64,000 bases of DNA, from the NCBI RefSeq assembly GCF_040436345.1, contig NC_133225.1, positions 20,378,040 to 20,442,039 on the forward strand. Reading direction: 5' to 3'. The notes beneath the pieces were generated by a model, which did no database searches, had not been told where the DNA came from, and saw only the letters and a list, made by a program, of their open reading frames with translations. The position numbers and the translations under genes are program-made. Every line of letters starts with the position of its first letter. Position 1 is the stretch's first letter. The stretch is from Pagrus major (Eukaryota > Chordata > Actinopteri > Spariformes > Sparidae). This document shows, in pieces, positions 1 to 64,000 of the stretch.

Positions 1-3000
1 CGAGGACTGTATTGACTGAAAACCAGACCAAACAACGTCTTTATTACTGCAGGAAACATTGTACATTTTACCTTTTTTTTTTTTTTTTTTTTTACATTTT
101 TTGTACATACAGCCTTCTGTGTGAGTCTCTGCATGAGAAAGAAAAACATGTCTCTAATGGAAATGTCAGTAATATTTGTATTTTTGGGGTTTTAAGTCAT
201 ATATATCCCTAAAAATAGACGAGTGATTCCACCTTATACGAGAATCAGTGACGTAAATTTAAGAACTCACGCATGTACATTCAGTGCCAGACTACTGCTA
301 CAATTTCTCAACAGAGCGACCAGAAATGATTACTGCTACCCAATCCCATTGCTGTGGTGTGGGGAGGTGTGAAGGAAAGAACAATAACTCTAATTATCCT
401 CGCTGATTGGTTTTGCATGCGTTGGCATCCATCTAGTCAATCTATTGTTCCTATTTGTGGGTAGGCTGGCTGCAGAGCACCCAAATGTCTATTTATAACT
501 ATGACGAAATGCAAATGACCTGTACCGAAGAGCATCCATTTAACGGTGACTTTTCCCCCCGAACACCTTCACAAAGTAGCACATGAAACATCCCAGCTGA
601 AATTTTTACAAACGTTTAGCTACACAAAGTTTTACGGAGTGTTGACTGAAACCTGGAGCACGTCCTCAGATGTCAAGCTGGACCGTATTTCACCCTGTAA
701 GGGGCATAAACATTTTTTCCTCGAGCAAGTGTAATGTTTAACAGTTGTGCGGCTGCCGCCAAGTTCCTGGTTCGGTTTAATGACTTCTGGATGGTGTGAC
801 TGTGTTTTTGGAAGGCGCAGAGGTGTGAATTACTGATTGAAACATCCATTTGCTTACAGCAGATGATGTTGATGCTCAGAGCTGATGGAGATGGGCATAA
901 ATATCTTGATGTAATGGGTTGCTCATAAACGCCATGAACATTAAGGATGATGATGTAGTTGTTTTTAATTGAAAATACTGGTAGTACACACAGGTGCCTG
1001 TCAACATGTCCATAGGAGGCTTCTACAACAATCTTCCATCTTTCAAAGGGCTGTTTAGTATCACTGAAATGTGTACATGTGCTACGTGAGTGTGTGCATG
1101 GTTGTTTTTATTATGTGCCTGTGTGTGTGTCTCCACGTCTGACTTCTTTTTCAGTAACCCATACTGGATTTTTTTTTTCTCTTCATCAACTTAAAGCACT
1201 CCACATCAAACCTGTTTTCAGAATTGCCAGCTCAGCCAAAAGAGATGCAGGATAACGCACGTACCGTAATCTTGTCAAAAATACCCTAATCTCTTCTGCA
1301 GTGTTAAAGCAACAATTACAGACGTTATCCAGGCTGTTTGATTTCCTGCCAGTTAGTATGAAATCATGGCTGAAGCAAGTGTATCCCCACAGAAAGATGG
1401 AGACAGCAATAAGGTCCAGTGGCCACACACATGCTCAAACACACTTACACATACTATTGTCAATAATTGCAAAAAATATGCAACAATATTGAGACAAATA
1501 ATGTTGATCAAAGTGGAAACTTGTAAGTCTTGGCTGAGCAAATATATATACTGTATACTAAATCAGCAGTGGCTGTAGGTAGAACTTTACTGGATGATTT
1601 TTGAGGGGGTCATGTTTTGAAGTCTGCTTCAAACAGATGTAAGCCATTATGGCACAACTGGTACACTGATTACTCCTCAACACACACACACACATAACAC
1701 ACACATCTCTCCGTCTTGTTTTGTGAAACCAAACCACTTTGTCAGGAACAGTCCAGACACCCAGCGCAGATTACGGACACTAGAGGCAAGAGTATCCTTA
1801 CAGTTGGAGGATTGAGCTATAATGTAGCTTCTTTGAAACTCTGTATGATCAGTCAGACCTATAACAACATTTTACTTACACTATGCAAACATTTTCCTAG
1901 CCCTAATCATAGAAAGGGTCATAGAAACTTTTTTCACGTAGACAGTCTGGAAAAATACAGTAATATTATTTTTACCGTTTGAGAACAGATTGATAACAAG
2001 ATGATCAATAGCACTGTTTTTGTCTAAGGCAATAATTCAGACCATTCCGTTGTTAAAAATCAGTTGCTGTTCTTCTTTCATTTATCTGCGAACTAGCTGC
2101 TTTTTAAATCTCCCAGTTACAGGTCACTTGCATAACACTTCGTCAATGCACCCATGTCCCGTCCTGCCACGTCGCCGGCGCACTCTTTTCACACAGACGC
2201 CCATTCAGCTCTGTTACTACCTCTGCTGCAAACTCAGAGGGGGAACAACAATGCCCCACCATTCTGCTGTTGTGCCTTATATACAGAACGCGAGACAGAA
2301 TAATGGCCAACAGTTACTCCTCGAACATGCTGTGTAAAAGTGGCTACTGACTATGAATAATTAAGATGAACTTAAATGAAATTAGATGAAATTATACGAA
2401 TTAGCTAAGTGACTCACAAGTCCTACCTCTGTGAATTATGCCGACTTCCTGCAAGATGATGACAGTATAAAATCTCTATCATTGATTATGAATATTAGAA
2501 ATTGTGCTGATATACACATCAAAGCACTTCCCCTTAGTAGTGATTTTTTTTTAGAAAGTTAGGTCACATTTCTGCGCTCAGTATTTCTGAAGCTTTCAGA
2601 CATCTTTCAAAACTACTGGAGGTGCTGGATGCAAGGAAACAGCAATGAAAATTACCAGAGGAGTTGTGCATCAAAACATGAGTGAAAAATGGGACAATTT
2701 TGCAATTTTATGATTTATGACACTGATGTTTTGGGATTGGATGTTAGTTAGCATATGTTTTTGCATTACTTTGAAACTTAACATTTGTGTTTCGTGCCTC
2801 TTTCTGATCAACACTATGATACATGTGAGCATGTTATATAATGCTCTGTGTTTCCTGATTGTGTGTGTATGTGTGTCTTAAATTTCCCCTGGTGTGTTGA
2901 TTGTTAATTGATGACCCCTCCTCCTTGTGAAAGAGCGGGTACAGGCCAAATAAATCCCTTAATTGCATCCATGTTTCCCTCACTACCTCACGTCTTATCC

Positions 3001-3122
3001 CCATGTCAGGGCGCTTCAGCTCACCGTTTGTGATGACGATGGCACAGCTGAATTTTACAGGTCTTTGGCAACTTTTGTTGGTTTGGAGTATTTCTGTTTG
3101 CATTTATGTGAATTGCCCTAAT
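1..3122. other. Intergenic DNA, no recognised gene
   Basis: I see no exon with recognisable protein similarity here. A poly-T run lies at about 73-93. Short CA and TG tracts occur near 1114-1130 and 1681-1702. A GC-richer patch at about 2150-2330 has a chance open frame but no matching splice sites or known domain, and may be an old repeat. The open frames here are short and of low-complexity composition. Confidence 0.5.
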
Positions 3123-3867
3123 TAGAAATGTTCCGATACCATTTTTTCCTTCCTGATACCGATTCTGATACCTGGGCTTTGGGTATTGGCTGATACCGAG
3201 TACCAATCCAATACCAGTAGAGGAAGTTTTTTTTTCTTTTAACAGCTGTGTATACCACTAACCCTGTATGGATGTGATATGATTGCTATAATTGTTGTAT
3301 GGCCTGGCTCAGGTGAAACCTTGCAGAGAATGATCGGGCACACGTCGGAGGTCCAAATGTCAGCAGTAATGCTGATTGCCTGCACGGCTTTCAGCCTACA
3401 TGAAATGTGTTCCCTTGCTATCTTATAATGTTTGGGGAGAGCAGTTTCGTTGGGCTTTGTAAGGTTGCTGGTGTTGAAATTGGCAACACTTGAAATCACA
3501 GCTTTGCATACTGAACATGTTGCTGTTTTACTGGTGGAGTAAAATATTGCCAAACAGCTGACATGTTGCTAGCTCCGTCTGACTCACATGAAATCGACTT
3601 CATCGCTGCTTTAAAAACAGTAGTTGCCAGGGGCTGCACGGCTCAACTTACTGTGTTGGCTTTTAGAGCAACGAAGAAGAATTGATTTGTGTAACGTTAA
3701 GCAGAGCTAACGGAGCTAACTGGGAAGTAGCAGGTTCCCGTCTCTAAATTAAGTGATATCGGATCAGTGCATGGACTCACGTAGTCACAGATACTGATAC
3801 CTGCATTTTCGGCAGTATCAGCTGCATTTACGATAAGGGTACGGTAATTGGAATTGGAACAACTCTA
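3123..3867 (-). mobile_element. Deleted hAT-family DNA transposon with terminal inverted repeats and 8-bp target duplication
   Basis: The left end reads TAGAAATGTTCCGATACC. The right end, reverse-complemented, reads TAGAGTTGTTCCAATTCC, so the two are imperfect terminal inverted repeats. Immediately outside are gccctaat (3115-3122) and gtcctaat (3868-3875), an 8-bp duplication with one mismatch; 8 bp is the hAT signature. On the minus strand the frame at 3239-3553 encodes a decayed transposase N-terminus: a Cys-x2-Cys half of a BED-type zinc finger near 3480-3500, then a stretch reading ISITADIWTSD that resembles the start of the hAT catalytic region. At 745 bp it is far shorter than an autonomous hAT (about 3-5 kb), so it is an internally deleted, immobile copy. 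The family is supported by ends, target duplication and protein; the subfamily is not determined. Confidence 0.8.
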
Positions 3868-3875
3868 GTCCTAAT

Positions 3876-6800
3876 ATTAATAAAGGTTGGACAGTTATTT
3901 AAAGACTCTTTTGTCCTCCTCTTAAAATAAACTCCAACTATGAAGTACTGGAAACAGATCAGTTGAACTACAGTGAACACATTAATAGCACATGACACAT
4001 TTCTACTGGCAGAATGTGTTTTTTTGTATAGTAATTATTTGCGTCTGCATTTATGTTCGTAAATTCATTACTTAATAATACAGGTCATGATCAGAAAATA
4101 AAGAAATTATTAATTATTCCAAATAGGTAAAGTGGAAACAATATAAATAGCTCACATTAAAGTAGTTCACACACAACACAGAGTGATTATCAGTCTCACA
4201 CGTAACTAAAGAAATTAGATGAAGATAGAATATTACATGTGTTGCTGAAAGACAAACGACTCTCCTCTCATTATGAAGAGGCAATCTTTCTGATTAATGA
4301 GGACAGTTATCACATCAAGTCAAATGTTACTGTCACATATTCAATCATAGACAGATAATATATAATGATATTTTTAGGTGTTTGAAACAAGTCTAACAAA
4401 TAAATAAAGATTTATTAAATCATAAAATATAAAATGATGTAGCAAATAGTAATAAAAAAGTAATAAAAGAAGTAAAAATGTACAGTGGAACTATGAACAA
4501 TATATTCAATAATGATTTTAAATTGTTGAGCGTGCATTTCAGAAAAACAGTGAAACACCTGTACAGTACCGTTCAGTCTGATCAGCTGTCCAATCACAAA
4601 CATATTTCCAATTAAAGGGTGTGTCAGTTAAGATTTTCAGAAGGCTGGTCTCATGGATCCTTGCTTATTTCTTCTCAGCAATCCCTCCTTGTTTCTCAAA
4701 ACAGAAATTGGAGCATCGGAAAGGCTTTCATAATGGTGTATCGAAACAATTTCCTGTCTCGTGTTGTGATGGATGTCTTTGTAACCCAAAGCTGAAGTGT
4801 GCAGATGTTTTTTCATCAATATTATTAAAAAACATCTCACATGTGGGGAAAATGTAATAAACAAGCAAATCCAAATGCTCATGCCAGAACTGTCCATTGA
4901 CATGGAGCATTTTGACTTTCAAGCAATCAGCATCAGTTATGGAAATGAAACATTTCAATTTCGGAAATGAAAGGAAACTGTATTCTCTTCTCCTCCTCCA
5001 CAAGTATTTTGTTTAATGTACCAGATGGCTGATATTTACAGCCTCTGAAACAACTGTGATAGCCTCAGGTAAACTGCCAGTATTGGAAAAGTATATGAAA
5101 TTGACCTTTAAACATCTCTCAGTGGTTTGAAAACTTTCCGGATTTCACTGTATTTACCCATATGATGATCCCCAGCCATCTGGCAACAGATTGGACTAAA
5201 TCAATCCATATCTGCAGTTCCAAACAGTGTTTACCCCAAGTTCCACAGTGGCAAACTGACAAGCCAAGTGTGTGGCCTTCCCTCGGTCAATACACAAGTT
5301 CATACAAGTACATAACAAAGTCCAACAATGACTTTCTTTCCCAAATATAGAAGTGTACTTTAATTTGAGACCATATTTTACATTGCCGCCCCCGCCTACT
5401 ATCTTAACAATGCAAGGACAGCATCCTGGCACAGTAACTGATAAGATATTTGTCACATGGACAACAGTGAGTAGAGACAGGTCTGTGTGAGAGTTTTCTG
5501 TCCAAACCATTGTGTCAGCGCCTGGCCTCTCTAAAGATGAATTGACACAAAAGTTCTAACGGGCTCTAACCTTAAGTGGTTTCCCATGAAAATCTAATTC
5601 TAACTTTGGTCTTTGAGTTGAGAGGTTTGATGTGGCTCCCTGTGAACACTTGAGAGGACTTGGTGATGGGGTTTGTCACCTGTATGATGTGTCGCACAAG
5701 CAGAGGGATGGTGTGTGTCCTTAGTAGCTCGGCTGCTGGTGATTGAGGGTGAAATCGCTCAGATCTTTTAGGACGATTGCGGTAAAAGATGAAGAGAGAG
5801 TCAAAGAGGTGCACAGGGACAGTGCTAGCAAGAGTACACCAGTGACCCTTGGCTGAGCTCTCCCACCAACAACTCGCACCAGCGGAAATGGGGGAGGGTG
5901 GGGGAGCACTCACAAAAACTGAAGTAACAGTGAAGAGGGGAAGAGAGTGAAAGCGAGCGAGAAGCCACAGGCAGGGGCAAATAGAAGGGAGGGGTGGAAA
6001 CGGAGAGAGAGCGAGACAGAGTGAGCAAGAGCGATTAGAGGTTCAGGTTTACCAAAACATGACTTAAGCAATTAACTGTGAACAGCCCAGTCAAGGTCAT
6101 CGACAAAGGGCTAAGGAGCAGTTCCTGAAGGCAAAGCCACTGCAAATGAATTTAAGCCACTGCATCCGATTGTACGACAACATACATCTTATCGTACGCT
6201 TCAAGTGCCACTTTTGCCTTTCTAAAAATGGTCAGCTCTCTTGCGGAAGCCCTGTGAGAGTATTCTGAAAGAGGAAGTATGGAAAGTATTAGATCATGCC
6301 ACAATGTCGCTGTCTTTCCTCTCAATGGCAAAATGAATGAATTTTCCTTCAGTTCCTAAGAACTGCTAGTCCAGTCCTCCAGCGAGCTCTATGTGGGTCT
6401 CATTTGCCCAGCTTTTAATTGCCTTACATTTGTTTAATTCATTTAATTAGAATCCCCTTTTCTTCCAGGTCTCCTGGAAAAATCCATAAGCTAGGTCAAT
6501 TATATAACACGCACAATATGCCATATTTATTTAAGTTGCTCATGTCAGATATGGTGCAGTAAGGCATATTAATGATGCCACACAAGGAGACTGAAATTTG
6601 TAGATGATTTTTAAATGTGCTCAGTGTAGATTTATTTTATGTCTGTGTAATTTAGATATGATTTTTCTTTCATGTATTCAATAAGTGCATGATGCAAAAA
6701 TAACCTTCATTGCTTTCAATAAGCTTTATCACCAACAAATAAGCATATGATTTATGTGGCTGCTATTTTATTATAAACGACTGAGCAAACCCTGCACCCT

Positions 6801-7500
6801 TCTGCGATGCCAACATGTGTATCACCCACGTTGCACGCTGTGAACCACAAATGCTCTTGAAAGGACTTGTCAAGTGTACACACTTTACACAGTATTTGCA
6901 TAATTCGCTGCACAATGGAAGATGTCCAATATTATTATTATTATTATGTTGAATGGTCTACACGTGGGTTAGTGGTTGATTTTTTTTTAAGATGACATCC
7001 TAACCTACTTTCAATCATTTTTTTAAGATGACATCCTAACCTACTTTCATCTCACTGTTGTCTAACAAGTCAGTGAATTAAAAAAAGTAGTTGACAGCAA
7101 GTTTACCTCCGTCCTCTGACCACCAGAGATACTCCTGGAGATCCAGCACAAAGTCCCATGTGACGGATGCCACATGCAACTTTTATAAAAGCTCCAAAGG
7201 TAGCAATTCCCTTTAATACTTTTGAAATCCTTAATGCAGGTTGTATCACTAGGTCAGCAATAATTCTGTAACACCCAAAGTTACACTCTCTCCCAGTATT
7301 GTTAGCTGTTTTCTCAAGGGTGCACTACAGCTGCAACCCCACAGCTGAGCCTTCATGTTGGAGGCTGCTTCAATATTACCTCCTGTGTTGCTTTTAGAGT
7401 TTCCCCTGGCAGACATATGACAGCAGCAGTCATTTTACCAGCAGAGCTGGTTTACCCTAACAGAGCTATTGACTGGGTGAACACAGATTGCTTGTGACTC
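3876..7500. other. Intergenic DNA, no recognised gene
   Basis: No supportable exon is visible. The stretch at about 5930-6035 is strongly purine-rich (GA-type) on the plus strand and produces several overlapping low-complexity minus-strand frames rich in Ser, Pro and Leu. A 36-bp direct duplication is listed separately. A (TTA)n run lies near 6932-6946. Confidence 0.5.
6979..7051. repeat. 36-bp tandem direct duplication
   Basis: A unit of a T-run followed by aagatgacatcctaaccta is present twice. The identical cores begin at 6989 and 7025, a period of 36 bases, and the copies are almost identical. It looks like a recent local slippage duplication. Confidence 0.85.
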
Positions 7501-8074
7501 AGGCTTAGTTCAGATTGCAGGCAAATCAGATTTGCTTCTAAAATCAGCACTGTTATTTGCAAGTGATCAGATTGGATTTGTGTGTCCAGACTGTCTCCAT
7601 GGGTTGCTGTAGTAATGGTGTAGGTAACAGTAACGGGGTATGCTGGTGTTGCAGCTTTCCAGCGTGGAAGCAAGAGAAATGGAGATCCATCAACAATTGT
7701 GCTGTCAAATCCTGATGCAGAACTCATCCACACCAGACCAACTCAGTGACGGAGGAGGATGGTTTACATTGCTATGTCCAGACACTCTTATGCATTTCCG
7801 TAACTTTGGATTTGACATAAAGGTTATGTGTCGTGTTGTGAGTGATGCAAAAGACACTTATTCACTTGAAGAGATCCGATTTGAGGAGCCAGAGTGTCCA
7901 GACTGAGACGCAACTGTAGAAATCCGATTGGAATTGTATTTCAAACCACCTCCAAATGTTGCTTGGATCCGATTTGCAAAAATTTTATTTGTTCTTTGCT
8001 GATTTATGAAAACCAATCTGGATGCAGTCCTGATATGCCAATGACATGGATTTAGGCTTCTGGTCTGAACAAGG
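7501..8074. mobile_element. Probable non-autonomous DNA transposon (MITE-like), about 570 bp
   Basis: The left end contains cttagttcagattgcaggc and the right end, reverse-complemented, contains ccttgttcagaccagaagc. This gives a degenerate inverted terminal repeat with a shared TTCAGA and (C)AAATC-like core. Several internal copies of a gatccgatttg-like motif occur (about 7560-7980), a pattern of repeated subterminal motifs common in teleost non-autonomous elements. No transposase frame is evident and no clean target duplication is visible, so the family is not assigned. Confidence 0.45.
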
Positions 8075-11000
8075 CACATGTTTATAAAAGTCATCCAGAT
8101 AAAACAATATCTTCACAAAGATTTCGAAGAACTTTTATAGAAAATGAATTTGGCCTACCCAGGCCCACCCAGGTGACATGAGACTGTTGACAGAGATACT
8201 TCACCTGGATGTTTGTATGATGAGATATCCTTGTCATCAGAAATGAAAAGAACTGCAGTTATATTTAAAACCTGCCTTCTTTGACTACCTACCAACCTTG
8301 AAGGCAGTCAGTCTCCTTCAGTAGTGCAGCTGGGCTCCATTATCATCCGATAGTTTAGTAAATCATTTAACACATCATTAAAGCACTCCGACATTCCCAC
8401 CTACCACCCTCTCTCACAACTTACATCTTTCCACGTTTAAACCTACCTTTAGTGTCGTCAGAATGCTTAATTGTTTCCTTGTTGCTAAATACAGTATATA
8501 CATAAAGGCTTGGCTCACATGTCCAGTAAGTTGTCACTGTAAAACGCTGAGGTGTGTTAAATACTTGGGCGTATTAATATGCCTGCATCTTGATTAGATA
8601 ATTTGAGTAACAGATTTTTTAACAAAAACTCTAAACTAAGTTTTACTACATGCATATAAATACCACAGATATAATCAGCATAAAACCCCTTTAATACACC
8701 TGTATGAAAGGTTAAGACAAATACATTTTCAAACTCAAACCACTGGCTTTAAACCAATAAACTACCATGTAAACAAGACTTTATTGGCAACTGGTGGTGT
8801 CAGAGATTGGGGTGTGAAGTCACATCTGTCCACGATGTCAGTGGTTTTATAGACTGAACTTCAAATTTGAAGTAGCATACTTCAGCTGGGTCACTGCGTA
8901 TTAATTTTAGGGTTTGTGTAAATCGTTATGTGGTCTTGTAATCCAGTCTATTTGAGAATTTGTTTTTTGCCTTTTTTTCAAGGGAAGTGAAGGAGTCTTA
9001 TAACAGGCTCATTTGTACACATTAACAAAAGCTTCCCAAGAGTAAAAAGAAAGTGAGGGTGAAAGGAGAAGAAAAAAAGGCCTTTGAATCAGTGATCGAT
9101 GAGGTGGCTTTATTTGACTTCAAAGCTGTTGAGGCCGAGTTTTTGCTCTCTTTTTGCTCTTTTTGTGGCTCAAGCAAAGCATGTGATGTGCCTCGGTCCT
9201 CACTGGAAGCCTACCCCTGCTGTTACAAACAAAAGGATCTAAACAATACTACTTTCTCTCAGTCTGGCGCAACATGTCAATGGCTATTTTTCCCCCATTC
9301 TCCACATTTTCCCCCTTTTTCCTTCCTTTTTGGCATTCATTTTTATTGGTGCACTTGTTTTGTACCCAGTGCCCAGTGGTGCTCAAGAAAAAGAAGCTGG
9401 GATTCTTTCCCCAGTTTCCTTTTGTGAAGAGGTGCGTGCTGGGAATATCTATGGCTACTCATATCAGAGGTCGTGTAAACCCTGCCTTTCGACTGTGTGG
9501 TTTTGGCGTTTTTCTTTGTGTTGGGTCTGAGTGATGTGGAACATTTGGGACTCATGCAACAACTAATTTAATCAGGGAGGCTAACTGAGTTTTCATGTGC
9601 AAAAGTTCACTCTCTTTGGGCATGTGAAAAAGGTGCAAGAAAAGGTTTCACCTCCAATTATGGACCACCTAATAACAAAGCATAACTTTGTGGGACAGAC
9701 AGATGACTGCCTTGGCTTGTTAGTTAAACATACTTCGAGTAGTGTAAGTCTTTTGTTGAGATACTGCTGTATAGGCATCAGAAATACACTGAATGCAACA
9801 CTTGACAGAGCAGAGGCAGTTGTAGGGTCATCAATTACAGCTACAAAGAAGCCTCTGTGTGCATACTGTAGGCATTTGTTGCACATACTGTATCATCGCC
9901 TAGTCTATTGGGCAAAGTGTGTGAATCATTTCTAACCCTTTTGTGGGTCTTTGTACTGGCAAGTCAATTCTACTGAGATTTCCTTAAGCAATAATGGGAA
10001 GCCTTGAATACCACTGTGGTGAGTCTGATCTCTGACATCTCTGTGGTGAGAGGCCACAGAGTTTCCATGCAGGTATCAATCCAACGTCATTATTATTGAA
10101 ATTCCTAATGAGGAATGAGCCTTAGCCATATTTTTAAGGCCACAACATCATTAACATGTATGACCCCTGACATATTATGTCCATATCCCATCCATTAGAT
10201 ATACCTGTAATCTTCTTACATCACAAGTCTGCCTCACACATGGCGAAGAAACATACAGACTTTATATTCCTGATACATTCAGATCTCACTTTCTCTTATT
10301 TCTCACCTCAGAGGATGTGTGTTTTTCATGTTGGGTGATTCAACAGCTAACAGCTACCATTCAAGATCCTGAGGATTGCATCACTCCAAACAGGCTTACT
10401 CGAAGTAATGAATTCAGGTAAATCAAACTTAGTCATAGGCAGTAGACAATGTGGGCAATCCCTACCCCTTTCTTTTCCTGGGATGATAAAAGGACTTGAT
10501 GCAATTGGAATTCAGTGCTCCATTCAGTGCATCAGCAGACATAATGTCACAATAGCCTTGTGGGTTGGCACGTTGTGTGTGTGTGCGTGTATGTGTGTGT
10601 GCAACCCCTCCTCAGATGAGGTAATTGAGGGTGCTTTTGGGTGCATATTTCACACCAAAAGGCTTTACAGGGGGGAATGCTAATTTCCTTGGCAACCTGA
10701 ACCCTCAGGCTGCAGTGCTGAGCGCCATCCAATAAGTCTGTGACTCAAAGCATATAGCCTGCCTCCAAAATACAAAGTACTTTATGAATACATGTATGGT
10801 AATTATTGCAACCTTAGCACAGGTCCGGTGCGAAGCCAAGATTTTACCCCTCTGAGCGCTTTGGAGCAAACAACTCTGGCATGTTAGGAATTGTCTTCCC
10901 CAGGGAGGATTTTTCAATATTCCTTCCTATTCCATATGCTTGGCTATCTACAGGTAATATATGGATGAAGTTGCATTGATTTTATGAAGGCTGACAATCA

Positions 11001-12741
11001 CTTGGGTATGACTGGCATGGAAAAGCTTTGACGATAACAAGAGTGGAAATACTGGTCTTTTTGTGTTGCCTATCAATACCCCCCCCCCCCACAGGCTGCA
11101 CCAGAGCAGAAAAGTTGTGGGCAGCAGTCACAATCCATTGGGTAGCTACAAACTTACTCCTAGGTGTGGAGAGTTTTTGTCAGGATCACTGGGAAGATCC
11201 TCACATTGAATGGTACAAGAATAGCCAGTGCTGATACTGCTTTCATAAAGTAGTGAAGGATGGTGGTGAAGAAGTACCTAAGAAAACTGCAATAAATGTC
11301 CATCAGTGTAAATAATAATAGTGTGCATGCTCATGCACAAATGCTCAGGGTCTATAAAGGTTGGGAGTTGCAGGGCTGTTTTGCAAATCAAGGTTGTGGC
11401 AAACCTTCACAAATGGAAAAGGAACAAGATCTAAAATAGAATGTGGCTTGTATTTTACTTTATTTTATTTTTTTGAAGGCAATCAAAACAAATGCGTGCT
11501 GATGGGTGGAATATATGAGGTCTGCTCTAGCATTTGACTATTTTGCTTTGACTCAAATATCTCCTGTTATGGATACAGTGTGGGAGAACTGAGCCTGTGT
11601 GGCATTGTATTACAGTGCAGATTAATATTATCCAATAGTAACCCAAAACAATGGTTTAATTTAATTATATCAAACACAATGTTGGTACTATAAGAAAGTA
11701 ATATGTCACTTGCTATTTTTGTGAAGCCTTCATATCTTGCAATAAACTAATATACTCACATTATCAAAATTATTCAAAAAAAGTGATTTTGTACTAATTT
11801 TTCATCTTTGCCAATGTGTTTTGGGGGTGGAGAAATAAATCAGTGAACGTCCTGGCTAGAGTTCAGTTGTACAGTGCATCACAGAGTCTCTCCTGCTTGA
11901 ATCCTGACAGCTCTGTCAGCCAAAGAGTTAATCACACTGGACAGCAGTAGAGCGAGGTAGTAGGTTATAGCAGCGTCTGGCTGTAAAGTAGTTTAGCTGG
12001 CTTTCTTTGAGCCCTGGATGACAGAGCTTTGTAGCAGCCAAAAGACTTGGGGTTTTCTCGACTGATGAATCGAATCATCAATGATTAGGGGGCAGCCCTC
12101 ACCATTAAAGGTCTCTGTGAATAAGGCATTGTGGACAATGACACATCAAGGCTATAGACAGGAAACCCATTATGGGTAAAGCTCACTTTAACAGGGACTC
12201 GTTTCCTGCCTTATTATCATATGCACAGATGTGACATAGTGGGGATAGAATAAAGTGGAGAAAAATAGAGCTTTCCCATAGTTCACACTGCTACTTAAAG
12301 CATCCCAATTTTTTTCCCTTTACAAGTTAAACGGATCTGACATGCTCTAATCAGTGTGGACTTTAGCTGTTCATACTGATGGGATGCCTTTCCTCACTCT
12401 ACTACAGAGTTGTGGAGCTTGCTTACCTGTTGTTTTGGATTGTGTATTGTTGCTTCTGTCTAGAGGACACAAGGTCGTCCATGGGGGCAAAAAGGTCTAT
12501 GCCTACATGCTCAATCAGCCGACGCCATGTCCAGTGCCAACAGTGGGCAGCCAAACCATCATCCAGAGATGTGGTTCTGGATCACAGTTTATCAGACGAT
12601 GATGGTGTCGGGTCAGGGTGGTGCACAGCTGGGTGGCAATGACACCAGAGGTGGGAAAGTCATGACATTGTTGTGTTGCAGGTTGTAGTCCAGGATGCTG
12701 TAGTGGCAGACTTATATCCAGGACGGATGTAGTGTGCAGAG
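8075..12741. other. Intergenic DNA, no recognised gene
   Basis: No exon with recognised similarity. The frames at 9053-9427 and 9597-9935 are open for about 120 codons but contain no domain I know, and no codon-use contrast with other frames is apparent. A short TG tract lies near 10,577-10,602 and a C10 run near 11,080-11,090. Confidence 0.45.
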
Positions 12742-13380
12742 TAGGGTTGGGCCACGTCCATCGCCGATGGCTGACAGCGATCGACTACTAATCCCTGAGC
12801 ATCGTAACATCGTGATTTAAAAGGCTCCCCACCAGAGAGCACAGAGATGCCGTATGGCAGGAGTTGTTGTTGTTTGTGATATGTGGGGAGAGAAAATGAA
12901 AAGAATTATGTTGCTGCTCAGTGCACTAACATTACACTTCCATGTCCCGTTTATTATTCTTGTTAAACCAGCTCAGTTAGGCGAACCCAAGACACTTGTG
13001 GCAGGAGTGTTTCTTTTCCTGCGGGCTGCTGTTTCTCTCAGTCATGCCATTTTTATTCACAGTTTTCTTAGCTTAGCTTCCTTGGCTAGTCAGCCAACGT
13101 TGTTTTATGCATATGAGGCTGAACAAAGCTAAATTATGGACATGTGGTGCAGAGACGAGGACGCTTTTAAACCTGGCACAGGGATGTATGTCAGTGGTAA
13201 CGGGAGATAGTTTCCTCTGCAGGGTGAGACAGTTGGAAATTCATGTCAGAGCAATGGTGGGAAACAGCGGCGGCTACAGTGGTGAGCTAATACGCAACTG
13301 CTGCCTTACAGCAACACTGAGAGGACACACTGGCTCAAACTCGTAAACAACGATGTCGTCGTTCATCATGATGTTTTACT
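12742..13380. mobile_element. Possible hAT-like transposon relic
   Basis: The sequence starts with tagggttgggc, a head typical of teleost hAT-like elements and nearly the same as the head of a second candidate at 32,941. It is followed by GC-richer, CpG-containing DNA unlike its surroundings, ending with a catcatgatgtttta block near 13,365. I cannot find a matching inverted right end or target duplication, so limits and identity are tentative. Confidence 0.3.
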
Positions 13381-16300
13381 GTATGTTCTCCCCTTATAAA
13401 AACATACGCCATTTATTGCGTCAAGGTGATTTCTTGGCCACCAAAATATAAACAATTAGCTTGCAATCAACATGCTGTATTTCTCACTTACTTTTTTTGA
13501 TAAATTCACTGTAATGTAATTATATCTGTCAAAGAAATAGTACAAAGAGCAAGTTTGTCCTCTGTGTGGGTGGTGTCTTGATGTGATTGATGATAAGTGG
13601 TCTATTTATCTAAGAGACCTCAGCTGCATTTTTCCAACCTCTCTCTTTAATCTGCAGATATAATGAGCAGGTAGAGACATGTCTGACAGATTTCACCCTT
13701 AAAGTCAAAATAAATGTGTTACAAGTCCTTATCTGTTCATCTATGTGGGATGTCTTTTCTCCATAAATCATTGACTCTGTATGCAAATAAGACTCCATCT
13801 AACACAGTGTCTATCTGTGTCCTTTGGTGCCTTTCAATGGCTTTTGTGGGATGTGGAAATTTAATCTCTGTATTACTCAACAGTATCCCTTTTTGTTCTT
13901 CTATTTTACTTTCTCTTGTTTAATGACATGCATGGGAACAATCTCGTCATATGCAAAACAAGATTACAAGCATGTCAGTAAATCAACTTTAGCCCTCCAA
14001 GGTGGAATTCTTTAATCATGTACACATAATTGATTCATCAAAAGTTCGACTGTATATGCACAAAATCTTGATGCAGTACGAGAGTGATAAAAATAATTTG
14101 CCTGCAAAAACCATGCATGGTACATCAAATTTAAAAGGCTTACACAATTTCACTTTCATTTCATGTCTATTATGACTTAAACTGTGGAAGCACACATACC
14201 ATATTGAGGTCTTGGGAGTCAGGGGAGAACCTTTTCTCAGCCTATTATTACATCTGCCAGCAGAGGGATTGTCCAGTAGCAAGCTCTATCCAGAAACTTG
14301 GCCCCAGGCTCCATGCAGGACCAAGTAACTCCACTGAAGTTACTGTAGAGCTTGTGATAGAGCTGCAGTTTCCAGAGCTCGAGTGGAAAATGAGGCCTTT
14401 ATCATGAAAAGGAGACCACACAAGAGCCGCATAGGTATTAAACTTTCCCACTAAAAGTTTATTGAGTTATTTTGGTTGCAACATCGCAATACCCAGCCCA
14501 GTATGGGCCCCCCAAAAATAGAAATCAGCGTAGTAGTTTTAACATGGGATCTCACAATAAAACCAGCTCCCTAAAGCAGCAAAGTGCTGGGCAGGTAAAT
14601 GCTAGCAGGGAATCCTCAGGATGTTTCATTGCATGAAGGGGTTTCCCATAGTTCAGGAAGTACAGAAGCTGATGCATGGCAGACCTACCCATTTGTCTTC
14701 TGGCTGCTGTATCCCTCTCACCCTCCTAAGCTTCAGTGGGCCACTGAGGCTCCCCAGTCCCCAACTTTGAGCCAGCTGCAAATGACATAATTCCTCTGTC
14801 TTTTCATGTTGGATCATTAGTTGTTAAGTCAAACCTGCCTGGCGATTTACTAGGGGTTCTGAGGAGGTTGAAAAGCAAATGGGACCTGTAATAAATCCCT
14901 AGGCATGGACACCAGGGTGCTGTACAGACATATTGAAGAATGATTTGCCTTCTCATTCTCAGCTTGGGGTGCTCACGTGGGGATTTATGTTTGGCTAAGA
15001 GCTAGCAGGCTAATTTGATGCTGCTAATGGTGGGATAGCATTTGGGAATCACCCATCGTTTCCGCATGACAGTCATGGTAATACACTGCTATAATTAGAC
15101 AGTGAACCCTTGATGAGTGCAGTCCTATATAACTACATCCATCAGACTGACAGCATAACATAACCAATGATGTCACTTATCACACAAGTGGATTTCACAA
15201 GGGCGTCAGTGTCATCTCCTTACCAAAATGTAAATCCCTGGTCATCTTTAGCTTGTTGGCCTCTAATCCTTCTGCCTGTAGTAGGATAAGACAAAAGGAT
15301 AAACCCGAAAGGATAAAGGTTAAAGATAAAGAATAGCTTTAAAGAAGGAGAGAGCTTAAGTCCAAAAGATACCGAGATTGGAACGAGCAATTATGACATC
15401 CAATATTTATGTGCAAGTAAAACGACATATACATTGCATTAAAAAGTTCCCAAGGCCTTGAGAATCTCATACACAACAATGTGTGCAGCTAATGCCCAAA
15501 TAATTGTTCATTTTCCCAGGGCAGTAATGGAAAAGGCTTTGTTCTTTGGCAGTGAAGGTGGAAAGCTGGACAGATGTTGACTTCATGATAAACATAGAGG
15601 CCCCAGGTTAATAAGAACAAGGGGTGGGAGTTGTTGAGTTGGTATGGGTGGGTGAAGTGGCACTGTAGCTTTGTCCAGTAATAGATTAAGTTATCAAGTA
15701 GCTCTCCCACATAGAACATGGGGTTGCCAAATAATCAATGAATCAATGGTTTTCTTATTAGTTAATTGTAGTTAATTAATTGCAAATGTTGGTCCAAAAT
15801 TCCACCATCTTGTCACCAAAAAGTACTAAGACATTGTGTCTGAATTTACAAATAAGCCTGTTTACCTACAATACACAGTTTGGGTCTCATAGGATCAAAA
15901 TTATAAAAGGATGTCACATGTAAGAATTGGAGTCTTGAGCTCCCTGGGTATACCAAAGCTGATATAGTTCCGGGCAAATAAGTTCAATTTTCTTTTGCCA
16001 CCAGATTTTCTAAATACTTGTTAGCCTTAAAAGTCCAATTTGTAAGATAGTTGATTGGTAAATCTCCTTCCCAACTCGTCAAATACCAATGCATTGGGTT
16101 TCCCAGGTCAGGAAATTGGGAATTACTCAACGATCAACTTTTTTACAAATTGGACCTTTAAAAAGCCATTAGGTCTTCTTTTGACAGCAAAATCTTTAAT
16201 AGGTAGGTGTTGGTGGTTCACATTTGTTTTTTTGCACCATGTTATCGAATATTCTTATTGGGAACCAGATCAACATCGATGAAAGAATCTTCATTAAATC

Positions 16301-18555
16301 TTTAAATGAGATAATTCATTTTATCTTAAAAATTAAATACTGTATGTGTTTCAGTCGATACCAATTTTCCATCACATTAATAAAATATAGAGCAGCAATT
16401 GTGGCAAACTGCAGTTCTCGTGAAGATCTATGATTGCTCAGAAAAGCTTTCTTTAAAGGGTTGAGGGAGCGTGGGAGAGAGTGATGCAATTAACTCATCC
16501 TGAGTATACAAATGCATTAATAAACACGCCTGTTACTGTTTGGAAACCCAAAATCATGGAGTACCTATCCAGGAAAGGTAATTTAAGATCATAACCCTGT
16601 GTGTAAAAAAAAAAAACGTATTCCAAGAGCTTTGTTAAAACCTACTGTGCATAGAATTTTTGCTTTGGACTCCCGCCCAGACGCTTGTGAAAAGACTTTG
16701 ACCCAACTGCCATCGTTAAAATGATGATAAAACCCCCTGAAACACACACATCTTAAAAACTGTTTTTGGTGATGTATAATCCATTTCTGGGCCTTATTTG
16801 TTGTTTGATTGTTTGAAAGATCATGGTCAACCCTATATTACAAGGTTTTTGGGGATCTACTGAGATATACTCATGCTTCTGCAGGTTTCCTCTAACAACG
16901 CATCTTTGAGACCTCTTGCAATTCTGTTCGACTGTAACGATATACAGTATATGGTCATTTGTTGTCGGTTTTAATCAAAGCTTTTTGTCTGCAAGTCAAA
17001 TTTCCTTGCTTTAAAGATTATTTTAAATTTAGTTAGACCATTTGACATTGATCTTCTGTCACAGAGCCACCACCTACTTCCTTTGGTGAAGTCATTGTTT
17101 GGGGTTACAGTCAGCATTTGACTTCCTTGTTTCCTAATTGCCTTCTGACCTTTTATCAGTCACAATTTCCTCAAATATGACTCAGCTGTCTTTGTTTGAA
17201 ATGGGCAGATCACAGGCTCTGCAATCTAAGGGTTGGTGAATGACCTTGACTTCAACCTTGACCCACCCACACCCTGCTGCATAATAACAAAAAGTTGAGA
17301 TGAGCTCCCTGTCTCTATTCTTTGAGCCTTTAACTGGAACAAGTGTATAGCAGAGTTGAGAACCACTGTTAATTTCCTGCTAATATCAGAGACCATTGTC
17401 CAACCAGCTACAGGGATGGTTGAGATGTGATGGCCAGTGAGCGAAGGGATTGTTCATTTAAAAACAACAAAAGCAGCTCTTCTTACTGTGTTTGTGACGT
17501 TTTTCTGGACACCAGTGACTCTAGAGAATATACTGTAGATAACTGATTGTTGAGTCTTATTCCAAGGTCACCAAATAACGATCCTTTAAGTTGGTGGCTC
17601 ACTAAAGTGTCAAAACTTGCAATCTCGGGACGACACTCAACAATCAACTTTGAATGGTGTGTTTGCAAACAGCAACTAGCAGGTCCTGCATAGTAAGCCT
17701 TTAAATAGACTAAACTGTGACTTTTTAGGTATATTCACATAAAGTTTGGAATAATTTTATTCCTAAAATATGATCTTAATATTTCCATTCATCTCAGTAC
17801 TGAATAATTCTGAATAACAACAATGATTCACTTTGTCTTGACAGGAAGCAACATTCTGTAATTGCAGAACAGTCCTTCATGTCCTCTGTTTGAACCTTTA
17901 TTGTATGCTGTCACAACAGTACCCACCACCTAAACTGAGATCAGAGATTCTGTCAAGCAGTAACCAAGTAATGCAGGTTTTCAATTTGCTCTGTCTTGCC
18001 AACGGAAATGATTCCTTCACCTGACCTCTTTGAAATCTACTTTAATCTATCAAACGGGGGTCCAAAGGAAACAGGTTTAATCTTTTGATTCAAGTGCCCC
18101 TCACTGAGTACAAATTCTCTTTAAAGTATGAGTTGGCAGCATGACTCGGGAAGATCAAACTGTTGCTGAGGTTGAAATAGTGACATCATCAATTTAAAAT
18201 TGTTTAAATTGATTTTGGGAAGACAGGATTATGGGAAAAAAAACTCAAGGTTGACTGCTTTGGTTTCCAATTACCGTGACCTTTTCCAAACACTGATGTC
18301 CCACCATATATTCTGCTTTTAGATGAATTTCCATCCAAAAATATAATTCACTTACTGTGTTGTCTTTTTTCTTTCTCTTTTTTTCACTTATGTTGTTATC
18401 TGGTGTGGCCAAAAGGGCAAACGTCAAGCTGAGGAGGAATGGAGTGTGTAGGAGTGTGTCCATTCTGGCAGTGACCCTCAGAACTCAGACAGACAGCACA
18501 ATGTAAGCGCAGCGGGGTGAAAGTTAACCTGGTTCTGCAGAAAGTCACACATTTG

Positions 18556-18556
<1 letters not shown>

Positions 18557-18635
<79 letters not shown>
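18557..18635. repeat. (AC)n microsatellite, about 79 bp
   Basis: An uninterrupted AC dinucleotide run of nearly 40 units. It generates spurious Thr-His and Cys-Val frames on the two strands. It is long enough to be highly polymorphic. Confidence 0.98.
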
Positions 18636-18636
<1 letters not shown>

Positions 18637-20346
18637 CCAGCCATCCATTACTCCAGTCCTATTATTCAAGCTTACGTCCCCCCCTTTCTCCCATTTCTCA
18701 CGCTTTCTTGTACTCTGGCGCAGTTCCTGATTTTATAGCGACTGGACCAGAATGGAGAAGAAGAATTACGTCAGTTCATATTGTTGGTCAGACATCACAC
18801 AAACAACAGCTGGCACACATAAAATCAAAGCACTAAGTAAATGCAGTCAATAAAACCTGTGGAGGCAAGACTTAGAACCGCTACTCTACATCACAAAGTC
18901 AGGTCGTCCACTGTCAGTGGCATGATGGTAGTCTTAGTTGGTTAGTCCACAACTTTGGTCCAGACGGTCACAACTGCATGTATTGCCATGAAATCTAGTT
19001 CAGACACCCCCAAAGACTTTTCCTCTAGTGCCATCAGCAGGGCAATTTCATTTGTCTGAGTTTATTACGTTTATTGCTGAAAAGCAGATATTAACATGCT
19101 AACGTGCTAACCCAAGATGCATGTTAGTACAGTCATTGTGAGCATGAGAATGACAATTAAGTGTCCAATCCAGTATTGTATCAAGAGTACACTGAAACTC
19201 TTTTGTGAATAATCAGTCAAATTGGACACACATTATGATCCCAGTAGCAGTTGGCAACAGTCAACAGAATCAAATGAAAAACGACTGGACAAAAAGCAAA
19301 AATGATGCTGGACTTGCTGGTCTAGTTTTTTTTCCCAGGCAAAGAAAAGCGGGCTTTATTTTGAACTACTGCATTACTCAAATCCCCCACTGATATAATT
19401 GGCCATAACCAGAGCAGAGTACGACGTGCCCCTCTCCAGGCCATGGCCAATCTCCTGCACAGATCAATCAAAGCAGTTCAACACTGGCCCTTTCAGCAAT
19501 GGGCCCACTCTGGACTGATGAATGACCTTGGCTACAGTACACCCCCTGCACACACACACACAAGCACAAACCTGATGCAAACACGTGACTGCGATTGTAC
19601 AGTCAAACCAACCTGTAGCTGCAAACCCACTATTCCAAACTTAGTGCTCATCTTTTGCAGATGCTAAACATAATACATGTGCATAAGCAACCCTGGTGGG
19701 AATTAAACCATTAATCGTTAAATGTTAAAGGTATTGAAAGTGTTCATGCACAAATTGGAAACCTTCCCTGCAGCGCCACTTAGAACAACAGCGACTCTCA
19801 ACATCTTCGGTCAAAAGCTAACATGTCATGTTATGGTTTAGTCACGTTTTCCGATTTCCTTCATCCCTCTCTGACTCTCTCCCAGAAGTTATAGCGACAG
19901 GCGACCAAATGAAAGCAAAATACAGATTTCTCTGTATTTCTCTCTCATTTGGGATAATGAAAAGCATTTTTATGATACAACTTATCTTCTTAGTGTGTCA
20001 TGATCAGGGCCTTGAGATTTGTAATTACCGAACTAAGTGGCACATACCTATCACAGCTAGTAAGTTAGTTTCAGGTTATGTCATTTGTCTCCACTGACTC
20101 CGTCCTTTTGTTCTCAATGTCCTCCCATTGTAAGCATTTATTCAAGTGTGTATGACGCTACATTTCATAAGTGGGTCATTTTATGTGCAAGGAAGCCTTT
20201 AATTAGTAGTCCGCCTACACTGTCTCTACATCCGCACTGAATTGGCACCTGAACATGTGAGCCCTTACATGTCCATGTTAGTGCAATAGTTTGATAGCTA
20301 TTAGCAGAAAGAGTCATTGAAGATTAATGTCGGGTAAGGAGGTGTT

Positions 20347-20348
<2 letters not shown>

Positions 20349-20385
<37 letters not shown>

Positions 20386-20387
20386 TT
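20349..20387. repeat. (TA)n microsatellite followed by poly-T
   Basis: About 14 TA units run to 20,377 and are followed directly by about ten T. Confidence 0.95.
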
Positions 20388-21202
20388 CCCCCTCTGCACG
20401 CTGCTTCTAGTTATATGATACTTGTGTTATTCTTTCCCTCAGTTTCCTTGACAGGTGACACATGAAGTGGAAAAGTCAGGAGCTGAATCATTTGAAGGTT
20501 TTTTGGTTCATGTTCAATTCACTGTGGTTTTCCCTTTAATCACCACAGAGGAGGAAGAAAAAACATGACACTTGGCAGCTGGAAGTGGATATTTTTAAAT
20601 CTGTAAAAGAGCAACATAAATAAGACACGCGTTTCGTGTCTTCATGATAGTCATTAAGTATTACCAGTAAGCCTCTAATTAAAGCTCTCACTGGAATATA
20701 ACTGGATCAATCTCATTTGATGACAGGGTGGCTGATTTGATCAAGTGTCAACCGGCGGTAACAGCTATAAAAACGCAATCCAAAATGTGTATTCTTTGTA
20801 TCATGTTTTGCGTCACATTTTATTTAATTGAATCAAACTGTAAGAATTAAAGTGGCAACATACATCTTTCCCACCGTCTAGCATTTCCAAATGGTATTAT
20901 TGTTGGTGCTGCTGTTGCATAGTGAAAGCGAGGTTTATAGGGAACCAATCTGAATACAGATGGTTTAAAATACATTTTAAAGTAAACATTTCCTCACCTA
21001 GCACATCAAAAAACAAAAATATTAAATGAAATAATGAATGAAATGAATTACCTCCCAGGACCTTTTTGCACTTGCAGCTTAAGACTATGTCTGATTATAG
21101 CTGCAAGAGCATAACAACTTCATGAATTATGAATGATAACACTTGGCAGGAATATACCAACATCTGTTATATAATTTGACTGTATTTTGCATATCCGAGG
21201 TC

Positions 21203-21245
21203 ATCGTAAACAAACCCCATTTATTGCTTTGGGTTTGTTTACGAT
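21203..21245. repeat. Perfect 15-bp hairpin with 13-nt loop
   Basis: The left arm 21,203-21,217 (atcgtaaacaaaccc) is perfectly complementary to the right arm 21,231-21,245. The loop, 21,218-21,230, is T-rich. No terminal-repeat signature or target duplication is obvious around it. It may be a foldback remnant of a small element or a hairpin transcript; the sequence alone cannot decide. Confidence 0.8.
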
Positions 21246-21291
21246 AGAGTAGAGGCACGTGTAAAGGTGGATCATCGCAGCTCTTTTGTGT

Positions 21292-21325
21292 GTGTTGAAC
21301 ACCTGTGTTGAACACCTGTGTTAAC
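21292..21325. repeat. 13-bp tandem repeat
   Basis: The unit gtgttgaacacct occurs twice (292-304 and 305-317 of the local numbering) followed by a partial third copy ending gtgttaac. The unit is itself partly palindromic (gtgttgaacac). Confidence 0.85.
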
Positions 21326-24300
21326 ACAGACAGTTACATAACTTGTGTTATTCATTTACTTATACCATAACTTTCTTTGTAAGCAAATGAGCACCATTTC
21401 CTCACACATATGGAGTTCAGTGTGATTCACTAATGCAGTCAAAACAATAGAAACTGTAGAAAAAGCCCCCAAACTGTTTTTTGTTCTATTATTTGTTCTT
21501 GAGATTTGAAATTATATGGGAATATTCTTCTCTGTCCACATGTTGAACAGAGTAGCAGAACTTTACAAAGTGAATTGAAACATCTCTCCATCACTTTCAC
21601 ACCATGTCTCTCACTGACTGCATAACCTTTTGCCCATTCTTTCAAATCTGCTCTCTCGCTCTCATTCTCTTTCACTAAAGTCTTTCATGCTTTTTTCTTC
21701 CAGCTCTCTTTATTATCTCTGTCTCTCTCACTCTCCTTTTCCCATTCTCACTGTTGCTGTGAGCTGCCTTTCCCATGCGCTGCAGGCGTAGTTTTACCCA
21801 AATCCAAGAGGGAATTGCAGAGAAAACATCTCTGGTTACCACCGTCTCTGTGGCTATGCTCCTTACCAATTTTTACAACTGGTGCGTTTGAAGTCATGAA
21901 TGACAAATGACAATACTGTAGCTCTGACCTCAGACGCAGGTTGGTGAGAGCTATTCACTGGCAATTAGAAACCTCACACAAGTATTGAATGCAAGTTCTG
22001 GACTGCATTCAGTCTTCCTGCTTCTTACTTCTAGGATCAAATGCCTTAATCAAGGGTATGTAAAAAGTCTCAAGACAGAGTAAGCTAAGGCCTTCCTAAG
22101 GTGACACAGTATGGTAATTTGCTATTTCTTTACTAAATAAGTCCGGTGCAACCCTTTTTAGTGTTTATGTAAGGTTACAATAATATGTTAATAGAGGGTA
22201 TTGCATGATCAAATGCATCAAGCTCCATCAAGATCGCTGGATCTGAACATGGCTGCAACTTATAACAGAATTTAGTATAATAGTTATAATTCAGTCCTCA
22301 AAATATGATATCTATTATGTTTAGATAATGACAGTTTTTACTTACTAAGTTACTGAATTAATCCAAAACCAACTCTGTATATGATCTATAACAACGTCTT
22401 TTTCTTTAATAAAATTACAAGACGGTTCTTCCAAGATAAACAAAAGCATCAGTCATTTCAGAAAATGTTAAAAGACAACATATGTTTATGTTCAAATATT
22501 ATGACACTAGCTAATTAGCTAGCTAGCTCACGCTCCATTGTGATTGCTGATTTGTGCATGACAGTCCTCTTAGAGAAGATCAAGTGATATACTTTGGTTG
22601 ACAGCACCACAACAGCCACTAAATGGACCTTGAGGTGAGAATGTTTTGTCATCAGCTTTTAGCTTGTGTATGGTGCTGACCACAATGTTAGCTCAGCCTG
22701 TTTCTGGATGCTTTGCATTGATAACACTGTATGTCCTAGTTTTACATTCACCCCAAATAAGACCGTGACTTTAATTCTAGGACTTGTCCGCGTTCAGGTT
22801 CTTTTCTAGCAGTACTGTTGTTGGTGGACGAGCCCCCCTGAAGTTGAAGATAAACCAGCTTCTTCTCTGTGTGAACCACAACAATATTCCAACAGAGCTG
22901 CTCTCTCTTGTTCTGCAAAAAAAATAAATAGAAAAAAGGTGATTAGCCCAGAATTTGCCTACTAATTGGCAGAATATTAAGCTGCATTGATGTTCAGAAT
23001 TGAAAGCTAAGCTCGTCACAGGCCGGCATGAATAATTGATTCTTTGAATAAAATGTTAGCATAAAACGTGAGCCTGCTAAAACACACCCACGCAGGACTT
23101 ACTTTTCTCCTCCTGCCTAATAGGTTTTCCTCCTCCTCCCCCTCCTTCCTTTGCCATCTCCGCTTTTTCTCTTTTCCAATCTTACAAAAACACATACACA
23201 CACCCGACCACCTAGACAATTACAGTCTGCTCATTTTGCCTTGGGAACTTTTGGCAGTTTATGGGCCAGATACCGCACGTTAGAAGAAACAATTTGGTAC
23301 AGTCATGAAAGAGCAGAAAAAGCAGACTATAAAACGCTTCTCCAGGTGGTGTAGATATCACAAAGCCCTCTACCTTGAGGTAACCTGCTAGTTTATGTAT
23401 TTTCCATTTATGAATGTTGCTGTTGTTCAACAGGAATGGCATGATTTTGTATCATTGAGAGATTTTATGAAGTGCCAGGTAGAGTTTGCAAAAGGCAAAG
23501 AGAGACCATCAGTGAACATTATATCTATTTGTCTTCATTTTATTCTCACAATAGTTTTCCTCTACTATTAAGAGAGACAACACAATTCAAGCTCAAAAGA
23601 ACAGGGGGAAACAAAGTGCTCAGAGGCTGAATGTTGGGTTTTAACATCTAACACCACCAGATGGCACTCTTCTGTGGATGGGAAAAGAGGGGAAGTTATG
23701 GCTGTGTTCCCTCAACCACCAAAAGTAAGGAAATATCCTGACTGTATATAACCTTTTCTGACTTAATACAACAAAAAAGTTTCAATGTTTTCATTTTGTC
23801 AACACAAAAATGAAGTCATCTGCAAATTCCAAAAAAAGGTTTAACTGGTAAAACTGAGCATTATTGACATCTTCAACTGATAAAGGTGCAGCGGTAGCCT
23901 TCATATATGAAAATAAGTGAGCTGCCGGTTTAAAAAAATGTAGGCACTAAATCGCCAATTGCTCTGATGAAAAATACTAAGAATAGAGGTTTTCTGGTTT
24001 GTATCCCTGTACCAGATAGGAAACTGTCAGTGGAAAACAAGTGACATGCTCAAAAACACAGTAAAGGTCTCGCTTCGCAAGTCACTGAACCCTCCAGACC
24101 AGAAAATAACAGAATTTGCTTATAAAACAGCAAAATCCATCAATTTTTTTAACCAAATATGTAAAAATAAACTATCACGTGTTAAGGGCACACATGGGAT
24201 GTGCTAAAAATGACGTGTTCTTCATAAAAAACACCTTCAACATCACTTGAAATAACCAACAGACTGTGAAAACATTTGGCAACATCTGTCCCCGAAAAAA

Positions 24301-26939
24301 AGTGATGACATCTGTGCCACTTTTCTTTTTTCTGCCTTATGATGAAGTTTTCCATCAAAAGAAAACAAGAAAAATGAGAGCCGAGGCTAGTGACAATGTC
24401 AGAGGACAAAAAATAACCGTCTCAATCATGTTCAAGCCATCATGTGCCCCTCTGGCCCTGTTTGATGTCTCTTTCAAACAAAGGGACAGAAACCCCCCAC
24501 AGAACAAAGGCACACAACACTTTCCATATAAATGTGGAGTGGAAAGAACACTAAAACCAAAGTAAGAGTGAGCAGATGTGCCCGGCACAGAGATGACACC
24601 ATGTCGTTGGTGTTTGAAAAAGCCACATGTGTCTGATGTTGGGGACATGTAAAACATCTATCGTCATTCGACGAGCAGAGAGGAAAGGCTCTGTGGTGCT
24701 GAAGCTGTTGGGTGTGTTGTAAATTGTTTTCTGCTGGTGCGTCGTCAGCAGTGCCACTCCTGCCACCTTCTGGACCTCAGTGGGACGGATGGATGGGGTC
24801 TGAAAAGGATGAAGAAAAAAGTCAACAGCATATGTGTGTGTGTTTCGTGTGGACAGCCAAGAGGAGCGTGCAACTTAAACTTACAAACAGTTTCAAGTGC
24901 TGAGATGCTGAGTAAGACCTGAGTGGATCGTTTCATGAAGCTGGTTTTCTCAAGACACTTCCATGAAAGGTAAAACAAAATTAAAATGCTACAGATACAA
25001 GGGGAATGAATAAGAGTGAAACAACCGCTGACATGTAGCCCCAGAAGAGGCAGCAAGTTTGTGATGGATGTTGTGCACCTGCATGACAGGTGCAATTGGA
25101 CTGGGATGGTGTTCAGTGGCATTTAGAGTTGAAATGTTTCATACACGAGGGACTGTATAGAAGTAAAAAAATACAAGATGAAGCTACAATGCAGGGTGCT
25201 GAGACAAATTAAAAGCAAATAAAATCTATTTAGGCAAGCTCAGACTGCTGAAGTGACATTATGTCACACTGTGGTCTTTTGAATATTTAGCAAATTAATC
25301 CAAATTAAAGCCCTATCTCTGTGTTGTTTTCAATTATTTGCCTTGATGATCAGAGTACATATAGTACTTTAAGAGACAAAATCTTTCTGGGGATAACTCA
25401 GTAGGAAAATAAAATCTATCCCCTTTTGTATGGTTCCAAAAAAAGTGATTAAACAAATCATTAAATGGTACGCTGAGCTGATTCATAAGCAAAACAGGCT
25501 AAATACAACCCCCCTCGCCTTTATCCCTTAAGTGGATTTTTTTAAGCATCACAGACATCAAGATCATCTCTGTCTTATCAAGATCTAGAAATCATATTAC
25601 ATCACAAACCCTCACTTCTAATACAGTTTTTCTGGTTTTAAACAGCCCATCTTCACCAGCCCATTTACAAGCAGCTTAGTACGACTCATATTTACGTTTA
25701 AGCAAAGAAGGAAGTCAGGTGGCGTAGCATAAAGTGCAAAAAAAGTCCACAAAGGGAGGAGGATGGTGTGGATGGGTGGGTCAAGCCGGCATGGGACTTT
25801 CACCCAGGAGACTTCTGTTTGCATCCTGTGTGAAACCAAAAGTCACCTCTGAGGTGACTTAATTTGCATCACATACGTAACTTAATTTACTTTGTTTAAG
25901 TAACATACTTAACCCATCCATCTTATCATAAACCCTAACCAAATATTTTTATTCCACAAAACTAAGATGTTCAGTTCCCTCAGACCTCAAACAGCTGTAT
26001 CTTTACAACTGTCTTTATACTGTACAGTATGTGGCTGAAACTTTATACACTGAACTGAAAAAAACAGCGTTACAGTAGTGGAGATTGGCGATCTCATCGA
26101 GACTAATCTTGGAAAATGGTGGTTAAATAAAATTATTTAGAAATTCTACAGTAAGTAGAAAAGCATCAGGAGGATCCATGATTTACAGGATGAAGGCCGA
26201 CACATCCTGGGTTCTGACTGACCCATATTCCAGAGCCAGGAAACTTGTCCTCACCACCACCACCTCCACAAGCAGCCCAGTCCAACACAGGTTAGCCGTA
26301 GAGGGCCCACTGATCATGATCCAATGTGACCCTGTGCTAATTCCCTGGTGAAAGCCACCCAGTCAGTCCAGCGATGCCTCAAAACCTCAAGGTTTATATG
26401 AACAAGCTCCACTCTGAATGGGAACCCAGGAACTAGGCCGGTAATAACAGACCTCAGGAAAAAAGGTTTTGACCAAAGAGAGAGCGGTGAACAGAGACTC
26501 AACCCGTTCGCCCCCTCGTTTTCTTTCCCTGCAGGTTTTGGGAGAAAGTCGAACAAGCTTCCTGTGAAAGCTATGTAGTATTTATTACAGCCTCCGTTTT
26601 TGATGGCTGGGGTCATGTAGCCTGCTGTCTATTTATCCTAGAGGTCATTTACTACATTAGGCCTGCTTTCGGGGCCAGGAGAGGAAGAGAAGAAGGAAAT
26701 CTAAGATGCAGGAACTAAATTGGTAGCAAATGTATAGCCTCCAACTTGCCCCTTGGCCCTAATGCGTTTTTCAAGTGCTCTGCTCACCGTGCTCCAAGAT
26801 GCGGGGACGGCTTGCCTCTGAAATAATATTTCAACAGTGGTTACAGACGCAAAACCGGCGCCATCTCTCAGCTTGGGTTGTTCCCACCAAAGTGCAGCAT
26901 AAGGGATTTTCATTTTATTTCTGGGAAGATGTTATGCTT

Positions 26940-27215
26940 TGCTGTGTAGCGGTGGTGGCCTTAAGGTTAAGAGAAGCAGGCTCAGGAGTAAAAGGTTGCA
27001 GGTTCCCAGGCTGAACGATAGCACAGAATGAGTTTTGCTCTATCCTCCTGCAACAGCTATACCACTGAGGTGCCTTTGAGCCAAGCATTTAAGTGTATCT
27101 CCAGTAGAGCTGTGCACTGGCTCCAGTAGGAGACTGTGGTTGTACTGGGCCGCTCCCAGGTTGGATGAATGTAACTGTGTGAATGTGAAGCAGGGCGTTG
27201 CTGGAAAAAAAGGTT
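26940..27215 (+). mobile_element. tRNA-derived SINE
   Basis: The head carries a plausible RNA polymerase III box A (tggccttaaggtt, about 26,957-26,970) and, about 45 bases later, a box B-like ggttgcaggttccc (about 26,993-27,006). Downstream there is the body seen in many teleost SINEs: accactgaggtgcctttgagc, then ggccgctcccaggttg and tgaatgtgaagcagggcgtt, ending in an A-run at about 27,205-27,211. The order of A box, B box, conserved body and A-rich end identifies a SINE in plus orientation. It has diverged from any active consensus and no target duplication was resolved. Confidence 0.65.
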
Positions 27216-29785
27216 TAAAACAGGCATCAGCGCAGAGGGTAGCCGGCCGCCCACACAAGCCTGAAAGTGAGCTACTAAAGTTGTATAAACAAATTGAAAA
27301 ACACACCTTATGTTAATGAGAGATCATTTACCCTTATGGAATAGTCATTCTGGTCAGCCATTCTGCCAAAATGATTTTGTCTAAGTTTGAGATCAATGCC
27401 TTAAAGATGCTTACGTGGAGGCTGAATCGCTCTTCTTCTGCAGCTAAACTCTCTCAAAGATGACATTGACCATCTCATTTTCATCTAAATGGCTCAGTGG
27501 AGTCCCATTTGCTTTCTGCTTTCCTTCAGCCCAACAGGCTCAATAAAAGTCAATGAGCTGATGAAAACAGCAAAACCTCGTTGTTGTCTTATACAAACAG
27601 CATATGGTTTGCTCAGTGTGGCTGCACATGGCAGCACTCCTCCTACTCCATTTGCTCCTCTGTATCAAGTTGTCCCCTTACCATCTGGGTAATTATGAAG
27701 TTTACCGCTTTCCAAGTTTCTTTTGTCATCACTTTACTAGAGCTTTAATCAAGTGTATTAATAAACATATCAGTATTAATTTGCTGAACAGCGGGCGTAT
27801 AATAGTGTTGTTATCACCAGCTGTTAAAGTGCGGCTGGTATTGTGTGTCTGTGTGTGTGTGTCATTATGGCAAAATGTGATCCTAGAGACACCTATTGTA
27901 AGTGTTTATATGCCTGTCTGGCTGTGGACAGATTTTGTCAACACGATAGTGTCACAGCTGTGCAAGATGCAATCACAAAACTGCACAGGTGTGTAGTTGA
28001 TCAAATCAAATTGAAGGACGAGTTGAGAGATGGGTGTGTTCCGAGCAAGGGCTCTGAAAAGTATGAGGGTAGGAAGTAGGAAAGAAGCTTTATGCCCCTG
28101 GCCCACGTCCTTTTTAAGTCGTGGATCGCTGTATTTCGGTTTCAATCGTTATTGCCCACTTTAAGACATTAGGTCAAACTAGAGACCACCTCACGATCGA
28201 TGCCAGATGGGTGTGTATGATGCAAAGGAACACATAGCATGAGAGAAGTGAGTTTGGTGAAACATGTGAACTGTAGCATGTTTAATTTAGTACATTCCTT
28301 GTATTGAATGAGGGAGTATTTCAGCAAAACGCACATATATGCATATACCTCCTGATTTTCACAGTAGTCTCTCTATTTTTAATCCTTTCTGCTGCTGTGG
28401 TCCCGAGAAGTCATTTCTCCTGTTTATCTCCTAATTTCATTCTTTTCATGGTTTGTTGTGGGATGTGTGTTGCAATACCTGGCAACCCAACCCAAAGGTG
28501 AGCATACGCAAACAACCCTGCCTGACATGTGTCACCTGTCCCTCCTAGCGCTCGCTCAAGCCCTCCACTCCACTCAGTTTGCTGATGAAAATGGATGAAA
28601 CAGGTTCCAAGATGAAGAAATGCACTTCCAAATTTCAGTCAACTTGCTGCAAGGCCTTCACCATTATGGACATTTGCCTTTTGTCTCACTTGTCTACACT
28701 CTACAGTCTGTAGTCTTGCGTCATTTTATCTTCCCTCGTCTTCTACCTGGTCTACCTGATACATGATGGCTCCTCAACACAAACATACCTGCACACTGTC
28801 CAACAATGTTCTTTTTTTTCGTGTGATGTAAATTGCAGATGTTAATTTTTTTTGTTGTTGTTGTTTTGCTGCAAGCTAAAAGACTAATATATAGTTATTT
28901 TGGTCTCACATGCTTATATTGATTCTATTGCTCTGTGGTGTACGGTTATAAGGATTGGGGATTCACTTCTCGTGTGTCTTGTGTTCCACTGAACAATACA
29001 CAACAATATTCCCAAAATGTTGAACTGTTCCTTCTATGAGGTATGAATGTCTGTAGATGGCGCTCTTTTCCTTTTTTGTTAAAGCTATGATGGAAGCAAG
29101 TGCTGCTTCTACTGAGAATGATTTTGTGAGGACATGGACTCAAAGTGTAAAGCGTTGCATCATCTCCTGCGGGAATCAGGCATCAGATATTCCCAGAAAT
29201 TGTATTGACTTCTTGACTGTCTCCACTAGTTGTCAGCAGACAATGATTTTTTTTCCTGACAAATTTGATGAATCTGCCCTCTGGGGCTCTAAAAGATAAA
29301 GAAGCGGGATATGTCTTGTCATAATGCCGGGCTCTGATCAGCAGCCATGCAATGTAGCTGTCAGGATGTTGCAGATGTTTTAAAAGATATCGCCTTGCCC
29401 AAGGCAAAGTGAAATTAATGGCGCTATTATAAACATCTGTCACACAGCCCAGATCGAACAAAACACAAAGACCCTTAGTTTGTAAGGTTTGTAAGAATCT
29501 TTGCAGTTTCATGTCTTGGCTGGGAGTTATACTGTTAGTTTGGAGGTAGTGTGATAGAAGCAGTAATCACAGTAAATTGATGTGGCATGTGGTGTACTGC
29601 ACCTGCCTGTAGGCCACCATGGTGACTCTGCCTGTGTCACTCACAGCAGGGTCTCAAGATGAGGTGGTCCATCCTCAGCCTCCTGCTTACGGTTTGTCCT
29701 CCCTTGTTCACCCTGATGCTCTGTCTCTGACACTCTGGAGCAGAGTTTTGTGGCATTTCTCTTCTACAGGTCACACCTGGGGAGT

Positions 29786-29822
<37 letters not shown>

Positions 29823-31017
29823 GACATGTTTATGCATGTGTCTGACTGTTTATTTATTTATGTGGTGAGTGAGTATGTGTATGTGGGCTGGATCTCCCTG
29901 TGAGGACGTGATATACGAGACTCCGTGACTCCCCCCGAACATTTGCCGCAGTAAGTGAGATTGATGTTTGACACAGGTGCCTCGAGCCAGTGAGCGTTGT
30001 TACTCAGCAGCTTCTTTCCATTCATTATTATTTGGCAAATCAAACAAGTGTCAGGAACTTCTGTAATGTAAGTGTCAGTCTGTCTGTGTCTGTCTCCATC
30101 GCACATTATCAGTGAAGGTGGTGGGAGGAACTTGAATGGATTCAGTCTCTGAATGTTCACATCATGACCACTGGGTGGAGTAAAGAGAGATACTGTTTTG
30201 GTTTTTTTTCTCCATTCACTGTTTTCTTCAATGTAATGTCCATTTTCATTTTTGATATATCTTTTGGAAGATTATGTATCTAAAAAATACATTGAAAAAG
30301 GGGGGTGTTATTTTACATTACATGTAGTTTAAAGGTACCTGATGCAAAGCAATTCCATTTTACTTTATGAATCTTTTGCAATGTCCCAGTGATTCTTCTT
30401 TTAAACAGGCCGTTTGACCAGTTTACAGCTAATCTGCCGATGACCTGCTCAAGTCAGCAGTCCAGTTTATACAGAACAAACGTATGATATCTAGATACTT
30501 CAGCAGCATTTTAATAGTTTGTTTAAGACAGTGAACCATTACAGTACAGTACACTGTACCTCATACCTCAACAGTTAATCAGTTCCTGATTATAACCACA
30601 ACCTTTAAGAATTAACACAATATTCTTCTATATAATAAGTGCCGTGTGCCAGAATAACTGACTAAATACCATTGCTACTTGAGAATTTTTGACCAATATG
30701 CTAAAACATTTTCTTAGGATACAAACATTCTTGATTTTCAAGAGCATACAAATCAAATGCTCTTTGCTACACAGCTGGTTATGTATCTCAGCCACACATT
30801 CCTTTTTAAGCAGTAATGTTAAGGGTTTTTCTTAAAGATCATTGCCATTCATCTCTAATGAAGATTTCAGTCAGGTTTGAACACATTAAAGGTATGTTGC
30901 TGCCCTCTACAGGAAATAAGAATTATATCTGCTAAATGACTGTGTTACATGTCAGCAGACCTCTGGCATCATGAGTCAAACCAAAGACAGTTGACATTAT
31001 TTGATACAAATATATAT
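27216..31017. other. Intergenic DNA, no recognised gene
   Basis: No supportable exon. A minus-strand frame at 29,183-29,512 is open for 109 codons but shows no known domain. A (GT)n run at 29,788-29,819 is listed separately. The right end adjoins the presumed 3' end of srek1ip1. Confidence 0.45.
29788..29819. repeat. (GT)n microsatellite, about 32 bp
   Basis: Sixteen uninterrupted GT units. Confidence 0.95.
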
Positions 31018-31987
31018 TTTATTACAATTCAAGAGTATTTATTGGAGGACTGAAACAATTGTACAGAGGAAATAAACAAAGCTGTGTAAGGACACTGAGT
31101 TAATGACAGATTCCAAAATGTACACATTTAAATGTTTTGGAATGAACTCTTTAAAGTTTGAGAAGGTTTTCATCAAGGTGTTGACGTTCAATGATCAAAT
31201 GTATTCTTTGACAAAATTCACGTTACTAGCATCCACACACCAGGAACAATCAAGAGTTTCACTTGCTATAAAGCCATCCCAGCAGAAGCACAATTATTGA
31301 AGCAATTTTATACAAAACTCTTTAATTGTCTACTGACATTAGCTGATAGTTTAACTGCTGCTGAATAGTCAGCACTGACAAAGAAACTGGCTGATTGCCA
31401 ATACATCAGCCAATTGTTGTTGTGACCCTTAGCTATTATAAGATTCTGGAGCATCAAATCATGATTGGCATTCACTTTGACATGTAAGAATGTTTTTGGG
31501 TACAGTTTCAGAAATTGCAAAAGAGAAGGCTTGAAGCAACTAAGTGTATAAAAAAAACAAAAAAACTTTTACCACAAGTAGCCATCTAAAACTTAAAAAA
31601 AAAAGAAAATCAATCACACTAAAAATAAACAGGCTTTTCCCCTGAACTGTTCAGTAATGGATATGACAACAGATTGTTCCATGTGGCTTTGGAGGAACAA
31701 AGACATGATACACCAGAAAATGATCCCAGGCTTCGTACATGTTTTCAAAAATGCTTAAGAAAACTAGTAACTTTTTTTTTTTTTCATTTGCATGATGGTG
31801 TAAAACTCATCTTCCGGGTACAGTGTTCTCTACAGTGTTTTTGGAACCACTGAATGGATTAAATCCCTGTTTCAGTAACTGACACTTGTATGGGACAAGA
31901 TAAGATACAACATGTCTGCAAGACACACTTTTTGTGGACTGGCAAATAAATATGTTGGTCCTCCACACACAGCATCGTTCAGTTGTA
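31018..31987 (-). other. srek1ip1: Probable 3' untranslated region of srek1ip1
   Basis: Reading on the minus strand from the stop codon at 31,988-31,990, about 950 bases of AT-rich DNA follow without another gene. Canonical AATAAA signals on the minus strand occur at 31,038-31,043 and 31,018-31,023 and would end the transcript near 31,000. The limits are inferred; other, nearer signals could be used. Confidence 0.4.
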
Positions 31988-34700
<2,713 letters not shown>

Positions 34701-34900
34701 TGTATTTTACACGATAAAGCCGGAAAAACACCAAACTGATGGTCATTAGCGCGCGATTCAACCGTGGAGCTACAGGAGTCTTCACTCAAAATACGCTCGG
34801 CCGGAAACATACCATCTACTGGGTTCCGCCTTCTCGTTTCGTTCGTTTTTCCCCTCACATTTTTGACATTAGCGCCACCGTTTGGACTGGAGTTTAGAGC
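34701..34900 (-). promoter_or_regulatory. srek1ip1: Probable srek1ip1 promoter and 5' untranslated region
   Basis: The region just upstream of the srek1ip1 ATG is GC-richer than its surroundings and contains several CpG dinucleotides (gcgcgcg near 34,750; ctcggccgg near 34,796; ttcgtttcgttcg near 34,835). There is no TATA box. This is the usual appearance of a housekeeping promoter. The start site is not resolved. Confidence 0.45.
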
Positions 34901-37900
34901 ACTAGATTGCACTGGTTTAAAGGATCATCCAACAGTTTACCAAATGCATTTTAAGACAGTTCAAAAAAAAAAGGTCTTAAATCTTTTTTTAAAATCTTAA
35001 AAAATCTCAAACTAAACCTGACAGCTGCTGTGTTGGACTTCTGTGTTTTTTGTATTCATAATTCATGCAGTTCTCAATATAGGCTAGCTCCAAAACAGGG
35101 GGCCCAAACTTTTTCCCTTACAGGGCTAAAACTTAAACTGACTTAAATTAAACTGGTGGGCCACAGGCCAAACCAAACACCTATTGTATGTATTTTAAGA
35201 GGCAAAATGGTACTAGGATCCGAAGTTCCTTTAATTGATTGACTCCCTGATCCAAGTGTCACTGTGCCCACTGCTCAAATTAACAAAAATAATTAAGAAT
35301 TTGGTATCCTAACTAACAACATCCAAAATGTTCCGTTCTCTTTTATGGTTATACTTATAATTTATGAACATTATCTGAATAAAATGGTGTAAAGGTGTTT
35401 AGCTAACATACTTGTTTGTTTATATCAACCTTTTTATAGGTATAAATGTACAATATGGACTGGGTTGCTATATAGACTGGTGCAATCTGTGCTGCATAGT
35501 TTAGACTATCACATAGTGAGTGTACCTTGAAATCTATTTTGTATAAACTTCCTGCATTGTCCCGATCCTGAGTAATTGCATGTATCAATTTACTCTATTT
35601 GAAAAATGCTAAGAATCTTTTCAGAATAATATTTTGCTCCATGCTTGATTGCTTTCCCAGTAGAGCCAGTTGTGGTTTTTTGCTAGGGGTTAATTGAAGG
35701 CAGCCAGAGTCAGACTGGCAGATGGAAAATGTCGACAGATGCGGGGCCCCCAGACATGTCCTCATCATCAAGTCTGTGACTGGGACGCACACAAACACAC
35801 ACAGACACGCACACACACAATCTCACTCTTGATCTTTGATCATGCCATCTGCCTCCGTGAATGTTCTGCCAGAGTTAATACTGTTATTCACTTTATATAG
35901 AATAAAAGCTGAAATTATTACAGTCAGTGTTATCTAATCAGATGATGCCTCATAATTGGCTGTCTGCAGTTCCAGTCCTGAGGACTTTGATCCACAACGC
36001 AACACCTTTTTTTTTTTCTTGTGCTCTTGTCACCTCACATGCTTAAAAACACATGACCTGACTCTGCTGTTGAGGGAAATGCTCTATTTATTGACCCTTA
36101 CCAGATGTCCCCTCACTGTTTGTGTCAGAAACTGACCAGGTGTTGTTGTAGAAGTGATGTTTTTTCATTAAAATATTTGAGGCGTGATGAAAATGTGAAT
36201 GTTGTGAACCTTTTAAAAATCTTTGTTCCATTATTGCTCTGTCCTTAAAGCCTTTCTTGCCCCATACGATTTATATTTCCTCTACATGACTGAAGTGATG
36301 AAATTGCCGAGAATCATGGCTTGAGCAATGATGGAGCTTTCTAAACATAAAGGAAGATAAAGGGACATTTTTTCTTCTCAATATCATAACAGCCTTGAAG
36401 TAGGGCTTTCTGTTTTTCTCAGAATTTCCAAACACTGGCATTATTGTGTTTACCACACACATTTTCCTTTAGCACAGGACCTCGTCTCATCAAAATTTAG
36501 CAATACAGTATCCAGTTTCAGAAAAGCCTTTCTCCAGGCTTTTAAAACAAACTCCAGTTACTCCTGCTGCTAAGAGACATTGATTATTTAACAAGGCTAA
36601 GATACAGTTCAAGGGAGCGTGTTTTATCTCTGTGTGTCTTTTTATTGCCTCAGGTGAGGGATTAAAACAAAGATTACGCACATAAACCTGTTCACCTGTT
36701 TGCTGCACAGTGACTTGCCGGCTGTAGATAAATGTTAAATTCACTTTTCAGCCACTGGAAGGTGCAAAGAACACTTAGAAGCAAGACTTTCGACAGACAA
36801 CCTTTGTCAAAGTATTAAGTTACTATTAGTTAAAAGGAACAGGCTGCTGCTGTGGCAGTGCAGACAGAAAAAAAGGGCAGAGTGGATACAAAAACAACAA
36901 ATGACACACTTTTGCTTCCATGAATGTATGTTTCAAGTCCAAGAAAAGAAAACTGCATAACACTCACTCACCAGTTAACAACACTTACAGTATAATTATA
37001 TTAGTCACTGGCCAGTCTACACCAACACAGTGGAAGAAACAGCAGTCTGAGCGGGATGAGGGACTAATTGACTGTATATATCATGTTACATTCACTGTAA
37101 TACAGTTTGACAGTCTGAAACTGTTATTCCAGACATCTTTTTATCCACAAGTCTTATTCTTGTGCATTCACTCACACCTGCCTCTGTTTAAACAACGTTT
37201 TCACTTAATAATTAATGCTTCAACTCATGTATCTTCAAAGCATTATTGCACATCTTGATCACAGTCTGTGATCCAAATGTTAACAAAGGATTTGAGAGAT
37301 TTGAGAGGCACAAAGCTCAAAGTTCAGCTTGATTAATCCTGGATAAGCTTCATCACAAAAGCATTTATATTTTATTAGCCCTGGGTTTGTTTGGTCCATT
37401 ATCTTCCCATTCACATAAAAAAGGTATATGGCACAATAAGAAGCAAGTAGCGTGTCCTCCCGGTGGAAATTAGGTTGCTGAGGCTGTAGAAATTAACCTC
37501 TAAATAACATATTATAGGTTATGAAATCCATTAAATTTGTCAGGGACCATGTCTAAAAATATTAAACTTAGGGATACCACTAAAAAGAGTAAGAATTTAA
37601 ATAATTTAGAAGAATCTTAATTAAAAAAATTAACTTTTTATTTACATTCGTCATCTCATTGGCTTAAAAGACAACTTTACTCAGTTCCCCCTCCTCGTGA
37701 GTGGCAAACAAGCTGCACTTTGTGAAACAATCACTCAAGGAAATGGGTTAACAGCACTTTCGGTGCCATTAACACATAATTTTCAACAAATACAATTGAG
37801 TTACATATTGTAACTGTAATTTATTCTTGTTATGCTCAGCTAACTGCCTTCTGTTTATTACAATCACCATTTCAAATTTGGAGCAGGCAGCTGGCTGTGC

Positions 37901-40533
37901 CACAAAGTATACTGTCCCTCTCTGGGTAATGATCATAGAAATAGTTCAATAGTTCATAGATCATAGTTCTATCACTGAGTACTCCGTATTATTTGTCAGC
38001 TTATTGTTAACCTGGCTTTATTTCAATAATGTGAGCCTAGAAATGATGACTCAGTTTTCCCGTAAGCGAATTGGTTAGTGCCTGCGGTTTTTGCATATTT
38101 AGATTTTGCTGATACTCTGAGGTGAATCTACCCTGGAGTCCGTTAAGCGTGGAATTACATTTGGTGACCCAGCTTGGTAAAAAGTGGACCAACTTTGTGA
38201 TGCCTGAAAACAAATCCAGAGCTTGCTGGCTAACCAGGTAATCGAACCCCAGCACTGGCCGCATATTGAGAAATTACCATCAACAAGACAACACGCAAAT
38301 TCCTGATTTTCCATCTGTATTTTAACTCTTTAACTGTGTTGGTGAATGGACCTCTAATGTATATGGTCACAAAAATGGATTGGGTTGCAAGGGAGGGCCT
38401 GATTAGTAGTTGCTGACAGCTTATTCTCAAACTTGTCCACATCTCTACACATATCATAAAAAAAACCTCCCTGACAAACATGAGACTGCGGTCAAACATT
38501 CCTCAGTTGTTATGCTGCTACCTGAGCCTCACCTCTACAATGTCCTCCATTTTGCCTTCTGTTAAGGGCTGCGTTAATAAAACAACAAAAGAGAGTTGCA
38601 TAGTACAAGTCAACCCCACTGTATTTAGCATCCTAGAACATATTTGACCATGTACCCCTAACCTTTGTGATGCACCTTCTACATTAGCCTCCACCGGCAT
38701 TAGAAGTGGAATAAAATGACATTACTGTGGTTGTTCTGGGTCTTCTTTTACTTGGCTGCTGCTCGGAGACACTGAACAATAGGAAAATTAGATTATTTTG
38801 TTTGTGTTGTTCCTGTGGTATACAAGCAAAACACAACTTTTAGAATGTGATTGATGAGGAAATGTGTCAAAATGAGATATATTCATCTAGTTCATGGGGA
38901 TTTTCTTGACTGATGTTGGATAAAAGTGGTGCTGCTTTAAAATCATTTCAAGAAACGTCAGTTGGTTCTGAATGAGCTTGACAGACAGGGACAACAAACC
39001 ATTTTAGTTACATAAACAACTAAGATGAGTCATTAAACAAAAGAAACACATCACAGAATACTTAAAAACAATTAACAAATGACATTAATATCATGATCAT
39101 GGCTCTTGATCAAAGTGGTTTTCATTCCTTAATGGGAACCATGACGGTCTCCAACTGAGATGAGCATGGCCTTCGCACATCAAGGTCAACCCATTGTAAA
39201 ATAGCTTCAGTAAGGTTCTGGCAATGTGTTTATGGGCAAAGTTGAAAACAAGAGATTGAAACAATCTGTCCTCCAAGGGGATGCTCCACAGTCGATTCAG
39301 TCTGAAATGCTTTCCCGTATTTGCCAGCTTTTGCATGCAATGAGATTCATTATTCACATCTTTGTGCCACAAACACACGTCAGAGACACTGCTTCAAACA
39401 GCAGCCTCACACAAAGTACTCTGGTGGTTCCTTGAACCTCTTTCCCAGCCTGAATGTTGTTGTCACCCAGTTGTATGTTGCCCCAAAAAGCATCTGGAGA
39501 ACTGAGCTCGGGGCAGCAGGATGTTTAGTTTTTCTCCGCAGAAAGAAGCACGTTTTTTTGTTTCATTTTTTTTGTTTGTTTTTTGAGCTCTTGTGCAAGT
39601 TGTTTAAGCCTTTTGTGTTCACTCATCTACATCAATTAACATTTTTTAATCATAAAGCGAAGCGAAGTCGGCGAACAAGGCTAAATTCAGGGTGAATGAA
39701 ACTTTAACACATTACCTCATCTGTGAACATTTGCCTCACATCAGATAGATTTTCATCGGCAGTGGTGGTTGTTTAATGGTGTATGCATCAACAGTGAAGC
39801 AAAATTGACGACAGGAACATTTGTGCTCATTTTAATCTTTTTTATTTTTGCTCACATATGGTATTAGGTTGTAACTGTTAATAATTGTTTTAGTGTTTTT
39901 AGAGATTGCAGCAATGTCTGGGACAAAATCCCTTCCTCAAACAAATTATTTCCACATTACAATTTAAAAGCTCATGAACACAACAAAGTCTAAAGAATGA
40001 CTTCCCAACTCAAATAATACATCAGGGGAGTACTTAACACAAAATACAGCTAAGGGGTATGGGAATGTCATTAGTTTTGCAGGTATTTTGTCGTAATCAT
40101 CAGTTGTGGATACATTTAAAATTTGTCCTGATGATGGTGTTGGATGAAAAGTCAAGTCAGGTGTGTAATGTTTGCCCATTGAAGCAGATCAAGACTGATA
40201 AAGGCAAACAGACAAAAAATAACACTGGCATGTCTTTGTTGCCTCAGTAACATTTACTCTGGATCAGTGAACGCCAAGACCTTGTCACTAATTATTTCTT
40301 TTGTATCTTGGTAGCTTACTCCTCTATTGTGAAAGTAGGGACTGTGCTGGAGGTTGCTGTTGTTGGAGTGCATACAGGTCACTGATGAAGCTCATAGTTT
40401 ACTTAAAACCCTGTGAATTGCAAATGTACCCTCAGTACATGCAGGGTGGTCCAGTACAGTCCTCAAAAAATGCCTTATTGGTAATTCATGCATAAGTGTG
40501 TGTGACCTGAAAATGTAAATGAAGACCAGTTGA
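34901..40533. other. Intergenic DNA, no recognised gene
   Basis: No supportable exon. The minus-strand frames at 36,490-36,744 and 38,037-38,499, and the plus-strand frame at 39,321-39,695, have no recognisable domain. AT-rich DNA predominates. A stretch at about 38,090-38,260 contains a tRNA-box-like ggttcgattacc on the minus strand and may be an old retroelement, but its identity is unclear. Confidence 0.45.
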
Positions 40534-41001
40534 ATGAAAGAAGCTGTCCATCTCACAGCAGTTCTCCTTGCGCTGCTGTCTGGTCAGCACCTGGCGGACA
40601 CTGAGGACGCTGCCGAGGATGTTTTTGGACGGAGGCCTGCCCAGGAAAATAAACCTACGTCTGACCTCAAGCGCCAGTGGTGGAGTCTCCGGACCTCACC
40701 ACCACCTGACACAATGTTCCTCCCACAAGCACGAGCATCACGCCTGGGTGGCCCTGCAGGAGAGGGGAACTCTCTTTGGTGCCTTTTCAGGCTGGAAAAC
40801 AAAAGCCATGACGAAGAAGACCGAAACACAGATTTTATGCCATGCCTCTCCATGATTTATAAACATTCAGCTCTTTGGCCTTCATTTTCTCTCACTCTGG
40901 CTAAAATAAAAACTGGGTATCTTTTTGCACACTGTTCTCTGGCAACTGCTAGGCTATTTATTGTGTTTCTGCCTCGTCTTGTCCAAGGTCTTGCCAGGTG
41001 A
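40534..41001 (+). other. GC-richer island with a 155-codon open frame of unknown nature
   Basis: A plus-strand frame starts MKEAVHLTAVLLALLSG, which would read as a signal-peptide-like hydrophobic stretch, and continues 155 codons to a stop overlapping a donor-like AG|gtgagg at 40,998. An acceptor-like ctcacag precedes 40,559. A second frame, open from 40,568 to 40,855, and a minus-strand frame, 40,584-40,853, overlap it, so base composition alone may explain the open frames. I recognise no domain. It could be a lineage-specific gene, a non-coding transcript or an old repeat. Confidence 0.25.
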
Positions 41002-41559
41002 GGCAAATAGCAGCTGGAATTGATTTGTTGTGAATGATGCTTCTGTATGCAGTAGGAGTGTGGTTGCTCACCCTCACCCCCTCGTGTCCTCCCGCCTCCC
41101 TTTCTCCCCCTCTGGCTCTTTCCTTCCCTCTCCCAAATCTTTCTCTGCATGTGTGATGGCCCCCGTAATGAGTGCTCTTTGATGTGGAGGAGATCTAGGG
41201 TAAGCAGAGCGCTTAGTTGAGTGGGAGGCGAGGAATGCGAGGCAGGTACACCGCGGTTGTGTGTGTCGATTAAAAGTCTTGTTTTCTCCCATCAGACCGA
41301 GCTCGCCCATCCTGAATACGAATGTATCTCCCTGGATTTCCACGGCTTGTGTCTTACCGCATAATCCCGGCGTTCATTCAACGTTTAGCTCATTAGTACA
41401 AGTTTATTTTCACATGCCTGTCTTAGTAATGTTCAGCATCTACACACTTGTTTGTTTTCCCTGCATTCTTTAAACCCTCTGTCCCAGTTTGACTCCACTG
41501 AATCCAATCCCAGCATTTCCTGCAGCAAACTACAAAGCCTCAACCTGTGTGAGCTGCTG

Positions 41560-41700
41560 ACAGACATGTGTCCACAAAGGACCTAGAGAGAAAAACGCTT
41601 TGATTCGATGCATTGTGGAGGAAAAAGATGGGCAGCGTGGGGAGGGAAACGGGTCCGCTCTCTGATTTGATGGATATTTCTGACGCAAACTGGCAAAAAG
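41560..41700 (+). other. Candidate upstream exon ending in a consensus donor
   Basis: The stretch ends ggcaaaaag|gtgagtgc at 41,700, a near-perfect splice donor. Within it an ATG at 41,628 is in frame through 24 codons to the donor (MGSVGRETGPLSDLM and so on). It could be a 5' exon of a transcript that continues into the signal-peptide exon at 42,051. There is no similarity support. Confidence 0.25.
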
Positions 41701-42050
41701 GTGAGTGCTGCTGGTGGTGCAGATGTGTGTGTGTGTCCACATAAGTGTGTTTCCCCCTCCTCTCTCTGCCTCAAACAAAAGAAGCAAGCCAAGGCTACAA
41801 AATGTTAGTGGTGGAAGGAAAATAACTTTTTGTTTTCCATCATCCACTTATTTCTTCTCTGGATACCTTGGAGGTGAGAAACTTTGCGCGGCAATATTGC
41901 AGAAGGAGGTGTGAGAAGCAGATTGTAATCACTGGAGACCCAAGAAAACAAGGAGAGGTGGTTAAAAAAGAAGAGGAGCAAGAAGAGGAGAGTAGAGAGA
42001 AGAGTGAAAGTGTTGGGAAAGAAGAAGAGGTTTGAAGGCTGTGAGGCGAG

Positions 42051-42099
42051 ATGATGCTGATGATAAGCTTACTTCTCCTCACTGGATGTGGTCGTGCAG
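42051..42099 (+). CDS. Candidate alternative first coding exon (signal peptide) of the alkaline phosphatase
   Basis: An ATG preceded by an in-frame TGA (42,042-42,044) opens 16 codons, MMLMISLLLLTGCGRA, a compact hydrophobic signal peptide ending in a good cleavage motif. The exon then stops at a perfect consensus donor, GCAG|gtgagt. It ends after codon position 1, the same phase as the standard exon 1 (46,295-46,388), so it would splice in frame to exon 2 at 47,057 and give ...[11 protein letters not shown]. The standard exon also contains GRA near its end. An acceptor-like site precedes about 41,874 and would join it to the candidate exon ending at 41,700. Transcript evidence is absent, so this is inferred from phase, splice site and signal-peptide character. 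Confidence 0.4.
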
Positions 42100-45000
42100 G
42101 TGAGTCAGGATTTAATATTTGTGATGTTGCTAAGAGAGCGAGAAAAAGGGGTGAACCAACAGCCATAAGCAAATATTTGATGTGGTGACCATACGCCCAT
42201 GAAAGCATTTTTTTATGACATGATGTCAAGTGCAATATATTCTTCAATGCACACAGTAAAAAACTGGAGCCACACGCCTGGATCAGACTTGACTGCAATT
42301 TACTTTGTCACAACTTTTAGGTATGAAGTCAGACATAACAAACCATGGACAATTATAACACATCGCAGAGAGGCTGGCAGGCAGGCAGGCAGACATGTTT
42401 GCAGGCTTACACACACAGACACACAAACACACATACACGCTGTCTTTCACAGCAACTCTTTCAACTTCTTTCGATCTCTCCCATGCTCACATGTTCTCTG
42501 CTCCTTGCTAAAACACTATCTTTAATTTGCTCTCTAACGATGTCACACACACGTACACATCCAAACTCACACACACACACACACACACTATAGCATAATT
42601 AGGGCACACGCCATATTTCCTTTATGAGTCCAATTAAAAACTAAGAGGGGCCACTTCTCAGGGCTGTTAGACTGTTTGATGTTGAGGTAGAGATCTCTCT
42701 CCGTAGCGGCTGTGAGCCGTCTTGAGTCGGGACTCTCGGTGCTTCACTTCTAATTGTCCCCCAATTGAGTTGCATGCCGGCAGTAAAATCTTTTATGGCT
42801 GGTCGTCCAACTGTTCTGAGATGGGATCTCAGTCACCAGCGCTTCACATAAAAAAGGGGTTACATCATTTATGGTACCTCCTTAAATTGATCTAGATATA
42901 TTCTTCATCTGTCTCATGGATGTCACTCCCCGTGTGTGTGTTTGAGCAGACGGGGGGAGCATATTTGAGAGGAGGCCAAAATAGATCACAGACATCATTG
43001 CAGACTCGGTTTAATTGTTCCACCAGCGCTGTCTCTGTTTTTATACTCCATAAGATCTGGCAGTCTGTCTGTCTGTCTCTTTAGCTTTTTTCTTTCCCAA
43101 TGGTTGTCTGTCTCTCCCTTTGCTTCAACATACCATCCTGTCAAGCATCCACAACTTTCACCATCAATATTCCTTGGTCCAATAACTTTCTCATCCCTAT
43201 CTTTGTCATATCTCAGCAAAGCCTTTTGGCAGCCACCTTTAAAAAGTCAGGGGCAAAGGATTTGGCTCTTTCTTTGAAATAGTGGTTGTGTGGTCTGGCA
43301 CCACCCACATGTATATTCTCGCTTTGACAACCTGAACCTAAATATTTCCTTCCGTGAGTTGTAATCTAGACGCAAAAGTGGGCTAACCACTGTAATTTAC
43401 AGAATCAATAGGTTAAAGGAGTTCTGCTTGTTAAGAGCAGAGACGGGAAGCAGAGGGGGGTGTAGCATTTGTAATTTACTTTTAGGGGAATCTGACTCAG
43501 GGCCCAGATGCTGAAATTATGGACTGTTTGTGTGTATGAGGAGGTATGTGTGTAACTGTGAAACCAGTGTATATTTCTATACACTTGAAAAGGGTCTGTT
43601 TTAGGTTCCTTACATATCGAACACAAAGGGAAGCTCCTTTACATACAATTTTTCTGATTCCAGTTTGATTTTCTTTGTCTTTTATGATATTAAATGAAAA
43701 GTCTTTGGGTGTGGGACTGTTGCTTGGATAAAAAGAAGCAATTTGAAGATGTTACTTTAGGCTTTCATTAACTAAATGATTAATCATAAAAGATAATCAG
43801 CACATCAATTGATAATGAAAATAATCATTAGTTTCAGCCCTTCAGTGGACAATAGCTGCACAAGATCCCCAACTGGAGTCAAACAGAGGATGCAGCGTCA
43901 TCGTCTTCAAACCTTAAAGTGCAGCAGGACGCCCAAAGACACGTTTTTCTTTGGGGGAGCATTTTTGCTTCGAGGGCTTCAACGTTACAACTCCTCAAAA
44001 GAACTTGTAGTTATTAGTTGGTCTGTTTCTCCACCACGTCTAACATTGTGTTAGATCTTGCATTCACCAAATACAATGCGATTTGTTGATGACTGTTTTG
44101 TCTTATGAGCTTTTTGAAATTTCAGTTAAACAAAACAGCATAACGTAACAGAAGAGAACGCTTGACAAAGAAGACAACAGCAATAAAGGGTGGATAACGA
44201 TCCTGTTGCACAAGTGGAGAGTTTCCTTCCACAGTGAAAGTGAAAGTGAATCGTGGATCTAAAACAATATACTTTATAGATAATATACTATAGATAATGA
44301 TTATTCTGTAGGCTGGGTCCTAGTTTTGAGATCCAAGAACAGGTGCCTTTTTGGTCGGTTAGAAGAGGAAATCTGTTTCAACACAGAGCCCCCCACTGTA
44401 CGGTTTCCTCTGCTTCGTGATCTCAATAGTGTACACAAGTCACCATCTGCTACCCTATAAATATCCCATATACACTTGCTCTCCATCGGAGGCTAGAAAA
44501 ATATGTATGTATGTTTTTTTTTTACCAGCAGTTATCTCTTATCCCTCCTGCATGTAGCATGTGATTTAATTCAACGTAGCATTTACCCTAGTTACTACAT
44601 CCATGAAAGCTTTGCTTGGGGCAAAACACAGATTAAATATGTGTTTGCTGTAAACGGGAAAGTTAGATATCTGCTGCTTCCCCTTGGAGGTAGCAGGAAG
44701 TACAAACCTAAACAAACGATTGTAATCTTTAATACACAAGTAGATCAAGTAGAGCCTCTGAAAATAAGACTGTGGCTTTAATTTAGATACTGAATGTTGG
44801 ACTGCAAATGAGTCTGTTGCTGTAATGTATACAAAGTAGGCCTATACATTTCTTAATCTTTCTTTATGTTTGTCTTCTACATTCTCAGGAGTTCACTGCA
44901 TTCCCACGAGCATTCAAGCTTGCCATATAATCAGCCAACAATGGTGATTAAGCATTAAGCACTTTTTGGTGGATGCAGGACGCTGAGACCTAAAACAGCC

Positions 45001-46019
45001 ACCAGGTGTTTACACTTGTCTTGCAGGAAACTCATTTGACTTTCCAAACATAAGCTAGACTTTCTCTCACGGGCAAACCCATAACAAATGGACTGAGAGA
45101 CAGACGTGCCTCCACAAGTTTTTCTGCTCTTGCACATTGCCGCTGGTATTTCCAGCGCATGTGGTGTGGGCCACATCATGTGAGGCCTCTTTACCCAGAT
45201 TGCTGCTATGATTTTATTGCAGTCTTGATTAGGCACATGTGACTAACTGCAAACCCCTGTTGGCAACGGGTGAACGGTTGGCAGAGAGCAGAGGTCTTCC
45301 AATGCCCTGACTTGTAACAAGATTCAGCCTCGCGGGTTCACGAGGCGAAAGCCGCTCGTCGGGAATTTGATTCTGCTGGCCGCATGGAACAAAGTTGGCC
45401 CAACTCACTTCATTTCACACATTAACTGTTGTGTTTGTGTAAAAGCAGAGACATTTTCATTCTGCAGGCAGTCTCCACTACCTCACAGGAGAAAAATGCT
45501 AACCCTGCTTCATTTCCCACGGAAAAATCTGCCAAGTTGACTTGGTGAGAGGGAAATTATTGGGGTCTTTTAAATGCAAAAATTCAGAGGGGGGGAAATG
45601 GAAATATACCATTTTCCTGACATGAAAAGCAGAACACATCACGACTCAATCATGATGATTTCAAGAATAGGTTGGACCTCGTTTCCTTTCCTCCCTTGGA
45701 CTGTTTTTCCAGGGGATGGGGGTGAAAAGAAATGGAAAGAGACACGGTTATGATTTGTATCGTGATGGATGCCAACACAAATTGGGTAGCTTTTTTTTTT
45801 TTCTCTCAATGTTAAAGGGGCTGCTGAATAGAAAGACCCAATATGCGTTTACCACATCAAAGGACCATTCAAATTTCTATCAGAGTGGCGGAGCCAGGGA
45901 AAAGAGGGAAAACGAAATTAAAGCAACCTTTTTAAAACAATAAAATGGGGGTGGTGCATTTTCAGGAATCAAAGTGAGTAGAGGGGCTGCGATGCTGCAC
46001 AGCTCCTGTGTGGTCCCAG

Positions 46020-46020
<1 letters not shown>
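42100..46020. other. Upstream region of the alkaline phosphatase, no recognised exon
   Basis: Apart from a CA run at 42,568-42,588 and tagged sites, I see nothing coding. If the candidate exon at 42,051 is real, this would be part of its first intron and contain the second promoter of the gene. The motif GTGAAAGTGAAAGTGAA at 44,234-44,250 resembles tandem IRF-binding hexamers. Confidence 0.4.
42568..42588. repeat. (CA)n microsatellite
   Basis: About ten uninterrupted CA units, within a wider CA-rich tract that starts near 42,411. Confidence 0.9.

Positions 46021-46021
<1 letters not shown>

Positions 46022-46061
<40 letters not shown>
46022..46061. repeat. (CT)20 microsatellite in the alkaline phosphatase proximal promoter
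   Basis: Twenty uninterrupted CT units about 100 bases upstream of the TTTAAAA box and about 230 bases upstream of the start codon. GA/CT tracts can bind GAGA-type factors and keep chromatin open; here that is only a possibility. Confidence 0.95.
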
Positions 46062-46063
<2 letters not shown>

Positions 46064-46160
46064 GGCTCTTCCTCCTTCTCTCACATTTTCTCTTCCCTCT
46101 TTTGTGGCTGTAAGCCTATGAGCTGGCGTTGGCCCTTCCTTACTACACACCCAGTGGGGC

Positions 46161-46170
46161 TTTAAAAAGG
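46161..46170 (+). promoter_or_regulatory. TATA-like element (TTTAAAAAGG) of the alkaline phosphatase
   Basis: The motif lies 134 bases upstream of the ATG at 46,295 and would place the start site near 46,190, giving a 5' leader of about 100 bases. It fits a tissue-restricted, TATA-driven promoter, but it is a weak match to the consensus. Confidence 0.45.
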
Positions 46171-46294
46171 CAGGGCCGGAGGTCTTAACAGCCACACACT
46201 CTCTCTGCCTGCGCCTCTGTCTATTGGTCTCGGTGTGCTGCTCTGAAAGCCGGCTGTGTCAACCTCTCCAGCCTCCAGGTCGCTCGGATTAGAG

Positions 46295-49200
46295 ATGCAG
46301 ACGTCACATTGCGGGGCCCCCAACCTCCTGCTCATCCTTCTGGGCCCCATGCTTTTGGCTGTGGGCCGGGCCGCTTTGGAGAGCCAAGGTGAGGAGACGA
46401 CAGAGTTATTATTTGCTGCCTGTGGTTGGGATATTAGTAGCACTGTGTGGGCAGACAAATGGACCCGCAGGGCGACTCAAGCAGGTAACCTCAACCTGGA
46501 AAAGGGTGAGTGTGCGATGACTGAATGTGCCTGAGAACGTAAGCACAAACTCAGGTTTGTAGATGTAATGAGTCAGTTGGTGTAGATGGACAAAAGTGTG
46601 TGAGTATATTTTTTCCTGTGTCTACCTGTTTATGTAAATTGTGGGACAGACAGTTTGCCTTTCAGTTGTTTTTGTGTGTGGCCGGAGGAATGTTCCTTTT
46701 TGACTTCTTTCACTGTGAGGCTCCCAGAGGCATGAACGGACAACAACCAGAATGTCTTCCTGGCTATTTTTGTCATTTTGACACCTCTTTAGAAGCCTCC
46801 TCTCTTGTCTAACCCAAGGCCAAATACAATTCAAAGTGTCAGAAAACGGTAGAGGGGGATGCCTTGAATTCACTCGAAGCCTCTCTGTTCTGGAGCTTTA
46901 CCATTCCGCACAGGCCAACACAGCACACCTGCACATACTAAGCAGTCAATATCACTCACACCGATTCTCTACATGCTGCATCTCTGAGATCCATAGCCAT
47001 CCACACTGCCTACACACATATCTCATTCTCAATATGTGTGTGTTTCCACGGCGCAGCGCTGTATGAACTTGAGAAGGAACCAGCCTATTGGGATGCTCAG
47101 GCCAGGGCAACACTAGATGCTGCGCTGAAACTCCGCCCTCGGGACCATCAGGCCAAGAACCTCATCCTGTTCCTCGGCGACGGTAGGTCATGCTTTCGTT
47201 ATGTAATCCACTCCGGCAAATACCAACTTGGTTAAAGTTTGAGCAGAAAAAGTTGCTGCTGGATTGAGGGATTGGGTGTGATGGGTAGTGCAGGCGTGTG
47301 ACCAGATTTGTAAGAGCGGATGAGCTAGCGGTCATAATAAAACTTTGACCAGCTTTGGTCATTTGTTCAAAAGCTCTAGATTGATTGTGTGAGCTTGACA
47401 AGCCACACTAAGAGTTGTGTGAGTAATGACTCAGATATAGAAAGGCAGAAGCAGTGTGACATTAATCTCTTTGACAGGATGAGTTCACATCTCATCCCTG
47501 TGGATCCCCCTGAGGTCAGTTGGGAAAAAAAGAGCAATGTGTGAATCTGTACTATTTGCATGGTTTATAAACCAGTCTCTCGTATTGATAATCCATGCCC
47601 ACGGAAAATCTTACTATAAATATATACAGATGTATATATATATGGTTAATGTTAGCACAAGAACACTACAAATTCACATTTGAAGTACACTAAAGTGCAA
47701 ACACATTTTATAAACGGTGCACAACAATTTGTAAACCAAGAGTTCAGATTTACACTTTTTTTCTCAGCTGACCCCAGGAGGATCCGTAACCAAGTGGTTT
47801 TAGTTGCCCGTTAACAGTAACTGTTGTTGCTAGCTAAAACACATTGTGTGTAACCCTGAGGTCTCACAAATGTGTTGAGTGCAAACATTTGCAGGGCAAA
47901 TTGTTTAGAGCATTTTATATTGTGCATTGTTTACATCCACGTTTTCCTGCCAGCAGTTTTCTTTTTCACTGCATGTGTTGGCACATCGTCTGTTGGGGCA
48001 CTATTCGCAAAAAACATTGTTCAATAACATTTTACTGGTCAAATACTATGCAGGGTACCTCAGAGGTGGAAGTCAGTTTGGAGGTCTTCACCCTGAAGAG
48101 CCACTACACGCTACATGTCTCCTGCTTTAGCAGCGTGTTGCATTTAGTAACTCGACTGTCTACAAAACAGACGACTGGTGCCAGTTTGGGAAAGTTCCCA
48201 TCTGAAACGGATTTGTCAAATTTTTCACATTAATGGTCACTCGCATCGGGTATTTACTCGGTGAGGCATGAGAGAAATTTTTGTTTAACGTGCAGAGATT
48301 TAAGAGTGTTTGCCCTGTTAACTACCAGAATATCTGCTTTAAATCAGCCCCACTGAGTCATATTTCTGGGTGGTCGAGTCTTCTTTGTGTATTTCGCCAG
48401 CAATGCCCAGCCCAGAGCATGTTCTCAGTTTTATGACCGTAATGTTGAAGGGAGAGTTAAGTGCATCATAGTGCCATGGGCTTCGTAAAATATGGTTTTC
48501 AAAGTCAGAGGTCAAATCCAACAGTGGATCACAGGAAGATATAAAACAGGTCCCTTAAGTGATTTAGAAAAAGGCATTTAGTGTATGTTTTATGTAATAA
48601 ATGCAAAATAGTGACTTAGCAGTACCTTTGGATGTTTATATGTTATATGTTCTGTCAATAGTGGTCTGATAAATTGCCCGGAAGGGTCAGTGTTTGGCCT
48701 GTGTGGTGATTTTGTTCGAAATTGTGGTTCTCCTACAAAACCACTTCCCCTAAATGCCCTGTATTTGTGGATTCAGTTGATGCTAATGGCCTTGACTGTG
48801 TTTGCTCAGGGAATTACCAAATCAAAATGTTTTCCTCTCATGTGACAGTTATAGCCTGAGCTTTAAAAACTAACACATTTTAATATTGTCGTCCTGGATT
48901 TTCTAAATGTCCACAAACTGGACAGAGAACTGTATTCTTGGGTCTTCAGAGCACCAAAACCTTCACATGACATTAACACAATCCCAATATTCCTGATCAT
49001 TCTTTAATATGTCATTCAATATTTCAGTAGACTTGTGCTTGTGAAATTAAAAAACTATAGATTGACCCTAACTGTTACCTTCACCTGTCAATCATTATCT
49101 CCCAGGGATGGGCGTGTCCACAGTGTCAGCAGCTCGGATCCTGCGAGGTCAGATGGAGGGCAGATCAGGGGAGGAAACAATGCTGGCCATGGACACCTTC

Positions 49201-52200
49201 CCATATGTGGCCTTGTCAAAGGTGATAACACACCATTGTTGAGTCTTCAGTCATTACACTCAACCACCAATTACTGTGGAATACAACACAATTTCTGATT
49301 CAAAAGAGCCAGTAAGGTTTAATCATATAACTTCAGATGTGTTTGATGAATTATTTCTCAGTTTTCAGAGAGAAGATTATTTTACAATCAGTGCTCTTGT
49401 CTTGTACTGGTAGTAACATTTTTCATTCACAACATGCATCATCTAAAGCTTTTCAGCTTGAATACTTGATTTTCATATATTTATTATTTACCAGTGAATA
49501 CCTGTACATGTTCCTGACCTCATTACAGTTTAACTTTTTTTTATAGCTTATAGCTTATAGTTTATCGTTTATAGCTTTTAATAGTGATCACTTTACTACT
49601 GTATCCCCTTAAAAACATCTGATTTGTGCAGTATTAGCTGTTTTATTTTTAAGTTCAAATGAGAAAAGCGAAAATAATGGCATTGCTCTGATTTAACACT
49701 TTTCACGCATAAAAGCGTCATGCTCAAAGTTATAAAGCAGTTTTTATTATGTCTCTGCACTCTGTGACCTCTGAATTGCTTTGCCTCCAAACACACACAC
49801 ACACACACACACTATCAACATTGATATCAGTGGATGGACTCCAAGATTGACCACTGTTGTTAAAAGATGCGTGTGAGAGAGAAAGAAAGTGAGAGTTCTC
49901 ACATGCTTGCATGTATTTTGTGTGTGCACGTGTGTGTGTGTGTGGTTGCTTGGTAAATAAATCAATACAGTGAGACACATGGAGAGACACAGAGACAGAC
50001 AGTGAGAGGGAAATAAACATTCAGAGATGCTCTGCAGATGAATCGTAAAGAAGGCTGGGGCTTAGCATGTGTGTGTCCATGTTTCTCATGCTTTGTTCTC
50101 TTGACATGTTGCATCTTGCCTCATACCAATCCAGCTCTGATTTAAGTACTCAAACCTTTGTGTGAAAAGACTTTCTTCAGGGGATTTAGCTACAATCAAC
50201 ACTTTAAATGAAAATGCTGACATTGCGGCAGAAACAGATTTAAAATCAAATTAAAGTTGGATTCATCTTAATGACTGCGTATAATCCCTCAATTATTGTA
50301 ACTAAAGTGTAAGTGTGAGTGAGTCTGAGTGTTCAGTGTGTGTGTTCTTACCTATAATATATGGAAAGGTAAATACTACCTGTTATGTCTTTACTGATGT
50401 TTCTGCTCCACAGACCTACAGTGTGGATAAGCAGGTAGCGGACAGCGCTAGCACGGCTACAGCCTACCACTGTGGAGTGAAGGCCAACGCTAAGACAGTG
50501 GGGCTCAGCGCTAAGGCAGTGGCCTACGAGTGTAACACAACGTTCGGTAACGAGGTCTACTCTGTGCTACGACGCGCTAAAGCACAAGGTAAAGACACTA
50601 AATGCCTTGGCTGAGTGGTGGGTGTGTGTGTAATGGAAAGGTCAGCTGTTTTGAAGTACATTCTTATCTCAAGATATGCACTGACCATTTTACAGTTCAT
50701 CTGAAAATGGAATACGAGGAATAAAACAATCATCTGATAAGCACCTTCCTCGCAACTTGAATGTCAGCAGTTTTAGTTCAATGTCCAGAATAGATCGAAA
50801 TAATATATCATTTCACACTGACCAGCGTTTGTGCTTCTGATCCAACAACATGTGCACAGCCTGTTACGATTCCTGTTTGAGGGTTCATTAGTGTCCATTA
50901 TGAGAAGTCTTTATCTGAAGTCTTTCTGCATCTCTCTCTCATTATATCAGTGCCCTACATGGATACAGTGGTTTTATACATGTTAATAGCTATTGCAGCG
51001 TGTTTAGAAAATACAGGAGCATTTGTTTTCTGATTTTATTGTGAAGCAATAAAGTTTTAATGATACCAATTTTAAGGAGGCAGTACTTCTTTGTTGAAGT
51101 CAAACAGCCAAAATGTTTCCAAGGAAAGTTAATTGGCATTTTAAGTAAACTATTGGCAGTCAGCCCATCAAACACCTGAAGCTAGTAAAACAAAGTAAAA
51201 CCAATAAAGTGGAAAATATATGTAAAGAGCAGTGGTTTCCATTTTTCACCCATTAATTGCTGTAGTAAAAGCCTTCTTCACAGGGCTTCATTGGGAAAGA
51301 TGGTAGAACCCAAAGATAAAAATTCACTTATTATCTACTCACCCCCATGCTGATGGAAAGTCAGGTGCCCACAAAACTTTTCTAGAGCTTCACAGCAAAA
51401 CAGAGTTGCAGCATTCTCCTAAACAACTGAAGTAGATGAGGACTTGTGTCCCGAAGCTCTGAGATCCTAAATTGATTTGAAAATATATTATTTACACCCT
51501 TGTCGGTGGCCGAGCTCGTACACAGCCTTCAGACGAGGTGCATGTTAACGCTTTTAGCTTTGTGGCTACATTGAAGATTTTGGCCTTTAAAAGGGTGTAA
51601 ATAACGTCTTTTCAAATCAATTTGTGGTCTTGTGGCTTCAGGAGACTTGGTATACGCTGGATGTGCTGAATGGAGCCATTTTCTTGTTTTTATTTTTATT
51701 TATTTATTTTACGTGGTAAAACAAGTCCTCAGCTATTTCAGTTGTTTAGGAGAAGGCTGCAACACTGTTTTGCTGTGGAGCTCCAGAAATGTTTTGTGGA
51801 CTGTGAAACTTCACCCAACTTTCCATAAGCAGGAGGGTGAGTAGCTGACGACTACAGTGAATGACTGAGCCAGTATCCTTGTTTCTTCCTCTAGAGCAGC
51901 TTTATATCCCAGGAAATTCTAATTAAGTAAACCTCTATCGTGTATTAAATGGCCCACTGTCATGTGTTAGTTGTTAATCTGCATCAGTGTCACAAAAACA
52001 AAATCCCACTGTGAATGATTCTCCTAACACTTTTATCTCTGATTTGTATATGTCTCGCTGTTGTCCAGGTAAATCAGTTGGTGTAGTCACCACCACACGT
52101 GTCCAGCACGCCTCCCCGGCTGCAGCTTATGCCCACTCCGTCAGCCGCAGTTGGTACAGTGATGCAGATCTTCCGTCCAGCGCCCGTAGACAGGGATGTG

Positions 52201-55200
52201 TCGACATCGCAACCCAACTGGTCACCAACGTTGACATTGATGTATGTAAGAACAAATGTGTTTGGCTGATTTTTTTTATTGCTGCCAACATATTTGAAAA
52301 TAAGTTCAAGTGAAACCAACTGCACTGTACATACTGTACTAATCCCATATGGCTCCCTGCATATGTGAAACAAAGCAGTAGTCCTGAACTTATCTCCAAT
52401 AGTAAATCCTATGATGATTGTTTTGTTTGTGATTGGATAAGGAACCGTTTGAAGATAGTTTGCAAGTACTGTCATGTAACCATACAGTATATTGCCCTGA
52501 TGTAAATGTGGGTTTTATTAGACTATGGCTCATTTTTTTTAAAGTACAATGAGTGCACAGTGACTTTGTTCTGTTTAACTGCAGAGAAGACAAATAAAAC
52601 AAGAACAAGAGGACCTTCCAGTAGAGTTCATGTGAGGCATACGTGCAAGACTCACTTTCTGATTTAGTCCAGCTTAACCATAATCATCATTCACTGAGTC
52701 ATTTTCACCCTCCTCATGAAACACAACTCTTTGGCATTCAGAGGACTTTGTTACAGTGTCACTGTAAATGTAATCATTCTGTCTGGTGTACCTTTAAGGT
52801 GATTCTGGGGGGAGGGAGGATGTACATGACACCAAAAGGCACCCCAGACCCCGAGTACCCGACCTCAACCTCTCGCAAAGGGGACCGCAAAGACAAGAGG
52901 AACCTTATCGACGTGTGGCTGAAGGCTAAACACGTAGGTTTTGTTTAACATTGCTGTTGAATACTGCATTGTATTTTGTAAAATAGAAATCACAGACTAC
53001 ATTTTTCTCTGGTTCGTTTTTCAGAACAAGAAGTCACACTACGTTTGGCACAGGAAGGAGTTTGACGAGATAAATGTTAAAACTACAGACCGGTTGATGG
53101 GTGGGTATAGATTTGACACCACAGACAGATGTTGAACGGATAAGCAGATACTCGTGAGCTTACTGCAGTGCATAATACACATACTGACACCATATAGTAC
53201 ACATAGCACACAAGTAGGATAGACAGGCAGGCATATAAACAAAATACATAATGCCTGTGTAACACATCCATCATGTAAAAACTCACACACACATAAACAC
53301 AATATTTTAAACTCTTTGTACACCTTCATCGGTAGGAACTAGAAGAGAAACACCTTTTTGACAGGAGGGGCACTTTAAGGTAGTTAAGCTCCCTTAAAGT
53401 GCCCCTCCTGTGACGGTGAAAGCAGCACGTGTGGCCATGACAGCTCACTGTGTCAGTTGCACCATCGATATTACGCTGTTGCTTCTTATCTTAATTATGA
53501 AACCTTCTCAGTGGCTTAAAAAAAGAATTCCAGTAAGGTCAGCTTTCATCTTTACAGCCATGCAAAGTAGGCATGACTGTGCCCTGTAAATGCACAGTTA
53601 GCTGGTATTATCAACCCTACCTGTAGTCATAAAAACCAAAGGGCATGTTTCTTGCTGCGATGCGTCTGACAGTAATACAGATGCAGCTGAACTGTTATCA
53701 TATTGCAGTCATATTGCTTTCATGCATAATGAAGTAATGCGTACTATCTGAGATCTTTACTACTGTTGTTTACCTACTAAAGAACAGGCCTCTCTAAATG
53801 GCAGTAATTAAGTCTTAGTATTATTAACATGAAGATAGACAGAAATGTTTAATGGCGTAATTTGTAAGTGATTTATGAATAAATGGGAGTCATTATCTTG
53901 GAAGCAGCTTGGATTTAACTGTGAATGTTAGCAAAGCATGTCAGCTAAATAACAAGGTAAGTCAATCTAGTTTACAATCAGTCAGTTCAGTGATTTTCCT
54001 CTTTACTCTCTCACTTCCTCCCGTCTTGTTTTGCTTTACTCTGTCTTTAGCTCTGTCACTTTAGATTTAACTCGTCATTACCACTGTACAATAGTGTTTT
54101 TTTTATATGTTTTTTTTTATTACAGTAAAATATTCTGTCCCTTTGTTTGGTGGTTCCAGGTCTGTTTGAGCCGAAGGACATGAGATTTGAGGTTTTCCGG
54201 AACAACACACGTGACCCCTCCATTGTGGAGATGACAGAGAAGGCCATACAAATCCTCAGCAAGAATCCCAAAGGATACTTCCTGTTTGTGGAAGATGAGT
54301 ACTACAGTAATGCTGCATCAGCACTATTAATATATCATCATGAAGAATGAGGGTACCTTATTGTACCTTGAGTGACCAATCCATGTAAAATAGAGTATCC
54401 ATTAGAGTTTTCATTCTTTAATTTTCTAAAATGCTTTACTTGATGCTCATATGAGTCTAGTAGAGGTGTACTAGTCACATGTTTTGGGCCAAGTCTAATT
54501 TGCTTGTTTTGTGTTGTTCTGTTACGAGGAAGAATCGATCACGGCCACCACGATGGCATCGCCAAACTGGCACTGACAGAAGCTGTGATGTTTGACCGAG
54601 CCATTCAGCGAGCAGCACAGCTAACCAGAGAATCGGATACTCTCACTGTGGTCACTGCTGACCACTCCCACGTCTTCACTTTTGGTGGCAACACACCTCG
54701 AGGGAATCCCATCTTTGGTATGAGTCAAAGCACAAACACTTGAACGTGGTCCAGACAGAAACTGGCTGGAAAAGTCAAGAATAGCAAAGGGATTTGTATT
54801 TGGATGCAAAACACACAGAACTAGCCTAGAATTAAAAAGTTTTAAGACATTTACATATGTCGGTGATTACTCAGGCTGACCTGAATGCTTCTAAGATGCT
54901 ACTGTTGCCTTGGTAATTGACCTCCAAGGAGGAAAAGGGAGGATCGAGAGTGAGAAATGAAGCTCCTCTATGGTGTTGCGTTTTGTTTTCTTCTCTGTGA
55001 GTGCACAGAACAGTATCTGTGAGTGGAAAACCATCTTCGGGAGGGCATAATTCTGTTCTGTGTGCTCAAATGCAATCCCGCGAGTACAGGGTTGTGATGA
55101 GTGCATGCTTGACCCTCTTTGTGCCATGAAACTGCTTGCCAAGACCGTGGCTGATGTCTCCCCTCTTGTCCTCATCGCAAATCACTCCCATAATAACAAT

Positions 55201-57669
55201 AATATCAAAGTATATGAGTAAATAATGACCACAAAGTTGAGGAAAGTATGATAGCTTGTGTTACCCCCTTCACCTCGTTGAAGCTTTGAATATTCACAGG
55301 TTATTCTCACTAAAGCTTCATACCAACAAAAATTGGTATTTGTCACTGACTGTGACAAATGACTGTGACTGTGACAGACACAGTGACAAATATCACTCAT
55401 GTTCTTCTCCATATTTTGTCTTTCAGGTCTGGCACCAAAGAAAGCCGATGACAAAATGCCTTTCACCAGCATCCTTTACGCCAACGGCCCTGGTTACGTC
55501 CACATAAATGGAACCAGAGGGAACATCACAATGGTGGATTACTGTAAGCACAAACTAATGTCTTTCAGATGCTGCACTCGTCTGTGCTGATGTGTGTACA
55601 GACAGCGTGAACTGATGTGGTTACGGCTGACTCATGCCTGTGTTTTACTCTGGAAAGCGTAGATGAAATATGATGTTTATGGCATTTATTGTACACTCTT
55701 CTGTTCCAGTCTCTGCACAGGCCTCTGTGTCTACATGTAACTGCGCTTGAAAAAGGCTGTTTGTATTTCTTTGTGGAAGACTGGACAGCAATGATCCAGG
55801 TCCTCCTCCTCTTGTTCTGCATCATTCGCTTTAGTCATTGCATGAGTGTGTATACTTGAAGGTGGAAATACTTCTATCCAGGGATGAATTGCCTTTTAAA
55901 ACCCCCCAATTTTGTCTTTTTGAATGGCATGGCGTCATTGTATGTTTTTGGAACCAGTAATTGTGTCTCAAAAGTGCACACTCATCTGGTACCTTACGTA
56001 AACATGCAATTACAAGTGAGGGATTCATTTCTAAAACTTTATGCATCATCGAAAGAAATATGAAGCACTGTTAAAGTAGGCATTTAGATTCTGTTAAAGG
56101 TTGAGGCCAAAACACTATTGCAGTATTTTTTAGAGAAGAGCTATGACTAGCCAAAAAGAAATGAAGGTGTCGAACAGATTTGGTAACCATTATTTCACAA
56201 AAACTAAGGACCCTTTTTTAAAACTGCAGTTGTTTTCTACCACAACAGCAACAGCACTTTAGTATCCTACTTGTTTTCCAGCATTGTATGTTTGTTTTTG
56301 GGGAGGAATAATTTATGTAATCTGCCAGTACACTTCACTTTAGAAAGGTCAGGGAGTAAATGCTGTAATTTTATCAAAAGGACTTAAAGTACCTTCTGGG
56401 TTTTGCAAGTGTTGTAATTAAGTTTAATTAGGTAAATTACAGAAGATTTACAAAACACCATTTTGTGGGCAAAACAGCCACTAAAACATTTATGAGGCAA
56501 ATGTAATCTGAAAGATGTTCTCTGGTGTGGGTGGTGTTTGAACTGACGAACAAAGGGGATCCTTGAGTGTATACACATGACACATTACATTGTGTTGTTG
56601 GTCATTCATGCTGCTAGTCTGATCACGTGCAACATAATGTCCAGTTGCGTTTCTCCAAAAGAGTTTGTCAACTTGGACGCCGCCGGCTGCATATTTTTTT
56701 GGCAGCCCCTGCGGTCCACAGCCAAAACTGTTCTACCTTCATCAAAATGAATGGGAGGCCCGGCATTTTTGCCACAATGCCGGGTTTGGTCTAAGTATTT
56801 TTGTTGCCTAAACCTGGCCAAATAAAGACAGAAAACCCTAAAAGAAACGAAAATTAGTAACTGAACTAGGTGTAGAAGTCAACCGTCTTATAACAGATGC
56901 CAAACAACATCCGAACCAGAATCCAAAATCCTACGCTTTACCAGCTCAGCCACAACATCTTGCTACAGATGTGGTTTTCATCACAGTTTTACAAGTAAAA
57001 ATAATGCTCCTGGAGCTACATTAATTATGATGTTCCAGAAACAACACCAACATGAGTCTCAAAGCTATGACATCACAACAATGTAATTGTTCAGTTGCAA
57101 TGATGGCCCTGGAACAACACTAATTATGATGTTCTAGGAACAGATACACCTCATTTGTATGGCTCAGTGCTGTGAGCAAACACTATTTAAATAGTCTTAG
57201 TAAATAGTCTTAGTAAATAGTCTTCTTGTAGATGACACACAGTGAAGAAGAAGTTAATCTGGACTAAAAAAAGATCATGCTTCATTTATGATGACACATC
57301 TATAAAAGCATCTGTTTTGCTTTAACAATTCATGATCCAGGCAGAAAGTTTGCACACGACAGTGTTTTCTAACACTCTTCTCATCTCTCTCCAGACGATG
57401 AGGAGTACATGCAGCAGGCTGCCGTCCCATTGGATGCTGAGACGCACGGCGGAGAAGATGTGGCCATCTACGCCAAAGGCCCAATGGCTCACCTGTTCCA
57501 CGGGGTTAAAGAACAGAACTATGTGGCGCACGTCATGGCCTACGCTGCCTGTTTAGAGCCCTATAGGAACTGCCCGCCTCACCCCCACAGCCACACCTCG
57601 AGTGGGAGTGCAAACACACCCTCAACCCTCCTGTTTGGCCTTCTTGGTCTCCTCTGTCTACTCAGATGA
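46295..57669 (+). CDS. alpi: Intestinal-type alkaline phosphatase, complete 11-exon gene
   Basis: A GPI-anchored ectoenzyme that hydrolyses phosphate monoesters at alkaline pH; intestinal forms dephosphorylate luminal substrates including bacterial lipopolysaccharide (family knowledge). Exons: 46,295-46,388, 47,057-47,182, 49,106-49,221, 50,414-50,588, 52,069-52,241, 52,799-52,933, 53,025-53,100, 54,160-54,294, 54,526-54,717, 55,427-55,543, 57,395-57,669. They join in frame to 537 residues (human ALPI 528). Residues 1 to about 26 are a signal peptide. Visible active-site residues, with spacing as in human placental ALP: Asp73 (GDGMG), catalytic Ser123 (VADSASTAT), His184 and Ser186, Glu343, Asp348, His352, Asp389-His390 (TADHSH) and His464 (THGGED). 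N-glycosylation sequons include NTT and NNT. The C-terminus has a small-residue region then a Leu-rich tail, a GPI signal. Intron 8 lacks GT and is best read as AT-AC. The intestinal-type call is by sequence resemblance. Confidence 0.93.
49793..49811. repeat. (CA)n microsatellite in intron 3 of the alkaline phosphatase
   Basis: About nine CA units; a matching TG-type run lies about 110 bases downstream (about 49,921-49,943). The two are inverted relative to each other. Confidence 0.9.
51322..51862. mobile_element. Palindromic MITE in intron 4 of the alkaline phosphatase
   Basis: The element begins ATTCACT and ends AGTGAAT. The left arm (about 51,322-51,505) and right arm (about 51,583-51,862) are long inverted copies of each other. 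For example, cctaaacaactgaagtagatg on the left corresponds to the reverse complement of catctatttcagttgtttagg-like sequence on the right (about 51,728-51,750), and aattgatttgaaaa on the left pairs with ttttcaaatcaatt on the right. The right arm has about 80 extra bases. No transposase is present. It could fold into a long hairpin in the pre-mRNA. The superfamily is not determined. Confidence 0.75.
53361..53411. repeat. Perfect 20-bp stem, 11-nt loop hairpin in intron 7 of the alkaline phosphatase
   Basis: The left arm 53,361-53,380 (acaggaggggcactttaagg) is perfectly complementary to the right arm 53,392-53,411; the loop is 53,381-53,391. Pairing stops sharply at both ends. Perfect complementarity suggests a recent origin or selection. 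It could be a foldback element or a small-RNA-type hairpin. Confidence 0.9.
54295..54525 (+). other. AT-AC intron (intron 8 of the alkaline phosphatase)
   Basis: Exon 8 reads ...Phe-Val-Glu-G and is followed by atgagtact, not gt. Exon 9 must supply GA-GGA-AGA-ATC-GAT to rebuild the invariant Glu-Gly-Gly-Arg-Ile-Asp; the bases just before it are ...ttctgttac. So the intron runs AT...AC, 231 bases. The donor is a normal gtgagt with base 1 changed to a, and the acceptor has a pyrimidine tract with the last base c instead of g. This is the U2-type AT-AC pattern, not the U12 pattern (ATATCCTT donor). The alternative AG two bases beyond (54,527-54,528) would also stay in frame but delete one Gly and shift the Glu-Asp-His metal-ligand spacing by one. 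Confidence 0.75.
57188..57225. repeat. 13-bp tandem repeat in intron 10
   Basis: The unit taaatagtcttag is present almost three times in a row. Confidence 0.9.
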
Positions 57670-59134
57670 CCCCAAACACACACACACACACACTTACACA
57701 GTATATTGTATGCCTGCAGCAATACAGACACTTTATGCACTAAACATAAATACACACACATTCACTGTATGCACACAGGATGGCGAGTCTTAATGCAGGG
57801 ATAAACCAATACAGTACTGTATGTGTTGACAGAATTATACTTGCATACATGCTGATCACAGAGCGTACATTCACATGAGCTTTTGACCTTAAGTGCATGT
57901 TAAACACGCATGTAGTAGCTCTTATTTAAATCCAGACTAACAAACAGGCAGACATTGCAGGTTAGAACAAAAGAAGATATGCAAACATGAACCTTCATTC
58001 AGTTTTTAGATCATTAGTTTACTGCAAAATGACTACTAACTTGCTTCCTCTTCCTACTTTCTACAGCTAAATACAAACTCTGCTACGCTCTGCATGTTCA
58101 GAGCTATCAAACATTTGCAAGGAGCTGTAATATATTAGTTACACATTCATCTGAGGCTTGATCCAGAATAACTTGAAATAAGCCAGCAGGCTGAGGGCTC
58201 ACTGTTCAGTTTATGGACACTTAGACGGGACACACATCTGTTGATGTGCATGATGGTAACTGTCCATGTGGAACAAGTGACTTTATGACAGTAACACAAA
58301 GCTGAACTATGAGCCATCATGCCAAGCTGCGATACCCGCATACCTTACAAGAAATCATAAAGATGCTGTACCTCTTTCAGGACTGGGAAATATGTAGCTT
58401 TAAGATTTTTATTACGTTTGTATCTTGACCTCATCGGTTCCAAATAGCAAAATCTGTTTTCTGTCTGATTGTCTGTCACTTGATATATAAACTTGGATTG
58501 TACATGAATGTATTTTATAAGCAAATATTGTCAATGTATTTTTATACTGTGTTTTTGCAAATGTCACTTAAATAAGGATGAAAAATGTATTGGTGCTTTC
58601 ATTGTTCTATTTGTTTTATGGTAATTCTTCAAGGTACACCTCTTTATGGAGGCTTTCCTGTTTGTCAGTTTGACTCAGGGTTTCACATTCAATCAAGCTT
58701 GTCATTTGGATTTTCTCTATCATGTCTTGAACATTAAAGAGGTCTGACATCTAACATCTTCTTTTATGGCCTCTTTAGTTTCATAAAGAAAAAGCAACTG
58801 ATAGATGTTTCTGTCATGGCCAAGGCAAATGGACTTCTTCTGGCAGCTGGCAAACAAATGGTTAGTTTTCGGTTCACAGGCTCTATTTTTTCTACTCTGT
58901 TTGTCACAGTCATGCGTAATATAGCCTACCTACACTGCCAACTTCCTGTGAAACTACACTACACACCCAGTTTATGGAAATGCACGTAATTTGCATATTC
59001 CTTCAGTTTGCTTCAAATTTGCTTGGCACATATATGGAAACATGGCTATTTTCTGGAAAGGGTTTACTGATTTCTTTAAAAAGAAAAAAAACTGAAGAGG
59101 GCATGGCACAGTTTGGTCTAATGTAAGCAATAAA
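57670..59134 (+). other. Probable 3' untranslated region of the first alkaline phosphatase
   Basis: AT-rich DNA with a CA run (57,676-57,694) follows the stop codon at 57,667-57,669. Candidate poly(A) signals are ATTAAA at 58,733-58,738 and AATAAA at 59,129-59,134. Which one is used cannot be told from sequence. Confidence 0.35.
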
Positions 59135-60593
59135 AAACCTAAGCCTTTGGCCTCTTGGCCTTTGTCATGGGATCATTTCAGGTATCAGTTAAAGTACAAC
59201 TGCAGTATAATGTATTTCATCTAAGCACACTTTGGAGTTGTACTAACACCTTGGTAGTGTCCAAAATCCAAATACATTGGAAACCCTGGAAACACAACAA
59301 AATGCCACATAAACATGCACAAAGCAAAACATCACCATGTGTTCTTTTACAACAATTCATTCACTTCAGTGATACTTTAGTCATAAAGCCTATTAAAGGA
59401 TCGACCCTGGGACCTTTCTGTAACTGGAATCAAAGTCCATGGCACTGACAAATGAGGGAGGTCAAGTTCATTCTGTGAATCCTTGCAACACAGGCTGTGA
59501 AATGCTGTATCGCCTCATTGTCATACTTGTGTCCATAGAGTCAGTTCTGTTTTCAGAGCTCATTTTTTACAATATCCTTTGCTGTAATCCGCTCAAATGC
59601 TGATACTGACAAAAAAATCTATGTGACCTTGCGACGGTCTGTCTGAACCACAAGGCCAGTCGGTGTAACAGCGCTGAGGGTTTTTAACCACACTGCTGAA
59701 AAACATCACACAGATGTGCAGTCAGACCACCTGAACACTCACAGACTCACATGTTATCAATTAATTCTGCCACAAATTCAAATAAATAGTTCCTCTGTTA
59801 GAAAACTGTTTTAACAAAGTGTGGACTGAATTCTGGCCAGCTTAAATAGTAGCTGTAGAGGTTAGTAAAGCTGCGATAAAATATGTACAATAAAACAATG
59901 TAATCATCATCATTATTATGTGATGATTTATGGTGGCCATAAGACAATAATAACTGAAGCTGCTCCTGGTTAACATTCAACATACAGTGTGCAATATTCC
60001 AACAATAAAATCAGATAATGGATTCATTAGATCACAGTTAAGATTAATAATTAATAAGCCTCATTTGCATTTTCTGGTGTCATTTTAATTGTATTGCTCA
60101 CCACGATGGCATCGCCAAAATCACTTCAACATAAAAGATATATATATAATTTCCAATCAGGTTTACCTGAAGACTACAACATACACATTTGTATTCTACA
60201 GTATCTATTTAAACCAGAAGTGAAGGTATTCCTCTCTAATTTGCTGTCCATACCACAAAACTTCAAACACAGGGGTACTAAAAAAAGAGTAATGCCATCA
60301 CAGCTGTGATGGTATCTTATCTTGTAAAACAACTAGTAACTAAAGCTGTCCGGTAAATGTAGTGAAGTGAAAAGTATAATATTCCCCTCTTTATTGTAGA
60401 ACTGTAGAAGTACAAGGTGGCATGTGAAAAAAAAATACTCACGTAAAGTAAGAGTAGTACAAATGTATACTTAAGTACAGTACTTGAGTAAATGTACTTT
60501 TTTGTGTGTTTATGTGTGTATGTGTGTGTGTTGTATATCCTCCTGCTCACGTTGAAAGGCTCCCTCATGCGCCCTTTGCTCCTTTGCTGCAAC
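59135..60593. other. Spacer between the two alkaline phosphatase genes
   Basis: No complete exon is visible. It contains a 21-bp match to exon 9 of the upstream gene (see separate entry) and short A-rich and TG tracts. Confidence 0.5.
60099..60119 (+). pseudogene. 21-bp relic identical to alkaline phosphatase exon 9
   Basis: The bases caccacgatggcatcgccaaa are identical to 54,546-54,566, the part of exon 9 encoding His-His-Asp-Gly-Ile-Ala-Lys in the metal-binding motif. The sequence around it no longer matches and no other exon remnants are evident. A chance 21-bp match inside one 64-kb window is unlikely, so it may be the last trace of a decayed third tandem copy; gene-conversion debris is also possible. 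Confidence 0.4.
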
Positions 60594-60600
60594 TATAAAG
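60594..60600 (+). promoter_or_regulatory. TATA box (TATAAAG) of the second alkaline phosphatase
   Basis: A consensus TATA element lies 81 bases upstream of the ATG at 60,675. It predicts a start site near 60,625-60,630 and a leader of about 50 bases. It fits a strong, tissue-restricted promoter. Confidence 0.6.
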
Positions 60601-60674
60601 GGCCTCTTAATGTGCAGACAAGCACTTGTGTAAGCCTGCTTAGTTTTTTCTTTACAGCACATCTGGTCAGCACC

Positions 60675-63600
60675 ATGGCCGGCACACACAAACTCATATT
60701 TACTGGATTACTGATTTTCCTTTCAGTGAAGTGGACCGTGTCTGTTTCAGGTAAGGATATGTTACATATTGATGTTTTTTGATTATCTCCAGAAACTAAG
60801 AATGCTGACTTTCAAACTACATTTGAAACACAACACAGACATGCTGTAGGATACATTCAGGAGTAAAAGTAAAAGTCTACATTAAATTTAAGTTGTACGA
60901 GCTTAGATAGGTCCACACACTTACAGTGTAAAAATATATTTGAAATGCCACTTCTGTTTGTGGATCACTATTGTCTTTTCTGTGCTCATAGAGGAAGAGC
61001 TCCATCCCGATTACTGGAACAATAAAGCGAAGCAGGCTCTTTACACTGCAATGAATGCTCAGCCTAATATCCACAAAGCCAAGAACCTCATCCTCTTCCT
61101 GGGGGACGGTGAGTCTGAGAAAGGAGCTTTCACACAGTTCAAGTACTTACTTTGATTTTATAACATTTTCACCTTTGAGTTCAGTCCGTTTGTTCAGGTG
61201 AGAAGAAGCCATCAGAGCTTGAAAGTGTGAGCCTCATCATCATTGTGGAAAAGAGAATGCAATGCAAACCCAATGCACTATGTGACCCCAGAAAGTGTGG
61301 GTTTATGGGGAAAGGGAGATGAATGTTGATACCTGATCACCAGCAGTTACCGCTGCTTGGAGAGCCAAACATAACAAAGTGAACTGAGGCTAGACCACAG
61401 TCTACACTGCATATGTAGCTATTTCCTCATGTTCTTAACTGATCTAAACACCAAAAAAGGTAAACCACTGCAAGGAGTTCAACTAAGGACATGATGCATA
61501 ACTTAAGGTCAGGTTGACTGTTAAATCTCTAAACTGTTTGGATGACTGGCTACTATTTCTGATTAAAATCTCTGTTTTGGATCATTTATTTACAATCAGC
61601 AATCAATAATTAACCATGAATCCAGTGTAAAGAAGTCGAACAAGATGGGCTGATATTTGCTGATAAGTCATGTGGCCATGACCCGGGATCTCACACACTG
61701 AGATAATTACTGCCATTTACTTCCTTTTGTTTCCGTGATCCAAGATCAGCATTTGGCAACTCCACTCGACTAAATTTGATAGATGAATTATGGATTTATG
61801 ATTACAGTTGCCTCCACCCCCACCCACACACATGCTGATTGCAGCACACTTAAGATTTTATCAGCATTTGGGAGTGATCAGTAATGTTTAATCACCCCAT
61901 AAGCGGCATATTTGTGAAAACAAACTGCAGAGTTCTCACTGTATGAATGACACAGTGGCAATACCTTCTTAAGGATGAATAACATATTCACCCTTAAAGG
62001 CATAATATCAAACATTTCAGCATTAAAATGTCTAAAAATGATTTGACCTTGTAAGGTTTGGCAAAAGAGGACTCAAATACAAGACACCAAGACAGACGGC
62101 TAGAAAAAAACAAAAGCTGAAGTCCCAAAAATCAATGACAGGCAACAAAATAGATAATTAGGTTGTGGCAAATAATAACAAAAAAAAAAAAACTTAAATA
62201 AAAATACAAAAAGCCTAAACTGAGAACAAACCATATAGGTACCGGAACAAACCAGGAACATTAAAGACAAAGGATGAGTGAACGCAGGAGGACATGAGGA
62301 GCAAAGCAGGACTGGGAACAGATGTGAAAATGCAGCAGTGACACGAGGACTAAAAGAGGCAAACTGACAACAAGTGAGGGAAAACACATGGACGAAACAA
62401 ACAAGGACGGTTAACTAATGAAACACAGGTGAACGGGAAAAAAGGCAGGATAAAGACAAAGGCAGGAAATATAAAAAACAAAAAATGACATGAGGATGTA
62501 GCCTTCAAACTGTGTTCAAACCCAGAGAAATCTTTATTCAACGTAAAGGTACATTTCACCTGGTCACCTGTTAATAGCACCGTATCCCCTTTACCCCCTC
62601 TAGTAGCTATATTTATCAAGGAAACACCATATGCTTCAGAAGGAAGTCACTCAACTACCTGGCTAGACACAATATTGTTTACTCTTGCTCACGCATGATA
62701 GAGCAAGATTATTAATTTTCATCGACTTTAGATTGCTGCAGTTATGAGTCCTAAAACCAGAATTGAGTAAGGTTGTCTCATCTCAAAGTCAATGGGTTTT
62801 TTGAGCGCAAGCTTGAAAGATGAATAATAAACAAGACAGTAAATAACCCTTCCAGTAAATTTTAAAGCTTTAAAGAGCCTTAAAAAAGGAGGTTGCTGAC
62901 GAGAGGCTAAATGAGGTTTTCGGGACATTAAACATCAGAATGCCAAACAGAAATGAATCTATTCACTAGTCCGCCTTTACAGCCTTGTTGTGTTATCCAA
63001 GACAACAACTCCCATGATCCCATATTACTTCACAACATCATCAATCTCCGTCTTTTCTTACTGTTTTGAGGCAGAAATTACAAACTGTGAAAGTGATTTG
63101 ACACACGAACATTTTGCAGATTTATGTTGGGAAAACTGTTTATTTAACTTTAAAAACATATTGAATCTGATGGTCAGTTAGATGACCACAGCGACAATGA
63201 CAAAATGATGACATGACGTGGTTTACATATAGTTACTAACACACAAATACAGTGCAGAAAGAGAATCAGTTCATGCTTTATTCAGTCAAACTATAACATG
63301 CAGCAGTGGAGCGTAAAATCCCAAAGAATGTTGGAAAAAATATGTTGGATTTTTCATGAAATATAAGAAAGAATAAGAAAAGACATTTCTGCTTGTAAAT
63401 AACTCTTATGTATGTCTCTCACTGCCCTCTATCAGCTGAGGTGTATGAGGTTCACAGAGCACAATGGCATCCCTGTGCCTGCCTGGCCGATGTTATCTAA
63501 CACTCAGCTGTGTTTCCACCTGCTTCCAGGTATGGGGATACCGACAGTGACTGCTGCACGCATCCTCAAAGGCCAGTTGGCCGGACATTCTGGGGAGGAG

Positions 63601-64000
63601 ACCAGTCTGGTCATGGATACCTTCCCACACCTGGCCCTGTCTAAGGTCCGTCCTCACTGATCAACACATTCAGACTTCTAGATAGGAATGTGTATTTAAA
63701 CTTTCTGAATGATTTTTAGTTCACATTAGAGTTAGTGGACCCTGCTGCAAACCTTGAAACACATAATTGGAACCTGCTGTTCCATTATAATTAAAATGGT
63801 GTTTTATTACAACAACTAAATTGAAGTTATTAATGTTCATAAGTTGAGGGTACATGTGCATGCAGCCTAGTCCAAGAAATGTGCATATTAACTCATTGTT
63901 TATATTTGGCCCCCGCAGACATACAATGTGGACCAGCAGATGCCAGACAGCGCTGGCACAGCTACGGCTTACTTATGTGGTGTGAAGGCCAACTACGGCA
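60675..64000 (+). CDS. alpi: Second tandem alkaline phosphatase, 5' part (exons 1-4, cut by window end)
   Basis: Exons in the window: 60,675-60,750, 60,992-61,108, 63,530-63,645 and 63,919 to the edge at 64,000. They join in frame with GT-AG introns in the same phases as the upstream gene, and give about 130 residues. Residues 1 to about 25 form a signal peptide ([20 protein letters not shown] start) unrelated to that of its neighbour. The mature part starts [13 protein letters not shown] and carries the metal Asp64 in GDGMG and the catalytic Ser114 in [10 protein letters not shown], 50 residues apart as in the first gene and in human enzymes. The residue three before Ser is Met rather than the usual Ile/Val. 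Head-to-tail order, shared intron phases and similarity show tandem duplication. Exons 5-11, including the other metal ligands and GPI tail, lie outside the window, so intactness is not proven. Confidence 0.9.
62045..62520. repeat. A-rich, repeat-like segment in intron 2 of the second alkaline phosphatase
   Basis: The plus strand is strongly A-rich with blocks such as acacaggtgaac and gaggacatgaggag that resemble interspersed-repeat tails common in teleosts, read here on the complementary strand. The minus-strand frames are T-rich and uninformative. No ends or target duplication were resolved. Confidence 0.3.

Follow-up and report, generated by a model that had tools for sequence, protein, structure and literature searches.

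How would an alkaline phosphatase gene be spliced if one of its introns lacked the usual GT...AG ends? The first of the two tandem genes described here raises this question, as it appears to be an intact alpi gene in which an intron with the rare ends AT...AC interrupts the metal-binding motif. Do these ends stand up against neighbouring GT-AG joins, which spliceosome would remove such an intron, and from what kind of intron might it have arisen?

Results

Alkaline phosphatase genes and the model of the first tandem copy

A search of the 786-Mb genome for the alkaline phosphatase family returned 28 exon-sized matches, which we assigned to four loci: a tandem pair on contig C11 and one locus each on C2 and C6. 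The stretch analysed here (the window; 64,000 nucleotides, C11:20378040-20442039) contains the first tandem gene, copy 1, and the beginning of the second, copy 2; positions given without a contig name are those of the window. We modelled copy 1 by hand, using homology and GT/AG dinucleotides to place the exon ends. The resulting gene has 11 exons on the forward strand (46295-57669) and encodes 537 residues without internal stops. Exons 3 (49106-49221), 4 (50414-50588), 5 (52069-52241), 6 (52799-52933), 8 (54160-54294), 9 (54526-54717) and 11 (57395-57669, including the stop codon) come from both the family search and the hand-placed model, and exons 1 (46295-46388, which probably encodes a signal peptide), 2 (47057-47182), 7 (53025-53100) and 10 (55427-55543) come from the hand-placed model. 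Nine of the ten introns in this model are GT-AG, the exception being intron 8 (54295-54525, forward strand, 231 nt).

The closest solved structure to the copy 1 product is the intestinal-type chain 4kjd (E 4e-206), which we take to be from rat, and placental-type chains come next. This best PDB match and the grouping in the protein tree (see below) place copy 1 nearer to intestinal-type than to tissue-nonspecific alkaline phosphatase.

Elsewhere in the window, the 3-kb gap between the tandem genes holds a 21-base exact copy of the exon 9 motif DNA (60099-60119, encoding HHDGIAK), and the gap yielded no further significant match to an exon. The short copy could be filler DNA, a conversion scar or the relic of a lost copy. 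Judging from HTHTHT and VCVCVC translations, a long CA/TG dinucleotide repeat at 18475-18735 produces false open frames on both strands, and a Lys/Ser-rich open frame on the minus strand (31991-32287), with SSSSDEE and KKKKK runs, resembles a piece of a charged nuclear protein, perhaps an SR-like one.

Intron 8 of copy 1 and the metal-binding motif

Exon 8 ends in GTG GAA G and is directly followed by ATGAGTACT, and TTCTGTTAC directly precedes exon 9, which carries the remainder of the metal-binding motif, just as the preliminary description had reported. The boundaries read AAG/ATGAGT...TGTTAC/GA, where slashes mark the exon-intron junctions. Joining the exons across AT-AC restores Glu343-Gly-Gly-Arg-Ile-Asp348-His-Gly-His-His352 and yields the 537-residue frame. 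The restored motif aligns without gaps to the five PDB chains shown. The claim that the spacing of human placental alkaline phosphatase is kept was borne out by the gapless alignment to the placental-type chain 1ew2 (E311, D316 and H320 in 1ew2 numbering), which is presumably human. Because the AT-AC product restores the motif and does so without gaps against five chains, the first observation is right for these positions, and, as far as genomic sequence can tell, AT-AC is likely the true pair of ends of copy 1 intron 8.

The spacing of this motif was also compared with that in bacterial relatives. Among the matches listed, 548 of 594 matched stretches encode a relative, and 80 were kept; in all 80 of these listed relatives, the ten motif columns, Glu through the last His, are gapless and the Glu, Ile, Asp and last His are identical. 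The Glu-x4-Asp-x3-His spacing would be kept by AT-AC in copy 1 or by AT-AA in copy 2, and it is altered by all four GT-AG joins named below.

Among open-licence papers, the titles and abstract openings of the matches listed mention no non-canonical intron in any alkaline phosphatase gene. A search of such papers for ALPI together with 'AT-AC intron' gave zero matches, as did a search for the motif letters.

The second tandem copy has AT at the same place

Copy 2 begins at 60675 on the forward strand and extends past the end of the window. Its exons 1 (60675-60750), 2 (60992-61108) and 3 (63530-63645) and the first part of exon 4 (63919-64000) fall within the window, and the full model has 11 exons, 522 residues and GT-AG ends in nine of ten introns. 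Intron 8 of this gene (C11:20443696-20443905, locus L010) lies outside the window. It starts with AAG/ATAAGT and, by the logic of the protein, must end in CTTTAA to retain EGGRIDHAHH. A comparison with the second tandem copy had been suggested at the outset; it indeed revealed an AT start common to both genes, but an end that would be AA instead of AC. We moderately favour AT-AA as the ends of copy 2 intron 8. AT-AC II introns begin with AT and end with AC. By this definition copy 1 would belong to the class, as deduced from the protein rather than from RNA, and copy 2, with AA, would not.

The two products are identical at 319 of 519 aligned residues (61%), with saturated synonymous change (pS 0.77) and a dN of 0.32. 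Residues invariant in the four fish paralogues include, in copy 2, Asp64, Ser114, His175, Arg188, Glu329, Asp334, His338, Asp375, His376 and His450. The catalytic set, as we take it to be, falls within these invariant residues, so that copy 2, too, has the appearance of a functional enzyme.

After removal of their first six bases, the two introns 8 align no better than shuffled sequences (score 81.5; shuffles, mean 78.7 and SD 8.5; 70 of 200 shuffles as good). Both copies nevertheless have ATRAGT at the homologous base, and the probability of this hexamer directly after the conserved GAAG is about 0.0009 and 0.0011, given the base composition of the two introns themselves. Since ATRAGT has been kept while the introns have otherwise diverged, the AT donor is probably used in both genes. 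The shared AT likewise speaks against a sequencing error, a candidate explanation that we disfavour because two loci have the A in common. Nor do we give any real credence to an assembly error or a decaying gene, as the A occupies the same intron base in two separate loci and both reading frames are intact.

Donor strength and neighbouring GT-AG joins

Both introns might instead be plain GT-AG introns whose sites have shifted. Joins were enumerated within 45 bases of both intron ends. The preliminary description had held that copy 1 lacks a GT in a workable phase ahead of an in-frame stop and that AT...AG is the only other in-frame choice; both statements are wrong, as in-frame, stop-free GT-AG joins do exist. 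The nearest such introns in copy 1 run from 54307 to 54528 (forward strand; donor ACA/GTAATG, 5 of 9 consensus bases), which would give EDEYYRRIDH with three residues added, and from 54299 to 54532 (forward strand; donor TGA/GTACTA, 3 of 9), which would give EDEIDH with one residue lost. The altered motifs in copy 2 would be EDNGRIDH or EDKIDH, and none of the four joins shifts the frame or brings in a stop. The first of the copy 2 joins combines the donor TAA/GTGTAA (4 of 9) with a normal-looking acceptor, TTTAAG/TGG, and adds a single residue; it is a live rival to AT-AA in that gene.

In both copies, the AT donor agrees with the consensus at 8 of 9 bases, the sole miss being +1; for the ordinary introns in the hand-placed models of the two tandem genes, the agreement is 5 to 8 of 9. 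Duplex energies with U1 were calculated as well. They are -5.4 and -5.8 kcal/mol for the AT donors of copies 1 and 2, respectively, compared with -1.9 for ACA/GTAATG, -3.9 for TGA/GTACTA and -5.0 kcal/mol for TAA/GTGTAA. Ordinary donors in the four gene models range from -11.5 to -3.2 kcal/mol; the energies give no sharp distinction between the sites, and the copy 2 rival lies inside the ordinary range.

A generic spliced aligner did not choose AT-AC. With unusual ends allowed, it joined copy 1 at AG..AG (EDGRIDH, score 1466), and with GT/GC-AG ends only, it produced EDEIDH (score 1455). In copy 2 it preferred the GT-AG join with one added residue (EDNGRIDH, score 1450), whether unusual ends were allowed or not. 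The aligner also took odd ends in two further copy 1 introns for which GT-AG lies close by in the hand model, and we regard it for this reason as a blunt tool. Its result was counted against the AT donors but given little weight, because the scoring sets a flat penalty on unusual ends and is blind both to donor strength past the dinucleotide and to the rigid motif.

Shifted GT-AG introns nonetheless seem unlikely. The rival donors, at 5, 3 and 4 of 9 bases, match poorly next to the ordinary ones, and every one of these joins would alter a Glu-to-Asp spacing that is gapless in the 80 bacterial relatives from the matches listed and in the five PDB chains. Both copies retain the residues that are invariant in the four fish paralogues, including the catalytic ones, and a dN of 0.32 against saturated synonymous change is as expected of working enzymes. 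In addition, shifted sites would leave the well-kept AAG/ATRAGT of both copies without an explanation.

Splice signals and a proposed splicing mechanism

Both AT donors are of the U2 type with G at +5 (ATGAGT and ATAAGT). They depart from the U12 donor consensus RTATCCTTT at 6 of 9 positions in copy 1 and 5 of 9 in copy 2. Within the last 60 intron bases, the best match to the U12 branch consensus TTCCTTRAY has two mismatches in copy 1, where it lacks the branch A, and three in copy 2. These consensus forms agree with the ATATCC and CCTTAAC given in PMC3033335. A U12-type intron was rejected on these donor and branch mismatches. Of the 20 bases that precede the final dinucleotide, 15 are pyrimidines in each copy, and copy 1 contains a CTAAT whose A sits 28 nt before the intron end and is a candidate branch site.

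Exon joining requires a contact between the first and last intron bases, normally G and G. In yeast, an A at base 1 is rescued by a C at the last base, the classical rescue, and a last-base A is a poor partner for it. It is likely that the major (U2) spliceosome would remove copy 1 intron 8 (ATGAGT...CTAAT...TTCTGTTAC) with its AT-AC ends. U1 would pair with AAG/ATGAGT at all consensus bases except +1, the CTAAT may serve as the branch site, and the pyrimidine-rich tail would mark the 3' side. The first-base A and last-base C would then substitute for the usual G-G contact in exon joining.

AT-AA ends in copy 2 would need tolerance of an A/A pair in U2 splicing, or editing. AT-AA is described as the commonest non-canonical pair of U12 introns in animals and plants (PMC10639083). 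A-to-I editing of the terminal A might rescue copy 2, and perhaps copy 1, in such a way that the spliceosome meets GT-AG: an AT-AA intron edited at both ends reads GT-AG, and seven human introns with edited AT-AG or GT-AA splice ends are on record (PMC4176328). However, in folds of both introns with 60-base flanks, the splice sites are not covered by any long duplex. The copy 1 5' site is predicted to lie in a short local stem, and in copy 2 the predicted unpaired values are 0.36 for the first intron base and 0.98 for the last two, so that the predicted folds lend no support to editing of copy 2. Editing would also leave the C of copy 1 unexplained, and we consider it highly improbable.

Paralogous introns and the origin of AT-AC

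At the equivalent place and phase, the C6 paralogue has AAG/GTGAGT...CAG and the C2 paralogue AGG/GTGAGG...CAG. All nine introns of the C6 model and nine of the ten in the C2 model are GT-AG; the last C2 intron ends in GG within a badly aligned C-terminal stretch, which we regard as a modelling fault. The C6 gene is alpl-like, because it groups at 100/99 with the tissue-nonspecific chain 7yiv, which we assume to be human. The C2 gene is probably alp3, by exclusion and in the naming of PMC3469785. Since both paralogues have U2-like GT-AG introns at the same place and phase, the ancestral intron was most likely of the U2 GT-AG type.

Taken together, the U2-like donor, the poor U12 matches and the GT-AG ends in two paralogues make a U2-type AT-AC intron from GT-AG the best reading. 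We thus consider it probable that copy 1 intron 8 is of the AT-AC II kind and descends directly from a GT-AG intron. The GT-AG origin had been proposed before as the outcome of paired changes. That part is too simple, as the first-base change is common to the tandem copy, which seemingly ends in A. Because AT is shared and the last base differs between the copies, the G-to-A change was probably the earlier one, occurring in an ancestor or through an old conversion; the 3' end, with C in copy 1 and A in copy 2, would have changed later and differently in each. A single substitution in the alpi ancestor would have converted GT-AG into a weak AT-AG intron, and the last base would then have gone from G to C in copy 1 and from G to A in copy 2.

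The intron could alternatively be a former U12-type AT-AC intron turned U2-type, as proposed for sodium channel introns. This would fit the AT-AC ends and the published origin of existing AT-AC U2-type introns (PMC2831892), and the C2 paralogue intron does contain CTCATTAAC, which differs from the U12 branch consensus at two positions. Yet at the equivalent position and phase the GT-AG donors of the paralogues are U2-like, missing the U12 donor consensus at 7 of 9 (C2) and 5 of 9 (C6) positions, and the tandem copies have neither a U12 donor nor a branch match better than two and three mismatches, leaving this origin a very slim chance.

Age of the shared AT start

In a protein tree of nine rows, copy 1 groups with the intestinal chain 4kjd at 91/96, just below the starred level, and not with copy 2. 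The placement of copy 2 lacks resolution, and copy 1, 4kjd and copy 2 stand together at 70/87. Constraining the two tandem copies to be sisters is mildly rejected (p-AU 0.029, with nine rows and a group named after the tree had been seen), and a tree without the mammalian rows does not resolve the four fish genes. If the tree is right, the tandem pair predates the fish-tetrapod split, and the shared AT is very old, arose in parallel or stems from an old conversion. Published work traces zebrafish alpi.1 and alpi.2 to the tandem duplication of a single ancestral alpi (PMC3469785).

Recent gene conversion between copies 1 and 2 was rejected: among shared residues in 325-349, only 11 of 24 have identical codons, which is within the spread elsewhere, and the intron 8 sequences fail to align. 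Exon 8 identity between the copies is 39/45 in the last third and 29/45 and 28/45 in the other thirds, and an old conversion may have taken place. We tentatively raise the possibility, which we hold to be somewhat less than an even chance, that the alpi lineage fixed AT in a U2-type intron before the tandem split, possibly before fish and tetrapods separated, with no way back, and that the copies then evolved AC and AA, both read accurately by the major spliceosome.

Discussion

U2-type AT-AC introns are an established class, to which copy 1 would add one member; the unusual part, on the genomic evidence, would be a tandem pair with AT-AC and AT-AA. That two paralogues have GT-AG at the intron 8 site suggests a direct route from GT-AG to AT-AC inside the U2 class, and this differs from the published U12-derived route (PMC2831892). 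The pair would be a natural experiment on how firmly the splicing machinery is bound to GT...AG, and an AT-AA sister gene would allow the contact between first and last bases to be tested on natural sequences. If true, the genes would make up a natural U2-type AT-AN series, with a last-base tolerance above what is usually allowed. A gene predictor that accepts nothing but GT-AG would misplace the junction by a few bases and spoil the metal-binding motif, which is what the spliced aligner did here.

Zebrafish alpi.1 and alpi.2 are tandem intestinal Alp genes like copies 1 and 2, and the metal-binding residues are reported to be invariant in four zebrafish and two human Alp proteins (PMC3469785); the main text of that paper contains neither the word 'intron' nor 'splice'. 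The AT-AG intron of ACTR10 in some primates also arose by a change of GT to AT at an existing site. That change is called recent (PMC4176328), and the intron can serve as a model for the AT-AG intermediate proposed here. Unlike in the alpi copies, the last base in ACTR10 remains G, and the spliceosome may differ too, because a zebrafish actr10 intron is mentioned among the U12-type introns. The GA-AG introns of FGFR genes, which are conserved in FGFR, resemble those of alpi in that the first dinucleotide of a U2-like intron is broken (PMC4176328), whereas in alpi the change is at the first base and the last base is not the same in the tandem genes.

The closest parallels are AT-AC II introns such as SCN4A intron 21, SYCP2 intron 5 and TAF2 intron 1, which combine AT-AC ends with the major spliceosome (PMC8280824, PMC2831892, PMC7072748), as proposed here for copy 1. 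In human cells, 85 major AT-AC introns 'or related subtypes' have been examined (PMC8280824), and in C. elegans, which seems to be without three snRNAs of the U12 spliceosome, at least 42 AT-AC introns are suspected to be real (PMC3033335). The donors of the sodium channel AT-AC II introns have G at +5, like that of copy 1. U2-type AT-AC introns have been proposed to be trapped descendants of U12-type introns (PMC2831892); in contrast, the alpi paralogues point to a U2-type GT-AG origin, and the alpi intron differs further from the AT-AC II introns in having a tandem counterpart that is seemingly AT-AA.
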